From Hyphomicrobiales bacterium (lineage in GTDB: Bacteria; Pseudomonadota; Alphaproteobacteria; Rhizobiales; Aestuariivirgaceae), in assembly GCA_027024225.1 (NCBI GenBank), contig JALVSR010000137.1, positions 1-61,226 of the forward strand: DNA of 61,226 bases, read 5' to 3'. The first letter of the stretch is position 1, and every line of letters begins with the position of its first letter. This document shows, in pieces, positions 1 to 61,226 of the stretch. The position numbers and the translations under genes are program-made. The notes beneath the pieces are model-generated. The model saw nothing but the letters and a program-made list of their open reading frames with translations. It had not been told where the DNA came from and ran no database searches.

Positions 1-127
1 GGGTGATAACGTGACGTTCGAGGTGGAGCTGATCACGCCGATCGCCATGGAGGAGCGCCTGCGCTTCGCCATTCGCGAGGGTGGCCGCACCGTCGGCGCC
101 GGCGTGGTGAGCGAGATCATCGAGTAA
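1..127 (+). CDS. tuf: elongation factor Tu, C-terminal end (partial, 5' end outside window)
   Basis: Frame 2 reads [41 protein letters not shown], the EF-Tu C-terminus; directly upstream of rpsJ. Confidence 0.95.
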
Positions 128-206
128 CGGATACGCGCGAAGGGCTGCTGCCAGTCATCCCGCGGGTGGCTGGTGGCGCTTTTCATCTGAAAGAGGCGAA
201 AGAGCC

Positions 207-515
207 ATGCAAGCTCAGACGATACGGATCCGGTTGAAAGCGTTCGATCATCGCATCCTGGACGCTTCGGCGCGCGAAATCGTGAACACGGCGAAGCGTA
301 CCGGCGCTCGGGTCAGTGGCCCGGTGCCCTTGCCGACGCGGATTGAGCGCTTCACCGTGAACCGCTCGCCGCATATCGACAAGAAGAGCCGTGAACAGTT
401 CGAGATTCGCACGCATCGTCGTCTGCTGGATATCATCGATCCAACCCCGCAGACGGTGGACGCGCTGATGAAGCTCGATCTGGCCGCTGGCGTGGACGTC
501 GAGATCAAGATCTGA
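207..515 (+). CDS. rpsJ: 30S ribosomal protein S10
   Basis: [22 protein letters not shown]...; S10 family and operon position. Confidence 0.98.
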
Positions 516-565
516 CGATCGATCTGGCAAACACGCTGCGAATTCATCAATTTCAGGGAGTTGCG

Positions 566-1291
566 ATGATGCGCTCAGGGCTGATCGCACAAAAGGTTGG
601 CATGACACGGGTGTTTACCGACGATGGCGACGCCATTCCGGTGACCGTGTTGAAGGTGGACAATTGCCGTGTCGTGGCCCAGCGCACCCGTGAACGCGAC
701 GGCTACACGGCCGTGCAGCTTGGCGCCGGCAAGGCCAAGGTCAAGCGCATGAGCAAGCCGTTGCGCGGCCACTTTGCCAAGGCCAGGGTGGAGCCGGCGC
801 GCAAGCTGGTCGAGTTCCGGGTGTCGGAAGACAATCTCATCGAGGTCGGCGCCGAGCTGACTGCGGACCACTTCGTGCCTGGCCAATATGTGGACGTGAC
901 CGGGATTTCCATCGGCAAGGGCTTTGCCGGCGCCATGAAGCGCTGGAATTTCGGCGGCTTGCGTGCTTCGCACGGCGTGTCCATCGCGCACCGCTCGCAC
1001 GGCTCCACCGGCCAGTGCCAGGATCCGGGCAAGGTATTCAAGGGCAAGAAGATGGCCGGCCACATGGGCGCGCGGCGCGTTACCACGCAGAACCTGAAGG
1101 TCATCAGCACCGATGCCGAGCGCGGGCTCATCCTGGTGAAGGGGGCCGTGCCGGGTGCGAAGGGCTCCTGGGTGTACATTCGTGACGCCGTGAAGAAGCC
1201 ACTGCCGGAAAACGTGCCGCTGCCCGCTGGCATCCGCAAGCCGGCCGGCGAGGAAGCCACGGCGGAAACCGCTGGCGCGGAGGAGGGCTGA
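566..1291 (+). CDS. rplC: 50S ribosomal protein L3
   Basis: M(M)[19 protein letters not shown]...; start may be 566 or 569. Confidence 0.98.
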
Positions 1292-1295
1292 AGCC

Positions 1296-1916
1296 ATGAA
1301 AATGGATGTGCAGAATCTGACCGCGCAGAAGGCCGGCAGCATTGATCTGCCAGATGACATTTTTGGTCTGGAACCTCGTGCCGACCTGCTGCACCGCATG
1401 GTGGTCTGGCAGCTGGCGAAGCGTCGCGCCGGCACGCACAAGACCAAGTCCCGCAGCGAGGTGAACCGCACCGGCGCCAAGTGGGGCCGTCAGAAGGGGC
1501 TGGGCCGCGCCCGTCACGGCGATCGCAAGTCCGGCATCTTCGTTGGCGGCGCCAAGGCCCACGGCCCGAAGCCACGCAGCCATGCCATCGGCATGCCCAA
1601 GAAGATGCGTGCCCTGGCGCTCAAGCACGCCCTTTCCACCAAGGTGAGGGAAGGCGCGCTTGTGGTGCTGGAAAATACCGAAATCAAGGAGCCCAAAACG
1701 AGGGCGGTGAGGGAATCGCTGGAAAAGCTGGGCCTGGCGAACGCACTCATCATCGACGGGCGCGAGGTGAATGAGAACTTCGCTCGCGCGGCCCGCAATA
1801 TTCCCAACATCGACGTGCTGCCGGTGCAGGGCATCAATGTCTATGACATACTGCGCCGCGAAAAGCTGGTGTTGACGAAGGCCGCCGTCGAAGCACTGCA
1901 GGAGCGCTTCCAATGA
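1296..1916 (+). CDS. rplD: 50S ribosomal protein L4
   Basis: ORF with L4 motifs, operon position. Confidence 0.98.
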
Positions 1917-2206
1917 GCAGGGAACGGTACTACGACGTCATCATTTCGCCGGTGATCACCGAGAAATCCACCTTGGCGGCGGAGCAGAACAAGGTGGTCT
2001 TCAACGTTGCGAAAAACGCCACCAAGCCGGAGATCAAGGCCGCGGTGGAGGCCCTGTTTGGCGTCAAGGTGAAAAAGGTGAACACGCTGGTGCGCAAGGG
2101 CAAGGTCAAGCGCTTCCGCGGCACTGTCGGCAAGCAGAAGGATGTCAAGAAGGCCATCGTGACGCTGGAAGAGGGCCAGACGATCGATCTGGCCTCGGGC
2201 CTCTAA
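1913..2206 (+). CDS. rplW: 50S ribosomal protein L23
   Basis: [29 protein letters not shown] overlap with rplD. Confidence 0.98.
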
Positions 2207-2224
2207 GAGGTAAGGGTTGGAAAC

Positions 2225-3067
2225 ATGGCACTGAAAAAGTACAAGCCCATCACCAACGGCATGCGCGGCCTGGTGCTGGTGGACCGCTCCGAGCTGCACA
2301 AGGGCAAGCCCGTGAAGCAGCTCACCGAAGGCCTCACCAAGACCGGCGGCCGCAACAACTACGGCCGCATCACCGCGCGCCATCGTGGTGGTGGCCACAA
2401 GCGCAGCTATCGCATCATCGATTTCAAGCGTACCAAGAAGGACGTGCCGGCCAAGGTCGTGCGCCTTGAATACGACCCCAATCGCACCGCCTTCATCGCG
2501 CTTGTGGAGTATGAGGACGGTGAACTGGCCTACATCCTGGCGCCGCAGCGCCTGCAGCCCGGCGATGTGGTCATGGCGTCGGACAGTCAGCTGGACGTGA
2601 AGCCCGGCAACGCCATGCCGCTGTCGGTCATGCCCATCGGCACCATTATCCACAATGTGGAGATGAAGCCGGGCAAGGGCGGCCAGATCGCTCGTGCGGC
2701 CGGCACCTACGCACAATTGGTGGGGCGTGACGCCGGCTATGCCATGCTGCGGCTCAAATCCGGTGAGGTGCGCATGGTGCGCGCCGAATGCATGGCCACC
2801 GTCGGTGCCGTCTCCAACCCCGACCACATGAATATCAACCTGGGCAAGGCCGGCCGCTCGCGCTGGCTGGGGCGCCGCCCGCACACCCGCGGCGTGGCGA
2901 TGAACCCCGTGGATCACCCGCACGGTGGTGGCGAGGGCAAGACCTCCGGCGGCCGTCATCCGGTCACTCCGTGGGGCAAGCCCACCAAGGGTGCGCGCAC
3001 GCGGCGCAACAAGGCCACCGACAAGTACATCGTGCGGTCGCGTCATTTGCGCAAGAAGCGGAAGTAA
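2225..3067 (+). CDS. rplB: 50S ribosomal protein L2
   Basis: [15 protein letters not shown]...[16 protein letters not shown]. Confidence 0.99.
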
Positions 3068-3088
3068 TTTGCAAGGGAAACGGTCAAC

Positions 3089-3367
3089 ATGGCTCGTTCA
3101 GTCTGGAAAGGCCCGTTCGTCGATCCGTATCTGCTGAAAAAGGCGGAAGCGGCGCGCGAATCCGGCCGCGCGGCCCCCATCAAGATCTGGTCGCGCCGCT
3201 CCACCATTCTGCCGCAGTTCGTCGGCCTCACCTTCGCCGTGCACAACGGGCGCAAGCATGTGCCGGTGCTGGTGACGGAAGAGATGGTGGGGCACAAGTT
3301 CGGTGAATTCGCGCCCACCCGCACCTATTACGGACACGGGGCGGACAAGAAAGCGAAGAGGAAGTGA
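3089..3367 (+). CDS. rpsS: 30S ribosomal protein S19
   Basis: [20 protein letters not shown]. Confidence 0.98.
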
Positions 3368-3369
3368 CC

Positions 3370-3750
3370 ATGGGCAAGCGCAAGAATCCGCGTCGCGTGG
3401 CGGACAACGAGGCCCGCGCCGTCAACCGGATGATCCGCACCAGCCCCATCAAGCTCAACGAGGTGGCGCGGATGATCCGCAAGCAGCCGGTCGACAAGGC
3501 ACTGGCCACGCTCGAGTTCTCGCGCAAGCGCGTGGCGCGCGAGGTGAAGAAGACGCTCGAATCCGCCATCGCCAACGCCGAGAACAACCACGGCCTGGAC
3601 ATCGACAACCTGATCGTGGCCGAGGCCTATGTCGGCAAGTCGTTGGTCATGAAACGCTGGCGCCCGCGCGCGCGGGGCCGTGTCGGGCGGATCCTGAAAC
3701 CGTTCTCGCGCCTGACCATCGTGGTGCGCGAAGTTGAGGAGGTGAACTGA
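3370..3750 (+). CDS. rplV: 50S ribosomal protein L22
   Basis: [18 protein letters not shown]...; alternative ATG at 3364. Confidence 0.96.
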
Positions 3751-4490
3751 TGGGCCAGAAAGTCAATCCGATCGGGTTCCGCCTCGGCGTCAACCGTACG
3801 TGGGATTCGCGCTGGTATGCCGACAAGGGCGAATACGGCGACCTGCTGCACGCCGACCTGAAGGTGCGCGACTACATTCGCAAGAACCTGAAGAACGCCG
3901 GCATTTCGCGCGTCATCATCGAGCGCCCGCACAAGAAGTGCCGGGTGACCATCCACACCGCGCGTCCGGGCGTCATCATCGGCAAGAAGGGCGCGGACAT
4001 CGAGAAGCTGCGGCGCAAGCTTTCCGAGCTGGCGGGCACGGATGTCCACCTGAACGTCGTTGAGGTGCGCAAGCCCGAGATCGACGCACAGCTGGTGGCC
4101 GACAATATCGCCCAGCAGCTGGAGCGCCGCGTGGCTTTCCGCCGCGCCATGAAGCGGGCCGTGCAGTCGGCCATGCGCATGGGCGCGGAGGGCATCCGCA
4201 TCAATTGCGGTGGCCGCCTGGGCGGCGCCGAGATCGCCCGCACCGAGTGGTATCGCGAGGGCAGGGTGCCGCTGCACACGCTGCGCGCGCACATCGATTA
4301 CGGCACCGCCACCGCCGTTACCGCTTATGGCACCAATGGCATCAAGGTGTGGATCTTCAAGGGCGAGCTGATGGAGCATGATCCCTTCGCCCAGGAGAAG
4401 CATGACAAGGCCCTGCAGGAAGGCGGTGGCCGTCCACGCCGCGGTGGTGGTCGCCGGCGCGAAGGTGGCCGCCCCGGCAGGCAGGCCTGA
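3750..4490 (+). CDS. rpsC: 30S ribosomal protein S3
   Basis: [26 protein letters not shown]. Confidence 0.99.
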
Positions 4491-4520
4491 GGTCGCTTGG
4501 AAATTCGGGAGTTCTGAACC

Positions 4521-4934
4521 ATGTTGCAGCCGAAACGCACAAAGTTTCGCAAAGTCCAGAAAGGCCGCCTGAAAGGCGTGGCCAAGGGCGGCACCCAGCT
4601 GACCTTCGGCGCCTACGGTCTGAAGGCCCTGCAGGCGGAGCGCGTGACCGCGCGTCAGATCGAGGCCGCACGCCGCGCTATCACCCGTCACATGAAGCGT
4701 ACCGGCAAGGTGTGGATTCGCGTCTTTCCGGACCTGCCGGTCACGGCCAAGCCGACGGAAGTGCGCATGGGCAAGGGCAAGGGCTCGGTGGAATACTGGG
4801 CCGCGCGCGTGAAGCCCGGCCGGATCCTGTTCGAGATCGACGGCGTTCCGCGCGAAGTGGCGGAAGAGGCCATGCGGCTGGCCGCCGCCAAGCTTCCCAT
4901 CAAGTGCCGCTTCGTGGCGCGGCCGGGTGAATGA
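4521..4934 (+). CDS. rplP: 50S ribosomal protein L16
   Basis: [19 protein letters not shown]. Confidence 0.98.
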
Positions 4935-4999
4935 TCCGGCAAGCTGGGCGGGATGGCACGACTGACTGAAACGGAACAACGAATTCGGAGACAAGGGCC

Positions 5000-5212
5000 A
5001 TGAAACCGGCCGAAATCAGGGCGATGAGTGACGAGGAGCTCAAGAATACGCTCCTGGAGCTCAAGAAGGAACAGTTCAATCTGCGCTTCCAGAAGGCCGC
5101 GGGCCAGCTGGAAAACACGGCGCGCATCCGCCAGGTGCGGCGCGATATCGCGCGCATCAAGACGGAAATGACCGCGCGCCGCAAGCAGAAGGCCACTCAG
5201 GCTGCCGGTTGA
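5000..5212 (+). CDS. rpmC: 50S ribosomal protein L29
   Basis: [31 protein letters not shown]. Confidence 0.96.
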
Positions 5213-5307
5213 CGCATGTCAGCCGTGCATGAATGAAAAATGGTTGAAATATCGGGCGCTGCCGTTCATATGTGGCGGCGTTGATTTGCAAAGAGAGACT
5301 GGGAAAA

Positions 5308-5556
5308 ATGCCGAAGCGCGTATTGCAGGGCACGGTGGTATCCGACACCAACGACAAGACCGTCGTGGTGCTGGTGGAGCGTCGCTTCACCCATCCGCTG
5401 TACAAGAAGACGGTGCGCCGCACCAAGAAATATCACGCCCATGATGAAAACAACGAGTACAAGGTGGGCGACGTGGTGCGTATCGAGGAGTGCCGTCCCA
5501 TTTCGCGCAAGAAGCGCTGGCGGGTGATCGAACGGGTGGAGAGTGCCCGCGCCTGA
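5308..5556 (+). CDS. rpsQ: 30S ribosomal protein S17
   Basis: [34 protein letters not shown]; start chosen inside the longer ORF. Confidence 0.96.
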
Positions 5557-5729
5557 GCGGGCGTGGAGGGACTGGCCGGCCGGATGGCCGCCAGCCACCA
5601 TCATGCCCCGGGCCTTTCAGAGGCATCCTTTGGCAGGATCGAGGGTCTTGTCCCGGCTGGCGCGGACAGCCGCTGCCGCCGGAAACGGAACGAAAGAGAC
5701 GGTGTAATTGGAATCGAACGGGTGAAGCC

Positions 5730-6098
5730 ATGATCCAGGTGGAAACGAAGCTGGACGTTGCCGACAATTCCGGCGCCCGCAAGGTGCAGTGCATCAAGGT
5801 GCTGGGCGGCTCGAAGCGCAAGTATGCTTCCGTGGGCGACATCATCGTGGTGTCGGTGAAGGAGGCCATTCCGCGCGGCCGCGTGAAGAAGGGCCAGGTG
5901 CTCAAGGCCGTGGTGGTGCGCACCGCCAAGGACGTGAAGCGTCCCGATGGCTCAGTCATCCGCTTCGACAACAACGCGGCGGTGCTCATCAACAACCAGG
6001 GCGAGCCCATTGGCACCCGCATCTTCGGGCCGGTCCCGCGTGAGCTGCGCGCCAAGAATCACATGAAGATCATTTCGCTCGCTCCGGAGGTGTTGTAA
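5730..6098 (+). CDS. rplN: 50S ribosomal protein L14
   Basis: [33 protein letters not shown]. Confidence 0.98.
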
Positions 6099-6415
6099 TG
6101 GCTGCGAGAATCAGGAAAGGCGACACGGTGGTGGTCATCGCCGGTCGCGACAAGGGCAAGAAAGGCGAGGTGCTGAAGGTCTTGCCAAAGGAAAATCGCG
6201 CCATCGTCAAGGGTGTGAACATCGTCAAGCGCCATCAGAAGCCCGCCGCCAACCAGGCCGGTGGCATCGTGGAGAAGGAGGCGCCCGTTCACATCTCCAA
6301 CCTGGCCCACGTGGACCCGAAGGACGGCAAGCCGACGCGGGTGGGCTTCAAGGTGCTGGATGATGGCCGCAAGGTGCGCTACGCCAAACGCTCGGGAGAG
6401 GTGATCGATGTCTGA
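6098..6415 (+). CDS. rplX: 50S ribosomal protein L24
   Basis: [28 protein letters not shown]. Confidence 0.97.
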
Positions 6416-6992
6416 GGCGAAAGAAAAATACGTGCCGCGCCTGCGCAAGCATTACGACGAGGTGGTCAGGCCGCAGCTTATCGAGCGCTTCGGCTACACC
6501 AATCCCATGCAGGTGCCGAAGATCGAGAAGATCGTGCTCAACATGGGCGTTGGCGAAGGGGTGCAGGACTCGAAGCTGGTGCAGTTCGCCGCCGACGAGC
6601 TGACCAAGATCGCCGGCCAGCGCGCCGTCATCACCCGCGCGCGCAAGGCCATCGCCGGTTTCAAGCTGCGTGCCGGCATGCCCATCGGCGCCAAGGTCAC
6701 CGTGCGGGGCGACAGGATGTACGAGCTGCTGGATCGCATCGTGAACATCGCGCTGCCGCGCGTGCGCGACTTCCGCGGCCTGAACCCGAAGAGCTTCGAT
6801 GGCAACGGCAACTACGCCTTCGGGATCCGCGAGCACATCGTGTTCCCGGAAATCGACTATGACAAGGCGCTGAAGATCCTGGGGCTGGATGTCATCATCC
6901 ACACCACGGCGGAATCCGACGAGGAAGCCATGGCCCTGCTGGAGGGCTTCAACTTCCCGTTCCGCAAGCGCCGTCAGCAACAGGCGGCCTGA
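6408..6992 (+). CDS. rplE: 50S ribosomal protein L5
   Basis: L5 motifs ([33 protein letters not shown]). Confidence 0.98.
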
Positions 6993-7047
6993 ATGATCTG
7001 ACAATTCGTCGGCACGACGAGAGTCGACACGAAGAGGCTGAACGAAC

Positions 7048-7353
7048 ATGGCGAAGAAAGGCAAGATCGAAAGCAACGAGAAGCGCAAGCGGCTGGTGAA
7101 GAAATATGCGAAGAAGCGCGCCGAGCTTCTGGCCATCGCGCGCGACCGTTCGCGCTCGATGGAGGAGCGTTGGGAAGCGCAGATGAAGCTGGCCAAGCTG
7201 CCGCGCAATTCCGCACCCATCCGTGTGCGCAATCGTTGCGAACTCACGGGGCGTCCGCGCGGCTATTACCGCAAGTTCCGCCTTTCGCGCATCGCGCTGC
7301 GCGAGCTGGCGAACAGCGGCCAGTTGCCGGGCGTTACCAAGGCGAGCTGGTAA
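7048..7353 (+). CDS. rpsN: 30S ribosomal protein S14 (long, zinc-free type)
   Basis: [28 protein letters not shown]. Confidence 0.98.
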
Positions 7354-7467
7354 GGCCGAAACGGATTTTCGGGAATCCGGCGTGATCCTGTCGCGCCGGA
7401 TGTGCGATATCGCTCTGTCTTCCTTGGCTTTCGAGGGACAGGGGGCTGATCGAAAGGAGATGAGGAC

Positions 7468-7866
7468 ATGACGATTACCGATCCCATCGCGGACATGCTG
7501 GCCCGCATCCGCAATGCCCACATGCGGCACAAGGCCACCGTGCGCATGCCCGCGTCGAGGATGCGCGAGCGTATTCTGCAGGTGTTGCAGGACGAAGGCT
7601 ACATTCGCGGCTTCAAGCGCATCGACCTGGGGGGCGGCAAGGCCGACCTGGAGGTCGAGCTGAAATACTATGACGGCAAGCCGGTGATCCGCGAGATCAC
7701 CCGCGTGTCCAAGCCGGGTCGCCGCGTTTACACCTCGGTCGAGGATATGCCGCTGGTCTACAACGGCCTTGGCATCGCCATCCTTTCCACCTCCAAGGGT
7801 GTGATGAGTGACGCGCAGGCGCGCGAGCAGAACGTCGGTGGCGAGGTTATCTGCACGGTATTCTGA
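7468..7866 (+). CDS. rpsH: 30S ribosomal protein S8
   Basis: [22 protein letters not shown]. Confidence 0.98.
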
Positions 7867-7941
7867 TCAGGGCCCCTGCCTCTGCGCCGGAACGGGGCGC
7901 CGGGGCGAGGAGGCCGGTGATTTGAGGAAAGGAACATCATC

Positions 7942-8478
7942 ATGTCCCGCATTGGCAAGAAACCGGTGCCCATTCCTTCCGGCGTGGAAGTGAAGATCGA
8001 TGGCAACACCGTCATCGTGAAAGGGCCGAAAGGACAGCTCGAAACCTCTTTCCTGGACGACCTGGTGGAAGTCGTCATCGAGGACAACGAGGTAAAGGTG
8101 GCGCCGAAGAACGACACCAAGCCGGCGCGCTCCGCCTGGGGGCTCACGCGCTCGCTGATCAACAACATGGTCATCGGCGTGACGGAGGGTTTTCAGAAGA
8201 AGCTGGAGATTGTCGGCGTGGGGTATCGCGCCCAGTTGCAGGGCAGGAACCTGAAGCTCAACCTTGGCTTCAGCCATGATGTCATCTATGAAGTGCCCGA
8301 AGGTGTCGAGGTGCAGGTGCCCCAGCCGACGGAAATCATCGTTTCCGGCATCGACAAGCAGAAGGTAGGTCAGGTGGCTGCGGAAATCCGCGCCTGGCGT
8401 CCGCCGGAGCCCTACAAGGGCAAGGGTGTTCGCTACGCCGACGAATACATCTTCCGCAAGGAAGGCAAAAAGAAGTAA
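7942..8478 (+). CDS. rplF: 50S ribosomal protein L6
   Basis: [21 protein letters not shown]. Confidence 0.98.
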
Positions 8479-8574
8479 TCGATCGAGCAATTGGTCTTCC
8501 GCAGGGTCTGGCACCCATCGGCGCCGGAAACCGGGGGAAGGGACAAGGACAACGTTTATGGACGAGTTCGAGCC

Positions 8575-8940
8575 ATGGTGCGCAAACTGAGCAGAGAGGA
8601 ACGCAGGCGCGCGCGGGTGCGGCGCAAGCTGAAAACGCGTGCGGGCGACGGGCGGGCCCGCCTGTCGGTGTTCCGCTCCCACAAGTATATCTATGCCCAG
8701 ATCATCGATGACACGAAGGGCCACACGCTGGTCGCCGCATCTTCCAACGAGCCGGAAATGCGCAAGAAGCTGAAGAGCACCGGTAATGTGGAAGCCGCCT
8801 TTGAGGTGGGCAAGCTGCTGGCCGAGCGCGCGAAGAAGGCCGGGGTCGAAAAGGTCTATTTCGACCGCGGCGGCTACCTGTATCATGGCCGCGTGAAGGC
8901 GCTGGCCGATGGCGCGCGCGAGGGTGGCCTGGACTTCTGA
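8575..8940 (+). CDS. rplR: 50S ribosomal protein L18
   Basis: [21 protein letters not shown]...[18 protein letters not shown]; start chosen inside the longer ORF. Confidence 0.96.
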
Positions 8941-9016
8941 AAAAGGGTCAACTTCCATCGCCAAGGTCATGAGAAATTCATGAAACCGGGCGGTGGCAAC
9001 ATGAGCAGAGAGCAAG

Positions 9017-9553
9017 ATGGCTGCAAGAGAAAGAGAACGCGACGACGAATTCGTCGAGCACCTGGTGCATATCAACCGCGTTGCCAAGGTGGTCAAGGGT
9101 GGCCGTCGGTTCGGCTTCGCCGCGCTTGTCGTGGTGGGCGACCAGAAAGGCCGCGTGGGCTTTGGACACGGCAAGGCGCGAGAGGTGCCGGAGGCCATCC
9201 GCAAGGCCACCGAGCAGGCCCGGCGCAACCTCATTCGCGTGCCGCTGCGCGAGGGGCGCACCCTGCATCATGACGTCACCGGCAAGCACGACGCCGGCAA
9301 GGTGCTCATACGTTCCGCGCCTCCGGGCACGGGTATCATCGCCGGTGGTCCCATGCGCGCGGTGTTCGAGGCGCTCGGCGTGGGCGACGTGGTGGCCAAG
9401 TCCATCGGCTCGTCGAACCCCTACAATATGGTGCGCGCCACCTTCAACGCGCTTTCGAAGTGCGAAAATCCGCGGAAAGTGGCGGCGCGCCGCGGAAAGA
9501 AGGTTTCCGAGATTCTGAAGAACCGCCGCCAGGTCGAGGAAGCCGGCCGCTGA
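9017..9553 (+). CDS. rpsE: 30S ribosomal protein S5
   Basis: [38 protein letters not shown]. Confidence 0.98.
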
Positions 9554-9605
9554 GCAGGGCCCGCGCCACGTGGCCGGGCGTCATGATAGGAACGGGATGA
9601 AGGTC

Positions 9606-9803
9606 ATGGCCGACAAGAAACAGAAGACCATCACCGTGGAGCAGATTGGCAGCCCGATTCGCAGGCCGAAGGATCAGCGCGCCACGCTTATCGGGCTGGG
9701 GCTTAACAAGATGCATCGCCGCCGCACTCTCCCGGACACGCCGCAGGTGCGCGGCATGATCAGGAAAGTGTCGCATCTCGTGCGCATCGTGGACGAGGGC
9801 TGA
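9606..9803 (+). CDS. rpmD: 50S ribosomal protein L30
   Basis: [39 protein letters not shown]. Confidence 0.96.
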
Positions 9804-9884
9804 GTGGCTGGTGTTTCTGCGAATGGCTGCACGGACGCAGACCAGACTTGCGGGATTTGAACCTGAATCGCTGGAGTGTATACC

Positions 9885-10376
9885 ATGCGACTGAACGAAC
9901 TTTCTCCGGCACCCGGCTCGCGCAAGGTGGGCAGGCGCGTTGGCCGTGGCATCGGCTCGGGCAAGGGCAAGACCTGTGGCCGCGGCCACAAGGGCGCGAA
10001 GGCTCGCGCCGGTACCGCCATCAAGGGTTTCGAAGGCGGCCAGATGCCCATTTATCGCCGTCTGCCCAAGCGTGGCTTCCGCCTGCATGTGGGCAAGCGC
10101 TTCGCCGAGGTGCGCATTTCGCGTATTCTCGAACTGGTGGAACAGGGGCGGCTGGACGCCAAAAACGTCATCGATGAGGATGCGCTGGTAGCGGCCGGCG
10201 CCGTGCGCCGCAAGAAGCAGGGCATCCGCGTGCTGGGTCCGGCCGAGATCGACAAGCCCATTCAGCTGAAGGTGAGCCATGTGACCACCGCCGTGAAGGA
10301 AGCCGTCGAGAAGGCTGGCGGCAAGGTGGAGCTGATCGAGGCGAAGCCGAAAAAGGCTGAGAAGACAGAGGCATGA
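9885..10376 (+). CDS. rplO: 50S ribosomal protein L15
   Basis: MRLNELSPAPGSRKVGRRVGRGIGSGKGKTCGRGHKG. Confidence 0.98.
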   Translation: MRLNELSPAPGSRKVGRRVGRGIGSGKGKTCGRGHKGAKARAGTAIKGFEGGQMPIYRRLPKRGFRLHVGKRFAEVRISRILELVEQGRLDAKNVIDEDALVAAGAVRRKKQGIRVLGPAEIDKPIQLKVSHVTTAVKEAVEKAGGKVELIEAKPKKAEKTEA

Positions 10377-10436
10377 GTTTATCCGGCGCTCCCTGGTTAT
10401 CAGGGGCGCCGGTAGCATATCAGGGGGCGATCCCTC

Positions 10437-11771
<1,335 letters not shown>

Positions 11772-11793
11772 GAGCAAGACAGGGAAGGGAAAA

Positions 11794-12453
11794 ATGAACA
11801 TCATCCTGTTCGGCCCGCCAGGTGCGGGCAAGGGTACCCAGGCGAAGCGTCTGGAAAAGAACCGCGGGCTCATTCAGCTCTCCACCGGCGACATGCTGCG
11901 CGCCGCCGTGGCCGCCGGCACCGAATATGGCAAGAAGGCCAAGGAGATCATGGAGCGTGGCGAGCTGGTGCCCGACGAGGTGGTCATCAACATCATCTCC
12001 GACCGCCTGGACGAGGACGACGTGAAAAACGCTCCGGGTGTCATCTTCGACGGCTTTCCGCGCACCGTGGCCCAGGCCGAGGCGCTGGACAAGATGCTGG
12101 CGGAAAAGGGCATGAAGCTCGATGCCGTCATCGTGCTGGACGTGGATGACGAGGCGCTGGTGGAACGCATCACCGGCCGCTTTACCTGTGCGAAGTGCGG
12201 CAAGGGCTACCACGAGAAGTTCGAGCGGCCGAAGGTCGAAGGCGTGTGTGACGAGTGCGGTTCCACCGAGTTCACCCGCCGGGCGGACGACAACGAGGAG
12301 ACCGTGCGCCAGCGGCTGGAAGCCTACCATGCCCAGACCGCGCCGTTGATCGAGTATTACGAAAAGGCCGGCATCGTGAAGAAGGTGGATGGCATGGCCG
12401 CCATTGACGAGGTCACGAAACAGATCGAGGAAGTGCTCGACCAGCTGGCCTGA
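11794..12453 (+). CDS. adk: adenylate kinase with tetracysteine LID domain
   Basis: [23 protein letters not shown] has CxxC...CxxC (CAKC...CDEC). Confidence 0.98.
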
Positions 12454-12610
12454 GGCCGGCACGGCATTGCATGCGGGGGCTGGACATGGAGCGGGCTCCG
12501 GCCCGGCGGGGGCGTGGCTCCTGTCCGGCCCCTTCACAACCAGACCGGCATGCATCATGCAGTGGATGCATGGCGGCGATGAAACAGGATGCCGGCAGTC
12601 CCGCAAATGC

Positions 12611-12639
12611 TTGACGAGGCGGCGCGTTCGGCGTAATGA
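12611..12639 (+). promoter_or_regulatory. candidate sigma70-type promoter (TTGACG-17-TAATGA) upstream of rpsM
   Basis: TTGACG at 12611-12616, 17-nt spacer, TAATGA at 12634-12639, inside the ~370-bp adk-rpsM gap. Confidence 0.5.
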
Positions 12640-12826
12640 AGGCCCACCATCGCAAGTCTCCGGCGGGAATCGCTGCACTGGCGCCAGCGGAATGCATGTT
12701 GGCGCATTTTTCGCGTTGTGCGCAGCATCGCGCCGGCAAGGCAGGCACGAGGCAGGTATCAACTGGCGGGACGGCCCGGTTCTTCGGCAGGGCAGGCCCG
12801 ATCTTGGCAAACGAGAGGCAGCAGCA

Positions 12827-13195
12827 GTGGCTCGTATCGCAGGTGTCAATATTCCGACCAACAAGCGTGTGGTCATCGCGTTGCAATACATTCATGGCAT
12901 TGGTCCAAAGTTTGCGCGCGACATCCTGGAAAAGGCCGGAATCGACGAAAACAAGCGGGTGCATGAGCTTTCCGAGCAGGAAATCATCCGCATTCGAGAG
13001 ATCATCGACCGGGATTACGTGGTGGAGGGCGATCTGCGCCGCCAAGTGGCCATGAACATCAAGCGGCTCATGGACCTGGGCTGTTATCGCGGTCTGCGCC
13101 ACCGTCGCGGGCTGCCCGTGCGCGGGCAGCGGACCAGCACCAATGCGCGCACGCGCAAGGGTCCCGCCAAGCCGATTGCCGGCAAGAAGAAATAA
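12827..13195 (+). CDS. rpsM: 30S ribosomal protein S13 (GTG start)
   Basis: (GTG)[29 protein letters not shown], in frame with the stop at 13195. Confidence 0.97.
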
Positions 13196-13261
13196 CGAAA
13201 CAACCAGCCGCCCTGCCATCTTCGGCGGCGGCGTGAAGTGACAAGGGGTTTGGGTTCAGTC

Positions 13262-13651
13262 ATGGCCAAGGCAGCTCTGAAGACGCGCAAGAAGGCCCGG
13301 CGGACAGTGCCGGAAGGGGTGGCGCACGTGAACGCCACCTTCAACAACACCATGGTGACCATTACCGATCCGCAGGGCAACACGCTTTGCTGGTCTTCCG
13401 CTGGCAAGATGGGCTTCAAGGGCTCGCGGAAGTCCACGCCCTACGCCGCCCAGCTGGCGGCCGAGGATGCCGCGAAATGCGCGCTGGAACATGGCATGAA
13501 AACCATCGAAGTGAATGTTTCCGGCCCCGGGTCGGGTCGCGAATCGGCGCTGCGGGCGTTGCAGGCGGCCGGTCTGCAGATTACCGTCATCCGTGACGTG
13601 ACGCCCATCCCGCACAATGGCTGCCGGCCGCGCAAGAAGCGCCGCGTCTGA
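13262..13651 (+). CDS. rpsK: 30S ribosomal protein S11
   Basis: [40 protein letters not shown]. Confidence 0.98.
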
Positions 13652-13777
13652 GTCCCCTGGCGCCTTGGTGGCCGCCTGCGCTGCGGCCACGGATGGATAT
13701 TCGCTGGCGCCATCCCCAACTGATGGGGATGAAGGGCGCATGCGAGACGCGAAAGCAGGAATATTTCGAGGAAGACC

Positions 13778-14803
13778 ATGCAGCAGATCAATCAGAAGAA
13801 CTGGCAGGAGCTGATCAAGCCGACAAAGCTGGAGGTCACGCCCGGGCGCGATCCGGAGCGGGTGGCCACCATCGTCGCCGAGCCGCTGGAGCGGGGCTTT
13901 GGCATGACGCTGGGCAACGCCCTGCGCAGGGTTCTGCTCTCCTCGTTGCAGGGCGCGGCCGTTACCGCCATTCAGATCGACGGCGTGCTGCACGAGTTCT
14001 CTTCCATTCCGGGCGTGCGCGAAGACGTGACGGACATCGTGCTGAACGTGAAGGATATCGTTTTCCGCATGCACTCCGACACGCCGAAAAAGGTGCGCCT
14101 GCACAAGCAGGGGCCGGGCGTGGTGACGGCGGGCGACATCGAGGAAACGGCGGATGTGGAGGTGTTGAACAAGGATCACGTCATCTGCACTCTGGCCGAT
14201 GACGTGGAGCTGCGCATGGAGCTGACCGTTAGCACCGGCAAGGGCTATGTGCCGGCCGACCAGAATCGTCCGGCCGATGCGCCCATCGGCCTCATCCCGG
14301 TGGATTCGCTTTATTCGCCGGTGCGGCGTGTCTCCTACAAGGTGGAGAATACGCGCGAGGGGCAGGTATTGAACTATGACCGTCTCATCATGACGGTGGA
14401 AACCGATGGCTCCGTCACCCCTGAAGACGCCGTGGCCTATGCCGCCCGCATCCTGCAGGACCAGTTGCAGATCTTCATCAACTTCGAAGAGCCGGCGACG
14501 GAGGAAAAGGAAGAGAAGGAGCCGGAGCTGGCCTTCAACCCGGCATTGCTCAAGCGCGTGGACGAACTGGAGCTTTCCGTGCGCTCGGCCAACTGCCTGA
14601 AGAACGACAATATCGTCTATATCGGCGATCTCATTCAGAAAACCGAGGCCGAAATGCTGCGCACGCCGAACTTCGGCCGCAAGTCCTTGAACGAGATCAA
14701 GGAAGTGCTGGCGCAGATGGGTCTGCACCTGGGCATGGAAGTGCCAAACTGGCCGCCCGAGAACATCGAGGAACTGGCCAAGAAATACGAGAACAACTAC
14801 TGA
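13778..14803 (+). CDS. rpoA: DNA-directed RNA polymerase subunit alpha
   Basis: [29 protein letters not shown]. Confidence 0.99.
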
Positions 14804-14861
14804 GGTTTTCAGGTTTCCGGCGCTGGCCGTCCGGGAGCCGACGGAACAGGGGATCAGGATC

Positions 14862-15326
14862 ATGCGTCATCGCAAGCGCAAGGGGCGGCTGAACCGCACC
14901 GCCGAACACCGCAAGGCGCTGTTTGCCAACATGGCTGCGGCGCTCATCGAGCATGAGCAGATCGTAACCACGCTGCCCAAGGCCAAGGCTCTGCGCAGCG
15001 TCATGGACAAGCTCATTACCCTCGCCAAGAAGGGACAGACCGAGGACAAGGCCAAGCGCCTGCATTATTATCGGTTGGCCATTTCACGCCTGCAGAACAA
15101 GAAGGACGTGGCGAAAAAGCTGTTCGACGTTCTGGGGCCGCGTTATGCCGAGCGTCCGGGTGGCTACACCCGCGTACTGAAGGCCGGTTTCCGCTATGGC
15201 GACAACGCGCCCATGGCCGTGATCGAGCTGGTGGATCGCGATCCGGAGGCCAAGGGTGCGAAGGACCGCGCCCGCATGGCCAGGGAACAGGCAGAGGAAG
15301 GCGAAGCGGAAGCTGCCGCCGGCTGA
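14862..15326 (+). CDS. rplQ: 50S ribosomal protein L17
   Basis: [34 protein letters not shown]. Confidence 0.98.
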
Positions 15327-15381
15327 ACCCTCTGGGCTTGTCAAACGCCTCAACTTTTCGAGGTTTGCTGCAATTCATTTG

Positions 15382-15416
15382 CCGGGCTGGCCTTTTTGGC
15401 CAGCCCGGTTCTTTTT
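15382..15416 (+). terminator. Rho-independent terminator of the ribosomal/rpoA operon
   Basis: CCGGGCTGGCC-ttttt-GGCCAGCCCGG followed by TTCTTTTT. Confidence 0.9.
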
Positions 15417-15638
15417 GCCCGGGAAAAGTGTGCATTGCATTGAAATTGCGTTTTTCATGCCTCCGTTATGGAAATGGATGAGTCGGGAAAGTCGTGGGAT
15501 CAGCTGAAGCGGCTGGGCGAGGTGGGGGCAGTGGCGTGTCGTAGGCGAGCCTTCAGTTGGCGTCGCATCTGGAGCATGGCGCGCTCTTCAGATTTCAGGC
15601 GGGCGTTTGCGGACGCCCCGGTGTAGGAAAGAACGCTG

Positions 15639-15916
15639 ATGGAAAGGGGATATGGCGCGGTGACGCGGAAAAGGCCCGGCACTTTGCTGCTCGTGCCGTC
15701 GTTGCTACGGGAAAAGGGGCTGGACGACATGCTTGTGCGCGCGGCGGCGCTGGGGCTTCGTTTCTGCACGGTGGACATTCTGGTGCGTGGTGAGGCCTTG
15801 CAGGTGCTGGAGGCCTACGCCAACGTCAGCTTGTTCGTGTCGCGGCGGCGCTGGGCCGCGAGGCCGTGTTGCGCGTTTACGAGAAGCCGCTTGCGCGGGA
15901 TTTAGAGACTGGATGA
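15639..15916 (+). pseudogene. possible frameshifted C-terminal remnant of an ATP-grasp-like ligase
   Basis: Frame 1 reads LVRAAALGLRFCTVDILVRGEALQVLEAYANVSL (ATP-grasp-like D...E.N spacing); after ~15845 the coding-like frame shifts to VAAALGREAVLRVYEKPLARDLETG*. Confidence 0.35.
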
Positions 15917-16057
15917 AAAACGGCGACGTTCGTGGCAGGTGCGATCGTTCGCCCGTGCACAACACCTGCGCGCGCGGGTTGCATGGTGATGCCGAATCCC
16001 GGAAAATGCGTCATGCATCGAGGATTCCCACCCATTCCACCACCGCGAGCGCTGGTC

Positions 16058-17791
16058 ATGGCGACGGATTATCTGGAACTCAACAGTGCGGTTCTGAATA
16101 AGTTGGCTGAGGAAGATCCAGTCAAGCACCGCAGCCTCAAGCGCTACTTGGAATGCCAAAACATTTATGTGGAAAAACTGGACAAGGGTGATGATGAAGA
16201 AAAGGCTTGGCAGAGCGCTGCCAATCATTGGAATGCATGGGCAAATGAGTTAGTTGAATTTAAAAAGAACCTGATTGATTCTGGAAAATGGAACGCAGGC
16301 AAATGCCCAATAACAGGAGAATTTTTAGGCTTCAACAGAGAAACAAGGAACTGGATGTCAACAGCGATCTGTGTATTTAGAGGTTTGAGGTTCTATATTG
16401 ATGAAGATAGTGCATATGATGAAACAAAATATAATGTCATTATAAAAGATATTCTCTTTAGAGAATTTGACTTCCCGGGGATTGTAGATTTTGAGTTCTC
16501 AGAGTTCCATGGGTATTGCAGCTTTTCCAATAGCACGTTTTTTAATCTGTCAAAATTTGATGGAGTATCATTTAATAAGATTTCCAACTTTGAAAATGCA
16601 ACTTTCAAAAATGATACTCGGTTTGTGGATGCTCTGTTTTCGCATACTAGCTTCAAAGGGGCAGTTTTTGAGTGTGATGCAATTTTTCATCATTCAATAT
16701 TTCAAGATTTTGCAAGTTTCGAAGATATTTATTGTTTTGGTGCAATAGATTTTAGATCTGCCAAATTTGAAAAATTGTTGAGATTTTCAGGATCAACTTT
16801 TGTTGGAAAGGCGACTTTTCGAGATGTACGATTTATTGGGGATTCATTTTTCAATGATTCAAAATTTATTTCCTTGGCAGATTTTTATCTGTCGGAATTT
16901 GAAAAGCCTGTTTCCTTCAGGTATTGTCATTTTAGTGGTATCGCAATATTTTCATCAATTGGCAGCAAGAAGGGGTTTGATCTTTCTGATACTTGGTTTA
17001 AAAAAATACCTGATTTTGATGAAGTCAATTTTCATGCACCACCTGCATTGGATGCGATGCACATAGAGGATCAACTAACAGCTAAGACGGAAGGGCATTT
17101 TTTCAGGTTCAAGCATGTGCCCAATCCCAAACAGAACGCCAAGAAAATATCTCGCACTTTCCGTATGCTGGGTAATATCGCACACCAGCAGCGCGATTGG
17201 CTAAATGAAATGGAATTCTTCGCGCAGGAGACCCGTAGTCGTCGCTTTGGCGAGGATTTTCCCTTCGGCGAATGGCGTGGATTGAGAGGGCTGTTATGGC
17301 GCGTTTCCCGCTTATGTTTTTCCCGCTTATGTTCTCGTTATGGGAGATGGGGCGCTCGAAGGATAGGATTGTGGCTGCGCAGAAAGGTCCGAGAGTGCGA
17401 CAATTGTGGTCCTCATGCGGGGCGCTTCTGGTTCGGGCTGATTTATGAGAAGGTTTCCGATTTCGGGCGCAGCTTCGCCCGGCCCATTGTCGGCTGGGTG
17501 GCGTCCGTGCTGGCGTTTGCGCTCTATTATTTCCTCACCGCCGTGGGTGGCGGCTTCGGTGATGCGCTCATGCTCTCCATCCGCGAGGGGCTGGTCGTTT
17601 CCGGCCTGTTGCGCACCGGCCACCTGCAGACCCTGCTCAAGCACCTTTATGGCTTGCCGGACGAGAACGGGCACATCGTCGTCGAACTCTCCAACTGGAT
17701 TGCCGGGGCGATGATGTTGCAAACGCTTGTTTCCGCCTTCTTCCTGTTTCTCTTTTTCCTCGCCGTGCGCAATCACTTTCGCATTCGGTAG
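16058..17791 (+). CDS. pentapeptide-repeat (F-type) protein with C-terminal transmembrane region
   Basis: Phe recurring about every five residues (FENATFKNDTRFVDALFSHTSFKGAVF...), then hydrophobic segments ending FFLFLFFLAVRNHFRIR; ATG at 16058 is in frame with the longer ORF. Confidence 0.75.
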   Translation: MATDYLELNSAVLNKLAEEDPVKHRSLKRYLECQNIYVEKLDKGDDEEKAWQSAANHWNAWANELVEFKKNLIDSGKWNAGKCPITGEFLGFNRETRNWMSTAICVFRGLRFYIDEDSAYDETKYNVIIKDILFREFDFPGIVDFEFSEFHGYCSFSNSTFFNLSKFDGVSFNKISNFENATFKNDTRFVDALFSHTSFKGAVFECDAIFHHSIFQDFASFEDIYCFGAIDFRSAKFEKLLRFSGSTFVGKATFRDVRFIGDSFFNDSKFISLADFYLSEFEKPVSFRYCHFSGIAIFSSIGSKKGFDLSDTWFKKIPDFDEVNFHAPPALDAMHIEDQLTAKTEGHFFRFKHVPNPKQNAKKISRTFRMLGNIAHQQRDWLNEMEFFAQETRSRRFGEDFPFGEWRGLRGLLWRVSRLCFSRLCSRYGRWGARRIGLWLRRKVRECDNCGPHAGRFWFGLIYEKVSDFGRSFARPIVGWVASVLAFALYYFLTAVGGGFGDALMLSIREGLVVSGLLRTGHLQTLLKHLYGLPDENGHIVVELSNWIAGAMMLQTLVSAFFLFLFFLAVRNHFRIR

Positions 17792-17858
17792 GCGCATTCC
17801 CACGATTGCCGGAACGGTCTGGCGGGGTATTCTGTGCACATGGATGGTTGGGGTTGGT

Positions 17859-17879
17859 GGCGGGATTGCCAATCCCGCC
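17859..17879. repeat. short perfect palindrome (REP-like)
   Basis: GGCGGGATT-gcc-AATCCCGCC. Confidence 0.7.
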
Positions 17880-17887
17880 GAAACATT

Positions 17888-17915
17888 CCGGAAGGGGTTG
17901 CAAACCCCCTTCCGG
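17888..17915. repeat. near-perfect inverted repeat (REP-like)
   Basis: CCGGAAGGGGTT-gcaa-ACCCCCTTCCGG. Confidence 0.7.
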
Positions 17916-17938
17916 CGGTTGGGCTTTCCCTTCTTGTC

Positions 17939-17960
17939 ATGCCCGGGCTTGTCCCGGCAT
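17939..17960. repeat. REP-like palindrome ATGCCCGGGCTTGTCCCGGCAT
   Basis: Inverted repeat visible in sequence. Confidence 0.6.
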
Positions 17961-18185
17961 CCGGAGCCACTTGCTTCGGAGGCTATGGTTGCGATTTGCG
18001 CGGTGCCCAAGGCGGAGATGAAAAGGAACAACCAGAAGGGGGCAAAACACCACGGTAGCCATCACAGGAGCGGACCGGTTTCAGGCATGTCCGCATGTGT
18101 GCCTTGCCCTGGATTGAATGACGTGGGAGAGGGCGTGCCGACGAGAAGTAGGCCAGGGCGCTCGCCCGGGAGCACGCCGCACAAG

Positions 18186-18206
18186 ATTCCGGCTTTCGCC
18201 GGAATG
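18186..18206. repeat. REP-like palindrome ATTCCGGCTTTCGCCGGAAT
   Basis: Inverted repeat ATTCCGGC-ttt-CGCCGGAAT. Confidence 0.6.
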
Positions 18207-18271
18207 ACGAGTTAGTGAAAGGAGGGATGGAGCAAGAAGGTGGGATGAAGCCATCTGCCCCCTGCCTAATG

Positions 18272-18304
18272 AAAAACGCCCGCAGGCGAGGAGCCCGCGG
18301 GCGC
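18272..18304 (-). terminator. Rho-independent terminator of glnA
   Basis: On minus strand GCGCCCGCGGGCTCCTCGCCTGCGGGCGTTTTT. Confidence 0.8.
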
Positions 18305-18343
18305 ATTCGTTGGCGTTCGTGCAATTCGCCCGAGAAAGGCGGA

Positions 18344-19756
18344 TTACACGGAGTAGTACATGTCGAACTCCACCGGGTGCGGCATATGCTCGAAGCGGAT
18401 GACCTCCTCCCACTTCAGCTCCAGGTAGGCCTCGATCTGGTCCTTGGTGAAGACGCCGCCGGCCAGCAGGAACTCGTGATCTTCCTCCAGGCTGTTCAGC
18501 GCCTCACGCAAGCTGCCGCTCACCGTCGGGATGGCCTTGGCCTCCTCCGGGGGCAGATCGTAGAGGTCCTTGTCCATGGCCTCACCCGGGTCGATCTTGT
18601 TGAGAATGCCGTCCAGGCCCGCCATCAGCATGGCCGTGAAGGCGAAATAGGGGTTTGCCGACGGGTCGGGGAAGCGGATCTCGATGCGCTTGGCGTTCGG
18701 CGAGGGCACGTGCGGGATGCGGCACGAGGCCGAACGGTTGCGCGCCGAGTAGGCCAGCATCACCGGCGCTTCGTAACCCGGCACCAGCCGCTTGTAGGAG
18801 TTGGTGGTGGGGTTGGTGAAGGCATTGATGGCCTTCGCGTGCTTCAGGATGCCGCCGATGTAATACAGGCACTCCTTGGACAGGCCGGCGTATTCATTGC
18901 CAGCGAACAGCGGCTTGCCGTCCTTCCAGATGGACTGGTGCACGTGCATGCCGGTGCCGTTGTCGCCGAACACGGGCTTGGGCATGAAGGTGGCCGTCTT
19001 GCCATAGGCCTGCGCCACGTTGTGCACCACGTACTTGTAAAGCTGCAGCTTGTCGGCGATGCGCACCAGACGGTCGAACTTGATGCCCAGCTCGTGCTGC
19101 GCCGCGCCCACCTCGTGGTGGTGCTTCTCGGGCTCCAGACCCAGGTCACGCATCACCGAGACCATCTCCGAGCGGATGTCCTGGGCCGAATCCACCGGGT
19201 TGATGGGGAAGTAGCCGCCCTTGGTGCGCGGGCGGTGGCCCATGTTGCCGGTCTCGTATTCCGCGCCGGTGTTCTTGGGCAGCTCCACGTCATCCAGGTG
19301 GAAGAAGCAGTCATAGGGCTCGGCGGCGAAGCGCACGTCGTCGAACATGAAGAACTCCGCCTCCGGGCCGAAGTAGGCGGTATCGCCCACGCCGGACTGC
19401 TTGAGATAGGCCTCGGCCTTTTTGGCGGTGCCGCGCGGATCGCGGTCATAGGGTTCGCCGGTGTCCGGCTCCAGGATGTCGCACATGATGCCCAGCGTCG
19501 GCTGCGCGTAGAACGGATCGATGTGCGCGCTTTCCGGGTCCGGCATCAGCACCATGTCGGATTCGTTGATGGCCTTCCAACCGGCGATGGACGAGCCGTC
19601 GAACATCACGCCGTCGGCCAGCGCGTCCTCGCCGAACTGGCTGGCGTCCAGCGTCAAGTGCTGCATCTTGCCCCGCGGATCGGCGAAACGCAGATCCACG
19701 AACTTGATATCGTTGTCCTTGATCATCTTCAGGACGGATTCGGCATCGTTTGCCAT
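18344..19756 (-). CDS. glnA: type I glutamine synthetase
   Basis: [33 protein letters not shown]...; GS motifs. Confidence 0.98.
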
Positions 19757-19835
19757 GACGTCTCCCTCGTGTTGCTGTTGGTTGAACTTGATGAACCCTC
19801 ACGAACCGGGCATGAAATCAAAAGATGGCTGGCGT

Positions 19836-20357
<522 letters not shown>

Positions 20358-20374
20358 CTATTGATGGGGCGAGG

Positions 20375-20391
20375 TGCTCAAAAAGTGTGCA
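20375..20391. promoter_or_regulatory. NtrC-like enhancer site
   Basis: TGCTCAAAAAGTGTGCA, 17 nt, matches 13/17 of TGCACCAAAATGGTGCA; ~100 bp upstream of the sigma54 promoter. Confidence 0.5.
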
Positions 20392-20509
20392 GTGAGTGCT
20401 CATCCAGTCCGATTGCAAAGAGCGCCGGGCATTCCCACTTATCAGGCAATCATGCGGGTCTCGTAGTCCAAAGGCCTTCAACATGGACCTGTCAGGGGGG
20501 ATTGAAGGG

Positions 20510-22123
20510 ATGACGAGAAGTGCTGCGAATGGCGTGGCCGTGGAGCTGCTTGGCGAAGGGCTGGAGGTGCTGGACATCGCCGGAATGCGCGCAGCCGATG
20601 AATGGGCCATGGAATTCGGCGTGGCCGGCAGGGCGCTGATGGAGCACGCCGGCGCCGCTGTGGCCACTGCGGCGCTGGAGATGCTGGAAAAACGCGGGCG
20701 TGGCCGCCGCGTGCTGGTGCTGGCGGGGCCAGGCAACAACGGCGGCGATGGCTTCGTTGCCGCGCGCATCCTGAAGGGCAGGGGATGCGACGTGAAAGTG
20801 GCTCTGCTGGGGGCGCGGGAGGATCTAGGGGGCGACGCCGCCTGGGCCGCCGGGGAGTGGGACGGCGAGCTGTTGTCCGTCGAATCCCTCGTCGATGCGC
20901 GAGAGGCCGCCTTTCACGCCTTCGATCTCATTATCGACGCCCTCTTCGGCGCCGGGCTGCGCGGGCCGCTGGACGGCGCGGCAGCGGCTGTGGCGGCCCT
21001 GCTGACGCGCGCGCGCAGGCACGGTGAAGTGAGCGTGCTGGCGGTGGACGTGCCTTCCGGCATTCATGGCGACACCGGCAAGCCACCGGAGGGTGGGATG
21101 GCGATCGCGGCCGACATGACCGTGACCTTTTTCCGCAAGAAGCCGGCGCACCTTCTGTATCCGGGGCGTGACCTCTGCGGCGAGGTGCGGGTGGCCGAGA
21201 TCGGCATACCGGAGCGGGTGTTCGCCGACGCCGGCATCACGCCGGCCGCCTTCGAGAACGCGCCCTCGCTGTGGCGGGCGGCGCTGCCGGCGCTCAGCCG
21301 CGGCACGCACAAGTACCAGCGCGGCTCGCTGATGGTGCTCTCCGGCGACGCCCTGCACACCGGCGCCTCGCGGTTGGCGGCCTTGGCGGGTTTTCGCGCC
21401 GGTGCGGGCGCGGTGACGCTGGCGGGCAGCTGCGAGGCGCTGGCGGCGCAGGCCGCGCACATGACCGAAGTGATGCTGCAGCCGGTGGACAATGCGCCGG
21501 AGCTGGTGGACGCGGTGTCATTGAAGCATGTCAGCGCCGTGCTCATAGGTCCCGCCGCGGGCGTGAACGAGGTGGTGCGCGACATGACGCTGGCGGTGCT
21601 GGAGCATGTCCGCCGTCTGCCGGTGGTGCTGGACGCGGACGTGTTCAGCATCTTTCAGGCCGATCCCGAGGTTTTGTTCCAGGCCATCGGCAAACGCCGT
21701 GCGCCGGTGGTGCTGACCCCGCACGAGGGAGAATTCGCGCGCCTGTTCCCGGACCTCGCCTATGATCACGAGGGCACGGCGAGCAAGCTCGAGCGGGTGA
21801 AGGAGGCGGCGAGGCGTGCGGGCTGCGTGGTGTTGCTGAAAGGGCCTGACACGGTGATTGCCGATGCGAAGGGCAGGGCGGTGATGGAGGCGGGCAGCCC
21901 GCCGTGGCTGGCCACCGCCGGGGCGGGCGACGTATTGGCGGGCATCATCGCTGGCCTGCTGTCGCAGAAGATGCCGGCGCTGGCCGCGGCGGCGGCCGCC
22001 GCGCATATCCACGCCCAGGCCGCCTGGCGCGCCGGCCCGGCGATGACGGCGGGCGATCTGCTGGCGCACGTGGGCGAATTGCGCGCCGAGCTGGGCGGAG
22101 AGGAGGCGCGCTGGCGCGATTGA
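20510..22123 (+). CDS. nnr: bifunctional NAD(P)H-hydrate epimerase/ADP-dependent dehydratase
   Basis: YjeF_N motif LAGPGNNGGDGFVAAR plus carbohydrate-kinase-like C-terminal domain with AGAGDVLAGIIAG. Confidence 0.93.
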   Translation: MTRSAANGVAVELLGEGLEVLDIAGMRAADEWAMEFGVAGRALMEHAGAAVATAALEMLEKRGRGRRVLVLAGPGNNGGDGFVAARILKGRGCDVKVALLGAREDLGGDAAWAAGEWDGELLSVESLVDAREAAFHAFDLIIDALFGAGLRGPLDGAAAAVAALLTRARRHGEVSVLAVDVPSGIHGDTGKPPEGGMAIAADMTVTFFRKKPAHLLYPGRDLCGEVRVAEIGIPERVFADAGITPAAFENAPSLWRAALPALSRGTHKYQRGSLMVLSGDALHTGASRLAALAGFRAGAGAVTLAGSCEALAAQAAHMTEVMLQPVDNAPELVDAVSLKHVSAVLIGPAAGVNEVVRDMTLAVLEHVRRLPVVLDADVFSIFQADPEVLFQAIGKRRAPVVLTPHEGEFARLFPDLAYDHEGTASKLERVKEAARRAGCVVLLKGPDTVIADAKGRAVMEAGSPPWLATAGAGDVLAGIIAGLLSQKMPALAAAAAAAHIHAQAAWRAGPAMTAGDLLAHVGELRAELGGEEARWRD

Positions 22124-22200
22124 GCGGTATTGCCGCGGCGGACCGGCGCGGACGACAAGGGGCGGATGGTGATGGGGCAATCGCCTTCGTCCCGATCTCC

Positions 22201-23808
22201 TCAGGGCTTTCCGGGCGGGGTGAGGATGGTGGGGTGGCGCTCTTCCTCGCGCGGCTCGGGATAGTCCAAGATGTAGTGCAGCCCCCGGCTTTCCTTGCGC
22301 TGCATGGCCGAGCGGATCATCAGGTCGGCCACCACGGCGATGTTGCGCAGCTCCAGAAGGTCGGAGGTGACGCGGAAGTTGCCGTAATATTCGTCGATTT
22401 CCCGCCGCAGCAGGTCGATGCGGTGCTTGGCCCTTTGCAGGCGCTTCACCGTGCGCACGATGCCCACGTAGTCCCACATGAAGCGGCGGATTTCGTCCCA
22501 GTTGTGCGACACCACCACCATTTCATCGGAATCCGTCACCTGGCTTTCGTCCCAGTGGGGCAGGGGAGGCGGCGGTGGAATATCGCCGATACGCGCAATG
22601 ATGTCCTTCGCCGCCGCGTCGCCATAGACGAGGCATTCCAGCAGCGAGTTGGAGGCCATGCGGTTGGCCCCGTGCAGGCCGGTGTAGGTGACCTCGCCGA
22701 TGGCGTAGAGGTTCTCGACATCCGTGTGCGCGCGCATGTCCACCATCACGCCGCCGCAGGTGTAGTGCGCCGCCGGCACCACGGGGATGGGCTCCTTCGT
22801 CATGTCGATGCCGTATTCCTTGAGGCGCTTGTAGATGGTGGGGAAGTGCTCGCGGATGAAATCGGCGGGCTTGTGGGAGATATCCAGCAGCACATAGTCC
22901 AGCCCGCGGCGTTTCATCTCGTTGTCGATGGCGCGCGCCACGATGTCGCGCGGGGCGAGCTCGGCCATGGGGTGATATTTCGGCATGAAGCGCTCCCCGT
23001 TGGGCAGCTTCAATATGCCGCCTTCACCACGCACGGCTTCCGATATCAGGAAGTTCTTAGCCTCCGGGTGATAGAGGCAGGTGGGGTGGAACTGCTCGAA
23101 CTCCATGTTGGCCACGCGGCAGCCCGCGCGCCAGCCCATGGCCACACCGTCGCCGGTGGCGATGTCGGGGTTTGAGGTATAAAGATAGACCTTGCTGGAG
23201 CCGCCCGTGGCCAGCACCACCACCCTGGCGCGGAACAAATCAACCGTGTCACGCGTCTTGTCCAGCACGTAGGCGCCCACGGCGCGCCCGCGCGAGCCGT
23301 CGGGCAGGCGCTCGCGGATGACGTCGATGGCGATATGGTGCTCGAAGATCTCCACCGCCTCCAGCCCGCGCACCTGGCGCAACAGGGTGCATTCCATCTC
23401 CTTGCCGGTGGCGTCCGCCGCGTGCAGCACGCGCCGGGCGGAATGCCCGCCCTCGCGGGTGAGGTGAAAGCGCCCGTTAGGCCCGCGGGTGAACTGCGCG
23501 CCGTAGTCAATGAGCCTCTTAATGGCGGCGGGCGCGTTTTCCACCACGAAGCGCACCACTTTCTCGTCGCACAGCCCCGCGCCGGCCTCCATGGTGTCGC
23601 GGATATGGGCCTCGAAGCTGTCCTCGTCGTCCAGCACCACGGCGATGCCGCCCTGGGCGTAGAAGGTGTTGGTTTCTTCCACCACCGTCTTGGCCAGCAC
23701 GGCGGTGTGTATGCCGGCCTCGCCCAGCTCGATGGCCAGTTGCAGCCCCGCCGCGCCGGAGCCGATGACCAGCACGTCGTGGAGGTATTCCTTTTGTTTT
23801 CCGCCCAT
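22201..23808 (-). CDS. nadB: L-aspartate oxidase
   Basis: [34 protein letters not shown]; next to nadC and nadA. Confidence 0.95.
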
Positions 23809-23935
23809 TGTTTCCTTCGCCCGAATTCGCGCGTGAGCCTATTTCATGGCTCATGGTGCGGCGAGGGGCAAGAGGCGAGCCTGTCCAAAAAATGCACGGC
23901 GGACGCGGGCGCGGCATCAGCCTCCCTGTTGCTGT

Positions 23936-24697
23936 TCATGTCTTTTGCCGTTCATGGAAGCGGCGGCGGTGGTGTTCGAGGAAGGCCGGGTCGGGGCGGA
24001 AGCGCTCGGGGAGCTCCAGGCGGGGCGATTCCACCCGCTCCAGCACGCGCCGGGCGTTGCCTGGCACATCGGGCGCGATGACAAGCCGCATGTCCTCGTC
24101 GAAGGTGATGAGGTGGCGGTCGAAGGCGCGGTCGTGCAGGGTGTTCAGGCAGATGCCGTTGCGCGGGTTCAGGCGGTTCTGCGGGTCGTCGCGCCACGGC
24201 ACGATATGCGAGGCGTTGAGCAGGCGGGGGTCATCAATGCCGGTGAGCGGACAGCGCTCGCGCCAGCTGGCCAGCACCATGCGGCGGAAGAAGTCCTGCC
24301 CCAGCCGCTGGCGCACGGCGACGATGCGCTCGGTCTGCTCCGCCGGCAGGGGCGGGCGCAGTTCTTCGCCCGCATCCTCCGCAAGACCCGGCGGCGCACC
24401 CTTCCCGCCCAATTGCCGCTGATAGACGGGCAGGAGGGATTCGGGGTCTTGCAGAAACTCGTCCCACACTCGCCGGTCGAGCCGGCTGGCATTGCCGAGG
24501 CCTTGACGGGGCAGCGAATCGTCCAGCGAAGCGAGGTTGCACGCCTTCGTGGCCACCGCGCCGGGGGTGCGGCCCAAGCGATGCGCCAGCGCCACGATGT
24601 CCGGATTGCGCTCGTGCAGCTTGCCGGAGGGTGTGCGCAGGTAGAGCGCCAGCACCTCGCGGATTTCCTCTGCTGTCCAGTCGCGGCGGGTGGTCAT
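23936..24697 (-). CDS. HNH endonuclease (HNH_2-type)
   Basis: CPLTGIDDPRLLNASHIVPWRDDPQNRLNPRNGICLNTLHDRAFDRHLITFD. Confidence 0.88.
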   Translation of the reverse strand: MTTRRDWTAEEIREVLALYLRTPSGKLHERNPDIVALAHRLGRTPGAVATKACNLASLDDSLPRQGLGNASRLDRRVWDEFLQDPESLLPVYQRQLGGKGAPPGLAEDAGEELRPPLPAEQTERIVAVRQRLGQDFFRRMVLASWRERCPLTGIDDPRLLNASHIVPWRDDPQNRLNPRNGICLNTLHDRAFDRHLITFDEDMRLVIAPDVPGNARRVLERVESPRLELPERFRPDPAFLEHHRRRFHERQKT

Positions 24698-24777
24698 GGC
24701 GGCGCCCCCGGGCGAAGGGGTGGAGGAAACGGCTGCGGCGGGATGCCGCAGGGGCCATTATGGCCTGTTCCGGCCAC

Positions 24778-25644
24778 TCATTTCCAGTCCAGGCCGATGT
24801 CGATGGCGGGCGCGGCCATGGTGATGCGGCTGGTGGAAATGTAATCGACGCCAGTTTCGGCAATGGCGCGGATGTTCTCAAGCGTCACGCCGCCGGAGGC
24901 TTCCGTTTCCGCCCGGCCCGCCACGAGGTCCACGGCCTGGCGCAGCTCGTCGGGCGTCATGTTGTCCAGCAACACCCGCGTGGCCCCGGCCTTAACGGCC
25001 TCGCGCACCTGTTCGAGCGTGTCGCATTCCACCTCCACCTGTTCGTGCTCGGCTTCTCTTGCGCGACGCACGGCCTCGGCCACGGAACCGGTGACGGCCA
25101 CGTGGTTGTCCTTGATGAGAATGGCGTCATACAGGCCCATGCGGTGGTTTTGCGCTCCGCCCATGCGGGTGGCGTATTTCGACAGGCGTCTGAGGCCCGG
25201 AATGGTCTTGCGCGTGTCCAGCAGCACTGCCTTCGTGCCCGCAATGGCGCGCACGTATTGGCGGGTGAGCGTGGCCATGCCGGAGAGCAGTTGCAGGATG
25301 TTGAGCGCGGTGCGCTCCGCCGCCAGCAGGGCGCGGGCGGGGCCCTCGATGTGCGCCACCGCCTGCCCGGCGCTCACCTCCGCGCCGTCGTTGACTTCCG
25401 CGTGAAAGCGGATGTTCTCGTCCATGAACAGGAAAGCGCGCTGGGCCACCGGCAGTCCGGCGATGATGCAGTTTTCCCGCGCCTGCATGACGCCGGAAAA
25501 ACGCACATCAGCCGGTATGACGGCCTTCGACGTGATGTCGCCCGCCCCGTCGAGATCTTCGTCGAAGGCGGCCTGCAACACCCGGCGGACGTCTTCTTCC
25601 GTCAGGGGGTCTGTCAGCGGCAGCAGGGTTTCATCCGCGCTCAT
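24778..25644 (-). CDS. nadC: nicotinate-nucleotide pyrophosphorylase (carboxylating)
   Basis: LLDTRKTIPGLRRLSKYATRMGGAQNHRMGLYDAILIKDNH. Confidence 0.97.
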   Translation of the reverse strand: MSADETLLPLTDPLTEEDVRRVLQAAFDEDLDGAGDITSKAVIPADVRFSGVMQARENCIIAGLPVAQRAFLFMDENIRFHAEVNDGAEVSAGQAVAHIEGPARALLAAERTALNILQLLSGMATLTRQYVRAIAGTKAVLLDTRKTIPGLRRLSKYATRMGGAQNHRMGLYDAILIKDNHVAVTGSVAEAVRRAREAEHEQVEVECDTLEQVREAVKAGATRVLLDNMTPDELRQAVDLVAGRAETEASGGVTLENIRAIAETGVDYISTSRITMAAPAIDIGLDWK

Positions 25645-25653
25645 GCGAGGGCA

Positions 25654-26103
25654 TCAGACGTTCTGGGGAATGCGCAGCGCCTGGCCGGGGTAGATCTTGT
25701 CAGGATCCGAGAGCATGGGCCGGTTGGCCTCGAAGATGGCCATGTACTTGCTGCCGTCGCCATAGTGCTGCTCGGCGATCTTCCACAGGCTCTCGCCCTT
25801 CTGCACGATGTGGAAGACCGGCTCGCCTTCCTCTCCCTCGGCCACTTCCACCTTCGTTTCCACCTTGGCCACGCCGATGGTATTGCCCACCGCCACGATG
25901 GCTTTCTCGAGGATTTCCTGCGAGGCGACGGCACCCTTCAGCACCACCTTGTCGCCCTCGACCTCCACCTCGACGTCGTCGGCGCCGATATCGAGCTTCT
26001 GAAGCTCCTTTTTCAGCTCTTCAGCCGGCGGCGCCTTTTCCTCTTCGTCAGAACCGAAGCCCAGCTTTTTCCCCGCGGACTTGATGAAATCGAACAGTCC
26101 CAT
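25654..26103 (-). CDS. lysM: BON + LysM domain protein (LysM/Kbp-like)
   Basis: BON region (VEVEVEGDKVVLKGAVASQEILEKAIVAVGN) and C-terminal LysM (FHIVQKGESLWKIAEQHYGDGSKYMAIFEANRPML). Confidence 0.88.
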   Translation of the reverse strand: MGLFDFIKSAGKKLGFGSDEEEKAPPAEELKKELQKLDIGADDVEVEVEGDKVVLKGAVASQEILEKAIVAVGNTIGVAKVETKVEVAEGEEGEPVFHIVQKGESLWKIAEQHYGDGSKYMAIFEANRPMLSDPDKIYPGQALRIPQNV

Positions 26104-26223
26104 GAGATTGCCTCCCGAAATGATGAAGTTGATTTGCGCAATACTCTATCACCTGCGCAAGGACAGGCATAGGGCAAAGCGCCTGTCATTCCTCCGCTGT
26201 TTGGACGCCCAGGCGGAAATGCG

Positions 26224-27255
26224 CTATTCGGCGGCGGTTTTCTTCGCGCGCTCGGCCTGCGCCTTCGCGGAGATTTCCAGCATGCGCTGCAGGGGCGTGA
26301 GCGCGCGGATGCGCAAATCCTCGTTGATGATGATTTCCGGCTTCTCGTCGCGCAGGCTGACGTAGAGCTTCTCCATGGTGTTCAGCGCCATGTAGGGGCA
26401 CACGGAGCACTTGCAATTGTTGTCGGACAGGCCGGGCAGGGGAATGAACTCCTTCTCCGGCGCCAGCTTCCGCATCTGGTGGATGATGTGCGTCTCGGTG
26501 CCGATGATGAAGCGCTTCGCATCGGAGTTCACCACGAACTCGATGATGGAGCGGGTGGAGCCCACATGATCGGCCAGATCGACGACGGATTTCGGGCTTT
26601 CCGGGTGCACCGCCACCTTGGCGTCCGGGTATTGCTTCTTCAGCTCCAGCAGCTCTTCCGTCGAGAACTTGTCGTGCACGATGCAGGTGCCGGGCCACAG
26701 GTCCATCTTGCGCCCCGTGACCTTTTCCAGCCAGCTGCCCAGATGCCTGTCCGGCACGAACAGGATGGGCTTGTCCTCCGGGATGGCCCTGATGATGTCG
26801 ATGGCGGAGGAAGAGGTGACCACGTAGTCGGACAGCGCCTTCACCTCCACGGAAGAGTTGATGTAGGTCACCACCACGTGGTCGGGGTGCTCGGCGCGGA
26901 AGATCTCCAGGTCATCGGCCGTGATGGCCTCTTCCAGCGAGCAGCCGGCCATCATGTCGGGGATGACCACCTTTTTCTGCGGGCTCAATATCTTCGCCAC
27001 CTCGCCCATGAAACGCACGCCGCAGAAGACGATCATGTCCGCGTCCGTTTCCGCGGCCTTGCGCGAAAGATCGAGCGAATCGCCCACGAAGTCGGCGATG
27101 TCCTGGATATCCGGGTCCTGGTAGTAGTGCGCCAGGATGACGGCGTTCTTCTCCTTGCGCAGGCGGTCGATTTCCGCCGTCACGTCGATGTTCGGGTCAA
27201 GCTTCGGCTGGCTTTCTTCCGCGTGCTTCCTGATCTGCTCCAGCACGTCAACCAT
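26224..27255 (-). CDS. nadA: quinolinate synthase
   Basis: VILAHYYQDPDIQDIADFVGDSLDLSRKAAETDADMIVFCGVRFMGE. Confidence 0.97.
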   Translation of the reverse strand: MVDVLEQIRKHAEESQPKLDPNIDVTAEIDRLRKEKNAVILAHYYQDPDIQDIADFVGDSLDLSRKAAETDADMIVFCGVRFMGEVAKILSPQKKVVIPDMMAGCSLEEAITADDLEIFRAEHPDHVVVTYINSSVEVKALSDYVVTSSSAIDIIRAIPEDKPILFVPDRHLGSWLEKVTGRKMDLWPGTCIVHDKFSTEELLELKKQYPDAKVAVHPESPKSVVDLADHVGSTRSIIEFVVNSDAKRFIIGTETHIIHQMRKLAPEKEFIPLPGLSDNNCKCSVCPYMALNTMEKLYVSLRDEKPEIIINEDLRIRALTPLQRMLEISAKAQAERAKKTAAE

Positions 27256-27417
27256 GGTGTCCTCCTCCCCGCGGCTGGCCGGCAAGACCGGCGCCGCAAA
27301 CCTGATTTGGCGGCTCGGGATTTACTACAAGATATGACCTCTCGGGCGGCCGGAATCAAGGAAATGCGAATATGTCGGGGGTTTCAACATGTTGTGATGG
27401 CATCCGCACAATTTGAA

Positions 27418-27999
27418 TCACTTGGCCGAGAGAGCTTTCGCGCCATCGGCAGGCAAGCAGGTGGGCGGCAAAAGTGGCCAGGTGCCCGGCAGCTGAAAAT
27501 GCCACCATTCCGTCCTGATGCCTGTGAAGCCCGCCGCATGCATGATGCCCGCAAGCATCATGCGGTTTTTCAATGCCTCTGCCGAAACCTTTCGGGAGGC
27601 TGGCCATGCGATTTCGCGCATGTCGTCGAAGTCCGTGCCCATTTCCAGCGGCATGCCATCTGCATCGGCCAGGGTGAGGTCAACGGCCACACCGCGGGTG
27701 TGGGTGGAGCCGACTTCCGGCGGGATGACGTAACGCGGGTCGGGACAGGCGCGGAACAGCGCCCGCTGGGCCTGTGGCGGGCGGTAGCCGTCGAACACCA
27801 CCAGCCGAAAGCCTGCGTGGCATGCGAGGTCGCTTGCGCGCTTCAGCGCTTCTGCCGCTTCGGGGCGAAGAAAGCAGCGTGGCTCGGCATAAAGCGGCTT
27901 GCCCGCCATGTTTTCCGGCGTGGCGTAGCGTATGTCCAGCATCACGCCGTGCTCTTCGGGCGTGATCTCCACCAGCTTCGGCCTTGTCATGTGGCCCAT
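27418..27999 (-). CDS. D-alanyl-D-alanine dipeptidase, VanX/DdpX (M15D) family
   Basis: VFDGYRPPQAQRALF...GSTHTRGVAVDLTL...TEWWHFQL. Confidence 0.88.
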   Translation of the reverse strand: MGHMTRPKLVEITPEEHGVMLDIRYATPENMAGKPLYAEPRCFLRPEAAEALKRASDLACHAGFRLVVFDGYRPPQAQRALFRACPDPRYVIPPEVGSTHTRGVAVDLTLADADGMPLEMGTDFDDMREIAWPASRKVSAEALKNRMMLAGIMHAAGFTGIRTEWWHFQLPGTWPLLPPTCLPADGAKALSAK

Positions 28000-28070
28000 T
28001 GCGCCTTTCCCATGTTTCGGTTTCGGCTTATGAATCGTGCAAGGTTGAATAATCCAGTGGGGAGTGCGCC

Positions 28071-29540
28071 ATGTCCAGTCCGCTCAAATCCGTGTTGAAA
28101 GATCCGGAACTGTTGCGCGAGGCCTGTTTCATTGACGGCGCGTGGGTGCCGGGCACGCGCACCTTCGCCGTGACCAACCCCGCCACCGGCGAGGTGCTGG
28201 CGCAGGTGCCGGACATGGGCGCGGAGGAAACGGAGCGGGCCATCGCCGCGGCGAAGGCGGCGCAACCGGCGTGGGCGGCCTTGAGCGCGAAAGACCGCGC
28301 CGCGATCCTGCGCAAGTGGCATGACCTGATTCTGGAGCACGCCGAGGATCTGGCCATCATCATGACCGCAGAGCAGGGCAAGCCGCTGGCCGAATCGCGC
28401 GGCGAGGTAACTTACGGCGCCAGCTTCATCGAGTGGGCGGCGGAGGAAGGCAAGCGGCTGTATGGCGAGATCGTCCCCAGCCCCTTCGTGGATGCGCGCA
28501 TTCACGTGCTGCGCCAGCCGGTGGGGGTGGTGGCGGCCATCACCCCGTGGAACTTCCCCAACGCCATGATCACGCGGAAAGTGGGTCCGGCGCTGGCGGC
28601 GGGCTGCACCATGGTGGTGAAGCCGGCCGAGGACACGCCGCTTTCGGCCCTGGCGCTGGCGGAGCTGGCGGCGCGGGCGGGCGTTCCGGCGGGAGTGTTC
28701 AACGTGATCACCGGGGATGCCCCCACCATCGGCGGCGTGCTGACCTCGCACCCGGATGTGCGGATGCTTACCTTCACCGGCTCCACGGAGGTGGGCAAGC
28801 TCTTGATGCGCCAGTGCGCGGAAACGGTGAAGAAGGTGTCGCTGGAGCTGGGGGGCAACGCGCCGTTCATCGTGTTCGACGACGCCGACCTCGACGAGGC
28901 GGTGCAGGGCACCATCATGAGTAAATACCGCAACACCGGGCAGACCTGCGTGTGCGCCAACCGCATCATGGTGCAGGCGGGCGTGTATGACGCCTTCGCC
29001 GAAAAGCTGGCGGAGGCGGTGAAGGGCCTGAAGGTGGGTATCGGCACCGAGGAGGGCGTGGCGCAGGGGCCGCTGATCAACGAGGAAGCGCTGGCCAAGG
29101 TGGAGCGGCTGGTGGAAGACGCGAAGGAAAAGGGCGCGCGGGTGCTGACCGGGGGCAGGCGGCACGAACTGGGCGGCACCTTCTACGAGCCCACGGTGCT
29201 GTGCGACATCACGCCGGAGATGGCGCTGACGAAAGAAGAGATCTTCGGCCCCGTGGCGCCGCTGATGCGCTTCGAGACGGAGGAAGAAGCCATCCGCATG
29301 GCCAACGACACGCCCTATGGCCTTGCGGCCTATTTCTACGCGCGCGACGTGGGGCGCGTGGTGCGGGTGTATGAAGCGCTGGAATACGGCATCGTGGGAG
29401 TGAACCGCGGCATCATTTCCACGGAAGTGGCGCCCTTTGGCGGGGTGAAGGAATCGGGCCTTGGCCGCGAGGGCGGCAGGCATGGCGTGGAGGAGTTCAC
29501 CGAGCTGAAATACGTCTGCCTCGGTGGGCTGGAAAAATGA
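28071..29540 (+). CDS. gabD: NAD(P)-dependent succinate-semialdehyde dehydrogenase
   Basis: ALDH family: ITPWNFPNAMITRKVGPALAAGCTMVVKPAEDTPLSA, ELGGNAPFIVFDDADLD. Confidence 0.93.
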   Translation: MSSPLKSVLKDPELLREACFIDGAWVPGTRTFAVTNPATGEVLAQVPDMGAEETERAIAAAKAAQPAWAALSAKDRAAILRKWHDLILEHAEDLAIIMTAEQGKPLAESRGEVTYGASFIEWAAEEGKRLYGEIVPSPFVDARIHVLRQPVGVVAAITPWNFPNAMITRKVGPALAAGCTMVVKPAEDTPLSALALAELAARAGVPAGVFNVITGDAPTIGGVLTSHPDVRMLTFTGSTEVGKLLMRQCAETVKKVSLELGGNAPFIVFDDADLDEAVQGTIMSKYRNTGQTCVCANRIMVQAGVYDAFAEKLAEAVKGLKVGIGTEEGVAQGPLINEEALAKVERLVEDAKEKGARVLTGGRRHELGGTFYEPTVLCDITPEMALTKEEIFGPVAPLMRFETEEEAIRMANDTPYGLAAYFYARDVGRVVRVYEALEYGIVGVNRGIISTEVAPFGGVKESGLGREGGRHGVEEFTELKYVCLGGLEK

Positions 29541-29679
29541 AGGGACGATGCCGTGCGGAACGGGCCGCCGGCATGCGCGTTCCCGTGCCGGAACCCGTGG
29601 CCCGGCCAGCCCTTGCCGCAATCGCTCTCCATGCATCGAAGGATGGCATGACCGGCTCGAACCGTGGAGGAAGCTCAAT

Positions 29680-30297
29680 TCATGGTGCGGCGGCCAGGGT
29701 GCCGGAGAGAATGAGAAAATTCTTCAGCAGCGCGTGGCCGCACTCGGTGGCGATACTCTCCGGATGAAACTGCACGCCGAAGATGGGCAATTCCTTGTGT
29801 TGCACGCCCATGATGAGCCCGCCCTTGTCGGCGGAGGTGCGGGCGGTGACTTCCAGCTCGGCGGGCAGGGTGGCCTCGTCGATGATGAGCGAATGATAGC
29901 GCGTGGCCGTGAAGGGCTGCGGCAAGCCGCGGAAGATGCCCTCGCCGATATGATGGATGGAATCGGTCTTGCCGTGCATCAGCTCCGGTGCGCGCACGAT
30001 ATCCGCGCCGAAGGCCTGGCCGATGCTCTGGTGCCCCAGGCACACGCCCAGCAGCGGAATGCCGTGCTCGGTGGCGGTTTTCACGAGATTGACGGAAATG
30101 CCCGCTTGCGCGGGCGTGCAGGGGCCGGGCGAGATGACGATGGCCTGCGGCTGCATGGCCAGCGCCTCGTCCACCGTGATGGCGTCATTGCGGTGCACCT
30201 CGATGGCAAGCTCGTGGCCCATCTGCAGCCCCACCTCGCCGATGTAGTGCAGCAGGTTGAAGGTGAAGCTGTCGTAGTTGTCCAGCAGCAGGATCAT
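29680..30297 (-). CDS. trpG: anthranilate synthase component II
   Basis: [21 protein letters not shown]...[14 protein letters not shown]...FHPESI. Confidence 0.95.
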
Positions 30298-30310
30298 CGC
30301 ATCAGTATCC

Positions 30311-31837
30311 TCACTGTCCCTTTTTCCCGTTGCCGGCGAAGCGCGCCGCAACTTCCGCCGCGCGGAACAGGGCGCGGGCCTTGTTCTCGCATTCCTTCTG
30401 CTCCAGCCTGGGCACGGAATCGGCCACGATGCCGGCGCCCGCCTGCACGAACATGCGCCCGTCCTTGACGATGGCGGTGCGCAGCACGATGGCCGAATCC
30501 ATCTCGCCGGCGGCGGAGAAATACCCCACGCAGCCGGCGTAGATGCCGCGCCGGTGCACCTCCAGTTCGTCGATGATCTCCATGGCCCGCACCTTCGGCG
30601 CGCCGGAAACCGTGCCTGCGGGAAAGCCCGCCACAAGCGCGTCCAGCGCGTCGGCGTCGGCGCGCAGGCGGCCCTCCACGTTGGAGACGATGTGCATGAC
30701 CTGGCTGTAACGCTCGATGACGAATTTTTCCGTCACCTCCACCGAGCCGATCTCGGCCACGCGGCCCACGTCGTTGCGCCCAAGATCCAGCAGCATCAGG
30801 TGTTCGGCCAGCTCCTTCGGGTCGGAGAGCAGTTCCTCTTCCAGCGCCTTGTCTTCCTCCGGGGTGCGTCCACGGCGGCGCGTGCCGGCGATGGGCCGGA
30901 TGGTGACCTTGCCATCGCGCACCCGCACCAGGATCTCCGGGCTGGAACCGGCCACGGCGAACTCGCCGAAGTCGAGGTAATAGAGATAGGGCGAGGGGTT
31001 GGTGCGCCTCAGCGCCCTGTAAAGGGCCAGCGGGGGCAGGGGAAAGTCCGTCTCGAAGCGTTGGGAGAGCACAACCTGGAAGATGTCGCCCGCGCGGATA
31101 TATTCCTTCGCCCGCTCCACCATTTCCATGTAGCGCTCCGGCGGCGTGTTGGACACGGGCGGGGCGAGCGAAATCTCGCGCATGGGCTCGCGCAGCAGGG
31201 CCGGCTCGATGGGGCCGGAGAGCCTGGCGATGACCTCCTCCAGCCGTGCCCGCGCCCGCTTCCATGCCGTTTGCGCCGAAACGCCCGGTTCGGGCCGCAC
31301 CGGCGTGACGATGACCATTTCATCCGCCACCGCGTCGAAAATGACCATGATGGTGGGGCGGATCATCAGCGCTTCGGGCAGGCCCAGCGCGTCCGGATTG
31401 TCATCCGGCAGGCGCTCCATGTAGCGCACCATGTCATAGCCCATGTAGCCGAATATGCCCGCGGCCATGGGCGGCAGGGTGTCGGGCAGGTCGATGCGAC
31501 TTTCCGCAATGAAGGCGCGCAGGCTGTCCAGCGGCGCGCGCTTGTCCGGCTCGAAGGCGCCGGCAACGTCTTCCAATGCCCGGCGGTTGAACAGGGCCTG
31601 GCCTTTTTCCACCTTCCACACCACGTCCGGGTTCAGCCCGATGAGCGAATAGCGCCCGCGCACGGCGCCGCCTTCCACCGACTCCAGCAGAAAGATGTTC
31701 TGCGCGCCGGGCTTGAGCTTCATCAGCGCGGAGACGGGGGTTTCCAGGTCGGCCACCAGGCGCGTGGCCAGCACCTGTGGGCGGCCGTCCTCATAGGCGG
31801 CGATGAAGTCCTCGTATGTGGTTTCCGGATGTATCAT
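30311..31837 (-). CDS. trpE: anthranilate synthase component I
   Basis: [44 protein letters not shown]. Confidence 0.96.
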
Positions 31838-31976
31838 GATGCCAGGGATGCAGGGAGTTCACGAATTCGCATGCATTGTGGCAGCAGTGGCCCAGCCGAT
31901 AGCACGTTGCCAATGAAAAAGCGGTCATGATTGGCATGGCCAGCGGCGGTGCGGGCGGATGGCCACACGATCGCGA

Positions 31977-33863
31977 TCATTGCGCGCCGCTGGCCTGGCG
32001 CCAGAGGTTCATGTTGATTTGCACGTCGTAGGCCTGTTGCAAGGCGGCGATGTATTGCGCGCCAAGGTCGGTGGCGATGCCGCGGCTCAGCACCGTGCGC
32101 AGGGCCTTGGCCTCGGAGGAGCTGGCGTCCAGTTCCGCCAGCGGCCGCTCCTTCACCTTCATCAACCAGGCCTTGCTGCCATCGGGCGCGATGGCCACGG
32201 CGAACGCGCCCGGCCTGGCGGCGAACAGCGCTTCCACGGCAACGCCGGGGAAGTCAGGGCGGGCATCATTGCGTTTTACCTTCTCGATGGTCTTGACCGT
32301 GGCGCCGATTTCCTCGGCCACCCTTTCAAGCGGGGTGCCGGATTCGGCCTTTTTCTTCAGCTCTTCCACCTGCCGGCGCAGGCTGGCGGAGAAGGCTTCG
32401 GCCCTCCAAGCCTTTTCCACGTCCGCGCGCGCTTTCTCGAAGGGGCGCGGCCCGGCCGGCAGGATCTTCACCACCTCGAACCAGGCGTAGCCGTCGTTCG
32501 GCAGTTGCACCACGTCGTTGTCCATGCCCGGTTCGGCCCGGAAGGCCTCCGCGACGACCTGCATGCCGCCGGGCACCGAGAGAGGCTTGCCCGTTTCGTC
32601 CGTGCCGCTGCGGGTCACCGGCTCGGTGGTAGCCAGCTCCAATCCCTGCGCGGCGGCGACATCGGCCAGCCCCATGCCGGAGGCGCGCGCCTCCTCGATC
32701 TTGTCGTAGAGTTCGGCGGCCAGGTCGCGCGCCTTTTCCAGCTTTAGGTGCTTCTCCAGCTCGCCGCGCACCTGTTCGAAGGTTTTCGTTTGCGCCGGCT
32801 GCACCTTCACCACGCGGGCGACGAACACTCCCAAGGGCGTCTTCACCGGTCCCGCCACCTCGCCTTCCTTCACGGAAAAGACGGCTTCTGCCAGCTTCTC
32901 GTCGGGGAAGCTCTTGCGGTCAAAGGGGCCGAGGCGCACGTCTTCCGGCTTGAGCTTCTTCTCCTCAAGCAGCTGCTCCCAGGTCTTCTGTCCGGATTTG
33001 AGCGCCTGAAGCGCCGTGTTCGCCTCGTCCTCGCTGTCGAAACGCAGTTGCTCCACCGTGCGCCGCTCCGGCACGTTGAAGCGATCCTTCTGCACTTCAT
33101 ACAGCCGTTTCAGCTCTTCCTCGTCCACCTGCACCTTGTCGAGCAGCTTTTCCGGCTCCAGCGCCAGCACGCGGATGATGCGGCGTTCCGGCACGGTGAA
33201 TCGCTGTTTGTGCTTCTCGTAATATTTCTTCAGCGTGGCCTCGTCCGGCTGCGGCACCGCCGCCTCGTTGGCCACGATCACCACGTATTCCGCATCCCGC
33301 GCCGCGTTGCGAAAGGCGTGGATCTGCTCCAACAGGGTCCTGGGCGCCACCACGTCCGCCGTTACAGCCGCCATCACGCCATTGCCCAGCAGGGCGGTGC
33401 GCTCCTCCGCCACGAACTCCGCCTCGCTCATTCCGGCGGCGAAGAGCGCCTGGCGCAATTTTTCGGGGTCGAAGCGTCCATCCGGTCCGGCAAATTGCGG
33501 CATGGACTTGATGCGGCGGGCGATGAACTCGTCCGACAGGGAAAGGCCCAGCCGCCGCACGTTTTCCTTCAGCACCGCCTCGCGGATGAGCTGGATGAGA
33601 ATCTGCCGGTCCAGCCCCATTTCCCGCGCCTCGTCCGGGCTGATGCTGCGGCCCGTCCGGCGGGCGATCTGCTGCAGGGTGGCGCGGAAACGGTCGGAAT
33701 AGGCGCTCACCGGGATGGTGGTTTCGCCAGCGGTGATGAGCGTGTCTTCCGGACTGACGCGGAAAACGTCCGAAATGCCCCAGATGGCAAAGCTCATGGC
33801 CAGCAGGCCGATGAAGATCTTGGCCAGGACGCCGCCGGACTTTTCGCGCATGGAGGTGAGCAT
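31977..33863 (-). CDS. SurA/PpiD-like periplasmic peptidylprolyl isomerase, membrane anchored
   Basis: N-terminal TM (MLTSMREKSGGVLAKIFIGLLAMSFAIWGISDVF), SurA_N-like and rotamase regions; next to trpE. Confidence 0.85.
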   Translation of the reverse strand: MLTSMREKSGGVLAKIFIGLLAMSFAIWGISDVFRVSPEDTLITAGETTIPVSAYSDRFRATLQQIARRTGRSISPDEAREMGLDRQILIQLIREAVLKENVRRLGLSLSDEFIARRIKSMPQFAGPDGRFDPEKLRQALFAAGMSEAEFVAEERTALLGNGVMAAVTADVVAPRTLLEQIHAFRNAARDAEYVVIVANEAAVPQPDEATLKKYYEKHKQRFTVPERRIIRVLALEPEKLLDKVQVDEEELKRLYEVQKDRFNVPERRTVEQLRFDSEDEANTALQALKSGQKTWEQLLEEKKLKPEDVRLGPFDRKSFPDEKLAEAVFSVKEGEVAGPVKTPLGVFVARVVKVQPAQTKTFEQVRGELEKHLKLEKARDLAAELYDKIEEARASGMGLADVAAAQGLELATTEPVTRSGTDETGKPLSVPGGMQVVAEAFRAEPGMDNDVVQLPNDGYAWFEVVKILPAGPRPFEKARADVEKAWRAEAFSASLRRQVEELKKKAESGTPLERVAEEIGATVKTIEKVKRNDARPDFPGVAVEALFAARPGAFAVAIAPDGSKAWLMKVKERPLAELDASSSEAKALRTVLSRGIATDLGAQYIAALQQAYDVQINMNLWRQASGAQ

Positions 33864-34102
33864 GTTCGGCCTTCCGCAATGAAAAAGGTCATGTGAATCA
33901 CGCCGTGCCGGCGCGCTTTCGCGCGCATATTAAGCCCTTGCCCGCGTCATTCAAGCACTTCTCATTTTCGTCGGGGGCTGCTATTCAGCCCGCACCAAAG
34001 CTCCCGGAGATTTTCCCGGTTTCGCGGGGGCTTCTTCGGGGTCGTGGGGATTATATACACGGGCCTTGTTTGATACGAACCTGAGAGGAGGGGAATTCGC
34101 AC

Positions 34103-34867
34103 ATGCCTGCACATGACTTTCCGCCGCTGGTTGCCGGCAACTGGAAGATGAACGGCACGCTGGCCTCGCTGGACGAGGCGAGGGCGCTGATGGAGAAGCT
34201 CAAGGGCGTGAACCCGCGCTGCGACGTGATGCTGTGCCCGCCGTTCACGCTGATTCATCCCATGGCGCAGGTGCTGGGCGATTCCACCATCGCGCTGGGC
34301 GGGCAGGACTGTCACTGGGAGCAAAGCGGCGCGCACACCGGCGACATCGCGGCGGAAATGCTGGCGGATCTGGGCTGCACGGCGGTCATCGTGGGGCATT
34401 CGGAGCGCCGCACGGACCATGGCGAGACCGACGAAATCGTGAAGAAGAAGGCCGCGGCCGCGCATCGCGCCGGGCTAATCTCCATCATCTGCATCGGCGA
34501 GACCATTGACGAGCGCAAGGCGGGCAAGACGCTTCAGGTGCTCTCCACCCAGATCGCGGGTTCGGTGCCCGAGGGTGCGAACGCAGCCAACACGGTGATC
34601 GCCTACGAGCCAGTGTGGGCCATCGGCACCGGCCTTACCCCCACCACGGACGAGGTGGCGGAAGCCCATGCCCACATCCGCAAGGAGCTGGCGGCGAAGA
34701 TGGGCGGCGAGGAAGAGGCTTTGAGAGTGCGCATTCAGTATGGCGGCTCGGTGAAACCCAACAACGCGAAGGAACTTATGAGCGTGCCGAACGTGGATGG
34801 CGCGCTGGTGGGCGGCGCCTCGCTGAAGGCGGACGACTTCTTCGGCATCATCGAGGCCTACCTGTAA
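34103..34867 (+). CDS. tpiA: triosephosphate isomerase
   Basis: [17 protein letters not shown]...[11 protein letters not shown]. Confidence 0.98.
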
Positions 34868-35165
34868 GGCACCATCCCGCTCCTCACCATCCCGCTTGCC
34901 TGGCCAGCCTCATGCCATCATGACCGGGAGGTTGGCGGAAGCGCCGGGTGGTGGGTGGAAAACGCTTCAGCGCAAGAATCCAGAGCGGGGAGGGCCGGTT
35001 GGACGCTCCTTCAGGACTCCGCTCCACTTGCCTGCGGGGCGCAATGGCGCTACGGAAGGCATGGAACCAGGCTCGTCATGCCGGTGATGAGCCTGAATCT
35101 CGTGCCGCAGGCCCAGGTGCCGGCGGGGCTGGAGCAAAAGCGGCGGAACAGGAGAAGGCATCGTC

Positions 35166-35516
35166 ATGGAAGCGGTATTGCTGGCCATTCATCTCATCGT
35201 GACGCTGGCGCTCATCGGCGTCATTCTGTTGCAGCGCTCTGAGGGCGGGGCGCTGGGCATCGGCGGATCGGGCGGCGGCAACCTGTTTTCCGCCCGGGGC
35301 GCGGCCAACGCGCTCACCCGCGCCACCGCCGCGCTGGCCACGGTGTTCTTCATCACCTCCATCGCGCTTACCATTCTTTCCGTGCGCTCCAACAAGCCGA
35401 AATCGGTGTTCGACGCCGCCCCGGCGCAAACGCAGCAACAGCCCGGCGCGCCCGTGCTGCCGAAACTGCCCGGCGGCAAGGCCACGCCGGAGCTGCCCAC
35501 CGCCCCGACGAAGTGA
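35166..35516 (+). CDS. secG: preprotein translocase subunit SecG
   Basis: MEAVLLAIHLIVTLALIGVILLQRSEGGALGIGGSGGGNLFSARG. Confidence 0.95.
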   Translation: MEAVLLAIHLIVTLALIGVILLQRSEGGALGIGGSGGGNLFSARGAANALTRATAALATVFFITSIALTILSVRSNKPKSVFDAAPAQTQQQPGAPVLPKLPGGKATPELPTAPTK

Positions 35517-35703
35517 GGCGGGGGGCGGCCCATTTTTTCAGGGCTGCGGCGGTTGCGGTGCGGCTCGTTTCCAGGAGGTGAAAGATCGCGGCGGGGCGTT
35601 CCGATTGTGGAATGCCCCGTGTGCGTTTCTTGCGCGCGGGGATAATTCGGCCTAACACACGCACACGGATCTCAAGGCTTTCCATATCGGGGAACAGGTC
35701 ATC

Positions 35704-37002
35704 ATGTCTCGCAATACCCATGCCGGTTTCTTCTCCCGTCCGCTCGCCGGCGCGGACGCGGAAGTCATGAACGCCATCGCCCGCGAACTGCAGCGCCAGC
35801 AGCACGAGATCGAGCTTATCGCATCGGAGAACATCGTCTCGCGCGCGGTGATGCAGGCGCAGGGCTCGGTCATGACCAACAAGTATGCCGAGGGCTACCC
35901 GCACCGGCGTTATTACGGCGGCTGCCAGTATGTGGATATCGCCGAGGAGCTGGCGATAGAGCGGGCGAAGGCGCTGTTCGGCGCTCAGTTCGTCAACGTG
36001 CAGCCGCATTCCGGCGCGCAGGCAAACCAGACAGTGTTCCTGGCCCTGTTGCAGCCGGGCGATACCTTCATGGGCATGGATCTTTCCGCCGGCGGCCATC
36101 TCACCCACGGGGCGAAGGTGAGCATGTCGGGGAAGTGGTTCAACGCCATCACCTACGGCCTGCACCCGGAGACGGAGCGCATCGACTATGACCGGGTGGC
36201 CGCGCTGGCGCGCGAGCACAGGCCGAAGCTCATCATCGCCGGTGGTTCGGCCTATCCGCGGGTGATCGACTTCGCGCGCTTCCGCGAAATCGCCGACGAG
36301 GTGGGCGCCATCCTGATGGTGGACATGGCGCACTTCGCGGGCCTCGTGGCCGGTGGCGCGCACCCCAACCCGCTCGAATACGCCCACGTGGTCACCACCA
36401 CCACCCACAAGACATTGCGCGGCCCGCGCGGCGGCATGGTACTGACCAACGACGAGGCGCTGGCGAAGAAGATCAACTCCGCGCTGTTCCCCGGCCTTCA
36501 GGGCGGGCCGCTGATGCACGTCATCGCCGCGAAGGCGGTGGCCTTCGGCGAGGCGCTGCGCCCGGAATTCGCCGCATACGCCGCGCAGGTGGTAGAAAAC
36601 GCGAAGGTGCTGGGCGAGACGCTCAAAAGTGGCGGGCTTCGCATCATCACCGACGGCACGGACACGCACCTGTTGCTCATCGACCTGAGGCCGCTCAAGC
36701 TGACGGGCAAGGCGGCGGAAGCCGCGCTTGGCCGGGCCAACATCACCTGCAACAAGAACGCCATTCCCAACGATCCGGAAAAGCCCTTCGTGACGTCGGG
36801 CATCCGCCTGGGCGCGCCGGCGGCCACCACGCGCGGCTTCGGCGCAGAGGAGTTCCGCCGCACGGGCGAGCTGATTCTCAAGGTGCTGCGCGGACTTGCG
36901 GAAAACGGCGAGGAGGGCAACGCGGACGTGGAGGAAGAGGTGAAGCGCGAGGTCATCGAGCTGACCGGGCGCTTTCCCATCTACGACCTTCCGTCCTGCT
37001 AG
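35704..37002 (+). CDS. glyA: serine hydroxymethyltransferase
   Basis: [42 protein letters not shown]. Confidence 0.98.
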
Positions 37003-37017
37003 GGCCTTTGCGGGCCA

Positions 37018-38145
37018 ATGGCCGAGGATTTCACATTCACGCTCAAGGCCACCGACGGCAAGGCGCGGCTGGGCGAAATTTCGCTGCCGCGCGGGCACAT
37101 CCGCACGCCCGCCTTCATGCCCGTGGGCACCGCCGGCACGGTGAAGGGCATCTGGCCGCATGACGTGCGCGCCGCCGGGGCCGACATCATCCTCGGCAAC
37201 ACCTATCACCTCATGCTGCGGCCGGGTGCGGAGCGCATCCACGAGCTGTTCGGTTCCTTGCACGCCTTCATGCGCTGGGACGGGCCGATATTGACCGATT
37301 CGGGCGGGTTTCAGGTCATGTCGCTCTCATCCTTGCGCAAGGTGACGGAGGAGGGCGTGTGCTTTCGCTCGCATCTCGACGGCTCGGAACATTTTCTCTC
37401 GCCGGAGCGGGCCATGGAAATCCAGGCGCTGCTGGATTCCGACATCCGCATGCAATTGGACGAGGTCGTCTCGCTGCCCGCCACGGTGAAGGAGCAGGCC
37501 GAGGCCATGCGCCGTTCCTTGCGCTGGGCGGCGCGCTGCAAGGAGGCTTTTGGCGACACGAAGGGCAGGGCCATCTTCGGCATCGTGCAGGGGGGCGTGG
37601 AACCGCATTTGCGCGAGGAATCGGTGAAGGGGCTGCTGGAGATCGGCTTTCATGGCTATGCCATCGGCGGGCTGGCGGTGGGCGAGGGGCAGGAGCTGAT
37701 GCTGAAGTTCACCGGGTTCACCGCCGACCTGCTGCCCGCGGACAAGCCGCGGTATCTCATGGGCGTGGGCACGCCGGAGGACATCCTGGAAGCGGTGGCG
37801 CGCGGCGTTGACATGTTCGACTGCGTGATGCCCACCCGCGCCGGGCGGCACGGACAGGCCTTTACCCGCTTCGGCAAGCTGAACCTGCGCAATGCGCGCT
37901 TTCGCGACGATACCCGTCCGCTGGACCCCGGCAACCCGCACCCGGCGCTGGGCGAATACAGCCGCGCCTACCTTCATCATCTCGTGAAGGCGGGCGAATT
38001 GTTGGGGCAGATGATCCTGTCGCTGGCCAACGTGGCCTATTACCAGCAGCTCATGGCCGGCATCCGCGAGGCCATCGCGCAGAGTCGGTTCGAGGAATTT
38101 CGGGAAGAGACAAAACGCCAGTGGCGCGCAGGGCCGCCGGAATGA
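37018..38145 (+). CDS. tgt: queuine tRNA-ribosyltransferase
   Basis: [38 protein letters not shown]. Confidence 0.97.
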
Positions 38146-38153
38146 CGGGCAAT

Positions 38154-38212
38154 CGCCCCCGCCCAACCCCCAAGTTGTCAAAAAACAAGGGCTTGGGCGG
38201 GGAGCGGGGCGG
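38154..38212. repeat. structured intergenic element, copy A
   Basis: CCCCGCCCAA...TTGGGCGGGG arms around TTGTcaaaaaACAA; homologous to copy B at 56559-56625. Confidence 0.7.
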
Positions 38213-38271
38213 CTTGCGCCGGTCATCCTTCATGCATATTGGTATGACATTTTCTTCCGGTGGAAGAAAAA

Positions 38272-38298
38272 GGGCCTTCCGGCATCTGCGGAAGGCCC
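38272..38298. terminator. bidirectional terminator between tgt and the redoxin gene
   Basis: GGGCCTTCCGgcatctgCGGAAGGCCC with AAAAA on the left and T-rich sequence on the right. Confidence 0.75.
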
Positions 38299-38337
38299 GA
38301 TGTTTGTTTCCTGGCCGCGGTCTTGTATCGGTCGGCC

Positions 38338-38913
38338 TCAGCCGGCGTTGTTCCACGGATCGTTTTCCGGCTTCCACTTGATGGAGCAGCCCATGCTGGG
38401 CACCTGTTCCTCGGGTCCCTTGCCGGTCTCGGCCACCTGCAGCATGGCCTCGAACAGCTCGCGGCGGGCGTTGGGCACGGGCTCCTTCTTCGATTCGTCC
38501 AGCCGGCCGCGGTATTGAAGCTCGCGGTTGGCGTTGAAGCCGAAAAAGTCCGGCGTGCACACCGCGCCGTAGGCCTTCGCCACCTCCTGCGTCTCGTCGT
38601 AGAGGTAGGGGAAGGGAAAGCCGTGTTCCTCGGCGAATTTCTTCATGTTCTCGAAGGAATCCTCGGGCCGGTAGTTGGCGTCGTTCGAAGAGATGGCCAC
38701 GAAACCGATGCCGTGTTCCATGAGCTCCTTCGCGTCGCGCACGATGCGGTCGATGATGGCCTTCACATAAGGACAGTGGTTGCAGATGAAGACCACCACC
38801 GTGCCCTTTTCGCCGGCGATGTCATCGAAGGTGTAGGTTCTGCCGTCCACGCCGGGCAGTTCGAAGTCCGGCGCCTTGAAGCCGAAATCGCAAACCGGAG
38901 CCTGTGCCGCCAT
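38338..38913 (-). CDS. thioredoxin-like (AhpC/TSA/redoxin) family protein
   Basis: FKAPDFELPGVDGRTYTFDDIAGEKGTVVVFICNHCPYVKAI. Confidence 0.88.
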   Translation of the reverse strand: MAAQAPVCDFGFKAPDFELPGVDGRTYTFDDIAGEKGTVVVFICNHCPYVKAIIDRIVRDAKELMEHGIGFVAISSNDANYRPEDSFENMKKFAEEHGFPFPYLYDETQEVAKAYGAVCTPDFFGFNANRELQYRGRLDESKKEPVPNARRELFEAMLQVAETGKGPEEQVPSMGCSIKWKPENDPWNNAG

Positions 38914-39104
38914 GTCATGCCTCCCGTAGTGTAGCCTGTGTTGCCTTGCCGATTCCCATTTCCTGATAGGTTTTCGTGACGATGGCGGCAAGAAGAACGA
39001 GCGCCTGGCGCCATGCGCAATTCATCTGGTGGAAAACGAGGCGGGTGAAATGACGAAAACATGCGCTCAACCATGTCGAAAAAGGCCGGAAATGGCGCAC
39101 TTTC

Positions 39105-39132
39105 TTGACTCATGTGCGTTTCGGCCTATGTT
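39105..39132 (+). promoter_or_regulatory. candidate sigma70-type promoter (TTGACT-16-TATGTT) of the DEAD-box gene
   Basis: TTGACT 39105-39110, TATGTT 39127-39132; leaves a long leader before ATG 39307. Confidence 0.45.
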
Positions 39133-39306
39133 CCTGACAGGTTCATATGCGGATTCGCCGCATTTGTCCGCCCGTGGCGGACGGCAATGGGGCCGGAAGC
39201 CACACTCGCCCGCCAGAAGCCGCATCAAACTTGCTGCCAGCTGGCGTTGGGCCATGTTCCGGCCTGCATCCAGGCGGATAGGCATGCACAATTATCGAAA
39301 GACATC

Positions 39307-40977
39307 ATGAGCGAACAGGAAAAGGTTACCGACAACCTCACGCAAGGCGCATCCACGCAGAAGACCGCAGCGGGGGCCGCCACGGAGGCGGAGGCAGCCG
39401 CCGAAGGCGACAATGCCAATGCGGCGACGAACGAGCCGGGCTTCGAGGATCTGGGCCTGAGCGAGAAAACGCTGGCGGCGGTCAGGGACGCCGGCTTTAC
39501 GAAACCCACCGTGATCCAGCGCGAGGCCATTCCCCACGCATTGCAGCGCAAGGACGTGCTGGGCCTGGCGCAGACGGGCTCGGGCAAGACGGCGGCCTTC
39601 GTGCTGCCCATGCTGACGTTGCTGGAAAAGGGCAGGGCGCGGGCGCGCATGCCGCGCACGCTCATCCTGGAGCCCACGCGCGAGCTGGCCGCGCAGGTCT
39701 ACGACGCCTTCCAGCAGCTGGGCAAGCACCACAAGCTGAAGGTGGCGCTGCTCATCGGTGGCGTGTCGTTCGAAGAACAGTCGCGCATCATCGACCGCGG
39801 GGCGGATGTGCTGATTGCCACGCCGGGGCGGCTGCTGGATCATTTCGAACGCGGCAAGCTGCTGCTGACGGGCGTGGAAATCCTCGTCATCGACGAGGCC
39901 GACCGCATGCTGGACATGGGTTTCATCCCCGACATCGAGCGTATCGTGAAGCTTTTGCCGTTCACCCGGCAGACGCTGTTCTTCTCCGCCACCATGCCGA
40001 AGGAAATCCAGCGGCTGGTGGACCAGTTCCTGCACCTGCCGGTGCGGGTGGAAGCGCAGCCGCCGTCCTCCACCGCCGAGAGCATCGACCAGAAGCTGGT
40101 GCTGGCGCCGGCGGATGAGGCCGCCAAGCGCGCGAAACTGCGCGAGGTCATCGACGCGCGCAAGGAGAACATCAGGAATGCCATCGTTTTCGCCAACCGC
40201 AAGAAGACCGTGGGCATCCTGCTGAAATCCATGCTCAAGCATGGCTATTCCGCCGGCGCGCTGCACGGCGACATGGATCAGTACGAGCGGCTGGAGACGC
40301 TGCAGAAGTTCCGTGACAACGAGATCACCTTTCTCATTGCCTCCGATGTGGCCGCGCGCGGGCTGGACATTCCGGAAGTGAGCCATGTGTTCAACTACGA
40401 CTTGCCCACCTCGCCGGAGGATTACGTGCATCGCATCGGCCGCACGGGGCGCGCGGGGCGCAAGGGCGAGGCCGTCTCGTTGGTTACGCCGGAGGATTTT
40501 CGCATCCTGGCCGCCATTCAGAAGCTGATCGGCAAGGAAATTCCGTGGGAGGGCGAAGCGCCCTCGGAAGAGGACATCGAGCGGGTGCGGGCCAGGAAAC
40601 GCGGGCGCTCCGGCCGGGGCGGAGGCCACGACAAGGAAGGCGCGCGTCGCGGCGGAAAAGGACGTGGAAGAAGCGGAGCCTTGGCGTCTTCGCGCGGCGG
40701 CGCGGAAGAGGCTGCCGCCCAGACGGGCAGGGTGCAAGCGAGGGAAGAAGGCGGAAGAAAACGTCGCCGCAAGCGCAAGGGGGCGGGCGGAACGTCGGCG
40801 CAGGCCGGTGATGCCGGCCGTGCCGAAAAAGGCGCCCAAAAAGGCGCCTCCGAAAGCCGGAGGAAGGTTTCTGGCAATGGCGATGGCGGGAAAGGGAAAA
40901 AGAGCGACAACAAGCCCGCCGCCTTTGACGAGACCAACATGCCCGCCTTTCTCGCCCGGCCGGTTGAACGGGAGTGA
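39307..40977 (+). CDS. DEAD/DEAH box RNA helicase (RhlE-like) with basic low-complexity C-terminus
   Basis: AQTGSGKTAAFVLPML, VIDEADRMLDMGF, HRIGRTGRAGRKG; K/R/G-rich tail. Confidence 0.93.
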   Translation: MSEQEKVTDNLTQGASTQKTAAGAATEAEAAAEGDNANAATNEPGFEDLGLSEKTLAAVRDAGFTKPTVIQREAIPHALQRKDVLGLAQTGSGKTAAFVLPMLTLLEKGRARARMPRTLILEPTRELAAQVYDAFQQLGKHHKLKVALLIGGVSFEEQSRIIDRGADVLIATPGRLLDHFERGKLLLTGVEILVIDEADRMLDMGFIPDIERIVKLLPFTRQTLFFSATMPKEIQRLVDQFLHLPVRVEAQPPSSTAESIDQKLVLAPADEAAKRAKLREVIDARKENIRNAIVFANRKKTVGILLKSMLKHGYSAGALHGDMDQYERLETLQKFRDNEITFLIASDVAARGLDIPEVSHVFNYDLPTSPEDYVHRIGRTGRAGRKGEAVSLVTPEDFRILAAIQKLIGKEIPWEGEAPSEEDIERVRARKRGRSGRGGGHDKEGARRGGKGRGRSGALASSRGGAEEAAAQTGRVQAREEGGRKRRRKRKGAGGTSAQAGDAGRAEKGAQKGASESRRKVSGNGDGGKGKKSDNKPAAFDETNMPAFLARPVERE

Positions 40978-41260
40978 GGGGGCCTTGCGCCCGTGAGCTC
41001 GGGCGCATGAATTGTCCGGCTCCAGTCTCGCTCAGGCCATCGAGAAACCCTTGCTGCGGATGATGCGAGCGGCGTCCTGCGCCGGATCCCACCGCTGGCG
41101 GTGTCGCCTCATGTCACCTGTTTCGCGCCTGTGGAGGATGACCAATCCGTTTGCGGGGGATGGAATGGCCGAGGCCATTACCGCCCACGGTATCCACAAC
41201 CCCATCGAAGCCCGAGCCTAGCTCGATGGTTGGAGTTGCTGGTGGGGATCTTGGGGGGCT

Positions 41261-41293
41261 GCACCATTACCGAGGTGCAATTTGGTGCTTTTT
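41261..41293 (+). terminator. candidate terminator in the helicase-pyrG intergenic region
   Basis: GCACCA...TGGTGC followed by TTTTT. Confidence 0.4.
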
Positions 41294-41433
41294 CATCGTT
41301 ATTGCGCCCGCAGGGAAGATGCGGGAAGCAAATCCCGCCGGTTGTCCCTTTTCCCTCCGGACGGAAGCGGATATATGCCGAATGTGGACAACGTGAATTG
41401 CCGCATTCGCAGGCGCGATCGAATCGGGCATAG

Positions 41434-43074
<1,641 letters not shown>

Positions 43075-43145
43075 GACGGCGCCCTTCGTTCTTTCGCAGA
43101 AACGGAAAAAGGCGTTTGGGCGGTAAAAAGAGGGTGCGCAGGAGA

Positions 43146-45746
43146 ATGAGACGACAGCGGCCGCCTTCGCGAAACGGTGCGCATTGCGGACCTTGCCGTG
43201 ATGGACGCATCACCCCTCGCCTGTGGTCGGGCGCCCTCATGCTCATCGTGCTGGCGGTGATGAGCGCCGCGGCAGCCCTTCACGCGCCGGCGCTGGCGCA
43301 AGAGCCCCGGCCGTCATCGGATGCGCAGCAACAAGGCGTCGATCGCGAGCCTTCCTCAAAGGCCGATGCGGATGAAGCCGCTCGGCCGGCGCCATCTGGC
43401 AATGTGCGCCTGGAAGCGGCGCTCAGCGGCACGGTGGAAGAGGCGAAGGCCGTGGCCGGACGCGTGGAGCGCCTGGCGGCCGAAGCGGACAAGACGCTGG
43501 GCCGGTTGCGGCTGCAGGTGGAACGCCCCGACGCCGATGAAAAATTGCTGCGGGAGAGCCGCTCCACGCTCAACAAGCTCAGCCTCGATCTGCTGGCCGG
43601 GCGCAAGGAGCTGGAGGCCCCCCTGGAGCATTTGCGCCAACAGCTCAAGGCGCTGGGCCCGGCGCCGAAGGCAGGGGAAACGGAAGACCCCGGCATCGCG
43701 GCCAGGCGCAAGCTGCTGCGGCAGGTTCTGCAACGGCTGGAGGCGGCCGATCGTCGCCTGGAGCTGCTGTTGCTGGAAATGCAACAACTGCACGACCGCG
43801 CCAGCGCCCGCCAGCGCAGCCTGTTCTTCTCCGAGATTCTCAAGCCCTCCCGCTCGGTGCTCAATCCTTTCCTGTGGGCGGACGGTCTGGCGCAGCTGCC
43901 GGAATACTGGACGCGGCTGCGGGTCATGGTGAACGGTTGGCTGCGGCAGGAAAAGCGCCATAGCCTCCTGGTGGCATCGGGCCTGATCTTCCTGGCGCTG
44001 GCCGCGGTCATATGGGCCTGGCGCCAATGGCGCGGCCCGTGGGAAAGAGGGCAGGCCAGCGCCGACAGGGTGCAGCGGCTGTGGCGGGCGGTGCGCGTGC
44101 CGTTGTTTGTGGCCCTGCTTACCGTGCTGTTGCTGGCCTTCCTCAAGATCGTGCTGTTCACATTGGGGACACCCTCGCCGCGCATGGAGCGGGTGCTTAC
44201 CGCCATCGCCATGGGCACGTTGTATGCCGCAGTGCTCATGGCATTGGCGCGCGGCATCCTGCGTCCGCGCACTCCCCACATGCGGCTGGTGGACATCGCG
44301 CACGAAGGCGCCAACCGCGCCTACCGCTGGGCGGCGCTCCTCGCCATTCTGCACGGGCTGGACGTCATCATCATCCGCTCGGCGGAAGAGCTGTTCATGC
44401 CCGTCTCGTTCATCGAGACGTGGAGCGCCTTCATGGCCATGCTGCACGTGGTGCTGGTGTGGATGTTCATCTTCACCATTCGCCGCGCCCGCGCGCTCAG
44501 CGAGGTGGCGCCCGACACCGCCCCGAAATATTTCCTGTTCGGCTGGGTGCGCTACGTGTTCCACGTGCTGCTGCTGCTGCTGCTGGTGGTCATCGTGCTG
44601 GCGCTTCTGTTGGGATACGTGGCGCTGGCGCATTTCATCGCCCGGCAGATGGTCTTCACCGCGGCGCTGGTGGCGGCCCTGTACCTGGTCCATCACCTGG
44701 CCGATGCGCTGGTGAAGAGCGCTTTTGACCCCCACTCGCCCGTGGGGCGTTTCCTGCGCGAAAATCTGCTCATCCCGGAAGCCACCATCGCCCGTGCCGG
44801 CGTGCTGTTTTCCACCCTGGTGGACATCGCGGTGGTGCTGGTGGGGCTGCCGCTCATCCTGATGCAATGGGCGGTGCAGCTCACCGATGTCTGGGTGTGG
44901 GTGCGCCAGGGCTTCTTCGGCTTCCAGGTGGGCAACATCACCATCGAGCCGGCCAATATCCTGCTTGGCATCCTGGTCTTCTTCATTGGCCTGTTGGTGG
45001 TGCGGTTGCTGATCCTGTGGCTGGACAAGCGGGTGCTGGCCCGCTCCGACATGGACGAGGGCATTCGCAACTCCATCCTCACGGTGGCGCGCTATACCGG
45101 CATTGTGGGGGCCTTCCTGGTGGCCATCTCGGTGGCGGGCATGAATCTGGCTTCGTTCGCCCTGTTCGGCGGCGCACTGGGCATTGGCATCGGCTTTGGC
45201 CTGCAGACCATCGTCAACAATTTCGTCTCCGGCCTCATCCTGCTGGCGGAGCGGCCCATCAAGGTGGGCGACCGTATCCGCGTGGCTGGCGAAGAAGGTA
45301 TCGTGAAGCGCATCCGCGTGCGCTCCACCGAGATAGAGACATTCGACCGCGTGTCCGTAATCGTGCCGAATTCGCAGCTCATTTCCGAGCCGGTGCTGAA
45401 CTGGTTCCATGAAAACCGCATCGGCCGGGTGCGGGTGCCGGTGGGGGTTTCCTATGACGCCGATCCGGAACAGGTGCGCGACATCTTGCTGAAATGCGCG
45501 CGCGAACACCCGAAGGTGCTGGCCTGGCCCGATCCGTTCGTGCAATTCATGGGGTTCGGCGCCAGCTCGCTGGATTTCGAGCTACGGGCCTACATTCCCG
45601 ACGCCGGGCAGCTGGGCGGGGTGGCTTCCGACCTGCATTACATGATCTTCCGCGCGCTGAAGGAAGCCGGAATCGAGATTCCGTTCCCGCAGCGGGATGT
45701 GCACGTGCGCACCCTGCCGCCAGAGCTGTTGTCCGGCAAGTCCTGA
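43146..45746 (+). CDS. DUF3772-containing mechanosensitive ion channel (MscS family)
   Basis: Signal-like N-terminus, coiled N-terminal domain, many TM segments, MscS core (FALFGGALGIGIGFGLQTIVNNFVSGLILLAERPIKVGDRI); start chosen inside the longer ORF. Confidence 0.9.
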   Translation: MRRQRPPSRNGAHCGPCRDGRITPRLWSGALMLIVLAVMSAAAALHAPALAQEPRPSSDAQQQGVDREPSSKADADEAARPAPSGNVRLEAALSGTVEEAKAVAGRVERLAAEADKTLGRLRLQVERPDADEKLLRESRSTLNKLSLDLLAGRKELEAPLEHLRQQLKALGPAPKAGETEDPGIAARRKLLRQVLQRLEAADRRLELLLLEMQQLHDRASARQRSLFFSEILKPSRSVLNPFLWADGLAQLPEYWTRLRVMVNGWLRQEKRHSLLVASGLIFLALAAVIWAWRQWRGPWERGQASADRVQRLWRAVRVPLFVALLTVLLLAFLKIVLFTLGTPSPRMERVLTAIAMGTLYAAVLMALARGILRPRTPHMRLVDIAHEGANRAYRWAALLAILHGLDVIIIRSAEELFMPVSFIETWSAFMAMLHVVLVWMFIFTIRRARALSEVAPDTAPKYFLFGWVRYVFHVLLLLLLVVIVLALLLGYVALAHFIARQMVFTAALVAALYLVHHLADALVKSAFDPHSPVGRFLRENLLIPEATIARAGVLFSTLVDIAVVLVGLPLILMQWAVQLTDVWVWVRQGFFGFQVGNITIEPANILLGILVFFIGLLVVRLLILWLDKRVLARSDMDEGIRNSILTVARYTGIVGAFLVAISVAGMNLASFALFGGALGIGIGFGLQTIVNNFVSGLILLAERPIKVGDRIRVAGEEGIVKRIRVRSTEIETFDRVSVIVPNSQLISEPVLNWFHENRIGRVRVPVGVSYDADPEQVRDILLKCAREHPKVLAWPDPFVQFMGFGASSLDFELRAYIPDAGQLGGVASDLHYMIFRALKEAGIEIPFPQRDVHVRTLPPELLSGKS

Positions 45747-45872
45747 TCATCTTCGGGGCACGCCCGAATGGGGAGGGTTCCGTTGCCCGTGAGGGTGTTC
45801 GGGGGTGGAGGGCGGTTCATGCCAAGATGCATAAAGCCCCATCCACATCCCCCGCCTTTGCGCAACCCGGCA

Positions 45873-46823
45873 TCAGCCCCGTGGTGGCGCGGGCTTCGCG
45901 CGTGCCGCGGTCAGCGGGCGCATGTGGTCCAGAACACGCAGAGCATGGGGCAGGGCGGCTTGCGCCGCTTCGCGTCCGGCGGCGATGATTTTTTCTCCCT
46001 GGTCGAAATCGAAATGCCCGATATCGGGCAACAGGGGCCGAATGAGCACGTGCGGAGGCTCGCCCGCCAGCCGGGTGCGGGCGATGTGCGCCTGCATGAT
46101 ATCGATGGCGCCGGTCACCACGTCCACGTAGCCGGGCGATCTTTCCCGCCGCGTCATGTCCGGCAGCACCCGGCGCAGGGGCGAGGCGAGGAAGCCCGGC
46201 AGATAGTCCACCATGGCTTCCAGCGGATCCACGGTCTTCTCCGGCAGCCGGTAGCGCAGGGAAATGTCCTGGTCCAGCGCCACGGCGATGATCACATCGG
46301 CCCCCAGAGCGCGGGTGGCGGAAACCGGCACCGGATTCACCAGCCCCCCGTCTATAAGCCAGCGGTCGTCGTGGCGCACGGGGGCGATGACGCCGGGGAT
46401 GGCGATGGAGGCGTGAATGGCCTTGCTCAGCTCGCCTTCGCGCAGCCATATTTCCGAGCCGTTGATCAGGTCCGTGGCCACGGCGGCGAAGGGCAGGGGC
46501 AGCTCCTCTATTTGTCCGCAAATGCCCAGCGCCTCGAGTTCACGGATGATGCCCATGCCGCTGATGATGCCGCCGCCGGAAAGGCGCAATTCGAGCGTGG
46601 AGAGAATTTCGCGCAGGGTCAGCTTCAGCACGCGCTGCTTGAGTGCCTCCAGCCGGTCCAGCGCCAGCGCCGCCCCCACCAGCGCCCCGGCGGAAGTGCC
46701 GGCGATGACGTGCGGCCTGATGCCGGCGTGCAGCAAAACTTCAAGCACGCCGATGTGCGCCCAGCCCTTTGCGCCGCCCGAGCCCAGTGCCAGGCCTATT
46801 CTTGGAACATGTGCGTCATTCAC
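45873..46823 (-). CDS. patatin-like phospholipase (RssA-like)
   Basis: IGLALGSGGAKGWAHIGVLEVL...AGTSAGALVGA...DGGLVNPVP. Confidence 0.92.
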   Translation of the reverse strand: MNDAHVPRIGLALGSGGAKGWAHIGVLEVLLHAGIRPHVIAGTSAGALVGAALALDRLEALKQRVLKLTLREILSTLELRLSGGGIISGMGIIRELEALGICGQIEELPLPFAAVATDLINGSEIWLREGELSKAIHASIAIPGVIAPVRHDDRWLIDGGLVNPVPVSATRALGADVIIAVALDQDISLRYRLPEKTVDPLEAMVDYLPGFLASPLRRVLPDMTRRERSPGYVDVVTGAIDIMQAHIARTRLAGEPPHVLIRPLLPDIGHFDFDQGEKIIAAGREAAQAALPHALRVLDHMRPLTAARAKPAPPRG

Positions 46824-46986
46824 GAAATTTTGCTCTCCTTGCCGACTTGTTCCGGAACCGCCATTCTGGCCAAAAGTGTGCGCCGAGGCTACACTTCAGT
46901 GCGCAAACAACAATAGCCGGTCCATCCGCAGACGGCGGGTCGAGCCCGGATTCTCGAGGAAACGTTCAGGCAAGGGAAGCAATGGG

Positions 46987-47607
46987 ATGATCAGCAGAAG
47001 AAACTTGTTGCATGCATTTGCGGCAACCGTTCTTGCCGGTGGTGCGGTCGCGTCGGTGGGGGCGGCGGAAAAGGCCGGGTGCACGAAAGGCGAGCTGACC
47101 GAGGATGGCCTGCACAAACAGCCGTGGTTTGTGCAGGACACCTTTTTTGACATGCGTGAAGAGCTGGCCGCAGCAAGGGAGGAGGGCAAGTTTTTTGCCG
47201 TCATCATCGAGCAGAAGGGCTGCCCTTACTGCAAGATGATGCATGAGCAGTATTTTGGCGGTATGCCGGAAATCTGTGATTTGATGCGCAAGAATTTTCG
47301 CGTCTTGCAGATCAATCTGAAGGGCAGCCAGGAAGTGACGGATTTCGACGGCACTGCCTTGCCGGAAAACGAGTGGGCAAAACGCTACATGGACAAGTAC
47401 TGGACGCCCTACATCCTGTTTTTCCGTCCGGATGCCGACACCATGAAGGTGAAAAACCCCAAGGAGCGGCTCATCACGGCCATGGTTGGCTTGCCCAACC
47501 CTTTCAATTTCAAGGCCTACTTGCTGTATGTCACGGAAAGGGCCTACGAGAAGCAGGATTTCAGGAATTACCTGCGGCAGCTCTGGGGGCGGCGTGACAA
47601 AAAATGA
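46987..47607 (+). CDS. periplasmic thioredoxin-fold protein (SoxW-like)
   Basis: Tat/Sec-like leader MISRRNLLHAFAATVLAGGAV; EQKGCPYCKMMHEQYF; WTPYILFFRPDAD. Confidence 0.8.
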   Translation: MISRRNLLHAFAATVLAGGAVASVGAAEKAGCTKGELTEDGLHKQPWFVQDTFFDMREELAAAREEGKFFAVIIEQKGCPYCKMMHEQYFGGMPEICDLMRKNFRVLQINLKGSQEVTDFDGTALPENEWAKRYMDKYWTPYILFFRPDADTMKVKNPKERLITAMVGLPNPFNFKAYLLYVTERAYEKQDFRNYLRQLWGRRDKK

Positions 47608-47924
47608 GCGGCCCTCGGCTTCCCTGTTTCGCAAGCCCGTCTTCCTGGCCGTGGGATTTGGGAATGCGGCGACAGGGCTGATGGCAAGGTATCGGGATGC
47701 TTGTGGTGGAGAGCGGCCTGGATGAACCATTTAGGTCGTTTTTCCAAACAAGGCTGGAACAGGGGAGCATTCGGGTCAGGCCCTAGAAACGCCTTGATAC
47801 GGGAGAGGGCTGCATGGATGATCGCGGCAGGCCCCAGGCGGCGTTCATGACGTTTGGCCATGGCCGGGAGGTTTTTTGCAAAAGGGCAGGGGCGTCTGCA
47901 AATCGATCAACATTGATCGGAAAG

Positions 47925-48000
<76 letters not shown>

Positions 48001-48159
48001 ATGGCGCTCATGAGCCTCTTGGGCAAGGCGAAATCCTTCCTGGCAAGAGGAATGGAGCATCCCCGCCGTGCGAAATATCTAGAGCCATGACCGCATGCTG
48101 GCAAGTCATCGCATGTTTTGCGATGTTTTGCCATGCGCGGAAAGGAAGGGATACAGGTT

Positions 48160-49437
48160 TCACGCCGCGCCGGCCATGTCCTCTTCGCGCATGATGCGCG
48201 GCACGTGTTCGTTCGACGGCGCCAGACCCTGGCGCATGATGATGTCGCGGATGAACGGCACCCGCGCAGCCAGCGTAATGGCCCCGGCGCGCACCATCTG
48301 GTAGGGCAGGAAGTTGGACAGCAGTGCGGTGTTGACCACGTGAATTGCCATCTTGCGCGGGAACACGTCGCGGCGGCGGATGCGGTCGTAATCGTGCATC
48401 ACCTTCTCGCCGCCCCAGTCGTCACCGAAGGCGAAGGCGTCGCCGATGAGCTCGGCGGCCAGGGCCGCGTCGCGGAATGACATGTTCAGCCCCTGCGCGC
48501 CGATGGGCGGCACCGCGTGCGCCGCCTCGCCCACCAGGATGATGCGGTCTTTCGCGAAGTCGTGCGCCACCATGGTCTGCATGGGGAAGCTCTGAAGCTC
48601 GGTGGTATTGGAGATTTTCCCCAGGTCTCCGTGGCTCTCTATCTGGATGCGCCGGGCCAGCTGCTCCGGCCTCAGGGCCATGATCTCGCGCGCCTTCTCC
48701 GGCTTCACCATCCACACCAGCGAGGAGCGGTTGCCCGGCATCGGCACGGTTGTGAACGGCCCCTGCGGCTTGTGATACTCGGTGGACATGTCGTCATGCG
48801 GCGCCGAATGGTCGAAGAAGCAGCCCAGGGCCACCTGGTCGTAATCATGCCGCAGCATGATCATGCCGGCCGAGCCGCGCACGCGCGAGTTGCGCCCGTC
48901 CGCCGCGATTATGACCGGCGCGGAAAGCTCCCCGCCCGATTCCAGCTTCAGCCGCGCGATGCGCTTGCGCTCCGGCGCCACGCCGGTGGCGGAATCGCGG
49001 ATGAATTCCACGCCCAGCTCCTTCGCCTTCTCCGCCAGCGCCGGGTGGAGGTCTTCCAGGGGGATGTTCCAGCCAAACGCATCCCAGCCGGCCTCGCGCG
49101 CCTCGAACGTGACCGTCGGGGCGGTGAAGATGCCGCCCGTGTCGTCCACCAGCCTGAGCTTGCGCAAGGGATTGGAGACGGGCTTGAGCGGCTCGAACAG
49201 TTCGAGATGCTCCAGCAGTTTCACCGACGGGCGCATGAGCGCAATGGTGCGCGGGTCATGCCGTTTCTCGAACGGATCGACCGGTCCGGTGACGATGGCC
49301 GTCTTCAGGCCCTGTTCCGCGCACAGCGCCGCCGCCGCCAGCCCCGCCGGGCCTGCGCCCGCCACGATGACATCGTAGTCGCCCTGTTCCACACCGCTCA
49401 TGACGCGCTCCAGTTCTTGCATCGCCGAATGGGTCAC
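48160..49437 (-). CDS. FAD-dependent monooxygenase, UbiH/VisC family
   Basis: [52 protein letters not shown]. Confidence 0.9.
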
Positions 49438-49592
49438 CGCTCGAGATACATCCTAGACCTTCACGGGCCGGGGGAAAAGTCCTTGACCGGTATCAGGCGC
49501 CGCGCACTTTCCCAGCGGGGCTTTTTCGTCTAGACAACACGCCAAGCATCGACATTTCATCGCGAACGAACACTCGTGAGAAGAGGGCAGAC

Positions 49593-50816
49593 ATGGCGAA
49601 GATCAAGGTGGAAAATCCCGTCGTCGAGCTCGATGGCGACGAAATGGCCCGCATCATGTGGCACATGATCAAGGAGAAGCTCATTCTCCCCTACCTGGAC
49701 CTGCCCATCAAGTATTTCGACCTGTCCATAGAGAACCGGGACGCCACCAACGACCAGGTGACCGTGGACGCCGCGCTGGCCATTCGCGAATACGGCGTGG
49801 GCATCAAGTGCGCCACCATCACGCCCGACGAGGCGCGGATGAAGGAATTCGGCCTGAAGAAGATGTGGCGCTCGCCCAACGGCACCATCCGCAACATCCT
49901 GGGCGGCGTGATCTTCCGCGAGCCCATCGTCTGCCGCAACATTCCGCGCCTGGTGCCGGGCTGGACGAAGCCCATCGTGATTGGCCGTCACGCGCACGGC
50001 GACCAGTACAAGGCGCAGGACTTCCGCGTGCCGGAGGGGCCGGGCAAACTGACCATCCGCTACGAGGGCGAGGACGGCACGGTGATCGAGCGCGAAATTC
50101 ACCAGTTCACGGTGCAGGATCACGGCGGCGTGGCGCTTGGCATGTTCAACACCGACAAGTCGATTTACGACTTCGCGCGGGCCTGCTTCAACTTCGCGCT
50201 GGACCGCAAGTGGCCGCTGTACATGTCCACCAAGAACACCATCCTGAAAGCCTATGATGGCCGCTTCAAGGACATCTTCCAGGAGGTGTACGAGAAGGAG
50301 TTCAAGAAGGAGTTCGACAGGCACGGCCTGACCTACGAACACCGCCTCATCGACGACATGGTGGCCGCGGCGCTGAAATGGTCGGGTGGCTTCGTCTGGG
50401 CCTGCAAGAACTACGATGGCGATGTGCAGTCCGACGTGGTGGCCCAGGGCTTCGGCTCGCTGGGACTGATGACCTCGCAGCTGCTCACGCCCGATGGCAA
50501 GATCATGGAATCGGAAGCCGCGCACGGCACCGTCACACGCCATTACCGCCTGCACCAGGAGGGCAAGGAAACCTCCACCAATTCCACCGCGTCGATCTTC
50601 GCCTGGACGCGCGGGCTGGCGCATCGTGGCAAGCTGGACGGCAACCAGGAGCTTGTCAATTTCGCCCGGACACTGGAACGGGTGGTCATCGAAACCATCG
50701 AGTCGGGCTACATGACCAAGGATCTGGCCATTCTCGTCGGCCCGGAGCAGAAGTGGCTCACCACCACCGGCTATTTGGATAAGATCGACGAGAACCTGCA
50801 AAAGGCCATGGCATAG
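49593..50816 (+). CDS. icd: NADP-dependent isocitrate dehydrogenase
   Basis: [36 protein letters not shown]. Confidence 0.97.
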
Positions 50817-51064
50817 AAAGGCGCCGCCGTGCTCAAGAGGCTTGTGCGGCGCAGGTGGCACGGGACGCCCCGGATGGCCGCGATGCATTGACGCCCGCGC
50901 TACAACTTTCTAGAAATGCGGTGTTATTGTTCCGGAAGGAAACTCCGCTTTCCAGCATCGCTCTTGATGTTCCCGGCTGGCCGGTCGTAAGGGCGTTTGG
51001 GTCGCAAGGCCAGGGGATGGCTGCTGGCACAAGGCGTGATTTGTCATCATATCAGGGGGTGATC

Positions 51065-51370
51065 ATGTCGGAAAAGAATACGGTTACCCGTGCCACGTTG
51101 GCGGAGGCCGTGTATCGCAAGGTTGGGCTTTCACGCTCCGAATCGCGCCAGCTGGTGGGACAGGTGCTGGACCTCATAATCGACGCACTGGACAAGGATG
51201 AGGTCGTGAAGCTTTCTTCTTTCGGGACCTTCAGGATCCGCCACAAGAAGGCGCGCATTGGACGTAATCCGCGCACGAAGGAAGAGGCCATCATTACCCC
51301 CCGTCGTGTGCCCAGCTTCCGCGCCAGCCCGCACATGAAGGCCCGCATCAACGGTGACGAAAAGGAATAA
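51065..51370 (+). CDS. ihfA: integration host factor subunit alpha
   Basis: [37 protein letters not shown]...[23 protein letters not shown]. Confidence 0.95.
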
Positions 51371-51863
51371 GCTCTGCCGGGAGAGCTTGCGGGCTGGGCG
51401 CGTTTCGGCTGGGCGCGGTCTTCATGGCCCGGAGCGTATGCGTTTGGACACTTGATGGGGACCGGGGCGCATGAGGCCATGCCGCACAGCAAGCAGCAGG
51501 GACCGCAGAACGTATTGGCGGGCGCTTCTTCCGTGCGGCACGGCGCCCGATGGCGTGTGTTTTGCTTCATGGTCGGAAAAAAGTTACAACTTTAACGAAA
51601 TGTTGCTATGAATGGCGTGGGGATGATTCGGGGGGCGAAAGCCATATGTAGCGGTTTGGCCTGAGGATTTCTTCGCGTTCTTGAGTTTCAAGGCAGGGTG
51701 TTGAGCGATTGTTGCGCAAGAATTCGCTGAGCTCGCAAGGATATTTCGGCTAGCGCGTCGGTGAGACGTTTTTTCGCTCCCTGGATGCCGAAGGCCTGCA
51801 CGGTGTTGTCATTGAGTGGTTCGTGGTGCGTCTTTTCCAGGCCGGCCGCCGGAAGGAGGGGGT

Positions 51864-52385
51864 ATGCAAAAGGCGCCAGATGCCTTCCGCACCATCAGCG
51901 AAGTGGCTGGTGAGCTGGAAGTGCCGCAACATGTCCTGCGATTCTGGGAAACACGATTCTCGCAGATCCGCCCCATGAAAAGGGCGGGAGGGCGCAGGTA
52001 TTATCGTCCACAAGATGTCGATTTGCTGCGCGGCATCCGTCAGCTACTCTACGAAGAAGGCTATACCATCAAGGGGGTGCAGAAGATCCTGCGTGAACAT
52101 GGCATTGCCCATGTCATCGCCATTGGCAAGGGAGAGATAGCGCCGGGACCGGCCATGGGCATCAACATGGCTGCCCTGACGCAACAACGGGCTTCTTCCG
52201 CAACCTCGGAGCCAGCCGGCGCCTCGGAAGGGGCGCCCGCGCAACCGGAACAGCGGGAAAAATCCTCCCCGGCCGCGGTATCAGCCCCCTCCGATGACGC
52301 CATGCTGGCGAATCTGCGCGAAGCGCTGGCGGAGTTGGAACGCGCTGGCCAGCTTCTCAGAAGTGTGGCCAACCTGACGGAATGA
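51864..52385 (+). CDS. MerR family transcriptional regulator
   Basis: [51 protein letters not shown]; follows ihfA. Confidence 0.93.
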
Positions 52386-52574
52386 AATGCCTCTTTTCTT
52401 GCTTTTTCACGGTCCAATATCCATGATCGGGCCTGTTCGGAGCGGCTTGCCCGGCGCCGGGCGGCATTTGTTGCCTGGTTGGCGCGGATGAATCCCGGAA
52501 CCTGGGCGGAGAGTTCTTCTGGTTGTGAAGGGGCCGCCCGTTGCGGTCTTCCCTTTCGGATCCCATCGGCGAGA

Positions 52575-52856
52575 TCAAAAGAGCGTCCCCCAAATCCGGA
52601 TGAGGTGGGTGCGGTAAATGTCCAGGGCGAAATTCACCGCGCCAAGAATGACCGCGATGGCGGCCAGCAGGAAGACGTTGGTTGTCATGATGGTGGAAGG
52701 CACCTTTGCGCGACGGACCTTGCGCTTGTACCAGAAGTATGACTGCACCACGATGTAAGCGAGGGCGAGAACGACCAACTGGGAGGAAATCGGTGGATCT
52801 CCCTGTCGCAAGACCTGCGAAATATCATGTATCAACTTTTCCCAAAGGTGCTGCAT
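52575..52856 (-). CDS. small membrane protein, hypothetical
   Basis: Two hydrophobic stretches (QLVVLALAYIVVQSYFWY; NVFLLAAIAVILGAVNFAL). Confidence 0.5.
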   Translation of the reverse strand: MQHLWEKLIHDISQVLRQGDPPISSQLVVLALAYIVVQSYFWYKRKVRRAKVPSTIMTTNVFLLAAIAVILGAVNFALDIYRTHLIRIWGTLF

Positions 52857-53259
52857 GGCATCCTCGATCCCTGCCGCGTGAATGCAGGATGGTCCATTTT
52901 CGCGGTTTTCTTGCGACCTTCATGGCCATACGGCCGATACCGGCGGAAAGCATGCACCGCTTGGGCGTGACGATCCTTGCAAAGGCACGGCCACCGCCTT
53001 GGGGCAGGGCCATATGTATCCCGTGGCGCCCGGCGCCATTTTCGGTGCATTTCGCCGGCTTTCGCCCCTGAAAAAAGGGATGCGGCCATTTCCCGCGGAC
53101 ACAGGCCCGGCGTCATTTCGCGAAAATGCCACCAGCATCGCCGTCATCCGGGGATCCACACCCTGACCCGTATCCTGTCACGGAAAGATGAAAAAGACCT
53201 GAATCCTCGCCAGCGTCAGTGTCATGGCGGGCGGAAAGCCCGCATCGCAAATGGAGCGC

Positions 53260-53700
53260 TCAAGGCTGGCGTGGACGGCACATGGCGGCATACTGGAACC
53301 CGTGCAGCCGCAGGGCCCATTGAAGGCCCACGATGGCGCCCTTTGACGGACGCAACAGCACCACGGTGGCGATGGTCCACAACAGCGCCCACGCCCACTG
53401 CGGCCACGCAAGGTGCACCATGTGGGCCAGCAACATCAGCAAGGCCACCAGCTGCAAGGCCACGAACGCGGCGATGGGCAGACTGATGCGGCTGGCGCGG
53501 TGGTGGTAGAGCTCTTCTCCGCAACGGGCGCATTTTTTCACCACCCGCAGACCCGACGCGTAAAGAGAGGATTCCCCGCAAGCCGGACACGCGCCACGTG
53601 CGCCCCGCAGCATGGCCGGCAACCATGGGCGGCGCAGCGCGGGGGTCAGAGGCCGGGCATGTGGTTGCCGTGGGATGTGATGAAAACCTGTCTTGCTCAT
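53260..53700 (-). CDS. DUF983 family protein
   Basis: RGACPACGESSLYASGLRVVKKCARCGEELYHHRA followed by two TM segments. Confidence 0.82.
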   Translation of the reverse strand: MSKTGFHHIPRQPHARPLTPALRRPWLPAMLRGARGACPACGESSLYASGLRVVKKCARCGEELYHHRASRISLPIAAFVALQLVALLMLLAHMVHLAWPQWAWALLWTIATVVLLRPSKGAIVGLQWALRLHGFQYAAMCRPRQP

Positions 53701-53980
53701 TTGTCCGCCTGTTTCAGCGCTGTTGCACCGTTTGGCGCGCCAGTTTTTGCCGTATTCGCATGTCCTTCAGCCCAGCGCAAAGGCACTCCACGGGCAAAGG
53801 CTCCTGCGCCTTCCGGCTGCGATTCGCCCCCTCCTCGATTCGTCCACCATTCCCGATGCTGGTATTGAAGATTTTCGACCACAATTGGGAAAGCCCGTCA
53901 TCTGACGCGCGACACAATGCCGCTCCCCCTCCGCTCTCCTTTCACCCTGGCGCAATGAGGGCATTTGCCCTTTGCCTCTG

Positions 53981-55426
53981 TCAGGCGGCGTGCCGCCACA
54001 AGAGCCAGATGCGGCGGCTCACCTCCGCGTTCATCACCACGGCGATCAACGCCAGCGTGAGCAGCGGCAGGTTCAGCAAAGCGCCAAGCATGACGAGAAA
54101 TACCCGCACGTCCCGTCCCATGCGAAAGCGCTGTTCACGCGCCGCACCCAGCCGCTTGCGCATGAAGCCGTCGTACTTGTCCGCCGTGTAGCTGTTCACG
54201 AAGCTGCCCACTATGGCCGCGAAGCCCCACAGGATGGCCGCCGCGCCGGTGCCACCTGTGGCCACGGCGGCGCTCCACGCGTGCCAGGTGAGGCCGAACA
54301 GCAAGAAGGCGTCCGCATAGCGGTCCAGCACCGCGTCCAGCCAGGCGCCGAAGTTGCTGTGCAGGCGCTTCAGCCGCGCGATCTCGCCATCCACGCCATC
54401 GATGATGGAGGAAAGCTGCGCCAGCAACCCTCCCAGCGCCAGCGTCCACCAGCCGGGGAGGGCCATCAGCAAGGCCGCCAGCGTGGCCAGCAGGAAGGAG
54501 AAAATGGTTATCTGGTTGGGCGTGACGGGCAGATGCGCGATGCGCCGGGTGAGCCAGCGCGAGACGGGCCGATTGAGCCAGCGCGAGACGGGTCCGTCGT
54601 GCGCCTTGCCGCGTTCGGCGTTCAGCAATCGGCGCTCGGCCTCTGCCAGGGCTTCCGGCGTGTCCACGTCCAGCCAGCGCGCGCCGGAAACATCGGCCGC
54701 CAGCGCCCCGTTTTCCGTGGCCAGTCTGCGCATGGCGGCGGACAGGCTCATTTCGTCACCGTCCTCCCGCGCCCGGCGCAGAGCGTGCATCATGCCATCG
54801 GTGCACAGGAACAGGCCGGTGTCGACAGCCTGCCACTGCGGAATATCCTTGCCGATGGCACGGATGAAAAGCTCGCCTTCGCGTTCTTCCAGCCGCACCT
54901 TCGTGGCATCGGCCGGATCGAAAATGGCGGCCAGGTTGCGATCCACCGCCAGCCGCACCGCGCCCGAGGGCAAGGGCTTGCGCAGCATTTCCTCCGCCAT
55001 GGCCGGGTCCAGCAGGTGATCGCACATGGCCAGCCAGAAGGAGAGCGTTTCGCCGGGGCCTTCGGAGGCCTCGCCTTGCGCATCCGCCAGCAGGGCCTCC
55101 ATGGCCGCCAGCGCCGAAGCGCCGTTGCCATCGCGCCAGTCCTTTACCCGCACCGGAACGATCTCCACGCCGCGGCGCCGACCCGTTTCCAGGAAGTGGC
55201 GCTCCACTTCATCCGCGCGGTGGCCCAGCGCCACGTAAAGGCGCCGCACGCCGATGTCACGGAAGAACAGCACCGCGCGTTCGGCCAGGGTGAGCCCCAG
55301 CACCCGCGTGAGCGGCTTTGGCCGCTCCTGTGCCGCAAACAGGCGCGAGCCTTCGCCCGCGGCCAGCAGTACCGCGCGCGTGGGTGCGGGAATGCGCCCT
55401 GTTTTCCGCGGCCATTCGCTGCTCAT
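53981..55426 (-). CDS. fused nucleotidyltransferase/CDP-alcohol phosphotransferase, likely IPCT/DIPPS (DIP-phosphate synthesis)
   Basis: N-terminal NTP transferase (AVLLAAGEGSRLF...RPKPLTRVLG; WLDVDTPEALAEAERRLL) and C-terminal CDP-alcohol motif DGEIARLKRLHSNFGAWLDAVLD; two genes downstream of ino1; start inferred (ORF opens at 55537). Confidence 0.78.
   Translation of the reverse strand: MSSEWPRKTGRIPAPTRAVLLAAGEGSRLFAAQERPKPLTRVLGLTLAERAVLFFRDIGVRRLYVALGHRADEVERHFLETGRRRGVEIVPVRVKDWRDGNGASALAAMEALLADAQGEASEGPGETLSFWLAMCDHLLDPAMAEEMLRKPLPSGAVRLAVDRNLAAIFDPADATKVRLEEREGELFIRAIGKDIPQWQAVDTGLFLCTDGMMHALRRAREDGDEMSLSAAMRRLATENGALAADVSGARWLDVDTPEALAEAERRLLNAERGKAHDGPVSRWLNRPVSRWLTRRIAHLPVTPNQITIFSFLLATLAALLMALPGWWTLALGGLLAQLSSIIDGVDGEIARLKRLHSNFGAWLDAVLDRYADAFLLFGLTWHAWSAAVATGGTGAAAILWGFAAIVGSFVNSYTADKYDGFMRKRLGAAREQRFRMGRDVRVFLVMLGALLNLPLLTLALIAVVMNAEVSRRIWLLWRHAA
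54551..54592. repeat. 24-bp in-frame tandem duplication (GAGCCAGCGCGAGACGGG...) in the interdomain linker
   Basis: Two GAGCCAGCGCGAGACGGG copies 24 bp apart; protein PVSRWLNRPVSRWLTRR. Confidence 0.85.
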
Positions 55427-55553
55427 GGGATGTTCTTTCCGGGTGGAAGACAGGGTGGGGGGTGTGGCCCTTGCCGCGGAAACGTCTCCAGGCTGAAACA
55501 TCACCGACCCGTTTTTCCCTTCGCTGGTGGTTGCCATTCACAAGTGGTTCGTT

Positions 55554-56471
55554 TCAAAGGAACACCTTGCGCAGCCGCGCCAGAATGTCTTCCAGCAGGT
55601 CGCGGCTGGCGGCGGCGATGATGGAGCGCCGCTCCAGCAGGTTCGCGGGCGGCGGCGCCTGCTCCAGCGCCGCATCCAGCAGCATGATCACGCCGCCAGC
55701 GGCGCGCACCATGGCCGCGGCCGCCAGCCAGCTTTCGGCCGTCAGCCGTCCACGCACATCGATATGGGCATCCAGCTGCCCCCGCGCAACGGCCAGCAGG
55801 GCGGCGGAGCAGCAGCCAAGCGTGCGCACCCCCCGCGCCGTCTGCATGACCTCCGCCAGTGGCAGACCGGGCGCATGATGGTTCAGCTCCACCGAGATCA
55901 TGGCCTTTTGCAGGCGCTCTACCTTGTTCACCCGCAGCGCCATGGAACCTTCGGGCCATTCGGCCCGGGCGCCCTCATGGTCCATGACGAACGTGGCGTC
56001 CGCGCCTGCCAGCGGGTGGATGAGCGCGGCGCGCACGGTGGATGCGGCCAGAGGCCCCGCCGGGGGCAGGGCAGCGGCGCAGAAATTGGACATGGCGGCG
56101 AAAGGCAGGCCACGGGCGAAGTTGTCGGATCCGTCCACCGGGTCGATGACGAGGCGCATCAATGGCGCTCCACGCCCCATGTGCTGTGGCCGCGCTTCCT
56201 CCGAAAGCAACACCAGCGGCACCTGGCGCTCGCGCAGCAGCGTCTCCATGGCCGCGTGGGCGGCAAGATCGAAGGCCCGCACGGCATCGCCCTTGGCGTT
56301 TCGCACCCGGGCGGGGTTGGTGCCGGCGGCAAGGGCGGCGCCGATGCCGACATTGGCCAGGTCGCGCAACAGGGCGAGCTCGGCGTCATCCCGATGCTTG
56401 GCGGCATAAGTGGTCACGGCGGCTCTCCCATCATCCCTTCGCATCGTCGGGCCGGTGACGTGGACGCGCAT
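55554..56471 (-). CDS. inositol monophosphatase-family phosphatase (start uncertain)
   Basis: SEEARPQHMGRGAPLMRLVIDPVDGSDNFARGLPFAAMS metal-binding motif. Confidence 0.8.
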   Translation of the reverse strand: MRVHVTGPTMRRDDGRAAVTTYAAKHRDDAELALLRDLANVGIGAALAAGTNPARVRNAKGDAVRAFDLAAHAAMETLLRERQVPLVLLSEEARPQHMGRGAPLMRLVIDPVDGSDNFARGLPFAAMSNFCAAALPPAGPLAASTVRAALIHPLAGADATFVMDHEGARAEWPEGSMALRVNKVERLQKAMISVELNHHAPGLPLAEVMQTARGVRTLGCCSAALLAVARGQLDAHIDVRGRLTAESWLAAAAMVRAAGGVIMLLDAALEQAPPPANLLERRSIIAAASRDLLEDILARLRKVFL

Positions 56472-56558
56472 CCACCACCTGCGCCGTCACGACCCGGCAA
56501 CGGCGAATTTCTTCGTTGCCCTTTTCCTTGAATATCAAAATGCATCAAGGACCACCCA

Positions 56559-56625
56559 CCGCTCCGCGCCCCCACCCAACCCCCAAATTGTGAGAAACAA
56601 GGGGTTGGGTGGGGACGCGGGGCGG
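56559..56625. repeat. structured intergenic element, copy B
   Basis: CCGCTCCGCGCCCCCACCCAACCCC / GGGGTTGGGTGGGGACGCGGGGCGG arms; homologous to copy A. Confidence 0.7.
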
Positions 56626-56683
56626 TTTCTTCGGTCAGACATTGCGCAATCTGGTATAATGGGAAACCGGGGGGAATTGAAAA

Positions 56684-56712
56684 GAGGCGGAAGGAACAAT
56701 TCCTTCCGCCTC
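56684..56712 (-). terminator. Rho-independent terminator of ino1
   Basis: GAGGCGGAAGGAA-caa-TTCCTTCCGCCTC; TTTT follows on minus strand. Confidence 0.8.
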
Positions 56713-56736
56713 GCTTTCGTTTCGCGTGTGGCCGCG

Positions 56737-57882
56737 TCACTCGGCGGCTTCGCGCACTTCCCGCTGGCTGGGCAGGGGGAAGAAGCGCTCCCAGTCTTCG
56801 TCCGCCAGGAAGGCCTCCACCGCCTCGCGCGCGGCATCGTCGCGGATCTGCACCGGCGGCGTCTTCATGTAGTAGCTGCACGCCGGGTACACGGGGCCGC
56901 TCATGCCACGCTCCTTCGCGATGGCGGCGCAGCGCAGCGCGTCGATGACCACGCCGGCGGAGTTGGGCGAATCCTGCACCGAGAGCCTCAGCTCAAGCTC
57001 GATGGGTGCGCCGCCGAAGCCCTGGCCCTCCATGCGGATGAAGGCGATCTTGTTGTCCTTCTGCCAGGGCACGTAGTCCGACGGCCCGATGTGCACGTTT
57101 TTCGGGTCGATGGGCGCGTCCAGCTGCGAGACCACCGCGCCGGTCTTGGACTTCTTCTTCGACTTCAGCCGGTCCAGCGCCAGCATGTTCAGGAAATCCG
57201 TGTTGCCACCCGTGTTGAGCTGATAGGTGCGCTCAAGCGCGTAGCCACGGTCGGCGAACAGGCGCGTGAGCAACCGATGCACGATGGTGGCGCCCACCTG
57301 GCTCTTGATGTCGTCACCCACGATGGGCACGCCCGCTGCGCGGAACCTCTCCGCCCATTCCGGATCGGAGGCGATGAACACCGGCACCGCGTTCACGAAG
57401 GCCACGCCCGCCTTCAGCGCCGCTTCCGCGTAGTGCCGCACCGCCTGCTCGGAACCCACGGGCAGGTAACACACCAGCACGTCCGCACCCGACTTCTTCA
57501 GCTCTTCGACCACGTCCACGGGTTCGGCGTCGGCCACGCGGAAGGCCACGTCCTCGTCATAGTCGGCCATGTGCGGCGCCACGCCGTCCAGCACCGGACC
57601 CATCTTCACCGTCACACCGGTCTCGGGGATTTCCGGCTGGAACACCATGGTGTTGTTGGGCTTGGCGAAGATGGCCTTTTCCAGAGGCTGCCCCACCTTG
57701 CGTTTGTCCACGTCGAATGCGGCCACCCATTCGATATCCCACGGCTTGTAACCTGCCATGTCCGGGTGCATCAGGCCGGTGGAGCCATCATATCCATTGC
57801 GACGATAGTATTCGACACCCTGCACAAGAGAACTTGCGCAATTGCCCACACCTGCAATGGCAACCCTGATCTTTTTCGCCAT
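56737..57882 (-). CDS. ino1: myo-inositol-1(3)-phosphate synthase
   Basis: MAKKIRVAIAGVGNCASSLVQGVEYYR...TYQLNTGGNTDFLNMLALDRLKSKKKSKTGAV. Confidence 0.93.
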   Translation of the reverse strand: MAKKIRVAIAGVGNCASSLVQGVEYYRRNGYDGSTGLMHPDMAGYKPWDIEWVAAFDVDKRKVGQPLEKAIFAKPNNTMVFQPEIPETGVTVKMGPVLDGVAPHMADYDEDVAFRVADAEPVDVVEELKKSGADVLVCYLPVGSEQAVRHYAEAALKAGVAFVNAVPVFIASDPEWAERFRAAGVPIVGDDIKSQVGATIVHRLLTRLFADRGYALERTYQLNTGGNTDFLNMLALDRLKSKKKSKTGAVVSQLDAPIDPKNVHIGPSDYVPWQKDNKIAFIRMEGQGFGGAPIELELRLSVQDSPNSAGVVIDALRCAAIAKERGMSGPVYPACSYYMKTPPVQIRDDAAREAVEAFLADEDWERFFPLPSQREVREAAE

Positions 57883-58141
57883 CTTTCTCCTCTCCATCGT
57901 TGATGCTCACAACAATCCTCTTTCCAGCCCCCAGCTGCCGGGCTGGCGAAAACGTTGCAATCATCGGCAACGGAAAGAAGCGCCAACGGCTGAAAACGAA
58001 TCGCCTTGCCTTACTCGCGAACGAGTGGATTCAGCCTGCGGCAATCATTGATTTATGCATGCGAGGACCTGTCTTCAACCCCGGTGGGTTTCGCCTTTCG
58101 GGGTGATTAGAGACAGAGCGGGAGAAAACGAAAGAACACGG

Positions 58142-58174
58142 AAAAAGCCCCGCCGGGGAGGGCGCCGGCGGGGC
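58142..58174 (-). terminator. Rho-independent terminator downstream of the peroxiredoxin gene
   Basis: Minus strand GCCCCGCCGG...CCGGCGGGGCTTTTT. Confidence 0.8.
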
Positions 58175-58238
58175 GGCAGCCGTCGATTTGAGGAGGGGAA
58201 GGGGAGGGAGCGACGGCTGTGGAAAGATCGCGTTCGGT

Positions 58239-58264
58239 CGGCCACGCGCAATTGCGCGTGGCCG
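58239..58264. repeat. 26-bp perfect palindrome
   Basis: CGGCCACGCGCAATTGCGCGTGGCCG. Confidence 0.9.
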
Positions 58265-58285
58265 GTCGTGCATGATTGCGGAGCC

Positions 58286-58960
58286 TCAGGCGTTGGCCTT
58301 CTTGGTCACGAAGTACCAGTCCTTCACCTCCGCACCTTCCATCTGGAAGCGCTTTTCGGCCTCCTCGACGGTCGCCGGCGGCGGCACGATCACCGGATCG
58401 CCCGGCTGCCAGCCTTCCGGTGTGGCCACGCCATACTTGTCGGTGGTCTGCAGCGCCTTCACCAACCGCAGGATCTCGTCGATGGAGCGGCCGTTGGTCA
58501 GCGGGTAATAGACCATGGCGCGCAGGATGCCTTCCGGATCGATCACGAACACCGCGCGCACCGCGTGGGTGTCATCGGCGCCGGGATGCACCATGCCGTA
58601 CTTCTTCGCCACATCCATCTTCAGGTCGGCGATGATGGGGAAGGGGATCTCGACGCCGAATTTCTCCTTGATGTTGCGCACCCAGGCGATGTGCGAGTAG
58701 TTCGAGTCGATGGACAGGCCCAGAAGCTCGGTGTCGATGGCCTTGAAGTCATCGGCCCGCTTGGCGAAGGCGATGAACTCGGTGGTGCACACGGGCGTGA
58801 AGTCCGCCGGGTGCGAGAACAGCACCAGCCACTTGCCCCGATAGTCGGACAGCGACTTGACGCCATGCGTGGTTTGCGCGGTGAATTCCGGCGCCGGCTC
58901 GTTCAGGCGCGGAAAACCGACGATCTCCTCGGTCTGGACGGTTTCGTTGATCTCGGTCAT
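58286..58960 (-). CDS. peroxiredoxin (1-Cys/Prx6-like)
   Basis: [47 protein letters not shown]. Confidence 0.94.
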
Positions 58961-59073
58961 GGCTTGGCTCCTTCTTTCTTTCTTTTTCACGATGCAACTC
59001 GTTGTCGGTTCGTGTCCGGGTCCTGATGAGGCGAGACGCAAGGAATGCAGCCGGGTGCGCCTCACCATCTGTT

Positions 59074-59089
59074 GTTAGAATAATTCTAG
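59074..59089. promoter_or_regulatory. Fur-superfamily (PerR/Irr-like) operator candidate
   Basis: GTTAGAATAATTCTAG, core TAGAAT-A-ATTCTA, ~115 bp upstream of the peroxiredoxin start. Confidence 0.45.
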
Positions 59090-59331
59090 ATTGCGTTTTG
59101 TAAAGGCATTTTTTGCATGGCTGCTATGGACAGATTGTCGCATTTGCGTGAATCTCCCTTCTCTCGTCCGGTTGGTTTCCCGTGTCCGGGGTTCCACAAG
59201 GCTGCCTTTATTGGATATAGTTAGTGACGATCGAGGGGGTAACCAACAAGGGACATCGAAAGGCTCCATGCGCCGGACGCAGGTGTGGCGGTTCCGGTGG
59301 TTGGCTTTGGTGCAGTCTGCGGAGAGTGGCA

Positions 59332-59916
59332 ATGATGAAAAAGAAACTGTTGCTGTCGTACGTGGCATGCGTGGGCATGGCGTGCACGCTGGCGTCCAAC
59401 CCGGTGCTGGCGGCGGACGTGGAAGCGCTGAAAGGCGAGGCGAAACAGATCATCCAGGGATTTTTCAAGGAGTTGAAGGGTGAACTGGTTTCCGCCATGA
59501 AGGCCGGCGGGCCGGTGAACGCGGTGGAGGTGTGCCACAAGAAGGCGCAGGAAATCACCGCGAAGCACAACCGGAAGGGCTGGAAGGTAGGACGCACCGC
59601 GCTGAAGCTGCGCAACCCCAAGAATGCTCCGGACGCCTGGGAAAAGGCGGTGCTGGAGGAGTTCGAGAAGAAGATCGCCGAAGGCGCCGATCCGAAGACG
59701 CTGGCCAAGGCCGCGGTGGTGGAGATGGATGGCAAGAAGGTCTTTCGCTTCATGAAGGCCATTCCGGTGGGCAAGCCCTGTCTGAACTGCCATGGCGAAA
59801 AGGTGAAGGAGGAGGTGCTGGCCGTCATCAGGAAGCATTATCCGGAAGACAAGGCGACCGGCTTCAAGCTGGGCCAGCTGCGCGGGGCGTTCACGCTTTC
59901 CAAGCCGCTGAACTGA
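59332..59916 (+). CDS. periplasmic DUF3365 (Tll0287-like) c-type haem protein
   Basis: Signal peptide MMKKKLLLSYVACVGMACTLASNPVLA; haem motif CLNCH; FMKAIPVGKPCLNCHGEKV. Confidence 0.82.
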   Translation: MMKKKLLLSYVACVGMACTLASNPVLAADVEALKGEAKQIIQGFFKELKGELVSAMKAGGPVNAVEVCHKKAQEITAKHNRKGWKVGRTALKLRNPKNAPDAWEKAVLEEFEKKIAEGADPKTLAKAAVVEMDGKKVFRFMKAIPVGKPCLNCHGEKVKEEVLAVIRKHYPEDKATGFKLGQLRGAFTLSKPLN

Positions 59917-60167
59917 GCGGGTGGGAGGCAGGGGCGAGTTCCCTGCGAAATCCAGCATGTGAAATCCCGTCCCGCGCATCGTGCGGGGCGGGTGTGTGCG
60001 GTGGTAATTGTGCTGAAATGTCTAGTCAGGATTGATGAATCGCGCGGCGCCGGTGATGTGTGCGGCTTGCGCAGGGTTCAGCGCCATTCGTGAATTCTGA
60101 CCGGGACGCAGGCCATCAACCCTCCCGCCTCGCGAATTGCGGAGGCAAGGTTCGATACGTGACTTTC

Positions 60168-60905
60168 ATGCCAAGCATTGCGGAACTGCTCCAACAGCGC
60201 AACGCCTTTCTGAAGGGCTGCAGCGGCGACGAAGTGGAAACGCTCGCCCGCGCCGACCTGCTGCGTCTCATTGGCGACAACTACCGTCTGTTCGAAGGAG
60301 TGCGCAATGCCTTGCTCAACGGTCCGGGGATGCAGCCCTTTTCCCCGGAAGGGAGGGAGTTCGACGCGCGCTTGATAGAGGGGCTGCGCAAGGCCGGTTT
60401 TGTGGAACAGGTCGGGGGATTGTGGCGACCCACCGGTGCGCTGGCGCGGCGTTTTCTCTCCGGTGGCTGGCTGGAAGAGCTGGCGTGGCTGGCCGGCATG
60501 CACGCGGGGGCGGACGAAGGCATCTATTCCCAGTGCGTGCGTTGGGAGGTGCGCGGATACCGGGGGGAAAACGAAATCGACGTCATCCTGCGCAAGGGAA
60601 CGCGGCTGGCCTTCATATCGTGCAAGGCCCTGCAGTCGGATTTCGACAGCACCAACCGCAAATTGCGCAACCGCCTGATGGACGCCCTGCACGAGGCCGA
60701 CAACCTGGGGGACCATTTCGGCCGGGAAGGCGACAGGGTGGGGGTGCTGGTCACCTCGGACCTGCATGACGAAGAGCAGGGTGACCGCCCCCGTTACCAG
60801 GCGCTCATGGGCAAGGCGGCGGTGTTTGACGTGCGCATCATTCCGCTGGAAGAGCTGGAATGGCCGGATCTGGTTGCCGCCATGCGTGAACTCCTGGAGG
60901 ACTGA
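60168..60905 (+). CDS. DUF1887 (Card1/Can2-type PD-(D/E)xK) nuclease-domain protein lacking a CARF domain
   Basis: FLSGGWLEELAWLAGM...ENEIDVILRKGTRLAFISCKALQ; preceded by a winged-helix-like segment; ~245 aa. Confidence 0.72.
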   Translation: MPSIAELLQQRNAFLKGCSGDEVETLARADLLRLIGDNYRLFEGVRNALLNGPGMQPFSPEGREFDARLIEGLRKAGFVEQVGGLWRPTGALARRFLSGGWLEELAWLAGMHAGADEGIYSQCVRWEVRGYRGENEIDVILRKGTRLAFISCKALQSDFDSTNRKLRNRLMDALHEADNLGDHFGREGDRVGVLVTSDLHDEEQGDRPRYQALMGKAAVFDVRIIPLEELEWPDLVAAMRELLED

Positions 60906-60980
60906 CTGCGGTTCTTTCCAGGGTCCTTTCGGGGTCCTTTCGGGGGTCCGGCATCGCCGCGAGGCAGGGCATTGCCTCGT

Positions 60981-61226
60981 TCACTCCGCCTGTTGTCGGA
61001 GTGGAAGATGCCTTCCTTCGGTTTCCCGCAGTATCGTTCGCAATGCCTCTCCCACGTCCCTGACCACGTGCCGCGCCAGGGGCGCAAGGTCGGCATGACC
61101 GGATGTGCCGGAAAGCACGCCGATGAAGGCCTTGCAGCCGGCTCGCCGGGCCATTTCGCCATCATGCACGTTGTCGCCGATCATCACCATGCCTTCCGGT
61201 GGCAGAGCCAGCCGCTGCGCGGCATG
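60981..61226 (-). CDS. HAD-superfamily hydrolase, C-terminal part (5' end outside window)
   Basis: LPPEGMVMIGDNVHDGEMARRAGCKAFIGVLSGTSG, HAD motif IV; open at window edge. Confidence 0.8.
   Translation of the reverse strand, partial: HAAQRLALPPEGMVMIGDNVHDGEMARRAGCKAFIGVLSGTSGHADLAPLARHVVRDVGEALRTILRETEGRHLPLRQQAE

What the first reader, a model, noticed from the sequence alone, without database searches (positions are those of the whole stretch)
53981..57882. Candidate di-myo-inositol-phosphate (DIP) thermolyte cluster in a probable alphaproteobacterium
Same-strand order is ino1 (inositol-phosphate synthase), an IMPase-family phosphatase, then a fused sugar-nucleotidyltransferase/CDP-alcohol phosphotransferase with an intact D-G-x2-A-R-x8-G-x3-D-x3-D motif (DGEIARLKRLHSNFGAWLDAVLD). 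Established knowledge: DIP synthesis in (hyper)thermophiles such as Archaeoglobus, Thermotoga and Rubrobacter uses MIPS, then bifunctional IPCT/DIPPS, then dephosphorylation of phospho-DIP. All three activities are encoded here in one locus. Inference: this organism makes DIP or a related inositol phosphodiester, and the IMPase-family protein is a candidate DIPP phosphatase. A DIP pathway in this lineage would be unexpected and hints at a thermophilic or halotolerant lifestyle.
Basis: partly seen in the sequence, partly recalled or inferred. Interest (0 to 1): 0.82.

Follow-up and report, generated by a model that had tools for sequence, protein, structure and literature searches.

The report
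Inositol-phosphodiester solute genes in alphaproteobacteria
Three neighbouring genes very probably let an uncultured alphaproteobacterium make di-myo-inositol-phosphate, a protective solute known mainly from heat-loving microbes, and one of them is an unusual phosphatase that nearly always travels with the other two and may do the last step.

Summary
Confirmed: 57897-53981 on the minus strand encodes inositol-1-phosphate synthase, an IMPase-fold phosphatase and a fused cytidylyltransferase/CDP-alcohol phosphotransferase. The fusion's best sequence and structure match in the PDB is Archaeoglobus fulgidus IPCT-DIPPS (4mnd). Catalytic signature, IPCT motifs, six-helix topology expected for a soluble acceptor, and the arginines that bind acceptor phosphate in related enzymes are all present. 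A DIP-type pathway is the best reading (about 0.75). The product was not measured.

New: the same three genes recur in the same order in about a dozen uncultured alphaproteobacteria with different flanking genes. The phosphatase is a distinct subfamily in which the usual metal-ligand Asp (WDxAAG) is Ser/Asn after an invariant Glu. In about 300 genomes of the order it occurs in exactly the seven that carry the fusion, plus one whose locus is masked. The fusion's two domains have different histories.

Not supported: thermophily. "Unexpected lineage" is only partly right: cold deep-sea Thaumarchaeota have IPCT/DIPPS, and a DIP pathway is annotated in SAR116. Main rivals: another soluble inositol phosphodiester, or a CDP-inositol lipid. 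Verdict: new variant of a known kind.

The parts
53981..55426 (-). Fused IPCT/DIPPS-like gene (481 aa): N-terminal CTP:inositol-1-phosphate cytidylyltransferase-like domain, C-terminal CDP-alcohol phosphotransferase
   Evidence: best sequence and fold hit 4mnd; NF041135 E 2.9e-72 full length (below its Thermococcales cut-off)
54614..55381 (-). Cytidylyltransferase (IPCT) domain: AAGxGSRL, PKPL, MCDH, ATKV, IGKxIxxWxxxDTG, WLDVDT motifs
   Evidence: aligns with A. fulgidus IPCT 2xme (E 2e-12) and T. maritima IPCT 4jd0 (E 2e-7); most of these residues invariant in 22 homologues
53984..54598 (-). CDP-alcohol phosphotransferase (DIPPS-like) domain, juxtamembrane helix plus six predicted helices, no extra C-terminal helices
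   Evidence: AF2299 E 1e-55 and 4mnd E 1.6e-29 with a profile; DSSP of the model
54323..54400 (-). CDP-AP signature DxxDGxxAR...GxxxDxxxD (D343-D368)
   Evidence: all eight residues present and invariant
54011..54115 (-). Acceptor-phosphate arginines: R438/R441 (RDVR) and R471/R472
   Evidence: RDxR and the second Arg shared with AfDIPPS and AF2299; role by analogy to RsPIPS R153/R191 (PMC4634129)
55554..56471 (-). IMPase-fold phosphatase of a distinct subfamily (start ATG 56471 or GTG 56417), candidate DIPP phosphatase
56121..56144 (-). DPVDGSDN metal-binding motif of the phosphatase
   Evidence: invariant in 21 homologues
55731..55736 (-). Glu-Ser at the motif-3 position, where four other IMPase paralogues of this genome have Asp
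   Evidence: E[SN] in 24 of 24 cluster IMPases
56737..57897 (-). myo-inositol-1-phosphate synthase (ino1/MIPS), start 57897 or 57882
   Evidence: TIGR03450 E 9e-142, PDB 1gr0 E 4.5e-128; the only MIPS match in this genome
56684..56712 (-). Terminator-like hairpin (13 bp stem, then TTTT) after ino1
   Evidence: region z-score -8
56562..56622 (.). Second long G+C-rich inverted repeat between ino1 and the phosphatase gene

Best explanation
The locus encodes a di-myo-inositol-phosphate-type pathway. MIPS turns glucose-6-phosphate into L-myo-inositol-1-phosphate. The soluble domain of the fusion couples it to CTP, giving CDP-inositol. The membrane domain transfers phospho-inositol from CDP-inositol to a second inositol-1-phosphate, giving phospho-DIP (DIPP). 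The dedicated IMPase-fold phosphatase removes the terminal phosphate to give DIP, which would serve as a compatible solute. Shown by sequence and model: enzyme families, catalytic signatures, acceptor arginines, fold and topology, conserved gene set and order, co-occurrence. Inferred: substrates, product, the phosphatase's step, and the physiological role (salt, pressure or general stress rather than heat).
For: Best PDB sequence hit and best structural hit are both A. fulgidus IPCT-DIPPS: E 2.7e-40; TM 0.75 by target, E 2.5e-23, ahead of AF2299. IPCT-specific motifs are shared with 2xme and 4jd0. All eight CDP-AP residues and both arginine sites are present, with AfDIPPS sharing the RDxR and the second arginine. 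RsPIPS work assigns these arginines to the phosphate of inositol phosphate, and assigns six helices to enzymes with soluble acceptors (PMC4634129). Order MIPS-IMP-fusion recurs in 13 loci with no other shared neighbour outside the genus. The phosphatase subfamily is in the same 7 of 298 order genomes as the fusion, plus one masked locus, and in 4 of the 5 fusion genomes in a class sample, the fifth being cut by a contig end. CDP-AP tree: joined with the MIPS-linked fusions of group B at 100/98.
Against: Scores are below the curated cut-off of the Thermococcales IPCT/DIPPS model (244 vs 580 bits). The C-terminal domain alone is closer to AF2299, whose structure was solved with a CDP-glycerol donor, than to AfDIPPS. 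The two fusion domains have different histories, so function cannot be transferred from one full-length orthologue. The phosphatase lacks the canonical motif-3 Asp. No solute data exist. 60 of the 67 order genomes with MIPS lack the fusion or have it unreadable, so MIPS alone says little.
Confidence: 0.75

Rival explanations
1. The pathway makes another soluble inositol phosphodiester, such as glycero-phospho-inositol, with CDP-inositol as donor and glycerol phosphate (or CDP-glycerol and inositol phosphate) as substrates of the membrane domain.
For: The CDP-AP domain is closer by sequence to AF2299 (E 1e-55) than to AfDIPPS (E 1.6e-29), and AF2299 has a donor pocket shown to take the glycerol moiety of CDP-glycerol (PMC4634129).
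Against: AF2299's nucleotidyl domain is not found as a relative of the window's IPCT domain in the PDB search, whereas the window's domain carries the IPCT motifs; the full-length fold match prefers 4mnd; MIPS accompanies the fusion in every group A locus long enough to show it, so inositol-1-phosphate is the supplied substrate.
Confidence: 0.13
2. It is a CDP-inositol-dependent inositol-lipid pathway like that of Rhodothermus marinus or the alternative Bacteroidetes cluster, the membrane domain transferring phospho-inositol to a diradylglycerol.
For: Such a pathway is published (Jorge et al. 2015, cited in PMC9246714; from my memory its abstract mentions alphaproteobacterial homologues). The window's IPCT domain clusters with those of Rhodospirillales loci that use longer, separate CDP-AP genes.
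Against: The model has only a juxtamembrane helix and six membrane helices; lipid-acceptor enzymes typically have three or four more (PMC4634129). Acceptor-phosphate arginines are conserved in group A, but the second one is lost in groups C, D and E. The CDP-AP domain is separated from group E at 100/97. A phosphatase is not needed for a direct transfer to lipid.
Confidence: 0.08
3. The fusion makes another CDP-alcohol product (CDP-glycerate of ceramide phosphoglycerate, or a phosphonate of the PntC type).
For: CpgD of Caulobacter resembles IPCT (PMC12275187).
Against: This genome has a separate CpgB/CpgD-like locus on contig C44. No phosphonate genes are conserved nearby, and MIPS plus phosphatase are the fixed partners.
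Confidence: 0.03

Closest known systems
Bifunctional IPCT/DIPPS of Archaeoglobus fulgidus (AF0263, PDB 4mnd)
   Same: Same domain order, IPCT motifs, CDP-AP signature, RDxR and second acceptor arginine, fold
   Different: About 29% identity in the structural alignment; the two domains of the window protein have separate histories; linked to an IMPase subfamily
AF2299 CDP-alcohol phosphotransferase (PDB 4o6m)
   Same: Closest PDB relative of the membrane domain
   Different: Its extramembrane domain is only cytidylyltransferase-like and does not match the window's IPCT domain by sequence
Deep-sea Thaumarchaeota IPCT/DIPPS genomic island with IMPA gene (PMC7265257, PMC8397731)
   Same: Fused IPCT/DIPPS in a cold, non-thermophilic organism, with an IMPase gene nearby in the hadal MAG
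   Different: Archaeal; the described island lists no MIPS; relation of its IMPA to this subfamily not tested
CDP-inositol lipid pathways (Rhodothermus marinus; alternative Bacteroidetes cluster, PMC9246714)
   Same: MIPS plus an NTP transferase proposed to make CDP-inositol plus a CDP-AP
   Different: Separate genes, lipid acceptor, HAD hydrolase instead of IMPase in Bacteroidetes
AF2372 / SuhB-type inositol monophosphatases
   Same: Same fold (TM 0.86 by target to AF2372), DPVDGSDN motif
   Different: About 20% identity; motif-3 Asp replaced by Ser/Asn after an invariant Glu; co-occurs with the fusion

Membership tests
Bifunctional IPCT/DIPPS (di-myo-inositol-phosphate pathway) | N-terminal cytidylyltransferase fused to C-terminal CDP-AP in one chain | tested here: met
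Bifunctional IPCT/DIPPS (di-myo-inositol-phosphate pathway) | IPCT active-site and family motifs (GxGxRL, PKPL, D of MxDH, IGKxxxxxxxxDTG, WxDVDT) | tested here: met
Bifunctional IPCT/DIPPS (di-myo-inositol-phosphate pathway) | CDP-AP eight-residue signature and acceptor arginines shared with AfDIPPS | tested here: met
Bifunctional IPCT/DIPPS (di-myo-inositol-phosphate pathway) | Both domains descend together with known IPCT/DIPPS | tested here: inconclusive
   CDP-AP domain groups with the group-B MIPS-linked fusions; IPCT domain does not (AU p 1e-6). No sampled protein besides AF0263 and T. maritima IPCT is biochemically characterised
Bifunctional IPCT/DIPPS (di-myo-inositol-phosphate pathway) | Makes CDP-inositol and DIPP | not testable with these tools
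   needs enzyme assay
NCBIfam NF041135 (Thermococcales IPCT/DIPPS equivalog) | Score at or above the curated cut-off of 580 bits | tested here: not met
   243.9 bits: not a member of that clade-specific equivalog
NCBIfam TIGR03450 (mycothiol INO1) | Score at or above cut-off 638 | tested here: not met
   472.4 bits: a MIPS of this type, not the actinobacterial equivalog
MIPS (Inos-1-P_synth, PF01658) | Score over Pfam gathering cut-off | tested here: met
   117.7 bits vs 27
Inositol monophosphatase family (PF00459) | Score over cut-off and IMPase fold | tested here: met
   55.5 bits vs 27; Foldseek top hits are IMPase-family structures
Canonical inositol monophosphatase | Motif-3 metal-ligand Asp (WDxAAG) | tested here: not met
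   Ser, preceded by invariant Glu; four paralogues of this genome have Asp
CDP-inositol lipid synthase (lipid acceptor) | Additional C-terminal membrane helices for a lipid acceptor | tested here: not met
   six membrane helices only; criterion from PMC4634129, described there as typical of eukaryotic lipid-acceptor enzymes

The most novel reading that the evidence does not exclude
The phosphatase is a dedicated DIPP phosphatase with a re-built metal site (Glu-Ser/Asn in place of the motif-3 Asp). Together with a chimeric IPCT/DIPPS and MIPS it forms a transferable three-gene cassette that gives non-thermophilic, mostly uncultured alphaproteobacteria DIP as an osmolyte or pressure-protective solute.
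Probability: 0.45. Interest if true: 0.65.

Novelty: new variant of a known kind. Interest (0 to 1): 0.5.

Why it matters
DIP is usually described as a marker of hot marine life; published exceptions are genome predictions in cold deep-sea archaea. A compact, conserved three-gene set in alphaproteobacteria, with a phosphatase subfamily that strictly follows the key enzyme, offers a concrete candidate for the last step of DIP synthesis and a testable case for DIP outside thermophiles. It also shows that IPCT domains and CDP-AP domains are re-paired in evolution, so annotation by one domain alone can mislead between solute and lipid pathways.

Tried and rejected
The key DIP papers (Rodrigues 2007; structures of AfDIPPS and AF2299) are not held, so their content is known to me only through citing papers and memory. 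Thermophily: IVYWREL F = 0.399 (rough prediction about 39 C), within the range 0.384-0.414 of congeners and family members; 16S first 700 nt GC 0.60 vs 0.53-0.56 and tRNA GC 0.632 vs 0.630 in a congener and 0.608 in another genus of the family: weak and conflicting, left open. Plasmid origin: no plasmid record holds the full fusion. Alternative as CpgD: rejected because a separate CpgB/CpgD-like locus exists. Absence of the cluster in congener G003 was first assumed, then withdrawn: the region next to its MIPS and IMPase genes is masked. Alignment of the acceptor arginines directly to RsPIPS was not shown in the output, so equivalence is by way of AfDIPPS and AF2299. Geometry of the Glu-Ser site in the AlphaFold model could not be measured because coordinates are not given.
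Full report
Observation. The minus strand of 53981-57897 carries three consecutive, co-directional genes: MIPS (56737-57897), an IMPase-family protein (55554-56417 or 56471) and a fusion of a nucleotidyltransferase with a CDP-alcohol phosphotransferase (53981-55426). Pfam and PDB searches support each family assignment strongly. The quoted motif is correct and extends to the full eight-residue signature. The genome (G000, 2.22 Mb, 155 contigs) is complete to about 100% by the tool's estimate. A congener's contig has the same length as a named Hyphomicrobiales MAG contig (4207 bases, L036 and L091), so the order is probably Hyphomicrobiales; this is an inference.

The fusion. Its best PDB relative is A. 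fulgidus IPCT/DIPPS over nearly its whole length. The NCBIfam model of the Thermococcales enzyme matches end to end, but at 244 bits against a cut-off of 580. The N-terminal domain hits A. fulgidus and T. maritima inositol-1-phosphate cytidylyltransferases first, and shares with them the ATK/ASK, IGK...DTG and W-[LMT]-[DE]-[VI]-D motifs. An AlphaFold2 model made from 22 homologues (mean pLDDT 87.8) has 4mnd as best structural match, ahead of AF2299. Its membrane part is a juxtamembrane helix plus six helices. PMC4634129 states that six helices go with soluble acceptors and that lipid acceptors typically need three or four more. It also shows that two arginines in phosphatidylinositol-phosphate synthase are needed for activity, consistent with binding the phosphate of the acceptor. 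The window protein has RDxR (R438, R441) and R471/R472. AfDIPPS and AF2299 share the RDxR and the second arginine in the profile alignments, and the positions are invariant or nearly so in 22 homologues. These facts favour inositol-1-phosphate as acceptor.

Conserved gene set. A scan of 84,980 species genomes gave 77 loci. In 13 alphaproteobacterial-type loci, including the window, the order is MIPS, IMPase, fusion. One of them is labelled Planctomycetota but sits inside the alphaproteobacterial clade. Outside the genus no other neighbour is shared, so the three genes behave as a unit. Other arrangements occur: MIPS plus fusion without IMPase (group B: Nitrospirae, GoM-Arc1 and others); IMPase plus fusion (group C: Zixibacteria, Eisenbacteria, Gemmatimonadetes, Acidobacteria); fusion alone (group D: Latescibacteria); and in Rhodospirillales either a single chain of MIPS and IPCT beside a convergent CDP-AP gene, or separate IPCT, CDP-AP and divergent MIPS genes (group E and relatives). 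In a sample of 298 genomes of the order the full fusion is in 7 and MIPS in 67. The phosphatase subfamily at 340 bits or more is in exactly those 7, and a partial match of 220 bits is in an eighth whose neighbouring sequence is masked. In a sample of 385 genomes of the class the fusion is in 5; the phosphatase is found in 4 of those 5 and nowhere else at E 1e-45. The fifth (G549) appears to be the contig of L016, which begins inside the phosphatase gene.

The phosphatase. It has the IMPase fold (best match AF2372) and DPVDGSDN. The canonical motif-3 Asp, present in the genome's four other IMPase paralogues, is Ser or Asn in all 24 cluster homologues, preceded by an invariant Glu. Other invariant or nearly invariant marks are N.KGD....FD.A, ELNH and GC.[ST]. 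The strict partnership and the presence of four canonical paralogues argue for a dedicated substrate; phospho-DIP is the natural candidate. This is inference; no activity was tested.

Different histories of the two domains. In the CDP-AP tree the alphaproteobacterial cassette proteins join group B with support 100/98, apart from the Rhodospirillales CDP-APs. In the IPCT tree they fall with the Rhodospirillales and group C domains, and a clade with group B is rejected (AU p about 1e-6). Caveats: long branches at both references, and groups were named from the same data. The simplest reading is that an alphaproteobacterial IPCT was paired with a DIPPS-like membrane domain.

Transcription. In relatives ino1, the phosphatase and the fusion are closely spaced. 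In the window a terminator-like hairpin follows ino1, and a second long inverted repeat lies before the phosphatase gene, so ino1 may be expressed apart.

Lifestyle. Amino-acid composition gives no sign of thermophily relative to congeners. The 16S fragment has GC 0.60 against 0.53-0.56 in three order members, and tRNA GC is slightly raised in the genus. This would be compatible with mild warmth but is not decisive. Published cold deep-sea Thaumarchaeota with IPCT/DIPPS (PMC7265257, PMC8397731, PMC10773090) show that the genes do not imply heat.

Comparison with the known. The pathway works like the DIP pathway of hyperthermophiles. Membership in the curated Thermococcales equivalog is not met; membership in the broader IPCT/DIPPS kind is met on every feature testable here except joint descent of the domains, which is inconclusive. 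A DIP pathway was already annotated in alphaproteobacterial SAR116 genomes (PMC12262181) and partly in SAR11 (PMC6018831), so the idea of DIP in this class is not new. The conserved cassette with its own phosphatase subfamily and the re-paired domains were not found in the papers searched.

Main rival. A CDP-inositol lipid pathway is real in other bacteria (PMC9246714) and the IPCT domain alone cannot exclude it. Topology, acceptor arginines and the presence of a phosphatase weigh against it here.

Noticed in passing
L059:2686-4599, L065:4807-6723, L066:4840-6738, L068:4840-6738, L069:2922-5027, L084:4648-6627: A single open frame joins MIPS and the IPCT-like domain (about 630-700 aa), next to a convergent CDP-alcohol phosphotransferase gene: a candidate glucose-6-phosphate to CDP-inositol enzyme, possibly for inositol lipids.
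   Followed up: partly
L061:5217-8657, L062:2535-5943: Overlapping genes for IPCT-like protein, long CDP-AP and a divergent MIPS (about 26% identity over part of the chain) in marine alphaproteobacteria, a possible CDP-inositol lipid operon.
   Followed up: no
L099 (G000:C44) 5000-12517: Separate locus with a lipid-kinase-like gene, a CDP-AP and a CpgD-like nucleotidyltransferase, resembling the ceramide phosphoglycerate genes of Caulobacter.
   Followed up: partly
L186 (G003:C11) 3884-12000: Run of N beginning inside the phosphatase gene next to a MIPS 91% identical to the window's; presence of the fusion in this congener cannot be judged.
   Followed up: yes
G002:C126:15999-16829: Second, more distant copy of the cluster-type phosphatase (142 bits) in a congener that also carries the cluster.
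   Followed up: no
window 56562-56622: Long, nearly perfect G+C-rich inverted repeat between ino1 and the phosphatase gene, in addition to the terminator-like hairpin.
   Followed up: partly
window 42963-45746: Long membrane protein whose C-terminal part reads like an MscS-type mechanosensitive channel, about 8 kb from the cluster; family not tested.
   Followed up: no
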